A stretch of DNA of 43,704 nucleotides from assembly GCA_027487315.1 (NCBI GenBank), contig JAIYDW010000043.1, positions 1 to 43,704 on the forward strand, given 5' to 3'. The translations under genes were made by a program, and so were the position numbers. This document shows, piece after piece, positions 1 through 43,704 of the stretch (positions are counted from its first letter, which is position 1; every line of letters begins with the position of its first letter). The notes under the pieces are model-generated. The model had not been told where the DNA came from. It worked only from the letters and a program-made list of their open reading frames with translations, and searched no databases. The DNA comes from Verrucomicrobiaceae bacterium. GTDB lineage: Bacteria; Verrucomicrobiota; Verrucomicrobiia; Verrucomicrobiales; Verrucomicrobiaceae.

Positions 1-84
1 GTCTCCCACCCCGGTCACGCCGTCTCCCACCCCGGTCACGCCGTCTCCCACCCCGGTCACGCCGTCTCCCACCCCGGATTCGGC
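1..84. repeat. 21-bp tandem repeat, cut by window edge
   Basis: Three identical 21-bp units (1-21, 22-42, 43-63) beginning GTCTCCCACCCC are followed by a fourth unit that matches for its first 14 bases and then diverges. The array runs off the left edge, so its true copy number is unknown. The unit is a multiple of three and has no stop in any plus frame (one frame reads SPTPVTP), so it may be the end of a repeat-rich protein or an intergenic array. The window does not decide. Confidence 0.9.
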
Positions 85-90
85 AAATCC

Positions 91-117
91 GCCCTCGGAT
101 TTACCGAATCCGAGGGC
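91..117. terminator. Perfect 11-bp hairpin, possible terminator of an upstream gene
   Basis: GCCCTCGGATT (91-101) and AATCCGAGGGC (107-117) are perfect complements around a 5-base loop. No T-run follows, so a rho-independent terminator is only a suggestion. It lies between the tandem repeat and the first recognised gene. Confidence 0.4.
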
Positions 118-121
118 ACTC

Positions 122-140
122 ACTGCCCACTATGGGCAGT
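122..140. promoter_or_regulatory. Perfect 8-bp inverted repeat, possible operator
   Basis: ACTGCCCA (122-129) and TGGGCAGT (133-140) form a perfect dyad with a 3-base spacer, 72 bp upstream of a winged-helix regulator gene. Symmetry and position fit an autoregulatory operator for that protein, but this is inference. The TTT after the right arm also allows a terminator reading. Confidence 0.4.
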
Positions 141-212
141 TTCAAGCTTGCCCTCATCCCTCCCAATCGCTAAACCTCCCTTCTCAACGGGCAGCACCTC
201 GTCCTCGTCACC

Positions 213-707
213 ATGCCCACTCAAGACGCCTCCAACCGCCTCCCCGCAGAAAAAGAGCGGTATCAGACGCATCAAAACGAGATCTCCCTGCACATGTCGC
301 ACTTCTTCCTCGACTACCTGCGCGAGATCTACAAGGCCTTCGACGGCGATTTGGCCCTCGTGATCGTGCTCGGAGAAATCGCCCATCACAACCTCTCCAC
401 GCACTTCTCCAAACCCGAGGTGATGCATCCTGATCTCGCCAAAAAACTCGAAGCCGCAGACGTCAACAACCACAAACTCCCCTCCTGCAACGCCTACTCC
501 CTCGCTCAAGCCACCGGCATGCCGCGCGAGACCATCCGCAGAAAAATCCTCCGCTTGAAGGAACTCGGCTGGGTCGAACAAGTCGCCCGCGCCGAAATCC
601 GCATCACCCCCAAAGTGGGCGAACACTTTCAGCCCGACTTCAATTTCAAACTCATGACCAATCTCCTCCAAACCGCCGATCGCATCCGCACTTCACTCGA
701 CTCCTGA
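213..707 (+). CDS. Winged-helix DNA-binding transcriptional regulator
   Basis: A 164-residue protein without signal peptide or membrane segment. Its central-to-C-terminal part holds a winged-helix pattern: YSLAQATGMPRETIRRKILRLKELGWVEQ reads, in pieces, as a helix-turn-helix (SLAQATGMPRETIRRK) followed by a third helix and wing (LKELGWVEQ). The N-terminal half (about residues 25-90) is helical and probably a dimer or sensor part. The sulfatase gene follows 21 bp after its stop, so it is probably the local regulator of the sulfatase, DUF1254 and barrel genes. A perfect inverted repeat upstream could be its operator. The ligand is unknown. An earlier in-frame start is not available with a better signal, so the ATG at 213 is used. 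Confidence 0.75.
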   Translation: MPTQDASNRLPAEKERYQTHQNEISLHMSHFFLDYLREIYKAFDGDLALVIVLGEIAHHNLSTHFSKPEVMHPDLAKKLEAADVNNHKLPSCNAYSLAQATGMPRETIRRKILRLKELGWVEQVARAEIRITPKVGEHFQPDFNFKLMTNLLQTADRIRTSLDS

Positions 708-728
708 ACCCTCGACAGCCCACCTCCC

Positions 729-2234
729 ATGAAAAACCTCCTGGCCATCTTCTGCCTCTCCCTCCTCGGATCGCTGCTTCACGCCGAGACCAAGCGCCCG
801 AACATTCTCGTCATCATGCCGGATGATGTCGGGGTCTCCAACGTCGCCCTCTACAGCCATGGCGTCATGGGCATCCCCACCCCGAACATCGACCGCATCG
901 GGCGCGAAGGCATCCTCTTCACCGACCACTATTCCCACCCCACCTGCACCCCGGGCCGCGCCGCTTTCATCACCGGGCAACTCCCGATCCGCACCGGCCT
1001 GACCACCGTCGGCCTGGCCGGCTCCCCCATCGGCTTGGACAAACGCGACCCCACCCTCGCCGAGGTCCTGAAACCCCTCGGCTACCGCTGCGGTCAGTTC
1101 GGCAAAAACCACCTCGGTGACCGCAACGAGCACCTCCCCACCGTTCACGGTTTCGACGAGTTCTACGGCAACCTCTACCACCTCAACACCGAAGAAGAAC
1201 CCGAACTCGGCGACTGGCCAAAGGACGCGGGCTTCAACAAACGTTACCTCCCTCGCGGCGTCCTCGACTGCGCCGCCAGCGATAAGGACGACCCCACCGT
1301 GGACGAGCGCTTCGGCAAAGTCGGAAGGCAAACCATCAAAGACACCGGCCCTCTGAACTCCAAACGCATGGAAACCGTGGACGACGAGTTCGTCAGCCGC
1401 TCCCTCGCTTTCATGGACAAATCGGTCAAGGAAGGCAAACCCTTCTTCGTCTGGCACAACCCCACGCGCATGCACATCTACACCCACTTGCGCGACGCCC
1501 ACAAAAAACTCGCCGCTCCCCACTCCTCCGAAATGGACATCTATGGCAGCGGCATGATGGAGCTCGACATGCAGGTCGGCCAACTGCTCAAGAAGGTCGA
1601 TGACCTCGGCGTCGCCGACAACACCATCGTCATCTTCACCACCGACAACGGCGCCATGGTCGCCTGGTTCCCTGACGGCGGCAATACCCCCTTCCGCAGT
1701 GAGAAAGCCACCACCTGGGAGGGCGGCGTCCGAGTGCCCATGCTCATCCGCTGGCCCGCCCGCATCAAGCCCGCCAAAATCTCCAACGACATACAAACCA
1801 ACGAAGACATCTTCGCCACCCTCGCCGCCGCCGCAGGCGTCGAGGATGTCGCCGCGCAATTGAAGACCTCTCACCAAGTCATGATCGACGGCGTGAACAA
1901 CCTCGATCACTGGACCAGCGGCGCACCTTCCAAAAGGAACATCGTCCTCTACTACAACGAGGCCGATCTCAGCGCCATCCGAATCGGCAATTGGAAATCC
2001 CACTTCCAGCAGCGCGAGGGTTTCTTCGACTACAACAAACCCAGCGCCCTGCTCTTCAACCTTCGCATGGATCCCTTTGAAAAACACGACTCCCACCACT
2101 CCCAATTCACCGCCATGAAACTCGGCATCGCCTGGGGCGGACAAGTGCAGGACGCGCTGGCAGCCCATTTCCGCACCCTCGCCGAATTCCCGCCACGTCA
2201 AAAAGGCGGCAGCCTCAAGCCCGGCGGAAATTGA
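729..2234 (+). CDS. Secreted arylsulfatase (S1 family)
   Basis: A 501-residue sulfatase with a signal peptide (residues 1-19, ending LLHA-E). Metal ligands are seen at PDD (31-33) and TTDNGA. The maturation motif C-T-P-G-R places the cysteine at residue 73, which sulfatase-modifying enzymes convert to formylglycine. The enzyme should hydrolyse sulfate esters in the periplasm or outside the cell; the substrate is unknown. It is the second gene of a likely operon: regulator 21 bp upstream, DUF1254 gene 16 bp downstream. No formylglycine-generating enzyme or anSME is in the window, so maturation must be encoded elsewhere. No Shine-Dalgarno precedes the ATG. Family assignment is firm. Confidence 0.93.
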   Translation: MKNLLAIFCLSLLGSLLHAETKRPNILVIMPDDVGVSNVALYSHGVMGIPTPNIDRIGREGILFTDHYSHPTCTPGRAAFITGQLPIRTGLTTVGLAGSPIGLDKRDPTLAEVLKPLGYRCGQFGKNHLGDRNEHLPTVHGFDEFYGNLYHLNTEEEPELGDWPKDAGFNKRYLPRGVLDCAASDKDDPTVDERFGKVGRQTIKDTGPLNSKRMETVDDEFVSRSLAFMDKSVKEGKPFFVWHNPTRMHIYTHLRDAHKKLAAPHSSEMDIYGSGMMELDMQVGQLLKKVDDLGVADNTIVIFTTDNGAMVAWFPDGGNTPFRSEKATTWEGGVRVPMLIRWPARIKPAKISNDIQTNEDIFATLAAAAGVEDVAAQLKTSHQVMIDGVNNLDHWTSGAPSKRNIVLYYNEADLSAIRIGNWKSHFQQREGFFDYNKPSALLFNLRMDPFEKHDSHHSQFTAMKLGIAWGGQVQDALAAHFRTLAEFPPRQKGGSLKPGGN

Positions 2235-2250
2235 TTCACCAGCCGCCCCA

Positions 2251-3666
2251 ATGAAACTCCTGGCCGCTTCCTTGCTCCTGCTGGGCACCGTTCATGCCGA
2301 GCCACCTCTGATCGAGACTTTCCGGCTGGATCTCTCGCCTGCGGAGATCGAGCAAGGCCGCACGCTCCAAACCCGCGCCATCGCCTCGCACGCCTACCTT
2401 TATCAACTCCCCGCCTTCCTTCATCTTCGCCAGATCGGCGAGTACCTCCAGGGCCGCGATCACCTGGCCCCCGGCCAGACTCCCCTCGGTGGCTGGATGC
2501 TCGTGCGCGATCTTTCCACGCCAAAAACAACCAACACCATGCCCAACGTGGACACCCTCTACGGGGCCGCCTACGTCTGGCTGGAAAAGCAGGGACCCGT
2601 CGTGCTCACCGTACCGGAAATCAAAGGCCGCTACTATTCGGTCGCCCTGCATGACGCGTGGTTCAACAGCATCGACGTCGTCGGCACGCGCACAAACGGC
2701 GGAGAAGCGGGCAGCTATCTCATCGTCCCGCCCGGCTGGAAGGGAAGCAAGCCGGAGGGCATCACCCGCGTCATCACCGCCTCCACTTCGGTCATCAATC
2801 TTTACCAGCGCATCTACCTGAACTCGCACGACGACATCGCAAACATCCGCGCTTTGCAGGATCAAATCACGCTCGCACCGCTCAACACCTGGAAGCAACC
2901 CGACGCCAAATTACCACCCGTGAATGACAGAGTCTTCCGACTCCCCGGCCTGCGCGACACGCGCGATCCGCTTCGCTTCTTCGAAGTCACCAACACCTAC
3001 ACAGGCATCACGCCGCCACCGCCGGGCGATGAAGCTTTGCTCGCACTATTTGCCACGGCTGGCCTTGGCCCCCATCAGAAGTTGCCCGCAGAAACTGCAA
3101 CATGCAAAGCCATCGCCGAAGGTGCCGCAGACGCCCAGCACATCATCAACGCCGAAATCTGCTCCGGCCCTTTCCTCAACGGCTGGCGCGTGCCCAAGCC
3201 CAACAACGCCAAGCCCGGCCCCCATTCGCTCGACCGCGCCGTGGCGCAACTCGTGCACATCGGCGTGCTGCCTTCGGAGGAGGCTCTCTACTACATCAGC
3301 TACCGCGATGGCAACGACGCCCCGCTGGACGGTCGGAAGACCAACCGTCTCACCTTTGCCAAAGGCCAACTCCCTCCCATCGACGACCGCGCGTTCTGGT
3401 CACTCACCATGTATGACGACAAATCGCTGCTCGTAGAGAATCCCATCCACCGCTACGCCATCCGGCCTGACACGGAAGGCCTCACCTTTGGCGACGACGG
3501 TTCCCTCACGCTCTACCTTCAGCACGAAAAGCCCGCCGACGCGCCACCCGGTAACTGGCTCCCCGCGCCCGACGGCTCCTTCATCGTCGCCCTTCGTTGC
3601 TACCTGCCGAAAGCCGCCGCCGTGAATGGCACCTGGTTCCCACCCGCCATTCTTCCTCAGCCATGA
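2251..3666 (+). CDS. DUF1254/DUF1214 domain secreted protein
   Basis: A 471-residue protein with a short signal peptide (MKLLAASLLLLGTVHA). The N-terminal part carries the DUF1254 signature (PNVDTLYGAAYVWL, then GRYYSVALHDAW) and the last ~110 residues the DUF1214 signature (SLTMYD, ending PDGSFIVALRCYLPK). Together these make the full-length family. The family is widespread but its reaction is not established. Its tight placement after a sulfatase, and its 4-bp ATGA overlap with the following barrel gene, suggest a role in the same substrate pathway in the periplasm. Confidence 0.88.
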   Translation: MKLLAASLLLLGTVHAEPPLIETFRLDLSPAEIEQGRTLQTRAIASHAYLYQLPAFLHLRQIGEYLQGRDHLAPGQTPLGGWMLVRDLSTPKTTNTMPNVDTLYGAAYVWLEKQGPVVLTVPEIKGRYYSVALHDAWFNSIDVVGTRTNGGEAGSYLIVPPGWKGSKPEGITRVITASTSVINLYQRIYLNSHDDIANIRALQDQITLAPLNTWKQPDAKLPPVNDRVFRLPGLRDTRDPLRFFEVTNTYTGITPPPPGDEALLALFATAGLGPHQKLPAETATCKAIAEGAADAQHIINAEICSGPFLNGWRVPKPNNAKPGPHSLDRAVAQLVHIGVLPSEEALYYISYRDGNDAPLDGRKTNRLTFAKGQLPPIDDRAFWSLTMYDDKSLLVENPIHRYAIRPDTEGLTFGDDGSLTLYLQHEKPADAPPGNWLPAPDGSFIVALRCYLPKAAAVNGTWFPPAILPQP

Positions 3667-4418
3667 ATCCCTTCCGCACCATCCTCGCCGCACTCATTGC
3701 AGTGCCTCTTTTCCTCCAGGCCGAGACCCCTGCCGAAGACGCCGCTGTGCGAGGTGTAAACCCAGCGGACAACCTGACCAAGTTCGAGATCTTGCCCAAG
3801 TTCACCATGCTGGACGCTAGCAATGACATCTCAGTCTCCACGATGACCTTCAAATACGACCGCGCCTTTCAGGGCATCTACGGTCTGAACTTCGAACTGC
3901 CCACCGCCTACTTCGATTCGCCTTTTGCCGAGGAGTTGGGCATCGGCGATCTCAATGTCCGCGCCCGCTACCAGCACCAAGCCGGACGCTGGACCTTCAT
4001 CGCGGGAGCCGAAGCCGTGTTCCCCATCGCCTCCGATGACACCCTGGGCACCGGCAAGTATCAGCTCAATCCAACGGTCGTCGCCGTCTATGCCTTCTCG
4101 GCCCAAACCTTCGCCGCCCTGGCTGCCAAGCATCTCTTCTCCATCGCCGGCGACTCCGACCGCGCCGACATCGTGCAGGGTCAGTATCGCCTCATCCTCG
4201 CCCACACCACGCCCGGCGGATGGTGGTTCCTCGCGGATCCCCAACTCTGGGTGGACTACGATAACGGCAGCCGCATCCACTTCGCACCCGAGGTGGAGAT
4301 CGGTAAGATGATCAACAAAACCACGGGCATCTGGCTTCGCGCCGGTTCACACCTCGCCGGTGAATGGAAAAGAGACGACTGGAACATCAGCGCCGGCATC
4401 CGCTTCATCTCTTTCTAA
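3663..4418 (+). CDS. Outer-membrane beta-barrel protein, transporter-like
   Basis: A 251-residue protein. The start at 3663 is chosen because it gives a clean signal peptide (MNPFRTILAALIAVPLFLQA-E) and an ATGA overlap with the upstream stop. After about residue 40 the sequence shows alternating amphipathic strands with aromatic ends and finishes with phenylalanine (GIRFISF), as expected for an outer-membrane barrel. It resembles the loose group of phenol-degradation MetA-like barrels (PF13557), but less clearly than its neighbour. Probable role: passage of a hydrophobic or aromatic substrate for the sulfatase/DUF1254 cluster. Function is inferred. Confidence 0.7.
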   Translation: MNPFRTILAALIAVPLFLQAETPAEDAAVRGVNPADNLTKFEILPKFTMLDASNDISVSTMTFKYDRAFQGIYGLNFELPTAYFDSPFAEELGIGDLNVRARYQHQAGRWTFIAGAEAVFPIASDDTLGTGKYQLNPTVVAVYAFSAQTFAALAAKHLFSIAGDSDRADIVQGQYRLILAHTTPGGWWFLADPQLWVDYDNGSRIHFAPEVEIGKMINKTTGIWLRAGSHLAGEWKRDDWNISAGIRFISF

Positions 4419-4440
4419 TGGCCCACAAGCTCCCACCAAT

Positions 4441-5391
4441 ATGACTCCAAATCGCTCCCTCTATTTCGCCCTCGCCGCCTCTCTGCTCCTGACACCTCTG
4501 TTCACGAATGCCGGCGAGATCGGTCATCAAGGCGGTGGAGCCTTCAATCCCGGAGATTACTTCGCCCCGCCCAAAGCATTCATCTTTTCCCTCTACGGAA
4601 ATGCCTACAACACCACCGCCCTGCGCGATGGCGCAGGCAACGAGATCACCGGCTTCAATCTACTCAACCAGCGGATCGACCTCGATATCGATGTCCAATC
4701 CTTTCAGATCATCCCTATGATCATCTGGAGCCCTGGCGTGAAGTTCCTCGGCGCGGACGTGTCCACGCTCCTCATGCCCATCTACGGGCAGACCAGCATT
4801 GCCGCCAACCTAAGCGCTTTCGGTCGTCGCATTCAAATTGATGAGGACGTGTGGGGCTTTCAAGACAGTTACGTGCAACCGGCGTGGCTCACCTGGCGCA
4901 CCGCCCATTGGGACTTCAGCACCTCCTATGGCTTCTGGGCCCCCACCGGTTCTTATGAGCCCGATGCGCTCGACAACACCGGCGCGGGATTCTGGTCCCA
5001 CCTCTTCCGCGCCTCCACCGCCTGGTCGCCCGATGGAAAACGCGGCACGCTCTTCTCCGCTTCCCTGGCCTACGAATTCAACAGCGACAAAAAAGGCCTC
5101 GACCTCACCCCAGGCTCCCACCTCACCTTGGATCTCGGTGCCAAAAAAACCTTCTCGGAGCGATTCGAGATGGGCGTCTATGGCTTCGCCCAATGGCAGG
5201 TCACAGACGACCAAGGCCGCGATGCCGTGAATCCCGACACCCACGACCGCCTCTTCGGAGCAGGCGTTTACGCATCCTATTGGTTCGTTCCGCAAAAGTT
5301 CGGAATCCTCGCCCGTCAAACCTTCGAGTTCGCCGCCCGCGATCGCTTCGAAGGCCGCAGCACCGCCTTGGGATTTAATGTTGTCTTTTGA
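4441..5391 (+). CDS. Outer-membrane beta-barrel, PF13557-like (phenol MetA pathway)
   Basis: A 316-residue protein whose start at 4441 gives a signal peptide (to TNA-G, about residue 24). The mature N-terminus is Gly-rich (GEIGHQGGGAFNPGDYFAPP), typical of the MetA-pathway/SphA barrel group, followed by repeated amphipathic strands and a C-terminal F (LGFNVVF). It lies 22 bp after another barrel gene and closes the operon that begins at 213. It probably forms an uptake channel for a lipophilic or aromatic compound; the compound is unknown. The next gene is convergent, 38 bp away. Confidence 0.78.
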   Translation: MTPNRSLYFALAASLLLTPLFTNAGEIGHQGGGAFNPGDYFAPPKAFIFSLYGNAYNTTALRDGAGNEITGFNLLNQRIDLDIDVQSFQIIPMIIWSPGVKFLGADVSTLLMPIYGQTSIAANLSAFGRRIQIDEDVWGFQDSYVQPAWLTWRTAHWDFSTSYGFWAPTGSYEPDALDNTGAGFWSHLFRASTAWSPDGKRGTLFSASLAYEFNSDKKGLDLTPGSHLTLDLGAKKTFSERFEMGVYGFAQWQVTDDQGRDAVNPDTHDRLFGAGVYASYWFVPQKFGILARQTFEFAARDRFEGRSTALGFNVVF

Positions 5392-5429
5392 GCCAAGACC
5401 AAACACAGCCACCCCATCGCCGCCTCGCC

Positions 5430-6395
5430 CTAGCGCCCCATTCGCACCGTCTGACTCGGCTTCTCTCCAAACAGATGCCGATAACTCGCAGCAAAGCGTC
5501 CCAGATGAGACATGCCGTGTTGGAACGCGATGTCGATGATCGGCGCATCACTCACACGGAGTTCGCGGCGAATCGCATTCAACCGCAGCGCCTGAAGGAA
5601 ATCGCGCGGGCTTTGGTCAAAAGTCGAACGAAAGGCATACTCCAGTTCCCTCCGGCTGACTCTCAGCGCCGCGCAGAGATCCGGAATCTGCAAAGGCTCG
5701 CCAAGCTCATCTCGCATCAGCGTCTCCGCGCTTCGAGCCAACCGGGCGCGATTGCGCAACGCCTCCCGCTTTGGAGGCGCCGCCGTCCGTGACTCCCATG
5801 CGGTAATCCCCAGCCCAGTCAACAGACGGGTCGCCTCATTCGCCACCGTTGCCGCCAACGCTGGCTCCTGTTGGGCCCGCCTCAGCCGACTCCTCAAGTT
5901 CATCACCTGCTGAGTCAAATGAGCAAAGGCCGAGGACGTAAAATGGTGCGCCGCCACGCAGCCAAACGCCCCAGCCTCCGGAGACGCCACCCGCCGGCAG
6001 TGCTCCCAAAGCCTGGGAGAAAGGCCCACCGAGAAGCAAAGAAATCCAAGGGTCGTGCATCCATCGATCGGTTCCCCGGGCGGCGTGCACACCATGGTTC
6101 CCGAGGGTGCCTCCAGTCCATACCACGTGGAAGGCGTCGGACTGCACATGATGCCAAGTGAAGCCCAGCCCTTTGGCAGACCGCCGAAAATGCGTGCTCG
6201 CACATGTGCCTCGTGGAAATCAATCGCCCAGCACGGCGACTGAAACTGCTCAATGAGCGTCGGCCGCAACGGGCGAGAGAGAAAGTCGGCCCTCAACGAG
6301 CCCCCTGAAACCGCCACACTGAACTCATCCGGATCATCCAGTCGAAAGGCCGCCTGCCGAAAGGCGGGCGTGAGATGCTGCATCGTGAGGGGCAC
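5430..6395 (-). CDS. AraC-family transcriptional regulator
   Basis: A 321-residue protein with a C-terminal double helix-turn-helix of the AraC type (about residues 225-320): an IPDLCAALRVSRRELEYAF first helix pair, the PRDFLQALRLNAIR linker, and the closing ISHLGRF-like motif (GMSHLGRFAASYRHLFGEKPS). The N-terminal ~190 residues are a sensor domain not recognised precisely. The start is a GTG at 6395 or an ATG at 6383; neither has a Shine-Dalgarno. It is divergent from the sulfatase at 6477 and convergent with the barrel gene ending 5391, so it probably controls one or both sulfatase clusters. Confidence 0.9.
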   Translation of the reverse strand: MPLTMQHLTPAFRQAAFRLDDPDEFSVAVSGGSLRADFLSRPLRPTLIEQFQSPCWAIDFHEAHVRARIFGGLPKGWASLGIMCSPTPSTWYGLEAPSGTMVCTPPGEPIDGCTTLGFLCFSVGLSPRLWEHCRRVASPEAGAFGCVAAHHFTSSAFAHLTQQVMNLRSRLRRAQQEPALAATVANEATRLLTGLGITAWESRTAAPPKREALRNRARLARSAETLMRDELGEPLQIPDLCAALRVSRRELEYAFRSTFDQSPRDFLQALRLNAIRRELRVSDAPIIDIAFQHGMSHLGRFAASYRHLFGEKPSQTVRMGR

Positions 6396-6476
6396 CCACG
6401 GATTGTGCGCAAAATGGATAGAATTTCATCTTCAAAGATGAAAGCCTTCCGCAGCCACCCCCCTCCTCTTCATCCC

Positions 6477-7901
6477 ATGACTCAAATCAACGCCCTCCTG
6501 ACCGCTCTCTGCCTGGCCGTCGCCCTCACAGCGTCAGCCGCGACACAGCCGAACATCATCCACATCGTCGCCGATGACCTCGGCTGGAAAGATGTCGGCT
6601 TCAATGGCTGCACCGACATCAAGACCCCCAACATCGACGCCCTCGCCGCTGGCGGGGCCAAGCTCTCCAACTTCTACGTGCAACCCATGTGCACGCCCAC
6701 CCGCGCCGCCTTGATGACCGGACGCTATCCCTTCCGCTACGGCCTCCAAACCGCCGTCATCCCCTCCGTGTCCGCCTACGGTCTGGACACCGACGAGTTC
6801 CTCATGCCGCAGTGCCTGAAGGACGCAGGCTACAAGACCGCCATCATCGGCAAATGGCACCTCGGACATGCGGACAAAAAATGGTGGCCGAAGCAGCGCG
6901 GCTTTGACTACCAATACGGCGCCATGATTGGCGAGCTGGATTACTTCACCCACAGCGAGCACGGCGTGCTGGACTGGTTCCGCGACAACGAACCCCTGAA
7001 CGAGGAAGGCTACACCACCACACTCATCGGACAGGACGCCGTCAAATACCTCAGCGCTCAGCAGCCCGACAAACCCTTCTATCTCTACCTCACCTTCAAC
7101 GCCCCCCACACTCCCTACCAGGCCCCGCAGGAATACATCGACCGCTACCCCTCCATCGCCGACCCCACCCGCCGCACCTACGCCGGCATGGTCACCTGCT
7201 TGGATGACGAGATCGGCAAAGTCGTCGCCGCCCTGGAGAAACACCAGCTTCGCGACAACACCCTCATCCTTTTCCATAGCGACAACGGCGGCACCAAGAA
7301 CGCCATGTTCGCCGGAGTCATGGCCGACATGTCAAAGGTGAAGATCCCCTGCGACAACGGCCCCTATCGCGACGGAAAAGGCTCGCTGTTCGACGGAGCC
7401 ACCCGCGTCTGCGCCCTCGCCAACTGGCCCGGCAAAATCAAGGCCGGCACCGTGGACGGCCTCATCCACGCCGTGGACCTCTATCCCACCCTGGCGGGCC
7501 TCGCAGGTGCCAGCACGCAGAAATGCAAACCCCTGGATGGCGTCAACGTCTGGGACACCCTCTCCACCGGCGCCCCCTCTCCGCGCAACGAGATCGTTTA
7601 CAACATCGAGCCCTTCCGCGGTGCCGTGCGGCAGGGAAATTGGAAGCTCATCTGGCGCACCCTTCTGCCCTCCAGTGTAGACCTCTACAACCTCGCCGAA
7701 GACCCCTCCGAGACCACCAACCTGGCCGAGCGTCATCCCGACAAAGTCACCGCCATGCAGCAGCGCTTGGACACCCTGGCCAAAGAAGCCGTCAAACCGC
7801 TCTTCCTCACCGACCAATTCAAGGTGGTCATGAAAAACATGGCCGGAGAACCTGTCATGCCCACCGCAGAAGGCTTTGGCGATCCCGACAAAGCCCATTG
7901 A
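6477..7901 (+). CDS. Secreted arylsulfatase B-like (S1 family)
   Basis: A 474-residue sulfatase. The start at 6477 gives a proper signal peptide (MTQINALLTALCLAVALTAS-A); an ATG at 6438 would add 13 residues before it. The metal motif ADDLGWKDVG (32-41) and the formylglycine motif C-T-P-T-R with Cys72 are intact, as are GKWHLGH and SDNGGTK. The pattern is closest to arylsulfatase B/N-acetylgalactosamine-4-sulfatase-like bacterial enzymes; the true substrate is unknown. It probably forms a two-gene unit with the barrel gene 42 bp downstream, under the divergent AraC regulator. Confidence 0.92.
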   Translation: MTQINALLTALCLAVALTASAATQPNIIHIVADDLGWKDVGFNGCTDIKTPNIDALAAGGAKLSNFYVQPMCTPTRAALMTGRYPFRYGLQTAVIPSVSAYGLDTDEFLMPQCLKDAGYKTAIIGKWHLGHADKKWWPKQRGFDYQYGAMIGELDYFTHSEHGVLDWFRDNEPLNEEGYTTTLIGQDAVKYLSAQQPDKPFYLYLTFNAPHTPYQAPQEYIDRYPSIADPTRRTYAGMVTCLDDEIGKVVAALEKHQLRDNTLILFHSDNGGTKNAMFAGVMADMSKVKIPCDNGPYRDGKGSLFDGATRVCALANWPGKIKAGTVDGLIHAVDLYPTLAGLAGASTQKCKPLDGVNVWDTLSTGAPSPRNEIVYNIEPFRGAVRQGNWKLIWRTLLPSSVDLYNLAEDPSETTNLAERHPDKVTAMQQRLDTLAKEAVKPLFLTDQFKVVMKNMAGEPVMPTAEGFGDPDKAH

Positions 7902-7943
7902 GAAACCCGCTCCCTTCACCCCCTGAATCCACCTTTCAACGCC

Positions 7944-8735
7944 ATGAAAACAAACCCCCTCCTCGCCCTGCTCCTCACCGTCACCGTCACCGTCACGCTC
8001 AGCGCCCACGCCGGCACCGAACCCGCCCCCGGCCCCGCAGTCATCACCCCGACACCTGCCGCAGAGGGCTGGTGGCTCCGCGCCGCACCCTACGGCTGGG
8101 TCACCGCCATTGAAGGCGACATGCGCATCGGCCCCTTGAGCACCCCGGTCGATGTCAGCATGAAAGACGCTCTGGAAGACCTCGACATGGCCGCCATGGG
8201 CATTCTCGAGGCAGGCTTCGGCCGCTGGTCTCTCGGCGCCGACATCACTTACGTCAAAGTGTCCGACGACATCGGCGGCGGCGGAAGGCTCTTCCGCAGC
8301 TTCCGAATGGAGCAAAAGCAGTGGGTCATCAATCCCACCGTGGCCTACCGGGCCATCGAAACCGACGGCTACTACATGGAGGTCTTCGGCGGCGTGCGCA
8401 TTAACATCCTCGAGGCAGATCTGACCGGTCGCTTCGTTGGCGGTGGGCAGGAAACACGCGGCACCAGTGTGGACTGGGTGGACCCCGTGATCGGCGTGCG
8501 CGGTCAGGCAGAAATCACTGACCGCTGGTTCTTTCGCTACAATGGCGACATCGGCGGCTTCGGCGCCGGCTCCGACCTCACCTGGCAGGCCTTCGCCGGT
8601 CTCGGCTTCCGCTTGAACGACCACCTTAGCCTCGGCCTCGGCTATCGCGCCCTCGCCGTGGACTACAACAAAGGCGCCTTCGCCCTCGACACCCTCACCC
8701 ACGGCCCCTTGATGGGACTCGAAGTGCGTTGGTGA
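7944..8735 (+). CDS. Outer-membrane beta-barrel protein, hypothetical
   Basis: A 263-residue protein with a signal peptide rich in Thr-Val pairs (residues 1-23). The rest shows regular beta-strand alternation, a GVRGQAEITDRWFFRYNGDIGG-type strand pair (given here in part) and a C-terminal aromatic (GLEVRW), typical of small outer-membrane barrels. It follows a sulfatase by 42 bp. The start at 7944 is the only one giving a signal peptide. It may serve substrate entry or envelope integrity; no specific family name is supported. Confidence 0.7.
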   Translation: MKTNPLLALLLTVTVTVTLSAHAGTEPAPGPAVITPTPAAEGWWLRAAPYGWVTAIEGDMRIGPLSTPVDVSMKDALEDLDMAAMGILEAGFGRWSLGADITYVKVSDDIGGGGRLFRSFRMEQKQWVINPTVAYRAIETDGYYMEVFGGVRINILEADLTGRFVGGGQETRGTSVDWVDPVIGVRGQAEITDRWFFRYNGDIGGFGAGSDLTWQAFAGLGFRLNDHLSLGLGYRALAVDYNKGAFALDTLTHGPLMGLEVRW

Positions 8736-9190
8736 GTTGCTTTTGGTTCTTGGTTCTGTCGACTTCTGGCAGAAGCGAAGCCAAAGCGGGGAGCTAACAA
8801 AGTTGTAGCCGGGGACATCGGCCCCAGAGTCACAGGAACGCCAAAGAGTCGCGCCTTGAGCATCGGCGCGCGGAATGCCGATTCCGCAGCAACGTCGCCC
8901 CCCAACCCCCGCCGAGCTTCCCACCCAACCGCAAAACCTACCGCCCGCAGGGCTTCCGAACGGTCGGCCAAAGTGGGTCACGCAGCGGCGCGGAAAGAAA
9001 GGGTTTGAAGAGGGAAAGCCGCGAGCGACTCGCACGAGGCAATGAGCAGTGGGCCTTTCGCTTCGGAACTGCGGAGGTAAGGGCAAAATTTCGAAAACAG
9101 GGAAGACAACCCACCTTCCTTTGTGGAGTTGCCAATCGCCCGCAAATTCGATATTCTTCGCCGCATCCCCGATTCACCCTTCCACACTCC
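8736..9190. other. 455-bp stretch without a recognised gene
   Basis: No frame here has a credible start with protein-like composition. Purine-rich blocks and short dyads are present, for example ATCGGC and GCCGAT flanking a 9-base spacer near 8861-8882. The part around 8800-8830 (GTAGCCGGGGACATCGGCCCC) looks like an eroded palindromic intergenic repeat. The promoter of the EF-hand lipoprotein gene must lie in the last ~150 bases, but no convincing -35/-10 pair stands out. Confidence 0.5.
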
Positions 9191-9622
9191 ATGAAATCAC
9201 ACGCCCTCCACCTCTCCGCGCTCGCCGCGGCTCTGCTGTCCTCCTGCGCCAGCCCTGAAACCGACCGCGACTTGTTCCTGCAAGCCGATGCTAACAAAGA
9301 CGGCAAACTGTCCCTGACCGAAGTCAACAAAGTCGGCCTCCCCCGGCTCTTCAATCGCTTCGACCTCAATGGCGATGGCCACGTGACGCTCGAAGAAGCC
9401 CGTGAGGTCGAACCCGGATTCGACTCCAAAGTCTTCGCCGAGCGCGATCTCAACAGCGACGGAAAAGTCACCTACGCCGAGTCTGAAAAAGTCGCCCTCT
9501 CCAAAGGCGGCCTGAAGAAGCAGTTCGCCGAAGTGGACACCAACGGTGACGGCTTCATCGATCAGGCCGAAGCCGAAGCCCATACTGCCAAACTGGACAA
9601 ACAATCCACCGCCGCCCAATGA
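9191..9622 (+). CDS. EF-hand calcium-binding lipoprotein
   Basis: A 143-residue lipoprotein: the start at 9191 gives a signal peptide ending in the lipobox LSSC (Cys19). Four EF-hand loops follow: DANKDGKLSLTE, DLNGDGHVTLEE, DLNSDGKVTYAE and DTNGDGFIDQAE, each with the expected acidic ligands and glycine. It should be anchored in a membrane and bind calcium in the periplasm. A second protein of the same length and design is encoded at 21583. The next lipoprotein gene starts 26 bp downstream. Role beyond calcium binding is unknown. Confidence 0.85.
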   Translation: MKSHALHLSALAAALLSSCASPETDRDLFLQADANKDGKLSLTEVNKVGLPRLFNRFDLNGDGHVTLEEAREVEPGFDSKVFAERDLNSDGKVTYAESEKVALSKGGLKKQFAEVDTNGDGFIDQAEAEAHTAKLDKQSTAAQ

Positions 9623-9648
9623 ACCTTCACCCCCACCGCTCACCTGCC

Positions 9649-9927
9649 ATGAAGACTCTCATCCGCATCCTCCTTGTCACCCTGACTGCGCTCGAATTGG
9701 TCAGTTGCGTCGCCCCTCATCCCAGCCCCGTCGTCCGTGGTCGCCGCCGAGGCGGCGTCACAGGTGCAGCCATCGGCGGAGCCGTCGGTGGCTGGGAGGG
9801 CGCCGCCGCCGGTGCCCTCATCGGAGGCACCGCAGGCGGCATGGCCGGTCGCGCCCGTCGCAGCTACTACACCGGCACCCCCTACTACGCTCCCGCCCGC
9901 GCCCCACGCGGCTGGGGCTACTATTAA
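9649..9927 (+). CDS. Small glycine-zipper lipoprotein
   Basis: A 92-residue protein. The ATG at 9649 gives a signal peptide with lipobox LVSC; an ATG at 9619, overlapping the previous stop, would add ten residues without a signal. The middle is a glycine zipper (GGVTGAAIGGAVGG, then GALIGGTAGGMAG), as in 17-kDa surface antigen and Gly-zipper membrane-inserting proteins. The tail is Tyr/Pro/Arg-rich. It is probably an envelope lipoprotein co-transcribed with the EF-hand gene. A strong hairpin follows its stop. Confidence 0.72.
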   Translation: MKTLIRILLVTLTALELVSCVAPHPSPVVRGRRRGGVTGAAIGGAVGGWEGAAAGALIGGTAGGMAGRARRSYYTGTPYYAPARAPRGWGYY

Positions 9928-9950
9928 AACCAGCGCCTCCCTTCCCACAT

Positions 9951-9980
9951 GCAGCCCGACCCCCACAAAGGTCGGGCTGC
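9951..9980 (+). terminator. Probable transcription terminator
   Basis: GCAGCCCGACC (9951-9961) pairs perfectly with GGTCGGGCTGC (9970-9980) around an 8-base loop, 24 bp after the lipoprotein stop. The T-tract is poor (TTGC), so termination strength is uncertain. Confidence 0.65.
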
Positions 9981-10030
9981 TTGCAAATCAATCCCCTGTG
10001 CCCTTCAGGCCAAGAGCCTCCTCTTCACGC

Positions 10031-11731
10031 ATGAAAACCACGCTCCTCACCACCGCGCTCGGCGCCCTCACACTGGTCTCTGGACCGGCTCTCTCCCAAT
10101 CCGCCGACACCATCTACCACGGCGGCTCCATCCTCACCATGGCAGGCAAGGATGCGACGTATGTCGAAGCCCTGGCCGTGAAGGACGGCAAGATCGCCCT
10201 AGCCGGCACAAAAGACGCGGCTCTCAAAACGAAAGGTGACACCACCAAGATGGTGGACCTCGGCGGCAAACATCTGATGCCCTCTTTCATCGATGCGCAC
10301 GGACATTTCATCAACGCCCTCAGCCTCGCCAACCAAGCCAACTGTTACGCCGCACCCTTCGGCGCGGGCAGCACGAAGGAAGGCATCATCGAGGCGCTCA
10401 AAAAAACGAAGGCGGAGAAGAAGATCGCCGATGACGAGGTCCTCATGGGCTACGGCTACGACGACAGCATCTACCCCGATGGCAGCAAACTCACCGCCGC
10501 TGATCTCGACACAGCCTTCCCCAGGCAAGCCGTGATGGTCATGCACGTCTCGCTGCACGGCGCAGTGCTGAACTCAGCCGCCATGAAGAAATACAACATC
10601 AATGCCGCCACGGAGACACCGCCCGGTGGCATCATCGTGCGCAAACCGGGCAGCAACGAGCCCGAGGGCCTTGTCATGGAAACCGCTTACCTCCCCATCT
10701 TCGCACAATTGCCCAAACCCACCCCGGAGCAGGAACTGGAAGCCCTGGTCGGTGGACAGAAAATCTTTGCCGCCGCTGGCGTCACCACCGCTCACGAGGG
10801 TGCGACCCATCTCGATCAGCTCCAGGTACTCCAGCGTGGCGCGAAAGCGGGCAAGCTCTACATCGATGTCATCGCCTTCCCCTTCATCACCGACATCAAG
10901 CCCACCTTGCGCGCCAATCCGCCGGAGACCTTTGGCAAATACATCGACCGCCTCAAGCTCGGCGGCATCAAGGTCACCATCGACGGCTCGCCGCAGGGCC
11001 GCACAGCACACTTCACCACCCCCTATCTCACCGGAGGGCCCGGCGGCGAAAAAGACTGGAAGGGCGAACCCACCTTCCCTGAGCCTGAGATTCGAAAAAT
11101 GGTGAAATTCGTTTATGACCTCAAAGTGCCGCTCATCATCCACTGCAACGGCGACGCGGCGATTGATAACTTCCTCAACGCTCACGAGGCCGCGCTCGGA
11201 GACGCGAAAGCGGGCGATCACCGCAGCGGCATCATCCACTGCCAGTTTGTGCGCAAGGACCAGCTCGACAAAATCGCCGCTTGGAAAATCATCCCATCCT
11301 TCTACACCGAGCACACCTATTTCTACGGCACCACGCACACCAAGCAGCGTGGCAAGGAGCAGACAGACTTCCTCAGCCCGCTGAAGTCCGCTCTGGATCG
11401 CGGCATCATCTTCGGCAATCACACCGACTTCAATGTCGCGCCGATTGACCAGCTCTTCGTCGTTTGGAGTGCCGTCAATCGCATCTCCCGTGAAGGCGAA
11501 GTGATCGGCGCAGACGAGCGCGTCTCCGCCTACGAGGCGCTGAAAGCCGTCACCTGCAACGTGGCCTATTGGTATCGCGAGGAAGCCACCAAAGGCACGC
11601 TCGAAACCGGCAAACTCGCCGACCTCGTCATCCTCGACAAAGACCCGCTCAAGGTCGAGCCCATGGCCATCAAAGACATCAAGGTGCTGGAGACCATCAA
11701 AGAAGGAACGATCATCTACTCCGCCAACTAA
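10031..11731 (+). CDS. Secreted amidohydrolase, YtcJ-like (amidohydrolase family 3)
   Basis: A 566-residue protein; the start at 10031 gives a signal peptide (to about residue 22). The beta-sandwich opening (TIYHGGSILTM) is followed by the metal-binding HxH (DAHGHF, His90/His92), a later IHCNGDAA histidine, a second histidine region (GIIHCQF), the aspartate in GNHTDFNVAP, and the closing GKLADLVILDKDPL strand that is typical of the family. These mark a metal-dependent hydrolase of the YtcJ/amidohydrolase-3 type acting on C-N bonds, here exported. Substrate unknown. The porin gene 35 bp downstream probably supplies it. Confidence 0.88.
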   Translation: MKTTLLTTALGALTLVSGPALSQSADTIYHGGSILTMAGKDATYVEALAVKDGKIALAGTKDAALKTKGDTTKMVDLGGKHLMPSFIDAHGHFINALSLANQANCYAAPFGAGSTKEGIIEALKKTKAEKKIADDEVLMGYGYDDSIYPDGSKLTAADLDTAFPRQAVMVMHVSLHGAVLNSAAMKKYNINAATETPPGGIIVRKPGSNEPEGLVMETAYLPIFAQLPKPTPEQELEALVGGQKIFAAAGVTTAHEGATHLDQLQVLQRGAKAGKLYIDVIAFPFITDIKPTLRANPPETFGKYIDRLKLGGIKVTIDGSPQGRTAHFTTPYLTGGPGGEKDWKGEPTFPEPEIRKMVKFVYDLKVPLIIHCNGDAAIDNFLNAHEAALGDAKAGDHRSGIIHCQFVRKDQLDKIAAWKIIPSFYTEHTYFYGTTHTKQRGKEQTDFLSPLKSALDRGIIFGNHTDFNVAPIDQLFVVWSAVNRISREGEVIGADERVSAYEALKAVTCNVAYWYREEATKGTLETGKLADLVILDKDPLKVEPMAIKDIKVLETIKEGTIIYSAN

Positions 11732-11765
11732 CCTTTCCACACCCCCGCAACCTCCTCTCATCCCG

Positions 11766-13031
11766 ATGATGACCAAAACCATCGTGGCTCTGCTCGTCTT
11801 TGCGGGTTGCATCCCGCTCTTCGCCGGCACCGACGGCAAAAACCCCGGGACATTCACCCCCAATTCAAAGGTCGCTGAACCAGTCGCCGGAAAGCTCACC
11901 GGCGACTGGGGCGGCCTCCGCACCCAACTCGCCGAACGCGGCCTCAGCCTCGACCTCGAATACACCCAGTTCTACCAGGGCCTCCTCTCCGGTGACGGCA
12001 ACGACGACTGGGAATTCGCTGGTCGCGTGGATGCCTTCTTCAATGTGGACACGGAGAAGCTCGGCCTCTGGCAGGGCGGTGGCCTCCGCACCCACACAGA
12101 ATATCGCTACGGTTCGTTGCCCGGCTTTCGCGGAGGTGCCCTCTGGCCCGTCAACACCGGAGCCACGCTTCCCCTCGGCGGCGGCGATCAAATCGTCGCC
12201 TCCTCCATCTTCCTCACCCAATCCATCGGCAAAAACGTCAACCTCATGGTCGGCAAAATCAACGCCGTGGACCTCCTCGCCTCCGACCCCTTTTTCGGCG
12301 GCTGGGGCATTCACCGCTTCCAAAACATCGCCTTCGTCGCGCCCCCCAGCGGCGTCGTCCCACCCACCATCATGGGCGCCATCGCCAGCATCAAAACCGC
12401 CCCCATCACCTGGACCCTCATGGCCTTCGATCCCAACGATCGCACCAACGACTACTGGCCCGATGACCTCTTCGACGACGGCATCAACCTCTCACTCGGC
12501 GCCACCTACGTCGGCAAACTCGCCGGCCGCACCACCATCTACAACCTCACCGGCACCTACAGCACCAAGGACGGCGCCAACCTCGGCGAACTCCTCCTGC
12601 CAGCCGACCTCAAGACCGGCACCATTGATGGCGCCTACAACGTCAGCTTCCAGTTCTCCCACTACCTCAAACAGCACAGCGAGCGTCCCGGCGACGGCTG
12701 GGGCCTCTTTGTCAAAGGCGCACTCGCCGACGGCAATCCCAACCCCATCCAGCGCAGCATCATCGCCGGCATCGGCGGCAAAGGCCTCCTCCCCTCGCGT
12801 CGCGATGACACCTTCGGCATCGGCTACTTCTACTACAACTTCAGCGACGCCCTTCAGGACTCCCTGAACACACGCGTCAATCTCGATGACGAGCAAGGCC
12901 TCGAAGTCTTCTACAACCTTTCCCTCACCCCCTGGTTCAGCATCGGCGGCGACCTCCAAGTCATCGATCCCGCCCTCGGCTCCAACCAAGTCGCCGTCAT
13001 CGCCGGCCTCCGCGCCACCGTTTCCTTCTAG
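11766..13031 (+). CDS. OprB-family carbohydrate-type porin
   Basis: A 421-residue protein with a signal peptide (to FAG-T, about residue 20). The motif LTGDWGGLRTQLAERGLSLD near the N-terminus is the family signature of OprB porins, and the protein ends in F (LRATVSF) as outer-membrane barrels do. OprB porins pass sugars and other small solutes. It shares a likely transcript with the amidohydrolase. Two methionines open the frame (11766 and 11769); the first is listed. The TAG stop is also the first bases of a palindromic repeat. Confidence 0.9.
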   Translation: MMTKTIVALLVFAGCIPLFAGTDGKNPGTFTPNSKVAEPVAGKLTGDWGGLRTQLAERGLSLDLEYTQFYQGLLSGDGNDDWEFAGRVDAFFNVDTEKLGLWQGGGLRTHTEYRYGSLPGFRGGALWPVNTGATLPLGGGDQIVASSIFLTQSIGKNVNLMVGKINAVDLLASDPFFGGWGIHRFQNIAFVAPPSGVVPPTIMGAIASIKTAPITWTLMAFDPNDRTNDYWPDDLFDDGINLSLGATYVGKLAGRTTIYNLTGTYSTKDGANLGELLLPADLKTGTIDGAYNVSFQFSHYLKQHSERPGDGWGLFVKGALADGNPNPIQRSIIAGIGGKGLLPSRRDDTFGIGYFYYNFSDALQDSLNTRVNLDDEQGLEVFYNLSLTPWFSIGGDLQVIDPALGSNQVAVIAGLRATVSF

Positions 13032-13157
13032 ACCGGTTCCCGAAAAGATTGTCATTTTGATCCGGCGAGCGCAGCGGCTTCAGTGGCAAGCGGCTAACGC
13101 AGCCAATGAGGCCACTCCGCCGCTGGGCAAGGTGACAAGCATTTCGAGAGTCGGTTA
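13029..13157. repeat. Palindromic intergenic repeat, copy A
   Basis: A ~129-bp element that begins in the porin stop codon (TAGACCGG) and ends in a degenerate inverted copy (CGAGAGTCGGTTA). Its interior, from TTTTGATCCGGCGAGCGCAG to GTGACAAGCATTTCGAGA, is nearly identical to copy B at 15595. Such small, ORF-less elements with inverted ends resemble MITEs or REP-type repeats. It may also serve as a terminator. Confidence 0.8.
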
Positions 13158-13248
13158 ATTCACTTGCCGCCCATTGATCCCCCCTCATTTCTCGGCATGA
13201 TAGGTCTGCTTCCAAAAAGAAATTCCCGACAAAACTCATCTCCCAATC

Positions 13249-15591
13249 ATGAAACGCTCATCGCCCATCAAACTCATGCTGACAGCTCTCGGGCTCGCAA
13301 TCATCCCCAGTCAAGCGCAGGAAGTCTTGCCCCGTCCAGAGCAACCTTTCAAAGGTAAGATCGGCCGCATCACCCAGGACTCCGTCAAAGACTTCCCCAA
13401 AGCCGTGGAGGCACCAAAGGGTGCACCGAACGTGCTCGTCATCCTCACCGATGACGTTGGCTTCGGCGCTTCCTCCACCTTCGGCGGCCCGATTCCCACC
13501 GCGACCATGGATCGCCTCGCCAAGAATGGCCTGCGCTACAATCAATTCCACACCACCGCGCTCTGCTCGCCCACCCGCGCAGCGCTGCTCTCCGGACGCA
13601 ATCATCACAGTGCCAACACAGGTGTGATCATGGAAGCAGGCACCGGCTTCCCCGGCTACAACAGCCTGATGTCAAAGAGTTGCGGCACCTTTGCCGAAGT
13701 GCTGAAGCAGAACGGCTACAACACTTCCTGGTATGGCAAGAACCACAACGTCCCCGATTGGCAGTCCAGTGCCGCCGGTCCCTTCGACCTGTGGCCCACC
13801 GGATTGGGCTTCGAATACTTTTACGGCTTCATCGGTGGCGACACCAGCCAATGGAACCCGGCCATCACCGAAGGCACCAAACCCATCGAACCGCCGCATG
13901 ATGCGAAGGACTACTTCTTCGACAAGGACATGGCCGACCGCACGATCCACTGGATTCGCATGCAGCACGCGACAGCTCCCAACAAACCCTTCCTCGCCTA
14001 TTACGCCCCCGGCACCGCCCATGCGCCGCACCACGCGCCGAAAGAATGGATCGCGAAATTCAAAGGTCAGTTCGACCAAGGTTGGGACAAGGTACGTGAG
14101 GAAACCTTTGCCCGTCAGAAAGCGGCAGGCCTCATCCCTGCGGATGCCAAACTCACCGAACGTTCCGCTGGCATCCCCGCCTGGGACAGCCTCAACGCCG
14201 ACCAGAAAAAAGTCTATGCCCGCATGATGGAAGTCTATTGCGCCGCGCTCGCCCATTGCGATCACCAGATGGGCCGCGTGCTCGATGCCATCGAGGCCCA
14301 GGGCGAACTCGACAACACGCTCGTCATCTACATCCAGGGCGACAATGGCGCGAGCGGCGAAGGCGGCCTCCAGGGACTGCTCAACGAAATGACCTTCTTC
14401 AATGCCATCCCCGAGGACTTCAAGGAAGTCATGCGCCGCATGGATGAACTCGGCGGACCCAACACCTTCAACCACTACCCCGTCGGCTGGGCACACGCCA
14501 TGGACACGCCCTTCCAGTGGGCCAAACAAGTGGCCTCCCACTTCGGTGGCACCCGCAACGGCCTCGTCATTTCCTGGCCCGACCGCATCAAGGACAAGGG
14601 CGGCATCCGTTCGCAGTTCCATCACGTCATCGACATCATGCCCACCATTCTCGAAGCCGCCGGCGTGCCCGCGCCGACGAGCATCAACGGCGTCACCCAG
14701 AAGCCCGTCGAAGGCGTGAGCATGGTCTATTCCTTCGACGACGCGAAGGCGCCCTCGAAACGTCAGACCCAGTATTTCGAAATGCTCGGCAACCGTGCGA
14801 TCTATCACGACGGCTGGGTCGCCGCCACCACACCACCGACCCCGCCCTGGTCCAGCTCCGGCGGCAATGTCGCCGTGCTCGATTATCAGTGGGAACTCTA
14901 TAAGATCACCGAAGACTTCTCCCAGTCGAACAACCTTGCAGCCAAGGAGCCCGCCAAGCTCAAGGAACTCCAGGATCTGTTCTGGGTGGAAGCAGAGAAA
15001 TACAACGTTCTGCCGATTGACAACAGCAAGGTCGAACGCCTCGACGTCACCAACCGCCCCAGCCTCACCGCAGGGCGCGACACGTTCACCTATTTCCCCG
15101 GACTCGTCCGCATTCCTGAAGGTGCCGCACCCGACACCAAGAACAAATCATGGCGCATCGAGGCGGAAGTGGTGATTCCTGAAGATGGAGCCGAGGGCAT
15201 CATCCTCACCCACGGCGGACGTTTCGCAGGTTACGGTTTCTATCTGCTCGAAGGCAAACCAGTCTTCTGTTACAACCTCGCAGGCGTTGCCCATTACTAT
15301 GTCAAAAGTGATGAGAAGCTCAGCCCCGGCAAACACACCCTCGTTTACGACTACAAACATGACGGCGGTTTGGGCAAAGGCGGCACCGGCACCATCGAAG
15401 TGGACGGCAAGTCCGTCGGCTCCGCACGCATCGATCGCACCCTGCCGTTCCGTCTTTCGCTGGATGAAACCCTCGACTGCGGCGAGGACACCGGCACTCC
15501 CGTCTGCGAGGATTACGTCAAGAAGATGCCCTTCAAATTCACCGGTGAACTCAAACAGGCCGTCATCAAGCTCATCGCAGCGCCGAAGTAG
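13249..15591 (+). CDS. Large arylsulfatase with C-terminal jelly-roll-like extension
   Basis: A 780-residue sulfatase with a signal peptide (to about residue 23). It has the DD metal pair (LTDDVGFG, 68-69), the formylglycine motif C-S-P-T-R with Cys106, and QGDNGAS for the second metal side. Pattern and length fit the long Pseudomonas AtsA-like arylsulfatases (S1_4). The last ~150 residues (from [10 protein letters not shown]) look like a beta-sandwich, common in this subgroup. It stands alone between two copies of the same palindromic repeat, 92 bp after copy A and 3 bp before copy B. Substrate unknown; secretion and maturation are expected as for the other sulfatases. Confidence 0.93.
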
Positions 15592-15594
15592 CCA

Positions 15595-15761
15595 AGACCG
15601 GTTCTCGAAAAGAGGGTCATTTTGATCCGGCGAGCGCAGCGGCCTCAGTGGCAAGGAAGTCGCGCAGTCCCCTATTAAATCAATAGCGGACAAGCGCCTG
15701 ACGCGGCCAATGAGGCTGCTCCGCCGCCGGGCAAAGTGACAAGCATTTCGAGAATTGGTCT
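15595..15761. repeat. Palindromic intergenic repeat, copy B with insertion
   Basis: A 167-bp element in the same orientation as copy A. Its ends AGACCGGTTCTCGAAA (15595-15610) and TTTCGAGAATTGGTCT (15746-15761) are inverted repeats matching at 14 of 16 positions. Relative to A it has about 39 extra bases after GTGGCAAG, flanked by CAAG on both sides and containing CTATT-AAATC-AATAG. Confidence 0.85.
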
Positions 15762-15765
15762 AACA

Positions 15766-15811
15766 GCCGATGGTGGAGCAGGTGAAGCAATCGTCCCGCA
15801 AAACCATCGGC
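15766..15811. terminator. 9-bp stem between convergent genes, possible terminator
   Basis: GCCGATGGT (15766-15774) and ACCATCGGC (15803-15811) are perfect complements separated by 28 bases. It lies between the sulfatase and the convergent helicase gene. The large loop and lack of a T-run make the terminator role weak. Confidence 0.3.
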
Positions 15812-15902
15812 GAACCAAAAACAAAACAGGAAAATCATCAAAGGATAACACACGTCCCAAAGCGGTGGTTACCGTTGTTCTCACAGTGTTCTAATCGAAA
15901 AC

Positions 15903-17228
15903 CTACCGCCCCCGCGGAGGCCCACCCCGCCGGTCTTGCCCCTCAGAACTCCGCCCACCCTGGCCTCCTCGACCACCCCCACCACCCGGACCTCCACGAC
16001 CGCGTCCACCTCCTCCACCCCCACTCGGCCGCCGTGCCCTCGGATCCACATACCGTGGCTCCCTCTCGACTGGCCCGGGCATCGGCTTCCCATTGTAATC
16101 AAATCCCTCCGCCGTCTTCCGCACCAACCCCCGCCCGATAAACCGCTCCAAACTGCGCAGCGCCCCGTGGTCGTCCTCGCTCACAAAACTGATCGCATCG
16201 CCAATCGCCTGCGCCCTCCCCGTCCGCCCAATCCGGTGCACATAATCCTCTGCATGCATCGGAAAATCAAAATTCACCACGTGTGAAATCCCATCCACAT
16301 CGATCCCCCGCGCCGCAATGTCCGTCGCCACCAGCACCCGCACCGCACCCGACTTGAAGTCCGCCAGCGCCCGCAACCGTTGATTCTGCGACCGGTTCGC
16401 GTGCAGTGTCGCACACTTCACCCCCGTCGTTTCCAACTTCCGCGCAATCTTGTCCGCCCCGTGCTTCGTCCGCGAAAACACCAGCACCATGTTCAACGTC
16501 TCATCCTGCAGCAAGTGACTCAGCAAATTCAACTTCAGATGCTTCGGCACCTCATACACCATCTGCGTCACCGTCTCCGCCGGGTTCGACCTCCGCCCAA
16601 TCTGCACAATCTTCGGTGACCGCTGAAATGCGTGCGTCAGTTCCTCGATCTCCTTCGACAGCGTCGCCGAAAACAATAGCGTCTGCCGCACCGTCGGCAG
16701 CGCCTTGACCACCCGCTTGATCGCCGGCAAAAAACCCATGTCCAGCATCCGGTCCGCCTCATCCAGCACCAAATGCTTCAACTGCCGGAAGTCCCCAAAT
16801 CCCTGCCCCATCAAATCCAGCAGCCTCCCCGGCGTCGCAATCACAATGTCAGCCCCAGCCCTCAGCGCCTCCTTCTGAGGCTTCTCTCCCACACCCCCAA
16901 AAATCCGCGCCACCCGCAGCGGCAAATGCTTCGCATACGCCGCCACATTCTCCTCAATCTGCGCCACCAATTCCCGCGTCGGCGCCAGCACCAGCACCTT
17001 CGTCACCCTCCGCTGCCCCTCCCCACTCGGATTCGCCGCCAACTGCGACAAAATCGGCAGCGTAAAAGCCGCCGTCTTCCCCGTCCCCGTCTGCGCAATC
17101 CCGATCACATCCTGACCCGCCACAATCGGCGGAATCGCCGCCGCCTGAATCGGCGTTGGCTCCGTATACCCCGCCTCCTGAATCGCTTGAAGGATGGGAA
17201 GTTGCAGACCGAGGGTTTGAAAAGGCAT
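15903..17228 (-). CDS. rhlE: DEAD-box ATP-dependent RNA helicase, RhlE-type
   Basis: A 441-residue helicase from the ATG at 17228 (MPFQTLGL), where the Q-motif region begins; upstream in-frame codons give no conserved sequence. Motifs in order: PTPIQ (25-29), AQTGTGKT (45-52), PTREL, TPGR, DEAD (156-159), SAT (187-189), then HRIGRTGRA in the second RecA domain. The last ~55 residues are a basic Gly/Arg-rich tail of RGG type that should bind RNA. These proteins unwind RNA in ribosome assembly, mRNA decay and cold growth. The gene is divergent from the ATP-grasp gene. RhlE is the closest named type; the exact orthologue is not certain. Confidence 0.93.
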   Translation of the reverse strand: MPFQTLGLQLPILQAIQEAGYTEPTPIQAAAIPPIVAGQDVIGIAQTGTGKTAAFTLPILSQLAANPSGEGQRRVTKVLVLAPTRELVAQIEENVAAYAKHLPLRVARIFGGVGEKPQKEALRAGADIVIATPGRLLDLMGQGFGDFRQLKHLVLDEADRMLDMGFLPAIKRVVKALPTVRQTLLFSATLSKEIEELTHAFQRSPKIVQIGRRSNPAETVTQMVYEVPKHLKLNLLSHLLQDETLNMVLVFSRTKHGADKIARKLETTGVKCATLHANRSQNQRLRALADFKSGAVRVLVATDIAARGIDVDGISHVVNFDFPMHAEDYVHRIGRTGRAQAIGDAISFVSEDDHGALRSLERFIGRGLVRKTAEGFDYNGKPMPGPVEREPRYVDPRARRPSGGGGGGRGRGGPGGGGGRGGQGGRSSEGQDRRGGPPRGR

Positions 17229-17419
17229 CGCCGAGACTAGGCTGCAAGGCCCAACTAGCCAGCAATTTCTTGTCTCCAAACCCCTCCCACCGCGTATCCC
17301 ATCCTCAATCACGAATTTCCAATTGCCGCTTGGCATTGATCTTGATACCAGCATCATCTACGGCGAATTCAATAGCCGGGACAGCCCGACCTCTCGTCTC
17401 TCGCTCTCTCCCAGGACTC

Positions 17420-19939
17420 ATGTCTCAATCCCAATCTCAGTCCCCATCCCCGAGCCAAGGCCCCAGCCCCACCCTCGCGGTCAAAGGACCCTATCTCCCC
17501 ACCCCGGGCGTCTTCGACGAAATGATGTTCCCGGACGGTACCGTGCGCCCCCACTGGCGCACCTTCGCCAGCTTCCTCGAGCAGTGCTCCTCCTCTGACC
17601 TCACCAGCCGCGCCGACACCATCCAGCGCCTCCTCTACGACCACGGCGTCACCTACAACGTCTTCGACGACACCCTCGGCACCAGCCGCCCCTGGATGCT
17701 CGACGTCCTCCCCTTCCTCGTCTCCAACGCCGACTTCCAATCCGTCTCCACCGCCCTCTCCCAGCGCATCCGCGTTCTCGAAGCCGTCCTCCAGGACATC
17801 TACGGCCCCCAGCGCCTCATCAAGGAAAACCTCCTCCCACCCCAGCTCGTCTACGCCAACCCCGGCTTCCTCCGCCCCGTCTGCGGCGTCAATCCCCCCG
17901 GCGGTCGCTTCCTCAACGTCTACGGCTGCGACCTCGTCCGCAACCCCGCCGGCGCCTGGATCGTCCTCGCCGACCGCACCCAAAGCCCCGCCTCCCACGG
18001 CTACACCCTCGAAAACCGCACCATCCTCGGCCAGGTCTTCCAGGAAGAATTCCACACCTCTCACGTCCGCCGCATCACCGACTACTTCGACCTCATGCGG
18101 GAAACCCTCCGCGGCCTCTCCCCCCTCGCCCGTCGCGGTGATGCTGGCATCCTCATGCTCACCCCGGGCCCCCGCTACGAAACCTACTTCGAGCACGCCT
18201 TCAAAGCACGCCACCTCGGCTTCCCCCTCGTCGAATGCGCCGACCTCACCGTCCGCGACCGCCGCCTCTGGCTCAAAACCCTCGAAGGCCTCAAACGCGT
18301 CGACGTCATCCTCCGCCACATAGACGACATCGACTCCGACCCCCTCGAAATGCGCGGCGACCGCGAACTCGGCATCCCCGGCCTCACCGAAGCCTGGCGC
18401 TCCGGCAGCGTCGCCCTCGTCAACGGCCTCGGCACCAGCCTCGTCGAGACCCCCGCCCTCAACCCCTTCCTCCCCGGCATCTGCCGCAAACTCCTCGGCG
18501 AAAACCTCCTCATCGGCTCCGTCCCCACCTGGTGGTGCGGCCAGCAGCGCGAACTCCAACGCGTCCTCGACGCCCCCACCCGCTGGGTCCTCAAACCCGC
18601 CTTCGCCCGCGGCGCCCGCGACCCCATCTTCCTCGACCACCTCAGCCGCGCCGAACTCGCCCAAATGCTCGACCGCCTCCGCGCTGCTCCCCAGGACTGG
18701 ATCGCCCAGGAACGCCTCACCCTCTCCACCGCACCCACCTTCTCCCAAGGCAAAGTCCAGCCCCGTTCCCTCGTCTGGCGCTCCCTCGGCCTCGCCGTCA
18801 GCGGCAACCAATACAACTTCCTCCCCGGCGGCCTCTCTCGCGTCAGCCCAGAACCCGATCGCTGGGTCGTCACCATGCGCTCCGGCGGCATCAGCAAAGA
18901 CACCTGGGTCGTCTCCCCCGACCCCCTCCAATCCCCACCCCCTCCCGCCCCCGCACCCGCCGTCATCCGCCCCGCACGCCCCCCCAGCGGCGTCCCCAGC
19001 CGTGCCGCCGATCACCTCTTCTGGCTCGGCCGCTACGCCGAACGCCTCGAACAAACCGTCCGCCTCCTCCGCGCCTCCCTCAACCGCGTCATGGGCGAAC
19101 GGTCCGATGTCCAAACCCGCGAAGACACCGCCTGCCTCGCCCTCCTCACCTCCACCAAACTCATCCCCGCCACCGCCACCCGTCTCCTCGACCACCTCCC
19201 CGACCTCATGCGGGACTCCTCCCGCCCCGGCAGCCTCCCGGACCTCCTCTCCCGCATCCGCTTCAACGCCGCCTCCGCTCGCGATCGACTCTCAGACGAC
19301 ACCTGGCGCCTCATCCACCGCATGGAGCGCGACGCCCGCCTCCCCGCCGGCGCCTTCCTCTCCACAAACGCCCACTCCACCCTCGACACCCTCATCCTCG
19401 ACCTCGCTGCCTTCGGTGGCATGCACCTCGAAAACGTCACCCGCGGCCACGGCTGGCGCTTCCTCGAACTCGGCCGCCGCCTCGAGCGCGCCTCCCACTG
19501 CGCCGCTCTCCTCAGCTCCGCCGTCACCATCGGCGCCCGCGACGACTCGATCCTCCCCCCTCTCCTCGAAATCTTCGACAGCACCATGACCTATCGGCGA
19601 TTCCACTTCGCCCGCCCCCCCCTCGCCCCCGCCATCCATCTCCTCCTGATGGAAGAAACCAACCCCCGCTCCATCGGCTACCAACTCAAAAAACTCGGCC
19701 AACTCGTCCGCCACCTGCCCGAAGATCGCAACATGGACTCCACCGGCGCCGAACGCGGCATCACCGACGATCTCCAGTCCCATCTTCTCGCCTTCCCCCT
19801 CTCCAAACTCGCCGAGCAACCCCACCTCCTGCTCGAAAATCACACCCGCCTCTGCGAAACCCTCGACAAAGGCCTCGACTCCCTCTCCGACACCATCACC
19901 GAACGCTTCTTCAGCCACGCCACCCGCAGCATCCGCTGA
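17420..19939 (+). CDS. Circularly permuted ATP-grasp / alpha-E fusion protein
   Basis: An 839-residue cytosolic protein from the ATG at 17420. After a Ser/Gln/Pro-rich start, residues ~30-500 match the circularly permuted type 2 ATP-grasp domain (FDEMMFPDG, YGPQRLI, GYTLENRTILGQ, LTPGP, LVNGLGTSLVETPA, WVLKPAFARGARDPI). A proline linker leads to the alpha-E domain at ~520-835, starting ADHLFWLGRYAERLEQT. In many genomes these are separate adjacent genes; here they are fused. Comparative work on amidoligases predicts that such proteins form peptide-like bonds, together with a transglutaminase-like protease. A gene of the latter type is at 22083. The product is unknown. Confidence 0.9.
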   Translation: MSQSQSQSPSPSQGPSPTLAVKGPYLPTPGVFDEMMFPDGTVRPHWRTFASFLEQCSSSDLTSRADTIQRLLYDHGVTYNVFDDTLGTSRPWMLDVLPFLVSNADFQSVSTALSQRIRVLEAVLQDIYGPQRLIKENLLPPQLVYANPGFLRPVCGVNPPGGRFLNVYGCDLVRNPAGAWIVLADRTQSPASHGYTLENRTILGQVFQEEFHTSHVRRITDYFDLMRETLRGLSPLARRGDAGILMLTPGPRYETYFEHAFKARHLGFPLVECADLTVRDRRLWLKTLEGLKRVDVILRHIDDIDSDPLEMRGDRELGIPGLTEAWRSGSVALVNGLGTSLVETPALNPFLPGICRKLLGENLLIGSVPTWWCGQQRELQRVLDAPTRWVLKPAFARGARDPIFLDHLSRAELAQMLDRLRAAPQDWIAQERLTLSTAPTFSQGKVQPRSLVWRSLGLAVSGNQYNFLPGGLSRVSPEPDRWVVTMRSGGISKDTWVVSPDPLQSPPPPAPAPAVIRPARPPSGVPSRAADHLFWLGRYAERLEQTVRLLRASLNRVMGERSDVQTREDTACLALLTSTKLIPATATRLLDHLPDLMRDSSRPGSLPDLLSRIRFNAASARDRLSDDTWRLIHRMERDARLPAGAFLSTNAHSTLDTLILDLAAFGGMHLENVTRGHGWRFLELGRRLERASHCAALLSSAVTIGARDDSILPPLLEIFDSTMTYRRFHFARPPLAPAIHLLLMEETNPRSIGYQLKKLGQLVRHLPEDRNMDSTGAERGITDDLQSHLLAFPLSKLAEQPHLLLENHTRLCETLDKGLDSLSDTITERFFSHATRSIR

Positions 19940-20082
19940 ATTCCTTGGCTCTGACCAACTCCGTCATCGACCCGTCTCGAGCCCTCCACTCGCGCTTTAC
20001 CTCCCGCCAACTTCTGCAAAAGTGGCGCAACTATCGGCCCTTAATCCCGACCCATCCCCAGAACCCTACCGTCCATTCATCC

Positions 20083-21312
20083 ATGAAGCTCCCTATCGCC
20101 TCCTGCCTGACCCTGTTATTCACCTCCACCAGCATCGCTCAATCCCTTCCAGACTTTGAACTTTCAGGACCGGTGCAGGCCGCCTCATACTTCCCCCAAC
20201 CCCTGATGTCGGGCCCCTCCCATGACGTCCAGTCTCTCGCCTACGCCGACGGACTCCAAATCAGCTACCGCATCCAAACCTCGGACGATATCGAGACTAT
20301 CATCGGCACCCAGTCCCTCGCCGCCCGCATTCGCGAGATAAACGCCATCTTCCAGCTTCGCCAAATGAACAAGTCAGAGGAGTTCACCAAAGCCCTGCGC
20401 AAAGCCGGAGAGGAAAAACTCGATAGCGTGGTCGGACTCGTCAAAGACCCCGTCAACACCGTCAAACGAATCCCTCAAGGCGCTTCCCGCTTCTTCGGTC
20501 GCATCTCCAACGCCGTCCAAAACGCCGGGCAAAATCAGGGCGAAAACGGCGCCAAACTCCAATCCATTCTTGGAGTCACCCGAAAAAAAGCGGAACTCGC
20601 TATCCGCCTCGGCGTCAGCCCCTACACCACCGACCCCGTCCTGCAAAACGAACTCCAACTCGCCGCCCGAGCCATGGCAGGCGGTGCCCTGGTCGTCAAC
20701 CTGGCCGGCGCGGCAGTCGATGGCGGTGCCGGCGCAGCTCTCCAGGTCATCGGCATCAATCAAACCCTCCAACGTGCCCTCGTCGAGTCCACTCCAGAAG
20801 AACTTCAAGCCCAAAACCGCATCGAACTTACCTCCCTCAATGTGCCCACCGAACACATCAACGCCTTGCTAAACAACCCCTGGTTCTCCCCCTGGCAGGA
20901 AACCCTCCTCACCTACACCCTCAAGGACCTCCACATCAACCCCTCCTTGCTCGTCAATCAAGCCTCTCAATCCCAGACTGAGCAGGACGCACGCTACTTC
21001 GTTCAACTGGCCCTCCTCTACAAAAAATATCACCAGGACACCCTCCCCCTCGTCGCCTTCCGCAAAGACAACGGCATTCTCTGCGCCCTCGACTCCAAAG
21101 GCACACTCGTGATCGCCGTCGCCGCCGATCTCATCCAATGGTCCGCCACCGTCAAATCCCGCGCCGACGAATTCACGGCCCTCATCACCCCCGAAGGACC
21201 CGTGCGTGCCATCAGCCTCATCACCGACGGCGCCATCTCCCCCATCGCCTCCGCCGCCCTAACCCAACTCAACATCACCAATCTCCCGTCTTTCCTGGGT
21301 CCCGTCCAGTAG
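20083..21312 (+). CDS. Secreted hypothetical protein
   Basis: A 409-residue protein with a signal peptide (MKLPIASCLTLLFTSTSIAQ-S). The same frame stays open far upstream by chance; only the part from 20083 has a start, a signal peptide and normal composition. No family is recognised. Visible features are a segment with VVGLVKDPVNTVKRIPQGASRF in part, a hydrophobic Gly/Ala stretch (AMAGGALVVNLAGAAVDGGAG) that could insert in or touch a membrane, and a C-terminal region (GILCALDSKGTLVIAVAADLIQW) with beta-strand character. It sits between the ATP-grasp fusion and the transglutaminase gene and could be an exported partner or substrate of that system; this is a guess. Its stop codon is the first bases of repeat copy C. 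Confidence 0.7.
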   Translation: MKLPIASCLTLLFTSTSIAQSLPDFELSGPVQAASYFPQPLMSGPSHDVQSLAYADGLQISYRIQTSDDIETIIGTQSLAARIREINAIFQLRQMNKSEEFTKALRKAGEEKLDSVVGLVKDPVNTVKRIPQGASRFFGRISNAVQNAGQNQGENGAKLQSILGVTRKKAELAIRLGVSPYTTDPVLQNELQLAARAMAGGALVVNLAGAAVDGGAGAALQVIGINQTLQRALVESTPEELQAQNRIELTSLNVPTEHINALLNNPWFSPWQETLLTYTLKDLHINPSLLVNQASQSQTEQDARYFVQLALLYKKYHQDTLPLVAFRKDNGILCALDSKGTLVIAVAADLIQWSATVKSRADEFTALITPEGPVRAISLITDGAISPIASAALTQLNITNLPSFLGPVQ

Positions 21313-21477
21313 AGCATTTTAAGAAAAGATGTGGCCGTTGATTTGGGAGCGCCGGAGGTGGAAATGGGCCGTTGCCAGCGCAGGGGCATATAAGTACATA
21401 CGTCCCAAGCTGACGACGACCCAGATCCGCCTCCGCCGCCCCAAAGAAGCGGCTACAGTTTTACTTAAACGGCTCTA
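21310..21477. repeat. Palindromic intergenic repeat, copy C (diverged)
   Basis: A 168-bp element starting in the upstream TAG stop. Its ends TAGAGCATTTTAAGAAAA (21310-21327) and TTTTACTTAAACGGCTCTA (21459-21477) are inverted repeats with two mismatches and a one-base gap. Inside, GAAAAGAT, TTGAT, GGGAGCGCCGG and CTCCGCCGC occur in the same order as related blocks in copies A and B, suggesting a distant member of the same family. Confidence 0.7.
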
Positions 21478-21582
21478 ATCCCGCACAACGACCGCGGCAT
21501 TCCGAACTCCGCCTTGAATTCCATGGCTCCACCACTACCCTGCACCTGCATTCCTTCTAAAACATCACACCTCTCCGAAACC

Positions 21583-22014
21583 ATGCACCGCCTCGCCCTC
21601 CTCCTCGCCCCGCTCGTCCTCCTCAGCGCCTGCCAATCCACCCCCACCATCGAAGAAGACTCCTTCGAAGCCCGCTTCGCCAAGGCCGACATCAATAAAG
21701 ACGGCAAACTCTCCCGCGAAGAGGTCAGTGACTTCGTCGTCCACAACATCTTCGACGCCCGCGACGCTAACAAAGACGGCAAACTCTCCCCCACCGAATG
21801 GTGGCCAGACAACGACGCCGAACAGCGCTCCATGTTCAACAAGCGTGACACCAACAAAGACGGCTTCGTCTCCCTCGCAGAAGCCCTCGCCTGGGGTCGC
21901 GCCAACAAAGGCTGGGGTGACATCATGAAAGAAGCGGACACCAACGCTGACGGCTTCATCTCCCCCGCCGAAGCCAAAGCCTACATCGCCTCCAAAGAAG
22001 GCCCTGTTCGCTAA
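21583..22014 (+). CDS. EF-hand calcium-binding lipoprotein (paralogue)
   Basis: A 143-residue lipoprotein from the ATG at 21583, which gives a signal peptide with lipobox LSAC. It carries four EF-hand loops: DINKDGKLSREE, DANKDGKLSPTE, DTNKDGFVSLAE and DTNADGFISPAE. It has the same length and plan as the protein at 9191 and is probably a paralogue. Expected role: calcium-binding envelope lipoprotein. It stands between a palindromic repeat and a strong hairpin, upstream of the transglutaminase gene. Confidence 0.85.
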   Translation: MHRLALLLAPLVLLSACQSTPTIEEDSFEARFAKADINKDGKLSREEVSDFVVHNIFDARDANKDGKLSPTEWWPDNDAEQRSMFNKRDTNKDGFVSLAEALAWGRANKGWGDIMKEADTNADGFISPAEAKAYIASKEGPVR

Positions 22015-22051
22015 CTCAAATCGCCTCCCTCCTCCTTAACTGGCCCTAACG

Positions 22052-22087
22052 GTCATGCCAAGCCCGGCCCGCCAGCCTTGGCATGAC
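22052..22087 (+). terminator. Perfect 11-bp hairpin overlapping the next start codon
   Basis: GTCATGCCAAG (22052-22062) and CTTGGCATGAC (22077-22087) are perfect complements with a 14-base loop. It follows the EF-hand gene and contains the first possible ATG (22083) of the transglutaminase gene in its right arm. It may be a terminator of the upstream gene, or a structure that masks that start if both genes share a transcript. Confidence 0.55.
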
Positions 22088-23021
22088 TGCTGCTAACTTG
22101 CATCCAGGCGCTCCCACGCACCACCCCCATCCCACCGTGCGCTACCGCATCATCCACCGCACCACCTACACCTACGAGAGCCCCGTCACCGTCTGCCATT
22201 ACCTGGCACGTCTGGCCCCAAGAGCCCTCCCAGGTCAGGAGTGCCCCTGGCATGAAATCCACATCCGACCCGAACCCGTCGAACGCGCCACGCGCATGGA
22301 CTACTTCGGCAACACCACCCTCTACTTCGAAATCGCCGGTGCCCACTCCAAGTTGGAAGTCATCTCCCGCAGCCTCGTCGAAGTCAACAATCCCGATCCC
22401 GTCGACCCACTCCGCACCCCCACCTGGGAAAGCCTGCGTGACTCCTGCGCCACCTCGCTCAAACAAAGCATCTTCTCAGCCTCCGAACTCACCTACCCCT
22501 CCTCCCTCGTCCCCACCGGCCCCGCCTTCGCCGACTACGCCCGCCCCTCCTTCCCCGCCGGCCGCCCCATCCTCGACGGTGTCTCCGACCTCAACCGCCG
22601 CATCAACCACGACTTCCTCTTCGATCCCAAAGCCACCGACATCGCCACCCCCGTCACCAAAGTCCTCGAACAACGCCGCGGCGTCTGCCAGGACTTCGCC
22701 CAGGTCATGATCGCCTGCCTGCGCTCCCTCGGCCTCCCCGCACGCTACGTCAGCGGTTACCTCGAAACCCGACCCCCTCCCGGCCAGGAACGCCTCATCG
22801 GCGCCGACGCCTCCCACGCCTGGGTCTCCGTCTTCTGCGGCGAACAATTCGGCTGGATCGACGCCGACCCCACCAACAACGTCCTCCCCAGCGACCGCTA
22901 CGTCACCGTCGCCTGGGGCCGCGACTTCTCCGACGTCAGCCCCCTCCGCGGCGTCACCATCGGCTCCGGCGAACAATCCCTCCAAGTCGCCGTCGACGTC
23001 CTACCCGAAGGCAGCGATTAG
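22083..23021 (+). CDS. Transglutaminase-like cysteine protease family protein
   Basis: A 312-residue protein (294 if translation begins at the GTG at 22137, directly before RYRIIHRTTYTYE, where relatives usually start). It has the bacterial transglutaminase-like N-terminal domain and a core with the catalytic triad Cys202 (RRGVCQDFA), His245 (DASHAWV) and Asp260 (GWIDADPTNN). Such proteins accompany circularly permuted ATP-grasp and alpha-E proteins and are thought to cleave or form amide bonds in their peptide products. No signal peptide is seen, so it acts in the cytosol. The first ATG is buried in a hairpin, which favours the downstream GTG. Confidence 0.92.
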   Translation: MTAANLHPGAPTHHPHPTVRYRIIHRTTYTYESPVTVCHYLARLAPRALPGQECPWHEIHIRPEPVERATRMDYFGNTTLYFEIAGAHSKLEVISRSLVEVNNPDPVDPLRTPTWESLRDSCATSLKQSIFSASELTYPSSLVPTGPAFADYARPSFPAGRPILDGVSDLNRRINHDFLFDPKATDIATPVTKVLEQRRGVCQDFAQVMIACLRSLGLPARYVSGYLETRPPPGQERLIGADASHAWVSVFCGEQFGWIDADPTNNVLPSDRYVTVAWGRDFSDVSPLRGVTIGSGEQSLQVAVDVLPEGSD

Positions 23022-23028
23022 CCCAGGC

Positions 23029-23724
23029 TCACTTCAAACCCAGCTTGCCACGCACCGCCTCGCCGCACTGCGCACTCGCCTCAGCCGCAACCAAGCTGAA
23101 ATGCCGCTTCAAAAGCTCCGGATCCCTCACATATGAGGCCAACGGAGCCTGCGCCGGACTCGGCTTCACATCATAACCCTTCACCATCACCACCTTCGAC
23201 AGCAACGTCTGACCGTTTGCAGTCACGCAAGTAAACTTCGCAATCAACATCAACGCATGGTCCTGTGATTTACCCGACAAACGACCAAACGTCAGACCCA
23301 CAATCTCCGTCCTGAACTGCGTCGCCGCAGACCCGCTGATCTGCCCCTGAAAATGCGGGATCTTTTCCAACTCCCGCGTCAGCGCCACCTGCAACTCCTG
23401 TCCCAATGGAATCCCCTTCACCCGGCTCTCCAACTCATTGAACTGCACCTCATTGTCATTCTCATAATCATTCTGCAAGCCCGCCACCACCGCCGTCGCC
23501 ACCGCCCCTCCAATCAACCCACCCGCAAAGCCACTCACAAAACCCGTCGTCCCTGCCGCCTCCAAACTCATCTTTTGCGGATCATCATAATACCCCTCCT
23601 TCATCGTCGCAGGTAATACCGCCACAGGAACCGCCGCCTGCTTCTGAGATTTACTCCATGCCCCAGCACAACCCACACCCAACAATGCAACAAGCAGGGC
23701 ACCAAAATAGCGAAATTTCCTCAT
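23029..23724 (-). CDS. Hypothetical lipoprotein with glycine-rich segment
   Basis: A 231-residue protein with a signal peptide and lipobox GVGC (Cys19). Residues ~58-80 are a Gly/Ala-rich hydrophobic stretch (GFVSGFAGGLIGGAVATAVV) that could insert in a membrane. The remaining part has beta-rich segments (TEIVGLTFGRLSG, LMLIAKFTCVTANGQTLLSK) and ends with a conserved-looking helix before GKLGLK. No family is recognised; the latter part resembles lipoproteins that report on or assemble envelope components, but this is not secure. It is convergent with the transglutaminase gene, 7 bp apart. Confidence 0.7.
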   Translation of the reverse strand: MRKFRYFGALLVALLGVGCAGAWSKSQKQAAVPVAVLPATMKEGYYDDPQKMSLEAAGTTGFVSGFAGGLIGGAVATAVVAGLQNDYENDNEVQFNELESRVKGIPLGQELQVALTRELEKIPHFQGQISGSAATQFRTEIVGLTFGRLSGKSQDHALMLIAKFTCVTANGQTLLSKVVMVKGYDVKPSPAQAPLASYVRDPELLKRHFSLVAAEASAQCGEAVRGKLGLK

Positions 23725-23818
23725 GAGAATCCCACGTTCGCCGAACCTGTCACCTAGGTCAATGAGTTTTACTCACGCAACCCCTTAGTCAAAAACTTAA
23801 CCCCCACTCCGAGGCCCC

Positions 23819-25054
23819 TCACAACAACTCCGGCTTCTGCAGCAACTCCGCCACCCGCGCCAGCAACCGCCCCGCTCCCCCGCCATCCAGCACCCGGTGG
23901 TCAAAACTCAACGTCAACTCCGCCTCCACCATCGGCACAAACTGCTTCACCTCGTCACTCCAAAACGGTGACTTCCGCCCCGCTCCCAATCCCAGCACCA
24001 AATTCTGCTCCGGCAATGGAATCGGCGTCGCCCACACAATCCCAAACGTCCCAAAATTCGTCACCGTCGCAATCCCCGGCCGACTCGAATCCGCCGACAG
24101 CCTCCGCGTCCTCGCCTGCTCCACGAGCTTATTGTAATTCGCCACCATTTGGGACAGCGGCGTCTTGTCCACCTCACGCAGCACCGGCACCAAAACCCCG
24201 TCATCCACCTCCACCGCAAACCCAATGTCAATCGCCCGTGGATGCACAATCCGGCTCCCAATCAACCGACCCGCCACCGCCGTGTTCTCCGCCAACGCCA
24301 GCGCCAGCGCCCGAATCGCATACAACGCCGGACCCGGCTTCGGATTCGCCGCCTTCCGGTGCGCCAGCAGCGCATCCATGATCACAGGACTCCCCACCGT
24401 CGCCAACGGCCGCGTCCAACTCCGCCGCATCGAATCCGCCACCGCAATCCGCATCGGCGACGCCGGCGTCATCCGATGTTGCTCGATCCCCCGCAGGAAA
24501 ATCTCAAAGTCTTCCACCGTCACCCGCCCACCCGCACCCGTCCCAGCCACCCCCGCCAAATCCGACGCATTCAATCCCAACTCCAACATCCGCGCCCGCA
24601 ACCTCGGCGAGATATACGACGCCCCCGTCGCACCCGCCGGCACCGGCAATCCTCCCACCACCGGCTCCACCGTCGGTTGCCGATCTAGAATCGCATCTTC
24701 CTCATTGAACTGAAAATGCACCACATCCCCCGAACTGATCGTGTCCGAACTCGTCGGCACATTCGTCAGCGGCGGCATGTCATCGCGAAATCCCATCGCA
24801 TTCGCATCCTCCTCAGACACCTCCAGCGACCCCAAACACGCCCCCACCGCATAGCTCGAATTCACCTGGCAAACCAACTGACTCACTACCCCCGCGCACG
24901 GCGCTCCCACCGTCATCGTCGCCTTGTTCGTCTCCACCTCAAACAAATCCGCCCCAGCCTCCATCGTCTGTCCGGGTTCAATCAAAATGCGCACCACAGT
25001 CGCCTCGGCAATCGACTCGCCAAGTTGGGGCATCAGTATCGGAATAGTGGGCAT
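23819..25054 (-). CDS. Dihydrolipoamide acyltransferase (E2) of a 2-oxoacid dehydrogenase
   Basis: A 411-residue E2 with three domains. The lipoyl domain (1-80) has Lys44 in ETNKAT as lipoylation site. The subunit-binding domain is at ~145-185 (YISPRLRARMLELGL to GRVTVEDFE). The catalytic domain ends with FDHRVLDGG (His386, Asp390). It transfers the acyl group from the lipoyl arm to CoA in the cytosol. It is the third gene of the E1-alpha, E1-beta, E2 operon, 34 bp after E1-beta. No E3 gene is in the window. The complex may act on pyruvate or on branched-chain 2-oxoacids; the sequence alone does not decide. Confidence 0.92.
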   Translation of the reverse strand: MPTIPILMPQLGESIAEATVVRILIEPGQTMEAGADLFEVETNKATMTVGAPCAGVVSQLVCQVNSSYAVGACLGSLEVSEEDANAMGFRDDMPPLTNVPTSSDTISSGDVVHFQFNEEDAILDRQPTVEPVVGGLPVPAGATGASYISPRLRARMLELGLNASDLAGVAGTGAGGRVTVEDFEIFLRGIEQHRMTPASPMRIAVADSMRRSWTRPLATVGSPVIMDALLAHRKAANPKPGPALYAIRALALALAENTAVAGRLIGSRIVHPRAIDIGFAVEVDDGVLVPVLREVDKTPLSQMVANYNKLVEQARTRRLSADSSRPGIATVTNFGTFGIVWATPIPLPEQNLVLGLGAGRKSPFWSDEVKQFVPMVEAELTLSFDHRVLDGGGAGRLLARVAELLQKPELL

Positions 25055-25088
25055 GAGAGCAAAGTGGTCCAGTCACGTCACGCGGTTG

Positions 25089-26054
25089 TCAATATCGCAA
25101 CAAACGACGCACGGCATCAGAGATGGTTGTCACCGTCGGACGGTGGGATTTCCAAAGATTGGGATGATACGGGATCGGCGTGTCCTTCGAGTTCAATCGC
25201 ATCGGCGGCGCATCCAGCAAATGAAACGCCTCCGTCGAAACCCGCGCCACAATCTCCGCCGTCACCCCTCCCCACGGAAACGACTCACCCACCGCCAAAA
25301 GCCTCCCCGTCCGCGCCACCGACGCCAAAATCGTATCCGTGTCCATCGGCTTCACACTCCGCAAATCCACCACCTCAATCTGATACCCGTCCAATTGCAG
25401 CTCCTCCGCCGACTTCAACGCTTCATGCAGCATCGCACTGTAAGTCACCACCGTCGCATGCCTCCCCGGCCTCGCAATCCGCGCCTTCCCAATCGGCAAT
25501 GATCGCTCCCCCAGCGAGTCCGCCTTCAGGTGGTAATACAAAAACTTGTGCTCGCAGAACATCACCGGATCATTCAGCTCCACACTGTCTAACAGCATCC
25601 AATAAGCATCCTCCACCGTCGCCGGCGTCACAATCACCAGCCCCGGATAGTGCGCATAAATCGACTCCATCGACTGACTGTGAAACGGCCCGCTCCCCGG
25701 CGTTCCTCCAGACGGCAACCGAATCGTGATCGGACAAGGCACATCCGTCCGCCAATACTGCGTCCCCGCCTGATTCACGATCTGGTTGAACCCCACCGAC
25801 GAAAAATCCGCAAACTGCATCTCCAAAATCGGCCTCGCTCCCTCGATCGCCGCCCCCACTGCCAACCCAACCATCGCATCCTCACTGATCGGCGAATCAA
25901 AAACGCGACCAGGAAACTCCCTCGCCAATCCCTTCGTCGCCTTAAACGCTCCGCCAAACGCCCCGATGTCCTGCCCATACAGAAACACATCCGGATTCTG
26001 CCTCAACGCCTCATACTGCGCCTCACGGATCGCCTCAAGATAAGTCAGACTCAT
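25089..26054 (-). CDS. 2-oxoacid dehydrogenase E1 component, beta subunit
   Basis: A 321-residue E1-beta with the transketolase-like pyrimidine-binding domain (YGQDIGAFGGAFKATKGL, PISEDAMVGLAVGAA, EMQFADF) and the C-terminal transketolase domain (VVTYSAMLHEAL, EVVDLRSVKPMD). EHKFLYYHLK resembles the branched-chain-type E1-beta. With the alpha subunit it decarboxylates a 2-oxoacid using thiamine diphosphate and loads acetyl or acyl groups on E2. Its ATG directly follows the alpha subunit's TAA without a single spacer base, so translational coupling is likely. Confidence 0.92.
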   Translation of the reverse strand: MSLTYLEAIREAQYEALRQNPDVFLYGQDIGAFGGAFKATKGLAREFPGRVFDSPISEDAMVGLAVGAAIEGARPILEMQFADFSSVGFNQIVNQAGTQYWRTDVPCPITIRLPSGGTPGSGPFHSQSMESIYAHYPGLVIVTPATVEDAYWMLLDSVELNDPVMFCEHKFLYYHLKADSLGERSLPIGKARIARPGRHATVVTYSAMLHEALKSAEELQLDGYQIEVVDLRSVKPMDTDTILASVARTGRLLAVGESFPWGGVTAEIVARVSTEAFHLLDAPPMRLNSKDTPIPYHPNLWKSHRPTVTTISDAVRRLLRY

Positions 26055-27107
26055 TTATTCAGATCGCCCCTCCACCAAATGAGATGTCGACAAGGCATCC
26101 CAGCGTTCCCGATACGGATCCGGCAGTGGCTCACGCCCCGCCTGCGCAATCGCCGCATCAATCAGTTTTCGTCCCTCTTGCTCCCAACCCCGCACCACCT
26201 CGGCACTCGCCAACCCCCGCGCCGCCAACGTCTTCTCAGCCACCATCAAACAATCCTGCCCCAAATGCGAAAACCGCGCCTCCTCCGGCACATACGACGC
26301 ATCATCATGCTCCCCGTGCCCCCCCAGCCGCAACATCCGCCCCACCACCATCTGCGGACCACCCCCACTCCTCGCCGCCGCCACCGCCGCACGAAACCCC
26401 TTCAAGCACGATGCCAAATCCGTCCCTGTCACCGACCACCCCTGCACCCCGTAACCCTCCGCCCGCGACAACAAATCCTCACACGCAAACTGCCGGCTGT
26501 TCGGTGTCGAATACGCAAACTGATTGTTCGCCACACTCACAATCAACGGCAGCTTCTCCACCGCCGCCAAATTCATCCCCTCATGAAACGCCCCGGTCGA
26601 CGTCCCCCCATCCCCAATCGACGTCGCCCCCACCGTGTCCCCCAAGCTCCCCCTCAACCGCCGCGCAAACAACACCCCCGTCACCACCGACACCAGCGCT
26701 CCCAGGTGACTGATCATCGCCAGCATCCCCTCCTTCGGCCGACCCCGGTGAATGTTCCCATCCCGACCCCTCATCGGCCCCGTCGCTGTTCCCAAATACG
26801 TCCGAAAACAATCCAGCAACGGCTCCCCAAAAGCAATCCTCCCCGCCTGATCCCGAATCAACGGCCCATACACATCCTTTCCCTCCACCAACTGCACCCC
26901 CAACGCCGCACTAAACGCCTCCTGCCCCTTCCCAAGATAAACACCACCCACAATTCGTCCCCCAGATCGATACAAACTCCCCAGCTTCTCCTCCACCTGC
27001 CGCGACAACTGCATGCAACGAAACGCCGCCACAAACTGACCTCCAAACTCAGGGGTCCAGTCAGCGTCATCGACCTCAATAATTGGGGCTGAAGGGAAGG
27101 TGGGCAC
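26055..27107 (-). CDS. 2-oxoacid dehydrogenase E1 component, alpha subunit
   Basis: A 350-residue E1-alpha that starts with a GTG at 27107. The thiamine diphosphate motif is intact: GDGGTSTGAF (165-174) to the NN pair at 194-195. GRDGNIHRG and the phosphorylation-loop-like segment (HGEHDDASYVP) match the family; the latter resembles branched-chain 2-oxoacid dehydrogenases, though acetoin- or pyruvate-type complexes remain possible. It is the first gene of the minus-strand operon, and its promoter must lie in the 27.1-27.5 kb gap. Confidence 0.92.
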   Translation of the reverse strand: MPTFPSAPIIEVDDADWTPEFGGQFVAAFRCMQLSRQVEEKLGSLYRSGGRIVGGVYLGKGQEAFSAALGVQLVEGKDVYGPLIRDQAGRIAFGEPLLDCFRTYLGTATGPMRGRDGNIHRGRPKEGMLAMISHLGALVSVVTGVLFARRLRGSLGDTVGATSIGDGGTSTGAFHEGMNLAAVEKLPLIVSVANNQFAYSTPNSRQFACEDLLSRAEGYGVQGWSVTGTDLASCLKGFRAAVAAARSGGGPQMVVGRMLRLGGHGEHDDASYVPEEARFSHLGQDCLMVAEKTLAARGLASAEVVRGWEQEGRKLIDAAIAQAGREPLPDPYRERWDALSTSHLVEGRSE

Positions 27108-27549
27108 AGCGCGGAGTCAGGATAGAGCGGCAGGAAACGCGCTTCAACTCTGAAACGCATCAACCACCGCTCAAAACGCTGTCACATTCTCCCAACTTTG
27201 TCCACCCCCCTTTAGCGCCTTGAAACTCTAGCAAAGCCCCAAACACTCGCGCCATCCCTGTCCTACCCAACCCGGATCCCAACATTTCATGAATCCATAA
27301 AGCGAATCCCCTGAGAGCCCACACAGGGATTCTCAACCGCCTCGGATACGGATTTCACCGATTCTACCGCAGCCGCCTTTCGTCCGCCGAACCAAAATGA
27401 GACAACTCGGAAAGAATTCAGTTGAATAAGACTTAGTGAATATTTAACATCATTAAATAATTGTGCTGGATATTTACAATTAATTCTATAGATTCTGGTA
27501 AGTAGTTCCATTTAGTGCCTCGATTGGAGTCTTTAACCCGGCATTTCTC
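27108..27549. other. 442-bp divergent intergenic region with AT-rich half
   Basis: This gap separates the dehydrogenase operon (minus) from the GTPase/ExbBD-like operon (plus). Bases ~27400-27530 are strikingly AT-rich compared with the rest of the window and include TTAACATCATTAAATAATT. A 7-bp dyad GAATCCC (27304-27310) / GGGATTC (27326-27332) is present. A 74-codon minus frame over 27287-27511 has no recognisable product. The region probably holds both promoters. Confidence 0.6.
27422..27450 (+). promoter_or_regulatory. Candidate promoter of the GTPase operon
   Basis: TTGAAT (27422-27427) and TAACAT (27445-27450) are separated by 17 bases, each matching the sigma-70 consensus at four of six positions, in the AT-rich part 100 bp before the first gene. 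Other AT-rich pairs nearby could serve equally well. Confidence 0.3.
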
Positions 27550-30519
27550 ATGAGTTTCTCCCTCCGCAGCATGTTCAATAAAAGCGAACCGCAAAATGTC
27601 GGCGCGCTTCATGCTGCTCCCCCTCTCAATGCCGCCCCAACTCACATCAACAGCCCCCAGCAGCCCCCTACCGCTATGACCCCGAGTGGATTCCCGCCTG
27701 CGCCACCTCCTTTCGGCGGCCCCCTGTTCCGAACCCTCGGCAATGATGATAGCAACAGCGAACCCCTCGCTTTCGACCCCGGTCAATCCCCCTTCTCCTC
27801 CCCTTCAGCATCCGCAAATGTCGCCCTAACCGTCGCTGACGTGCTCCCCCAAATCCCACAGGAAATGGCCCGTGCCACGGCCATCCCTCAAGACCAGCCC
27901 GTCCAGATCTCTCCTCAAATCCTTAGCCACGCCCTCTCCTCCGGCCAACTCGCCGTCCCCCTGTTCGAAGTCTATCGCGTCTGCCCCGGCATCTTCCAAA
28001 CCCCCGTCTCCCCAGACGATACCCGCATGGTCCGCTTGCCTGCAGCCAAGCTGCCAGCCCTCATTTCCGGTGCCATGCCCGCCGCTGCTCAACCCGAAGC
28101 CGCTCCAGCAAGCCCCTTCAGCTCCCTGTTTAGTGCCGCTCCCTCAACGCCATCCGCCGCACCTTCCCCTTTCCAAAGCCTCATCCAGCCCGAGCCGCCC
28201 TCCCCACCTCCCACCTTCTCCATCGCGGAACCCGCTCCATCCTCCCCCCTGGCCTCGACGATCCTCCCGCCTCGGCGCGACCCCTCACAACCCCCTGCCA
28301 GCTCGCTCCCTCCAACACCCTTCTTGGACCTCGCTGCCTCAGCCCCCGCCCCCGCAAGCCCGCCCCCCTCTCCCTTCGGCGTCATGCCAGCTCCCAGCTC
28401 TCCTTTCTCCGTCCCTTCCGCACCTCCCGCCATCCCCTCTCTGTTCAGTTCAGCCCCCGAATCTCCCTTCGCAAGCTCCCCCGCTGCCCCAGAGCCCGCC
28501 ACCTCGGCCCCTCCCTCACCTTTCGCTGCCTTCAGCGCTCCCCCCGAACCCGAAAAGGAAGCCGCACCATCCCTCCTTCAGTCCATCCCCTCAGCCGCTC
28601 CCTTCCCCGCTCCTTCCGCACCAGGACCCGGTAAACTCACCGGTGCCGCCACCGCTTCCGTCGCTGCCCTGCTCCAAGGCCAAAGCGCCGACGCCCTCGG
28701 CTTCGACCCGGGTATGGTCCCTTCCTGGATCAGTGCCCAATTCAACGGTGGCATCATCGCCGAACTCCAGGAAATGCCCGCACCCAGCCTCGATCTGGGC
28801 ACCATTGTTGACGCCATCACCGACATCGGTTTCCGCAACGTCCTGAACTCCGCCCGACGCGGACATCAAATTGACGTTTCACTCAGCCACTTCTCCCCTG
28901 CCGCTTCCACCACGATGAAACCCGCGGCCGCCGCCGCATCCCCTGCAGCAGCAGCCACCCCAACCATGGTCACCCCCATGCGGGTCACCCCTGCCGCTCC
29001 ACCCTCCGAGTCCGCCGCTCCCTCTCCTTTCGCCGTCCCAGCCGAGGCTCCTCAAACCCTCGCCAACCCCTTCACCGTCGCACCCGCCGAACCCAGCCCC
29101 AAAGCCGAGCCCCTCAACCCCTTCGCTGCGGCCCCCGAACCCCTTCCTGCCGCCGCCAATCCCTTCAGTCTGCCCGCTGAATCACCTCCAACCTCGCCAA
29201 GCCCCTTCGGCGCCGCTCCCCTCTTCACCGCCCCTCCCCAACCCGAATCCGCCCCCCCCGCCGCCCCCGTTTTCAAAGTCGAACCCGGCAACCCCTTCGC
29301 CAACGTCCCCGAGGCCCCCGCTCCAGCTGCCTCTTTCATCACTCCTGCTCCTCCACCAGAACCCGCCTCCCCTCCACCTGCCCTCTTCACCGAAGCCGCA
29401 CCGCCTGCTGCCGCCCCAACCCCAATCCAACCCAAGGTCGACATCAGCAGCTTGTTCGCAGCCGAAGCCGCACCCGCTCCCACCCCGGCCGCCGCACCGA
29501 CCGAAGCGCCAACCCAACCACCCGCTTCACCCCTCCCCGCCTCCTTCTCCTTCAGTGCCAAAGCCTTCGATCCCTTCGCTCCCACTGATTCAACCCCCTC
29601 CGTCGGCGGCTTCAGCAGCTTCGACCTCCTCGGTGGTGCCCCCACCACCCCCGAACCCATCGCCAAATCGGAACCCGCCCCTGCGCCAGTCGTGGAGGAG
29701 CCCAAAACGCTCCCCCCACAAACCGTCGCCCAGCCAGAACCCGCCCCAACCCCCGAGCCTGAACCGGTCGCTCCCCCCAAGACCCCTCGCTTCATCATCG
29801 ATCCCGAACCCGAAGTCGAATCGGAGACCGCCATCGTTCCAGAAATCCCCGTCGTCCTGGAACAACCCGAACCCGAACCTTTCGTAGCCAAAAAAACCAC
29901 CTCTTGGCCCGATATTGACCCGATCCCAACTCCCAAGCCCGAACCCATTCAGGCACCCCTCTTCGTGGATCGCACACCCCCCGTTTCCAAAGCCCCCGCC
30001 CTCGACTTCAGCCCCCCAGAAAAAACACCCCTCTCATCTGCCATGCCCACTCTCGCCCCAGCCCCGCGTGGCATCGCGCCCGCCAAATCCTCCCTCGGTC
30101 TCTCCGCTATGAATAGCTCAGGAGAAGAACAACTCCTCCTCCGCGCTCTCCTCGACTCCGATGAAGACCTCTCTCTCGAGCGCGTCATCGAAATGTCCAG
30201 CAACCTGCCCGGCATCTCCGCCTGCGCCCTCGTTCGCGGCAATGAAGTCATCGCCGGCAGCTCCACCAAAGGCTCCGATGCCAAGGCCTTCCTCGCTCAA
30301 GCTGCCGAAGTCGCCAAAAGCCTCCGCACTCTTGCTCCCCTCATCGGTATCTCCGACGCCGAAACCTTCACTCTCAATACCGACAGCCGCCTGATCACTC
30401 TCTGCTTCCCGGGCGAAGTCACCCTAGCTCTCCTTCACGACCGCGAACCCACCCTCGGCCTGCGCGACAAGCTCACCCTCATCGCGCGCCAACTGGATAG
30501 CATGGTCAGCAAACGCTGA
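27550..30519 (+). CDS. Very long Pro/Ala-rich roadblock/LC7-domain protein
   Basis: A 989-residue cytosolic protein with no signal peptide. Most of it (about 175-360 and 450-850) is low-complexity Pro/Ala/Ser. Thirteen SPF or NPF tripeptides are scattered over residues ~80-600. Two folded islands are visible: ~91-172 (VALTVADVLPQIP to VRLPAAKLPALI) and ~361-445 (GKLTGAATASV to RRGHQIDVSL); I recall similar Leu/Pro-patterned units next to roadblock domains in related bacteria, but cannot name them. Residues ~855-985 form a roadblock/LC7 domain (LERVIEMSSNLPGISACALV, then LGLRDKLTLIARQLDSM). Roadblock proteins bind and regulate small GTPases, and an MglA-like GTPase gene follows 28 bp downstream. 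It may be a long scaffold that recruits the GTPase. Confidence 0.85.
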   Translation: MSFSLRSMFNKSEPQNVGALHAAPPLNAAPTHINSPQQPPTAMTPSGFPPAPPPFGGPLFRTLGNDDSNSEPLAFDPGQSPFSSPSASANVALTVADVLPQIPQEMARATAIPQDQPVQISPQILSHALSSGQLAVPLFEVYRVCPGIFQTPVSPDDTRMVRLPAAKLPALISGAMPAAAQPEAAPASPFSSLFSAAPSTPSAAPSPFQSLIQPEPPSPPPTFSIAEPAPSSPLASTILPPRRDPSQPPASSLPPTPFLDLAASAPAPASPPPSPFGVMPAPSSPFSVPSAPPAIPSLFSSAPESPFASSPAAPEPATSAPPSPFAAFSAPPEPEKEAAPSLLQSIPSAAPFPAPSAPGPGKLTGAATASVAALLQGQSADALGFDPGMVPSWISAQFNGGIIAELQEMPAPSLDLGTIVDAITDIGFRNVLNSARRGHQIDVSLSHFSPAASTTMKPAAAAASPAAAATPTMVTPMRVTPAAPPSESAAPSPFAVPAEAPQTLANPFTVAPAEPSPKAEPLNPFAAAPEPLPAAANPFSLPAESPPTSPSPFGAAPLFTAPPQPESAPPAAPVFKVEPGNPFANVPEAPAPAASFITPAPPPEPASPPPALFTEAAPPAAAPTPIQPKVDISSLFAAEAAPAPTPAAAPTEAPTQPPASPLPASFSFSAKAFDPFAPTDSTPSVGGFSSFDLLGGAPTTPEPIAKSEPAPAPVVEEPKTLPPQTVAQPEPAPTPEPEPVAPPKTPRFIIDPEPEVESETAIVPEIPVVLEQPEPEPFVAKKTTSWPDIDPIPTPKPEPIQAPLFVDRTPPVSKAPALDFSPPEKTPLSSAMPTLAPAPRGIAPAKSSLGLSAMNSSGEEQLLLRALLDSDEDLSLERVIEMSSNLPGISACALVRGNEVIAGSSTKGSDAKAFLAQAAEVAKSLRTLAPLIGISDAETFTLNTDSRLITLCFPGEVTLALLHDREPTLGLRDKLTLIARQLDSMVSKR

Positions 30520-30547
30520 TCCCCGCCCAACCCTCTCTCATCCCGCA

Positions 30548-31210
30548 ATGCCTTCCGTCCAACCAGAAGAAAAGACGGTCAGTTTCAAAATCGTCTATTG
30601 CGGCACCCCGCTCAGCGGCAAAACCACCAACCTCCGCTGCATCCACTCCCGCCTCGACCCCTCCGGTCGCGGCGACCTCGTCGCCCTCTCCACCCACCGC
30701 GACCGCACCCTCTTCTTCGACTTTCTCGCCCTCGAAACCGCCGCCATCCCCGGCTACAAAATCAGTTTCCACCTCTACACCGTCCCCGGCCAGATCATCT
30801 ACAACGCCACCATGCAACTCGTCCTGCACCAGGCCGATGGCGTTGTTTTTGTCGCCGATTCCCAACTCGATCGCCAGCGCGACAACCTCCAAGCCATGCA
30901 AAACCTGGAGGCCAATCTCCGCCTCAATGGCCGCTCCATCGACTCCATCCCCCTCGTCCTCCAATACAACAAACGCGACCTCTCCAATCTCGCACCCGTC
31001 GAATACATGGAGTTCCTCCTCAACAATCGCGCCCAACGCTGCCCCAGCTTCGCTGCCGACGCCCTCAGCGGAAAAAACGTCCTCACCACCCTGAACGCCA
31101 TCTCCACCGCCGTCCTCCAGCGCTTCCAAAGTCGGCTCACCCCTCAAACCGACGCCGCCTCCCACTCGCCTTCCCCTCCCGTCTCCCCGGCCCAGCCCGC
31201 AATGGCCTAA
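30548..31210 (+). CDS. MglA-like small GTPase
   Basis: A 220-residue Ras-like GTPase. The P-loop is GTPLSGKTT (19-27). The usual DxxG is replaced by TVPGQ (78-82), within the segment FHLYTVPGQIIYNA that is the hallmark of MglA. ADGVVFVADSQ and the base-recognition motif NKRD (141-144) follow. MglA of Myxococcus is a polarity switch whose GTPase activity is stimulated by the roadblock protein MglB. Here a roadblock-domain gene precedes it and a roadblock-like gene follows after 5 bp, so the same type of control is likely. The last ~25 residues are a Pro/Ser-rich tail not found in short MglA proteins. Confidence 0.92.
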   Translation: MPSVQPEEKTVSFKIVYCGTPLSGKTTNLRCIHSRLDPSGRGDLVALSTHRDRTLFFDFLALETAAIPGYKISFHLYTVPGQIIYNATMQLVLHQADGVVFVADSQLDRQRDNLQAMQNLEANLRLNGRSIDSIPLVLQYNKRDLSNLAPVEYMEFLLNNRAQRCPSFAADALSGKNVLTTLNAISTAVLQRFQSRLTPQTDAASHSPSPPVSPAQPAMA

Positions 31211-31215
31211 CCCCC

Positions 31216-31719
31216 ATGTCCTCCTCCCCCCATCCAGCCATCATGGCCTCCCTCCGCCAGCTGGCCGCCCAATCAGGCGTCCTCTGGTCCGGCCTCCTGG
31301 ATCGCTCGAACGCCACCCTCCTCGCCTTCCTCCCCGACGGCTCCTTCCGTCCCTCCACACCCGCTGACAGCGTCTTGATCGACGCCATCATCACCGCCTC
31401 CTCCGCACTCTCCGACCGAATCGGACTCGACACCCCCACCGACTTCGAGCACCGCTCCTCCAATGGCGGCCTGCTCATCCACGCCCCGAACGCCTCCAAA
31501 GCCCTCGTCCTCTGCCACGGCCCAGCCGCTCCCCTCCCCCTGCTGCGCCTGGCCCTCCGTGACTGCGCCAGACTCCTCCCCGCCCCAGCTTCTCCCCCCT
31601 CCCAGCCTTGGCAACCCGCCCCACCCACCTGGGCAGACTCGGCCCCCCCACTCACTCGCCCCCAAGCCCTGGCCGCCTCCGGCCAATCCGAGGTTTACAA
31701 TCCCTTCACTTCGGCCTAA
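31216..31719 (+). CDS. Roadblock-like small protein (candidate MglB-type partner)
   Basis: A 167-residue protein from the ATG at 31216. The first ~120 residues have the alpha-beta-beta-alpha-beta order of a roadblock/LC7 domain: a helix (ASLRQLAAQSG), a strand pair (GVLWSGLLDRSNATLLAFLPDG), a helix (LIDAIITASSALSDRIG), then strands GGLLIHAP and KALVLCHG and a final helix (LLRLALRDCARLL). Similarity is by pattern only. A Pro-rich tail ends in EVYNPFTSA, with the same NPF tripeptide that recurs in the 989-residue protein. Located between the GTPase and ExbB-like genes, it is a candidate GTPase regulator or adaptor. Confidence 0.6.
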   Translation: MSSSPHPAIMASLRQLAAQSGVLWSGLLDRSNATLLAFLPDGSFRPSTPADSVLIDAIITASSALSDRIGLDTPTDFEHRSSNGGLLIHAPNASKALVLCHGPAAPLPLLRLALRDCARLLPAPASPPSQPWQPAPPTWADSAPPLTRPQALAASGQSEVYNPFTSA

Positions 31720-31791
31720 AACTTGCTTATCTGAACGTTCCGTCACACACCATTCCCTCCAACCCCTCATTGTCATCTCCCCTACGAGACC

Positions 31792-32490
31792 ATGATTGAT
31801 CTGATTTCCAAAGGCGGCCCGCTCGTCTGGCTACTCCTGGGTTGCCTCACCTTCTCCGGGGCCATTTTCCTCGAACGCCTCGCCTACTACCACCGCGCCA
31901 GCATGAACGTTGGCGAGTTTCTCGGCGGCCTCGGTGGCCTCATCCGTCGCAAAAACTTCGCCGAAGCCCTCCAGGAATGCATCGCCACCCGCGTCCCCGC
32001 CGGTCGCGTCATCCACGCCGCCCTCCTCCGTCACAACGTCCCCCGGGAACAACTCAAAGAAATCGTCCAGGAGGCCGGCCAGCTCGAAGTCCCCCGTCTC
32101 GAACGCTTCCTCAGCATCCTCAACGCCATCGCCCACAGCGCCCCCCTCCTCGGCCTCCTCGGCACCATGGTCGGCCTGCTCGACAGCTTCACCAACCTCT
32201 CCGCCGCCCAAGGCATCGCCAGCACCTCCGAAGTCGCTCGCGGCCTGTACCAGAGCCTCGTCACCGCCGCCCTCGGCATCGTCGTCGCCGTCCCCTCCTA
32301 CCTCGCCTACGCCTTCCTCACCGCCAAAGTCCGCTCCATCATGCATGAACTCGAGCGCGCCGGCATTGAAATCGTCAACCTCATCGTCGACGCCCGCAAC
32401 AACGACAACATCGTCGAGTTCCCCAAAGACTCCGAACTCGGTCCCGTTCGTCTCGAACTCACTTCACGCTCGCGCTCCGGTAAAAAATAG
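31792..32490 (+). CDS. MotA/TolQ/ExbB-family membrane protein
   Basis: A 232-residue protein with the ExbB/TolQ plan: a first membrane segment at ~10-28 (GPLVWLLLGCLTFSGAIFLE), a cytosolic domain (~30-110), and two more segments at ~115-132 (APLLGLLGTMVGLLDSF) and ~155-178. Thr125 in GLLGTMVG matches E. coli ExbB Thr148. In the third segment, SLVTAALGIVVAVP has Ala159 where E. coli ExbB has Thr181, a residue that faces the ExbD aspartate. It is followed 68 bp later by an ExbD-like gene. Probably forms an inner-membrane pentamer; whether it conducts protons is doubtful. Confidence 0.88.
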   Translation: MIDLISKGGPLVWLLLGCLTFSGAIFLERLAYYHRASMNVGEFLGGLGGLIRRKNFAEALQECIATRVPAGRVIHAALLRHNVPREQLKEIVQEAGQLEVPRLERFLSILNAIAHSAPLLGLLGTMVGLLDSFTNLSAAQGIASTSEVARGLYQSLVTAALGIVVAVPSYLAYAFLTAKVRSIMHELERAGIEIVNLIVDARNNDNIVEFPKDSELGPVRLELTSRSRSGKK

Positions 32491-32558
32491 GCCATCCTGC
32501 CCCACTGAGTTCCCTCCGGTCTCCACCCCTTAGCCGGAATCTCCCCTCGGCCCAGCGC

Positions 32559-32975
32559 ATGAAGCTTGAAAGTCACCTGCCGCGCCAGAGCCCCTGGCTC
32601 TACATCGCCCCCCTGCTCACAGCCATCCTGCTGCTGCTCATCTACTTCCTGCTCAGCTCCGGCTTCATCACCCAGTCCGGCATCAGCCTCCACCTCCCCG
32701 AATCCCCCGCCCGCCTCGCCGGATTCGAAAGCGCCCATGTCGTCACCCTCGCCCCCGGCAGTCCCGTTCGCATCTTCTTCAATGGCACCCCCGTCACCCG
32801 CCAGGAGCTCGCCGCCAGCCTCGCCTCCCAGGAGCAAACCACCCGCCGCGCCCTCATCCATGCCGATCGCCTTGTGCCCTTCGGCCATGTCATGGAGATC
32901 AGCCAAATCATCTTGAACGAGAACTACGACGTCGCTTACGCCACCACCCCGCCACCCACCGGCACCGCTCCATGA
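32559..32975 (+). CDS. ExbD/TolR-like protein lacking the membrane aspartate
   Basis: A 138-residue protein with one N-terminal membrane segment (~13-36) and a periplasmic domain, the ExbD/TolR plan. Aligning its APLLTAILLLLIYFLL with E. coli ExbD TPFIDVMLVLLIIFMV places Thr21 exactly at the essential proton-carrying Asp25. No other Asp or Glu lies in the segment. The periplasmic part keeps the SLHLPES turn after the membrane segment and the ALIHADRLVPFGHVMEI region that corresponds to the ExbD swapped-dimer domain. It overlaps the TonB-like gene by ATGA. Confidence 0.85.
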   Translation: MKLESHLPRQSPWLYIAPLLTAILLLLIYFLLSSGFITQSGISLHLPESPARLAGFESAHVVTLAPGSPVRIFFNGTPVTRQELAASLASQEQTTRRALIHADRLVPFGHVMEISQIILNENYDVAYATTPPPTGTAP

Positions 32976-33751
32976 ACCCCGAGTCTCCCAGTGGCACCGC
33001 CCTCACCTTCCCCTGGGGAGATCGCCCCCGCTCGATCTGGCGCCTCCTGCCCTACACCCTCATCTGCGCCGCCGCCCTCACCTCCCTCGCCTTCATCTTC
33101 AAATCCAAAACCCCCGCTCCCACTCCCACCCACAGCATCTCCCAATCCATCCTCCTTCTCGACCCCGCCAACCCCATCAACCAAACCGTCCTCAGCCACG
33201 CTCAGGACAAAAGCCTCCTCGTCCTGTCACCGGATCCCATCGACGAATCCATCGCCCGTCATCCCCTTCTCCCTGTCTTCAAACCCAGCTTCAGCCACTT
33301 CCAAGTCCGCCTCAAAGAACCCTACGTCAGCAGCCCCCCCACCCAGCAGGTCCGACTCTTCCAGCCCAGTGATCTCGCCCTCCCTCCCGCCTCCCGCACC
33401 CTGCCCGAGGGCGCCCCACCCACCGCCGCCTCCACTCGCGCCGGTGCCAAACCCTGGCAGCTCGTCGCTCAGTTCCAAGGCCCCATCGCCTCCCGCACCG
33501 TCCGCACCCCTCCCAATTTGACCGCCATGCGCCCAAAAGATCTCGCCAGACTCCGCTTCCAAATCGCCGTCAAACCAGACGGCCGCACCCTCCTCGTCCT
33601 CCCCATCAGCTCCGCCACCGAAGACCGCGAATTCCTTCCCGCTCTCCAATCCGCCCTCTCCGCCACCCGCTTCGAGCCCAAACCCGGCTCGTCAAACGAG
33701 TGGGGCCAAATCTCCTTCGCCTGGACCATCGCCCCCGCTTCATCCCCATGA
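32972..33751 (+). CDS. TonB-like trans-envelope protein
   Basis: A 259-residue protein with a cytosolic N-terminus (1-22), one membrane segment (~24-43), an extended Pro-rich periplasmic stretch (~45-180) and a C-terminal ~60-residue domain (RFQIAVKPDGRTLLVLP to GQISFAWTI) with the beta-alpha-beta pattern of TonB C-terminal domains. The ends of the gene overlap both neighbours by ATGA. It is probably the element that reaches across the periplasm from the ExbB/ExbD-like complex. Sequence similarity to TonB is weak and rests on topology and context. Confidence 0.68.
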   Translation: MNPESPSGTALTFPWGDRPRSIWRLLPYTLICAAALTSLAFIFKSKTPAPTPTHSISQSILLLDPANPINQTVLSHAQDKSLLVLSPDPIDESIARHPLLPVFKPSFSHFQVRLKEPYVSSPPTQQVRLFQPSDLALPPASRTLPEGAPPTAASTRAGAKPWQLVAQFQGPIASRTVRTPPNLTAMRPKDLARLRFQIAVKPDGRTLLVLPISSATEDREFLPALQSALSATRFEPKPGSSNEWGQISFAWTIAPASSP

Positions 33752-33990
33752 TCAGCATCACGCTCTCCCAGCTCCTGTTGATCCTCATGATCCCAGGCCT
33801 CATCTCCATCGGCCTCTGGTGGTTGGGCACCGTCTGGAAAGAACACCGCCAAAGCCTCACCCTCAGGCAATCCACCCTCCGCTGTCGCATCTGTGGCTGC
33901 GCCTACCCCGCACCCGAAGAACCCAACGCCATCAGCCAATGCCCCTCGTGCAAAAGCTCAAACCTCAATGAGCCGCAAAGGCTCATCTAG
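33748..33990 (+). CDS. Small membrane-anchored zinc-ribbon protein
   Basis: An 80-residue protein from the ATG at 33748, which overlaps the upstream stop (ATGA). An N-terminal membrane segment (~5-27) is followed by a basic stretch and a zinc ribbon with CRIC (Cys46, Cys49) and CPSC (Cys65, Cys68). The ribbon should lie in the cytosol or periplasm depending on orientation; the positive residues after the segment favour the cytosol. It closes the operon. The Myxococcus gliding protein GltJ also carries a cytosolic zinc ribbon that contacts MglA, so a GTPase-docking role is possible. Confidence 0.72.
   Translation: MISITLSQLLLILMIPGLISIGLWWLGTVWKEHRQSLTLRQSTLRCRICGCAYPAPEEPNAISQCPSCKSSNLNEPQRLI
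33968..33986 (+). terminator. Hairpin inside the last codons of the operon
   Basis: ATGAGCC (33968-33974) and GGCTCAT (33980-33986) pair perfectly around GCAAA, just before the TAG stop at 33988. A short T-run follows after ten bases (GTGTTTAAAAAC). It may end the GTPase/ExbBD-like transcript. Confidence 0.4.
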
Positions 33991-34005
33991 GGCGTGTTTA
34001 AAAAC

Positions 34006-34221
34006 TTAGTGATCCTTCTTCGCACCCTCAGCAGGCTTCTCCCCGTGCCCCGCATCCTTCGCATGTGAATCCTTCGCATGCTCATCTTTGCCATGCGCCT
34101 CCCCATGATGCTGACCATGCCCGTGCAGCACCCGCGTCTCCTCCCATGAATGGCTGTCGCAAGAAACGCCAGTAACAAGAATCACAGCAAGGGCAGTCAA
34201 AGCAGTCAGACGAAGAATCAT
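34006..34221 (-). CDS. Small His-rich lipoprotein
   Basis: A 71-residue protein from the ATG at 34221, giving a signal peptide with lipobox TGVSC. A GTG at 34251 would add ten residues. The mature part is dominated by His, Lys, Asp and Glu (HGHGQHHGEAHGKDEHAKD), with KDSHAKD-like repeats. It probably binds divalent metals such as zinc, nickel or copper in the envelope. It is convergent with the zinc-ribbon gene, 15 bp apart, and no metal transporter is adjacent. Small size and composition limit certainty. Confidence 0.6.
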   Translation of the reverse strand: MILRLTALTALAVILVTGVSCDSHSWEETRVLHGHGQHHGEAHGKDEHAKDSHAKDAGHGEKPAEGAKKDH

Positions 34222-34321
34222 AACAAAAAAGAAGAGTGTGAAATTAGCCACGCATTCGCCTCAAGCAATCACCAATTTCGACTCTTGCTTGAGCCCGCTT
34301 CACCCCCCGCTATGCTCCCCC

Positions 34322-35755
34322 ATGCCTCCCCGCGCCCCGGAATACGACGCCATCGTCATCGGCTCTGGCCCGAATGGTCTCTCCGCCGCCGCTTACCTCG
34401 CCCGCAGCGGCTGGAAAGTCCTCGTCGCCGAAGCCGGCCCCACCCCCGGCGGCGGCGCCCGCACCCAGGAACTCACCCTCCCAGGCTTCCATCACGACAT
34501 CTGCTCCGCCATCCACCCCACCGGCCTCGCCTCCCCCGTGTTTGAAGATCTCAACCTCGCCGCCCACGGCCTCGAATGGATCCACCCTGACATCCCCCTC
34601 GCCCATCCGCTCGACCACGGCCGCGCCGCTGTCCTCCACCGATCCCTCGATCACACCGCCGAATCCCTCGGCATCGATCGCACCGCCTACCACCTCCTCT
34701 TCGATTCACTCGTCCAAAACGCCCCCTCCCTCTACCAAGACGTATTCTCACCCTTGCAGTTCCCCTCCCACCCCCTCCAAATGGCCGCCTTCGGCCTACG
34801 CTCCCTCCCCCCCGCCAGCCTGCTCGCCCGCCTTGCCTTCCGCACCCCCGAAGCCCGCGCCCTCCTCGCCGGCAACGCCGCCCACAGCGTCCTCCCCCTC
34901 GAAGCCCCCCTCACCTCCGCCATCGCCCTCATGCTGCAATTCAGCGCCCACGCGGTCGGCTGGCCCGTCGCTAAAGGCGGCTCCCAATCCATCACCACCG
35001 CCCTCACCCACCTCCTCGAACACCACGGCGGCGAACTCATCACCGACTGGCGCATCCGCTCCCTCGCCGACCTCCCCCCCAGCCGCGCCGTCCTCTTCGA
35101 CACCGCCCCCAAACACCTCTCCGAAATCGCCGGCCACGCCCTTCCCGCCTCCTACCGCCGCCGCCTCGAACGCTACCGCCACGGCCCCGGCGTCTTCAAA
35201 ATCGACTACGCCCTCTCCGAACCCGTCCCCTGGACCCATCCCGATTGCCGAAAAGCCGGCACCGTCCATGTCGGCGGCACCCTCGAAGAAATCAGCCGCT
35301 CCGAAAACGACGCCTGCGAAGGCCGCCACAGCGACCACCCCTTCGTCCTCACCGCCCAGCAATCCCTGTGCGACCCCTCCCGCGCCCCCGCCGGCCAGCA
35401 CACCCTCTGGGCCTACTGCCACGTCCCACACGGCAGCACCACCGACATGCGCCCCCGCATCGAAGCCCAAATCGAACGCTTCGCCCCCGGCTTCCGCGAC
35501 ACCATCCTCGCCGCCCACACCCATCACAGCCTCCAAATGCAGGCCCACAACCCCAACTACATCGGCGGCGATGTCGTCGGCGGCATGACCGACTGGCGCC
35601 AACTCCTCACCCGCCCTGTCGCACGCCTCAACCCCTACGCCACCCCCAACCCCCGCCTCTTCCTCTGCTCCGCTTCCACCCCCCCCGCCGGCGGCGTCCA
35701 CGGCATGTGCGGCTACCACGCCGCCCGCGCTGCCCTCCAAAGACACGCAAAATGA
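34322..35755 (+). CDS. CrtI-like FAD-dependent oxidoreductase
   Basis: A 477-residue protein from the ATG at 34322, eight residues before the FAD-binding strand. GSGPNGLSAAAYLARSG (14-30) is the dinucleotide-binding loop, followed by the AEAGPTPGGGARTQE segment of phytoene-desaturase-like enzymes. The closing motif SASTPPAGGVHGMCGYHAA is the C-terminal FAD contact typical of the group. Many such proteins are annotated as phytoene desaturase-like although they are not in carotenoid loci; no other carotenoid gene is here, so the substrate is unknown. The stop overlaps an unlikely start of the next gene. Confidence 0.88.
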   Translation: MPPRAPEYDAIVIGSGPNGLSAAAYLARSGWKVLVAEAGPTPGGGARTQELTLPGFHHDICSAIHPTGLASPVFEDLNLAAHGLEWIHPDIPLAHPLDHGRAAVLHRSLDHTAESLGIDRTAYHLLFDSLVQNAPSLYQDVFSPLQFPSHPLQMAAFGLRSLPPASLLARLAFRTPEARALLAGNAAHSVLPLEAPLTSAIALMLQFSAHAVGWPVAKGGSQSITTALTHLLEHHGGELITDWRIRSLADLPPSRAVLFDTAPKHLSEIAGHALPASYRRRLERYRHGPGVFKIDYALSEPVPWTHPDCRKAGTVHVGGTLEEISRSENDACEGRHSDHPFVLTAQQSLCDPSRAPAGQHTLWAYCHVPHGSTTDMRPRIEAQIERFAPGFRDTILAAHTHHSLQMQAHNPNYIGGDVVGGMTDWRQLLTRPVARLNPYATPNPRLFLCSASTPPAGGVHGMCGYHAARAALQRHAK

Positions 35756-35823
35756 ACGCTTCGCACCGTTCTACCCTCAAACCCTATCGACAAGCCTCCC
35801 CTTTCCGCTTAACCTCCACCTCA

Positions 35824-36564
35824 ATGACCGCCGTCATCCGCCCTCTCCTTCTGCTCTTGCTCGTCCTCGCAGGCCTGCACCTCCTCCCTGCCGCACACGC
35901 TCAAGTCGTCGTCTACCGCCTCGAATTCAAACACCAGGACGGCTTCAACGTCGACTACTACACCGGCGGCTACCTCGCCGCTCCCCTCCTCGGCGGCACC
36001 GGCAACTTCATCCTCACCGCCATCGAAAACGGTCGCCGCGTCCTCGATGCCTCCCCCGGCTCCGGCACCTACTTCCTCGCCCGCAGCGGCGACAAACGCT
36101 ACAACGTCGTCTCCGCCACCATCGGCAACGGCGCCGACAGCACCGCCAACGGCAGCTACGTCGCCTTCGGCGAAGCCAAACGCACCGTCAACATCGTCAC
36201 CCCCACTGGCACCTACAAAATCAAACTCGCCACCGTCCTCAAAGGCGAATCCATCGCTGCCGATGACGAAAACGGCGAGGTCAAATTCAACGGCACCGTC
36301 GGCACCGCCGACTTCTCAGACCTCACCCTCTACTTCGAAGAAGGCCTCACCGAGGAATACAACAACGACGGCTTCTCCCTCGAAGAAACCGCCACCCGCC
36401 TCACCCGCCTCCTCCGCTGGCGCGGCTTCGCCAACCCCGACGCCACCGACGAAGACCCCGATACCGGAACAGGCACTGGGACGGGCACCGGAACTGGAAC
36501 CGGCACGGGAACTGGCACCAGAACCGGCACCGGCTCCAACACAACCACCTCGGCCAACCCGTAA
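35824..36564 (+). CDS. Secreted hypothetical protein with Thr-Gly repeat tail
   Basis: A 246-residue protein; the start at 35824 gives a strong signal peptide (to AHA-Q, ~residue 27). An ATG at 35752 overlapping the upstream stop would add 24 residues in front of it. The mature part (~28-200) is beta-rich (VVVYRLEFKHQDGFNVDYYTGGYLAAP in pieces) with no recognised family. The C-terminus is about twelve Thr-Gly units after DEDPD, ending SNTTTSANP. The tail may be a flexible linker or glycosylation site. Rex follows 70 bp downstream. Confidence 0.7.
   Translation: MTAVIRPLLLLLLVLAGLHLLPAAHAQVVVYRLEFKHQDGFNVDYYTGGYLAAPLLGGTGNFILTAIENGRRVLDASPGSGTYFLARSGDKRYNVVSATIGNGADSTANGSYVAFGEAKRTVNIVTPTGTYKIKLATVLKGESIAADDENGEVKFNGTVGTADFSDLTLYFEEGLTEEYNNDGFSLEETATRLTRLLRWRGFANPDATDEDPDTGTGTGTGTGTGTGTGTGTRTGTGSNTTTSANP
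36463..36534 (+). repeat. Thr-Gly codon repeat within a gene
   Basis: Twenty-four codons alternate Thr and Gly, with one Arg (AGA) replacing a Gly. Synonymous codons are mixed (ACC, ACA, ACT, ACG; GGA, GGC, GGG), so the repeat is conserved at protein level and is not a fresh slippage tract. Confidence 0.85.
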
Positions 36565-36600
36565 CCGTTCAACAGCGAAATCTCCTAAGGCCTTCTGCGG

Positions 36601-36633
36601 TTGACAACCCGCCACGCAATGTGATTTTTCACA
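36601..36633 (+). promoter_or_regulatory. Candidate rex promoter and Rex-like operator
   Basis: A perfect -35 TTGACA at 36601-36606 is followed by a dyad TGTGA (36620-36624) / TCACA (36629-36633) separated by four T. These half-sites match Rex sites, but the canonical spacing is six bases. The dyad lies where the -10 should be, just before the rex ATG, so autorepression is plausible. Confidence 0.45.
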
Positions 36634-36634
36634 A

Positions 36635-37252
36635 ATGCCACGCATAGACATCCCTCGAAAGTCGATCTACCGGCTCTCCATCTACCAGCGCTGCCTCCAG
36701 CGCCTTAAGGTGAACCGTGTCGACACCGTCTCCTCCGAAGCCCTCGCCAAGGCCGCCGGCGTCAAATCCACCCAACTCCGCAAAGACCTCACCTACTTCG
36801 GTCAGTTCGGCACCCGCGGCCTCGGCTACAACGTCGACAGCCTCTCCACCACCATCGGCGAAGTCCTCGGCCACAATCGCCTCCAACCCGTCGTCCTCGT
36901 CGGCGTCGGTAACCTCGGCTCCGCCCTCCTCCGCTACGGCGGCTTCCGCAAAGAAGGCTTCGAAGTCGTCGCCGCCTTCGACATCGCTCCCAAACCCAGC
37001 GGCCGCGATCTCACCATCCCCATCTTCGCCCTCTCCACCATGGACAGCTTCATCAAGGAGCACCAGGTCAAGATGGCCATCCTCACCGTCCCCGCCACCA
37101 GCGCCCAAGAAGTCGCCAACGCCCTCATCAAAGCCGGCGTCCAAGCCATCCTCAACTTCTCCCCCACCGTCCTCGACGTCCCCGAAGACGTCGTCGTCAA
37201 CAGCGTCGACCTCGCCGTCGAACTCGAAAACCTCAGCTACTTCATCCGCTGA
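36635..37252 (+). CDS. rex: Redox-sensing transcriptional repressor Rex
   Basis: A 205-residue Rex repressor. The N-terminal winged helix contains the family signature (SSEALAKAAGVKSTQLRKDL, then YFGQFGTRGLGYNV). The Rossmann domain has GVGNLGSALL (90-99) for NAD(H), and the C-terminal swapped helix is present (VDLAVELENLSYFI). Rex binds DNA when NADH/NAD is low and releases it when NADH rises, controlling respiration and fermentation genes. No such target gene is next to it except its own promoter, where a Rex-like dyad is found. Length and motifs are complete. Confidence 0.96.
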   Translation: MPRIDIPRKSIYRLSIYQRCLQRLKVNRVDTVSSEALAKAAGVKSTQLRKDLTYFGQFGTRGLGYNVDSLSTTIGEVLGHNRLQPVVLVGVGNLGSALLRYGGFRKEGFEVVAAFDIAPKPSGRDLTIPIFALSTMDSFIKEHQVKMAILTVPATSAQEVANALIKAGVQAILNFSPTVLDVPEDVVVNSVDLAVELENLSYFIR

Positions 37253-37274
37253 TGCCCCCTCGTCCCCCTCCCCT

Positions 37275-37312
37275 TTGACTTCCCTTCGAGTATGCCCATA
37301 TTAATGGCCATA
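37275..37312 (+). promoter_or_regulatory. Candidate vapBC promoter and operator
   Basis: TTGACT (37275-37280) and TATTAA (37299-37304) are 18 bases apart. An imperfect dyad TATGCCCAT (37291-37299) / ATGGCCATA (37304-37312) covers the -10 element, as expected for antitoxin autoregulation. The predicted transcript start falls at or next to the ATG, implying a leaderless or nearly leaderless mRNA. Confidence 0.5.
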
Positions 37313-37581
37313 TGAAAACCACCATCGAAATCGACGAGGTCAAACTCGACCGGATCATGAAAATGACCGGCATCAGCACCATGAAAGAAGCCGTCGACTG
37401 GTCCCTCAACGAGGCCCTCCGGATCGCCACTATCAACCATGTCCTCGAAGACCCTTGGACACCCGAGGAAGCCAGAAACGCCGTCGACCCCGCCTACGAC
37501 ATCATCGCCATCCGCAATCATGCCACCCCCATCACCTATCCCAATGGCCGAAGCGGTCGGAAGCCCCGGTCCAAAAAATAG
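37312..37581 (+). CDS. vapB: VapB-type antitoxin
   Basis: An 89-residue protein. The N-terminus MKTTIEIDEVKLDRIMKMTG and the following KEAVDWSLNEALR form a ribbon-helix-helix DNA-binding unit like that of VapB antitoxins of the DUF2191 type. The C-terminal part, rich in charged and Pro residues, should wrap the toxin and block its active site. The toxin gene starts 6 bp downstream. The dyad over the promoter is the likely binding site. Assignment rests on fold pattern and neighbourhood, which are both typical. Confidence 0.85.
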   Translation: MKTTIEIDEVKLDRIMKMTGISTMKEAVDWSLNEALRIATINHVLEDPWTPEEARNAVDPAYDIIAIRNHATPITYPNGRSGRKPRSKK

Positions 37582-37587
37582 CCTCCG

Positions 37588-37986
37588 ATGAAGGATTCCC
37601 CCTACCTCATCGACTCAGCCGCCTACATCGACCTGATGCGCGCCGGCCAAGACCCCCGCCAAGTCCTCGCCCCCCTCCTCCGCGCCGGACGCCTCTACAA
37701 CTGCGGCATCGTCCGCGCTGAAGTCCTGCGCGGCATCAAAATCGAGAAAAACTACCGCCAAATGGAGCAGTTCTTCGACATCATCCCCGAAGTCCCCTCC
37801 GATCCCCGCCTCTGGCGCGATGTCAGCCAGCTCGGCTGGACCCTCGGCCGCCAAGGCAAATGGCCCCCCGTCACCGACCTCGCCATCGCCGCAGCCGCCT
37901 TCCGCATCAACGCCACCCTCATCTCCCCCCACGCCCACTTCCAAGACATTCCCGATCTCTCCTTAGCCAAAGCTCTCCCCAAGTAG
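37588..37986 (+). CDS. vapC: VapC-type PIN-domain ribonuclease toxin
   Basis: A 132-residue PIN-domain protein with the expected acidic residues: Asp9 (YLIDSAAYID), Glu45 (RAEVLRGI), Asp97 (VTDLAIAAAA) and a fourth at Asp120 (HFQDIP). VapC toxins cleave tRNA or rRNA in the cytosol when free of antitoxin. Its ATG lies 6 bp after the antitoxin stop, so the pair is co-transcribed. All active-site residues are present, so it is probably functional. Confidence 0.9.
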   Translation: MKDSPYLIDSAAYIDLMRAGQDPRQVLAPLLRAGRLYNCGIVRAEVLRGIKIEKNYRQMEQFFDIIPEVPSDPRLWRDVSQLGWTLGRQGKWPPVTDLAIAAAAFRINATLISPHAHFQDIPDLSLAKALPK

Positions 37987-38055
37987 CACCAAAGTAGCCG
38001 TCACCCCACTCTCCCTCAGCCGACCGAAGCAATACCGACTGCCAGCAGGCCCTGT

Positions 38056-38096
38056 CAATCCGCAATCCGCAATCCGCAATCCGCAATCCGCAATCC
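38056..38096. repeat. 7-bp tandem repeat
   Basis: Five perfect copies of CAATCCG followed by CAATCC, in the gap between the toxin gene and the convergent hydrolase gene. Heptamer repeats like this vary in copy number between strains in some bacteria. No function is evident. Confidence 0.9.
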
Positions 38097-38109
38097 AAAT
38101 TCCCCAATC

Positions 38110-40089
38110 CTACTCCACCCCCCACCCCTCCCCAAAAAACCCCGCCGCCACCACACGCCCCGCCCGCTCCGCATCCGCCGGCACCGTCACATCCAACACC
38201 GCCCAATCCGGCAACTTCGGATTCTGCAGCGAGTTCGTTTTATCGTGCGCCTCCCGAAACGTCAGGCCCGAATTAAGAATCACCGTCCCCCGCGGCTCCA
38301 ACGGATTCGGCCGCACCATCACCGGCACATGGGTCGCCCCATCGACCTCAACCGTGCCCAACCTCAGCACCTTCTCGTCCCACCTCAACGGCAACCCCTT
38401 CGTGCTCCCCGCCGCCAGCACCTTGGCCACCAACGCGTTCGACTTCGCATCCCCCCACAGCACCAGCGTGTGCTTCACCATGTCCTCCGCTGTCACCTCC
38501 GCCGCTTTCTTCGCCCGCACATCCCCCCGCATCAGCCCCCGCCAGCGCTTGATGAAATGCTGCGACTCCTGCGCAACCCATTTCGTCACCGCCGCTGACC
38601 CCGATTCCCCCTCCGGCAGCACCACCACAAACGACCGCTTCAACGGCTCCTCGATCGGCCCACTCTGCCCCTCCCGCTTCCTCTTCGTCACATCCAACTG
38701 CTCCACCTTCCACTTCCCCGCATCCCCCTTCACAAAAGCCCTTTCCTCAGGCCCAAACACCGCCCCATCCACCACCACCCCGCTCACCTTAAAACTCGGA
38801 CTCACCTCAAACGCCCGCACATTCTTCGTCACCACCCGCAGCATCCCCTTCTCCCCCAGCTCCGCCTCGATCCGCGTGTCCTCCCACGCCTTCTCCTGCG
38901 AAAGCAGCTTCACCCAAAACATCGTCCCATACCCCAGCGTCCGCGTCTGAAGCACCACCTTCTTCGGCATCGGATCCCGCCCCTTCGCCACCGCCGCCTC
39001 GATCTCCGCCTGCACCACCTGGATCACCTCCGGGTGATACTTGTGCCCCATGCCCGGCCCAATGTGATGCGTCATCTTGAACCCCTCCCCCGCCAGCACC
39101 TCCTCCATATACGCCGCCGCATCCCGCTGCGAATCCTGCTCCCCGCTATAAACCACCAGCGGCACATTGAAAAAATTCCGCGCATACCCCGGCACATCAT
39201 ACACTCCCCAAAGCGTCTGCTCGTAAACCGGCGGCATCTTCTCCGGCGTCAGCTTCTGATACCGCTTCACATCCACAAACCCAGCCCCCGGATGCACACA
39301 CGCCCACTGGTCCGCAAAATGCGCCCCCAGATGCCACGACCCCGCCCCACCCATGCTGAACCCCGCCAGCGCAATCCGATTCCCATCCACATTGAACCTC
39401 GCCACAGCATCATCCCGCGCCTCAAACACATCCGTCTCCCCCGCACTCTTCCACCCATTGCAGTAGCGACCAAAAGGATGAATCACAATCGTCCCCTTCG
39501 GTTGAAACTGCCCCGGCTTCGTCGCCCCCAGTTTCCCCGCGATGAAAGGCAAATCCGTCGCCGTATCCCCCCGCCCGTGCAGCCAAATCCACATCGGCAC
39601 CGCCTTCTCCCCCGCCCCCCACTTCAGCCCCTCAGGCACCTCCACCGCATACGGCTGCGCTGATCCATCGATCTCCGAATAAAACCCCAGCACCTTCCAC
39701 CCCGCCCCCTTCATCCACGGCACCTCACCCTGCTTCAGCGCCTCCATCCGCACCTCCGCCTCATCCAGTAACCGCATCGCCTTTTTCACCCCATCCGCCG
39801 CCTTCTTGTCATACCACTCACCAAACTCCAAAGCGTACCGCACCGCCTTCAGAAAGATCTCCACATCCGCCGCCCGCTCATGCCCGCGCACCGCCCCAAA
39901 CGCCTCCTCCAACGCCCCCAACCGCCGCGCAATCCCCGCCTCCTCCTCCACCGACAAAGCCCCCACAGGCTTCGGCGGCAGCGACCCCAAAAACGAAGCC
40001 GTCGCCCCATCCGCCCGCAACTGCCCCCAGACCTCAGTCTGACTCAGACAAACCCCGCACAAAACCCAGGCACAAAAGAAAAATCTCAT
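38110..40089 (-). CDS. Secreted alpha/beta hydrolase, prolyl-oligopeptidase/esterase type
   Basis: A 659-residue protein from the ATG at 40089, which gives a signal peptide (MRFFFCAWVLCGVCLSQT). A helical domain (~45-125) precedes the alpha/beta-hydrolase domain: MWIWLHGRGD (oxyanion region), GFSMGGAGSW with nucleophile Ser245, SGEQDSQRD as candidate Asp and GPGMGHKYHPE as candidate His. The C-terminal ~200 residues, with strand pairs such as VTVPADAERAG, form an extra domain often seen in planctomycete/verrucomicrobial secreted esterases. Substrate unknown. It follows LpxD by 29 bp on the same strand. Confidence 0.82.
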   Translation of the reverse strand: MRFFFCAWVLCGVCLSQTEVWGQLRADGATASFLGSLPPKPVGALSVEEEAGIARRLGALEEAFGAVRGHERAADVEIFLKAVRYALEFGEWYDKKAADGVKKAMRLLDEAEVRMEALKQGEVPWMKGAGWKVLGFYSEIDGSAQPYAVEVPEGLKWGAGEKAVPMWIWLHGRGDTATDLPFIAGKLGATKPGQFQPKGTIVIHPFGRYCNGWKSAGETDVFEARDDAVARFNVDGNRIALAGFSMGGAGSWHLGAHFADQWACVHPGAGFVDVKRYQKLTPEKMPPVYEQTLWGVYDVPGYARNFFNVPLVVYSGEQDSQRDAAAYMEEVLAGEGFKMTHHIGPGMGHKYHPEVIQVVQAEIEAAVAKGRDPMPKKVVLQTRTLGYGTMFWVKLLSQEKAWEDTRIEAELGEKGMLRVVTKNVRAFEVSPSFKVSGVVVDGAVFGPEERAFVKGDAGKWKVEQLDVTKRKREGQSGPIEEPLKRSFVVVLPEGESGSAAVTKWVAQESQHFIKRWRGLMRGDVRAKKAAEVTAEDMVKHTLVLWGDAKSNALVAKVLAAGSTKGLPLRWDEKVLRLGTVEVDGATHVPVMVRPNPLEPRGTVILNSGLTFREAHDKTNSLQNPKLPDWAVLDVTVPADAERAGRVVAAGFFGEGWGVE

Positions 40090-40118
40090 CCCTTCCAAAC
40101 GCACGCCGACCACCCCAA

Positions 40119-41159
40119 CTATCCCTCCGAAACCTCCGGCTCCTTGCCTTCCAGAGCCTTCACTCGCGCATTCAGTTTCGGCAATCGATTGATCCCCGCC
40201 AATCGACGCTTCTCCTCCCCCGCCGGCAGCGCCGGATACCCCAAATACATCGCTCGCCCCGCCGGAATATCCTTCGTCACCCCGCTTCGCCCGCCCAGCG
40301 TAACGCCCGATCCCACCGTCACGTGCCCGGCAATCCCCCCCTGCGCCGCCATCACCACATAGTCCCCCAGCCGCGCGCTCCCCGCAATCGCACAGCACGC
40401 CACAATGATGCAGTGCTTCCCGATCACCACGTTGTGCCCGATTTGCACCAAATTATCAATCTTCGTCCCCTCCCCAATCCACGTCCGCCCAAACCGCGCC
40501 CGATCCACCGTCGTCCCCGCCCCGATCTCCACATCATTGTCAATCTGCACCAGCCCCGCCTGCCTTACCTTCCGGTGCCGCCCATCCTTGAACTCATACC
40601 CAAACCCATCCGCCCCGATCACCACCCCCGAGTGCAAAATCACCCGTTCCCCGATCAAGCACCCCTCATGCACCGTCGCATTCGCAAACAACTTTGACCC
40701 CTTCCCAATCACCGCCCCACGCCCCACAAACGCCCCCGCCCCGATCTCCACCCCTTCACCCAACTCCGCCCCCGCCGCCACCACCGCATTCGGACCCACA
40801 CTCACCGTCGCCGCGTCAAACACCACACTCTCATCGATCACTGCCGACGGATGCACCCCAATGTTAAACGGCGCCGCATGGAACCCAAACCGATCCACCA
40901 CCCGCTCAAACGAATCCGACGGCTTGTCCACCTGGATGCAAACCACCCCCTCCGGAAACTCCTCCAACTCCGGCGGCACCAGCACCGCGCTTGCCAGTGT
41001 CTCCTTCAACTGCTCGCGATACCGCAGATCATAGAAAAAACTCAAATCCCCGGGCAGCGCCTCCTTCAACGACGCAAAACCCGTGACGTAAGCATCGCCC
41101 TTTCCGGCAACCACTTCGCCACCCAAAAACACCGCCAGTTCGTCAGATGAAATTCGCAT
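40119..41159 (-). CDS. lpxD: UDP-3-O-acylglucosamine N-acyltransferase LpxD
   Basis: A 346-residue LpxD. The N-terminal uridine-binding domain (SFFYDLRYREQL) is followed by a left-handed beta-helix of hexapeptide repeats (for example IGVHPSAVIDESVVF) and the C-terminal helix. His242 in VQIGHNVVIG corresponds to the catalytic His239 of E. coli. GADGFGYEF is also conserved. It adds the second hydroxyacyl chain in lipid A synthesis, so the organism has a lipopolysaccharide-type outer membrane. A G-rich stretch (GGGGG) precedes the start. No other lpx gene is next to it. Confidence 0.95.
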   Translation of the reverse strand: MRISSDELAVFLGGEVVAGKGDAYVTGFASLKEALPGDLSFFYDLRYREQLKETLASAVLVPPELEEFPEGVVCIQVDKPSDSFERVVDRFGFHAAPFNIGVHPSAVIDESVVFDAATVSVGPNAVVAAGAELGEGVEIGAGAFVGRGAVIGKGSKLFANATVHEGCLIGERVILHSGVVIGADGFGYEFKDGRHRKVRQAGLVQIDNDVEIGAGTTVDRARFGRTWIGEGTKIDNLVQIGHNVVIGKHCIIVACCAIAGSARLGDYVVMAAQGGIAGHVTVGSGVTLGGRSGVTKDIPAGRAMYLGYPALPAGEEKRRLAGINRLPKLNARVKALEGKEPEVSEG

Positions 41160-41212
41160 TGAGCCCCCAACCTGTCACACCCCGCCAAAATTCGCCAGCC
41201 CAACTTTCCACT

Positions 41213-41563
41213 TCAAAGCTCCACGCCCGCCACTTTCAAAAGTCGCATCGTCAGCGCATACAAAACCACCGTCACCAAAATCCCCACCCCAAAACCTGGC
41301 CAAAACCCGCCCAATTTCTTGATCAACCACGGCATCGCTAAAAACATCGGCAGCGTTGGCAGCACAAACCAAAACGTCCCAAACGCATGCCGCCCAATCA
41401 AAGCCGAATCCTTCGTCTCCGCATACAGCCACACAAACGCCAGCAGCGACGTCAACGGCAGCGAATGAATGATGCTCGCCGCCGCATTGTTCCGCTTCGC
41501 CACCTCCGTCACCACCACAATGACCCCCGCATTCAAAAACAACTTCAACAAATAGTACATCAT
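41213..41563 (-). CDS. DUF3147 family membrane protein
   Basis: A 116-residue protein with four predicted membrane segments: MMYYLLKLFLNAGVIVVV, SLPLTSLLAFVWLYAE, GTFWFVLPTLPMFLAMPWL and GILVTVVLYALTM. The pattern, including EVAKRNNAAASIIHSLPL after the first segment, fits DUF3147. Function unknown. The start at 41563 has GGTGGTGAG just upstream, one of the few Shine-Dalgarno-like sequences here. LpxD follows 53 bp downstream on the same strand. Confidence 0.82.
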   Translation of the reverse strand: MMYYLLKLFLNAGVIVVVTEVAKRNNAAASIIHSLPLTSLLAFVWLYAETKDSALIGRHAFGTFWFVLPTLPMFLAMPWLIKKLGGFWPGFGVGILVTVVLYALTMRLLKVAGVEL

Positions 41564-41847
41564 CTCACCACCATAACGCCACACCCACCACCCTGTTTCA
41601 TCCAAACCCCAAACCCTGGACGCCCTCCTCCCAGCTTGACCACTCACGCCATGATAAGCCGCCGCACCCTTCCCACTCTCATCGCCATCCTCCCGCTCGC
41701 CAACTCCCCGAGCCCCGCCGACACCCACTGGAAGATCGCCGACGCCCGCTACGAAGACAGCACCACCCACCTAAAACGCCTCCAAAAACCGACCCCCCAA
41801 CCCTCATCCTCACCCCCCAGCCCACTCCCCACTAATCCCTCGCCCCC

Positions 41848-42504
41848 TCACTCCTTCCCCACACCCGGATACTTCAAATCCGTCCGCCAAAACGGCCGCA
41901 CCGACAGCGTCCCCTCAAAGCTCATGCTAATCTGCGGCTCCCCTTTGGCGCTTCGGAAAATCTGCACGGTCGCATTCGGACACGTGACCGTCACCACCCC
42001 CTGCGCATCCACTTTCCATTCCCCGTCCAACTCCGTCCAAACCCATCCAGTCAGCTTCGACTTCCGCGCCACTTTGCCCCCAGCCTCAAAGTAATACCAC
42101 CGCAACCCCTCTCCCGCCTCATCCACCCGCCACACCACCGCCTCCAGCTGGTGCTCCAGCCCCTCCCGTTCAGCCTCAGTCAACGCCACCTTCTCGCGCG
42201 GCTCCCCCTTCGCATACTTCGCCTCAGGCAGCCGCCCCTCCCGAGTCTCTGTCACCGCCAGACGCGCCTGAATCTCCTTTTCCACCGCCTCCACCGCCTT
42301 CGCCTGCCCATGCTTGACCAAGCGCTTCTTCATCGTCTCCAACGACTCCAGATAAGCGGCATCCGCTTTCTTCCCAGCTTCAACTCGCTCCTTCCTCCAC
42401 GCCTTCCGCAACTGCACCAGTTCTATCGGCCCCGCTCCTCCCTCCTGGCCCGTCAACCCCGATACCGTCAAAACCAAAATCAAAGTGGAGTGCATCACAT
42501 TCAT
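41848..42504 (-). CDS. Secreted hypothetical protein with helical and beta parts
   Basis: A 218-residue protein from the ATG at 42504 (or 42495), which gives a signal peptide (MNVMHSTLILVLTVSG). Residues ~28-95 are highly charged and helical, probably a coiled coil (LVQLRKAWRKERVEAGKKAD). From ~115 beta-strands dominate (RWYYFEAGGKVARKSKLTGWVW in pieces), like a lipocalin- or WD-type small domain, then a short C-terminal tail. Comparable coiled-coil-plus-beta proteins are common in planctomycete/verrucomicrobial secretomes; no family name is secure. A plausible promoter lies directly upstream. Confidence 0.7.
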   Translation of the reverse strand: MNVMHSTLILVLTVSGLTGQEGGAGPIELVQLRKAWRKERVEAGKKADAAYLESLETMKKRLVKHGQAKAVEAVEKEIQARLAVTETREGRLPEAKYAKGEPREKVALTEAEREGLEHQLEAVVWRVDEAGEGLRWYYFEAGGKVARKSKLTGWVWTELDGEWKVDAQGVVTVTCPNATVQIFRSAKGEPQISMSFEGTLSVRPFWRTDLKYPGVGKE

Positions 42505-42514
42505 CGGACGGAAT

Positions 42515-42543
42515 ATTATTTCGATATTGTTCTTTTTAACCAA
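42515..42543 (-). promoter_or_regulatory. Candidate promoter on the minus strand
   Basis: On the minus strand TTGGTT (42538-42543) and AATAAT (42515-42520) are 17 bases apart, in an AT-rich stretch ahead of the secreted-protein gene at 42504. The -10 matches the consensus at five of six positions, the -35 at three. Confidence 0.4.
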
Positions 42544-42627
42544 CCTCCCACCCAAACGCAATCCTAATCCCTCCTCTCCCCCAAAGTACCACCCCTGTAC
42601 CAGGCGTGTCCCCAAAAACCTCCGCCC

Positions 42628-43704
42628 CTACCTCCCTCCCCGACTCCCCACCAGCCGCTCAAAGATCGGCGACGCCATCAACGTCGTCACCACCGCCATG
42701 ATCACCAGCGTCGCAAACAGCCCCTCGGAAATAATGCCCCGCTGCAGCCCAATATTGATGATGATCAACTCCATCAACCCTCGCGCATTCATCAAGATCC
42801 CAATCCCCATCGCCTCCCTCCCCGAGATCCCAGTCGCCCTCGCCGCCAGCGTGCACGCCACCCATTTTCCCAGCACCGCCGCCACCAAAACCGCCCCGCA
42901 CATCCCCCATAAGAACCACGAATTCAGCAATCCAATCTTCGTGTTCAACCCCGAGTAAGTGAAAAACAACGGCAGCAGCAGCGCCACCGTCAACGGCTGA
43001 ATCCGCGCCATCAAATCCCGCGTCACCACCCCCCGTGGCATCGCCGCCCCCATCACAAATGCCCCAAACACCGCGTGCAGCCCGATCTTGTCCGTGAACC
43101 ACGCCCCCAGCGCCATCATCGCCAACCCCACCACCAATCCCGCCTCCGTCAGCACCTCCTCCTTCACCAGCCACCGCGCCACCCACGCCAGCATGGGCCG
43201 AAAGATGAGCAGCGTCACCGTCACATACCCCACCGCTCCCCCAATGTTGTAAATCGAGTGACCTATGTCCCCGTCAAAACTCGCCAACACCACCGCCAAC
43301 AAAAGCCACGCCATCGCGTCGTCGATTGCCCCCGCCCCGATCGCCACCGTCCCCATCGTCGTTCCCGTCAGCCCCTTGAAATGAATGATCCGCGCCAGCA
43401 TCGGAAACGCCGTGATGCACATCGACGCCCCCAAAAACAGCATCGCCTCACTCAACTTCGTCTTCTCCGGAAACAACTCCGTCTGATGAAACAACACCCA
43501 AGCCAACCCCGCCCCCAACAAAAACGGCGTCACCATCCCCGCCACCGACACCGCCACACTGCTCTTGAACTTCTCCCGCACAATGTCCACCCGAAACTCC
43601 ATCCCCACCACGAACATATACAACGCCAACCCCAACTGCGACGCCGGAAACAAATAGCAACTCGTGTCCCGCGCCTTCTGCGTCGCATCCCACGGAAACA
43701 ACCA
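42628..43704 (-). CDS. CPA2-type cation:proton antiporter, N-terminus outside window
   Basis: At least 358 codons of a membrane antiporter; the reading frame is open to the right edge, so the true start and the first membrane segments are missing. About ten hydrophobic segments are visible. The proton/cation site AIDDAMAW has the paired aspartates of the CPA2 (KefB/NapA-like) family, and RGVVTRDLMARIQPL and GREAMGIGILMNARGLMEL are typical of the group. It exchanges Na+ or K+ for protons across the inner membrane. No regulatory RCK/TrkA domain follows, so it is of the short type. Confidence 0.9.
   Translation of the reverse strand, partial: WLFPWDATQKARDTSCYLFPASQLGLALYMFVVGMEFRVDIVREKFKSSVAVSVAGMVTPFLLGAGLAWVLFHQTELFPEKTKLSEAMLFLGASMCITAFPMLARIIHFKGLTGTTMGTVAIGAGAIDDAMAWLLLAVVLASFDGDIGHSIYNIGGAVGYVTVTLLIFRPMLAWVARWLVKEEVLTEAGLVVGLAMMALGAWFTDKIGLHAVFGAFVMGAAMPRGVVTRDLMARIQPLTVALLLPLFFTYSGLNTKIGLLNSWFLWGMCGAVLVAAVLGKWVACTLAARATGISGREAMGIGILMNARGLMELIIINIGLQRGIISEGLFATLVIMAVVTTLMASPIFERLVGSRGGR

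Follow-up and report, generated by a model that had tools for sequence, protein, structure and literature searches.

Two insertions of a palindromic MITE with IS630-like ends bracket a sulfatase gene in a Verrucomicrobiaceae bacterium

INTRODUCTION

RUP of Streptococcus pneumoniae is a non-coding element of 107 bp that is present in about 100 copies and inserts at TA, and its terminal repeats match those of IS630-Spn1, which is the logic of its assignment (PMC2229807). Correia/NEMIS of Neisseria is a short MITE with TA ends, whose transcript forms a stem-loop that RNase III has been suggested to cleave (PMC2229807). In Coxiella burnetii, the MITE QMITE2 lies at the 3' end of a gene and, in one strain, lengthens the EnhC protein (PMC5896051).

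The element described here, which is non-coding, about 165 bp long and nearly wholly palindromic, with inverted repeats at its ends and a TA at either flank, was found at a locus of a Verrucomicrobiaceae draft genome (G000; 5.87 Mb) where two copies, A and B, bracket a sulfatase gene. Like RUP with IS630-Spn1, it is small, non-coding and multi-copy, carries terminal repeats matching an IS630 and inserts at TA; unlike RUP, it has the length given above and is an almost full-length palindrome, and only relatives yielded an IS630 partner for it. With Correia/NEMIS it shares the form of a short MITE, TA at the ends and a stem-loop, a likeness at the level of description. The host and ends of Correia/NEMIS differ from those of the Verrucomicrobiaceae element. 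As with QMITE2, a MITE at the 3' end of a gene affects the stop of the protein, but where EnhC is extended, the present element restores the stop at its original place. A literature search found no such element described for Verrucomicrobiaceae.

RESULTS

The window, i.e., the whole stretch of DNA analyzed, comprises 43,704 nucleotides. On its plus strand, an OprB-family carbohydrate porin gene (11766..13031) is followed by copy A (13031..13155, with flanking TA at 13029-13030 and 13156-13157), the sulfatase gene (13249..15591; Pfam Sulfatase, 1e-60) and copy B (15596..15760), which is full length, with its right TA at 15761-15762 and its left TA decayed to AA (15594-15595). The initial annotation was right in describing two direct, nearly identical copies with inverted ends that enclose exactly one gene. 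Aligned in the same orientation, A and B match over 61 bp at 93% and 69 bp at 87%, with about 39 central bases missing from copy A; this 39-bp deletion has a GGCAAG direct repeat on either side, and copy A is also short of one base at its right end. Both copies have inverted ends, and each folds back over its full length (copy A, DNA z of −5.7; copy B, RNA −101 kcal/mol, z of −10). The window contains the 21-nt core of the repeat two times, where 0 occurrences are expected, and an Rfam search of the window returned no match.

The central deletion of copy A is also carried by the copy at G000:C136:8656 (L002 1501-1628), which could reflect either recurrent slippage between the GGCAAG repeats or transposition of the short form itself. 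Another copy, in a congener (G003:C53; L191 2633-3142), has about 340 bp inserted at the hairpin loop. As for the bracketed gene, it is one of three sulfatase genes of unequal length in the window, the others lying at 729-2231 and 6375-7898, and further sulfatases occur elsewhere in the genome, e.g., three within 9 kb on contig C237; this multiplicity suggests that the host is a degrader of sulfated polysaccharides.

A genome search for further copies, as the initial annotation had proposed, recovered about 48 (46-50 alignments, some of which represent one place on both strands), and the end pattern of the element was found at 99 sites in the genome versus 3 for a control pattern. In the alignment of full copies, the left end reads TA-GACCGGTTCTCGAAAAGATTGTC and the right end is its imperfect inverse, with TA flanking. 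The element also occurs in the same-genus genomes G001 and G003, at up to 98% identity, and in several g8 genomes, at up to about 85%. When 84,980 species genomes were scanned for the exact 20-base end, all 40 of the 40 stretches retrieved belonged to Verrucomicrobiaceae, including Prosthecobacter debontii. TA is retained at both sides in 42 of 65 distinct sites. Comparison of empty and filled sites across species gave five usable cases, three of which fit a 2-bp duplication of TA (or a decayed TA), while two empty sites had no clean TA; these comparisons support duplication of the 2-bp TA target upon insertion. For copy B, no site that predates the insertion was found. Folding 51 elements jointly gave a weak consensus, with two-sided changes in 7 of 21 pairs, compared to 1-5 with partners slid, and for this reason nothing is claimed from compensatory base pairing. 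REP/REPIN sequences with a Y1 (RAYT) transposase, which are palindromes of 20-40 bp without target duplication, were rejected as an identity for an element that is about 165 bp long and duplicates TA.

The ends point to an IS630 partner. The first 25 bases of the element are identical at 20-25 of 25 positions to IS630 ends in five relatives (G025, G068, G007, G013 and G031). In G031 the left end of the IS630 equals the MITE consensus (25/25), and the transposase is in pieces. G025, itself a carrier of the MITE, has an intact IS630 transposase of 345 aa (NCBIfam IS630, 202 bits against a cut-off of 100; DDE_3 domain) within an element of 1129 bp; the ends of this element start with TAGACCGGTTCTCA and match 21-23 of 25 bases of the MITE. 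Beyond about 25-30 bases the similarity between MITE and IS630 fades, which is what mobilization of a MITE via its ends predicts. Given its palindrome of about 165 bp, the flanking and duplicated TA, and ends matching the IS630 of relatives, we assign the repeat as an IS630-derived MITE.

A transposase with the same ends, which the initial annotation suggested looking for, was found in relatives, the intact gene being in a genome (G025) that also has the MITE, but not in G000. A search of the draft genomes G000, G001 and G003 for an IS630 or DDE_3 transposase found none. Insertion sequences are often lost from draft assemblies. From the matching ends, mobilization would have occurred in trans by this IS630 lineage: an IS630 (Tc1/mariner-like) transposase would recognize the 25-bp ends and place the element into TA dinucleotides, with duplication of the TA. 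The transposase is presumably absent from this genome today. An IS4/IS5-type transposase (PF01609) was considered as mobilizer and rejected, as none was found in G000 and none was bracketed by these ends in relatives; a PF01609-type gene in G001 merely has an ordinary MITE nearby.

Copy A lies within the OprB stop codon. The TAG stop (13029..13031, plus strand) consists of the target TA and the first G of copy A, and it is restored because the element starts with G directly after the target TA. Both congeners have TAATTCAC, the sequence that should stand on the right side of the copy A site when it is empty; copy A would have entered a TAA stop and replaced it by TAG, the OprB stop probably being TAA before the insertion. 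At a second site, the protein end is identical in two genomes, with TAA in G000, where the element is missing, and TAG in G003, where it is present. As TA plus the first G stands at both ends of the element, a TAA or TAG stop on either strand would become TAG when the element enters it, with the protein unchanged.

Such placements were frequent in a retrieved subset of loci, on which the insertion statistics rest. Among the 42 sites with both TA intact, 15 lie in stop codons, 16 are intergenic and 11 fall in called open reading frames (ORFs), compared to 254, 1664 and 9886 background TAs, respectively. The odds ratio for stop codon versus intergenic sites was 6.1 (p = 3e-6), and 4.5 (p = 0.001) within the preferred YTAR context; these effect sizes are provisional, since genes were called roughly, as the longest ORFs of at least 300 bp. 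Copy A is not counted among the 15, because, with one base gone from its end, it did not pass the automatic test. The enrichment may reflect either a preference for such targets or the survival of insertions that do no harm. We regard it as possible, though on balance doubtful, that the ends make the MITE harmless in stop codons, with the hairpin forming the transcript's 3' end, and that copies have accumulated there beyond the supply of TA. A literature search on insertions into stop codons found nothing on point among the hits listed, which does not prove that such reports are absent.

It is also conceivable that retention of the elements is mainly due to a putative function at transcript 3' ends, as terminator-like or RNase-cleaved hairpins. 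The hairpin is very stable, placement at gene ends is frequent and includes one site at which both convergent genes stop inside the element, and nine sites are common to more than one species. Most of the sampled sites, however, were not seen shared, and selection against insertions inside genes accounts for the same placement, so that we consider such a function unlikely to be the main reason for their retention.

The neighborhood of copy A differs in the congeners. A 3.2-kb block (9928..13154) consisting of an amidohydrolase gene (10031-11731), the OprB gene and copy A is absent from G001 and G003; its right edge coincides with the right end of copy A, and TAA or TTAA is common to both edges. 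These features could be read as those of mobile cargo inserted here, with the outer end of copy A as one boundary. Against this, no element end is present at the left edge, OprB adjoins related sulfatases in G019 and G007, and in G048 the amidohydrolase gene precedes the sulfatase in the same orientation. Furthermore, G001 retains a C-terminal remnant of OprB (G001:C15; L148 14269-14376) with 91% DNA identity to window positions 12922-13015, located downstream of copy B and behind a different N-terminal sequence. Because of these neighbors and the remnant, it is likelier that the G001/G003 line lost the block, at the shared TAA, than that the block was inserted here, and the block is probably an old neighborhood that disappeared from that line; its arrival as cargo is quite improbable. 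On the other side of the sulfatase, the interval between copy B and a DEAD-box helicase gene, which is only about 140 bp in the window, holds a MazE/PIN-domain toxin-antitoxin pair in G003 (G003:C75; L147 5024-5655).

The sulfatase itself has kept its position. G003 and G001 have it at 98-99% protein identity, and in both congeners the same short gene lies immediately upstream of it (junction CTATTAATTCAC) and copy B comes after its stop codon, while copy A is absent. Copy B would have inserted right after the sulfatase stop at a time before the split of the congeners. Of the empty sites that the initial annotation suggested looking for in relatives, with one repeat and no sulfatase, G001 and G003 are no examples: they have one repeat, B, and keep the sulfatase. 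Nor are A and B particularly alike, with 88.9% identity versus a mean of 87.7% over pairs in G000, and as mutual matches each ranks about 46th-50th of 90. With 48 copies in the genome, about one neighbor pair within 2.6 kb is expected by chance. It is extremely improbable that A and B are joint ends of a composite mobile unit that brought the sulfatase here, as might be read from exactly one gene bracketed by two copies in the same orientation, since two congeners keep the gene in the same place but have only copy B beside it, so that ends and cargo are not jointly absent as in a composite transposon, the likeness of A and B is no higher than average, and chance supplies one such close pair.

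Altogether, copies A and B very probably stem from separate, independent insertions of a single non-autonomous MITE derived from IS630, with the sulfatase bracketed by chance. The gene, conserved in its place in congeners, is a bystander, and it was not moved by A and B, both being independent insertions of a mini-transposon of about 48 copies. From the initial annotation, the suggestion of MITE-like ends holds, as these are IS630-type MITEs, and that of a gene moved by repeats does not, in view of the congener loci, the average likeness of A and B and the chance of such pairing.

DISCUSSION

The element is an ordinary IS630-type MITE, of a kind already known, in a host group that is new for it. 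Its one unusual trait, which is of mild interest, is the habit of lying in stop codons.

The analysis corrects a tempting but false view of repeat-flanked genes as moved cargo. For Verrucomicrobiaceae, it yields a recognizable MITE together with its likely IS630 partner, and the enrichment in stop codons offers a small, testable case in which the end sequence of a transposon can make its insertion harmless.
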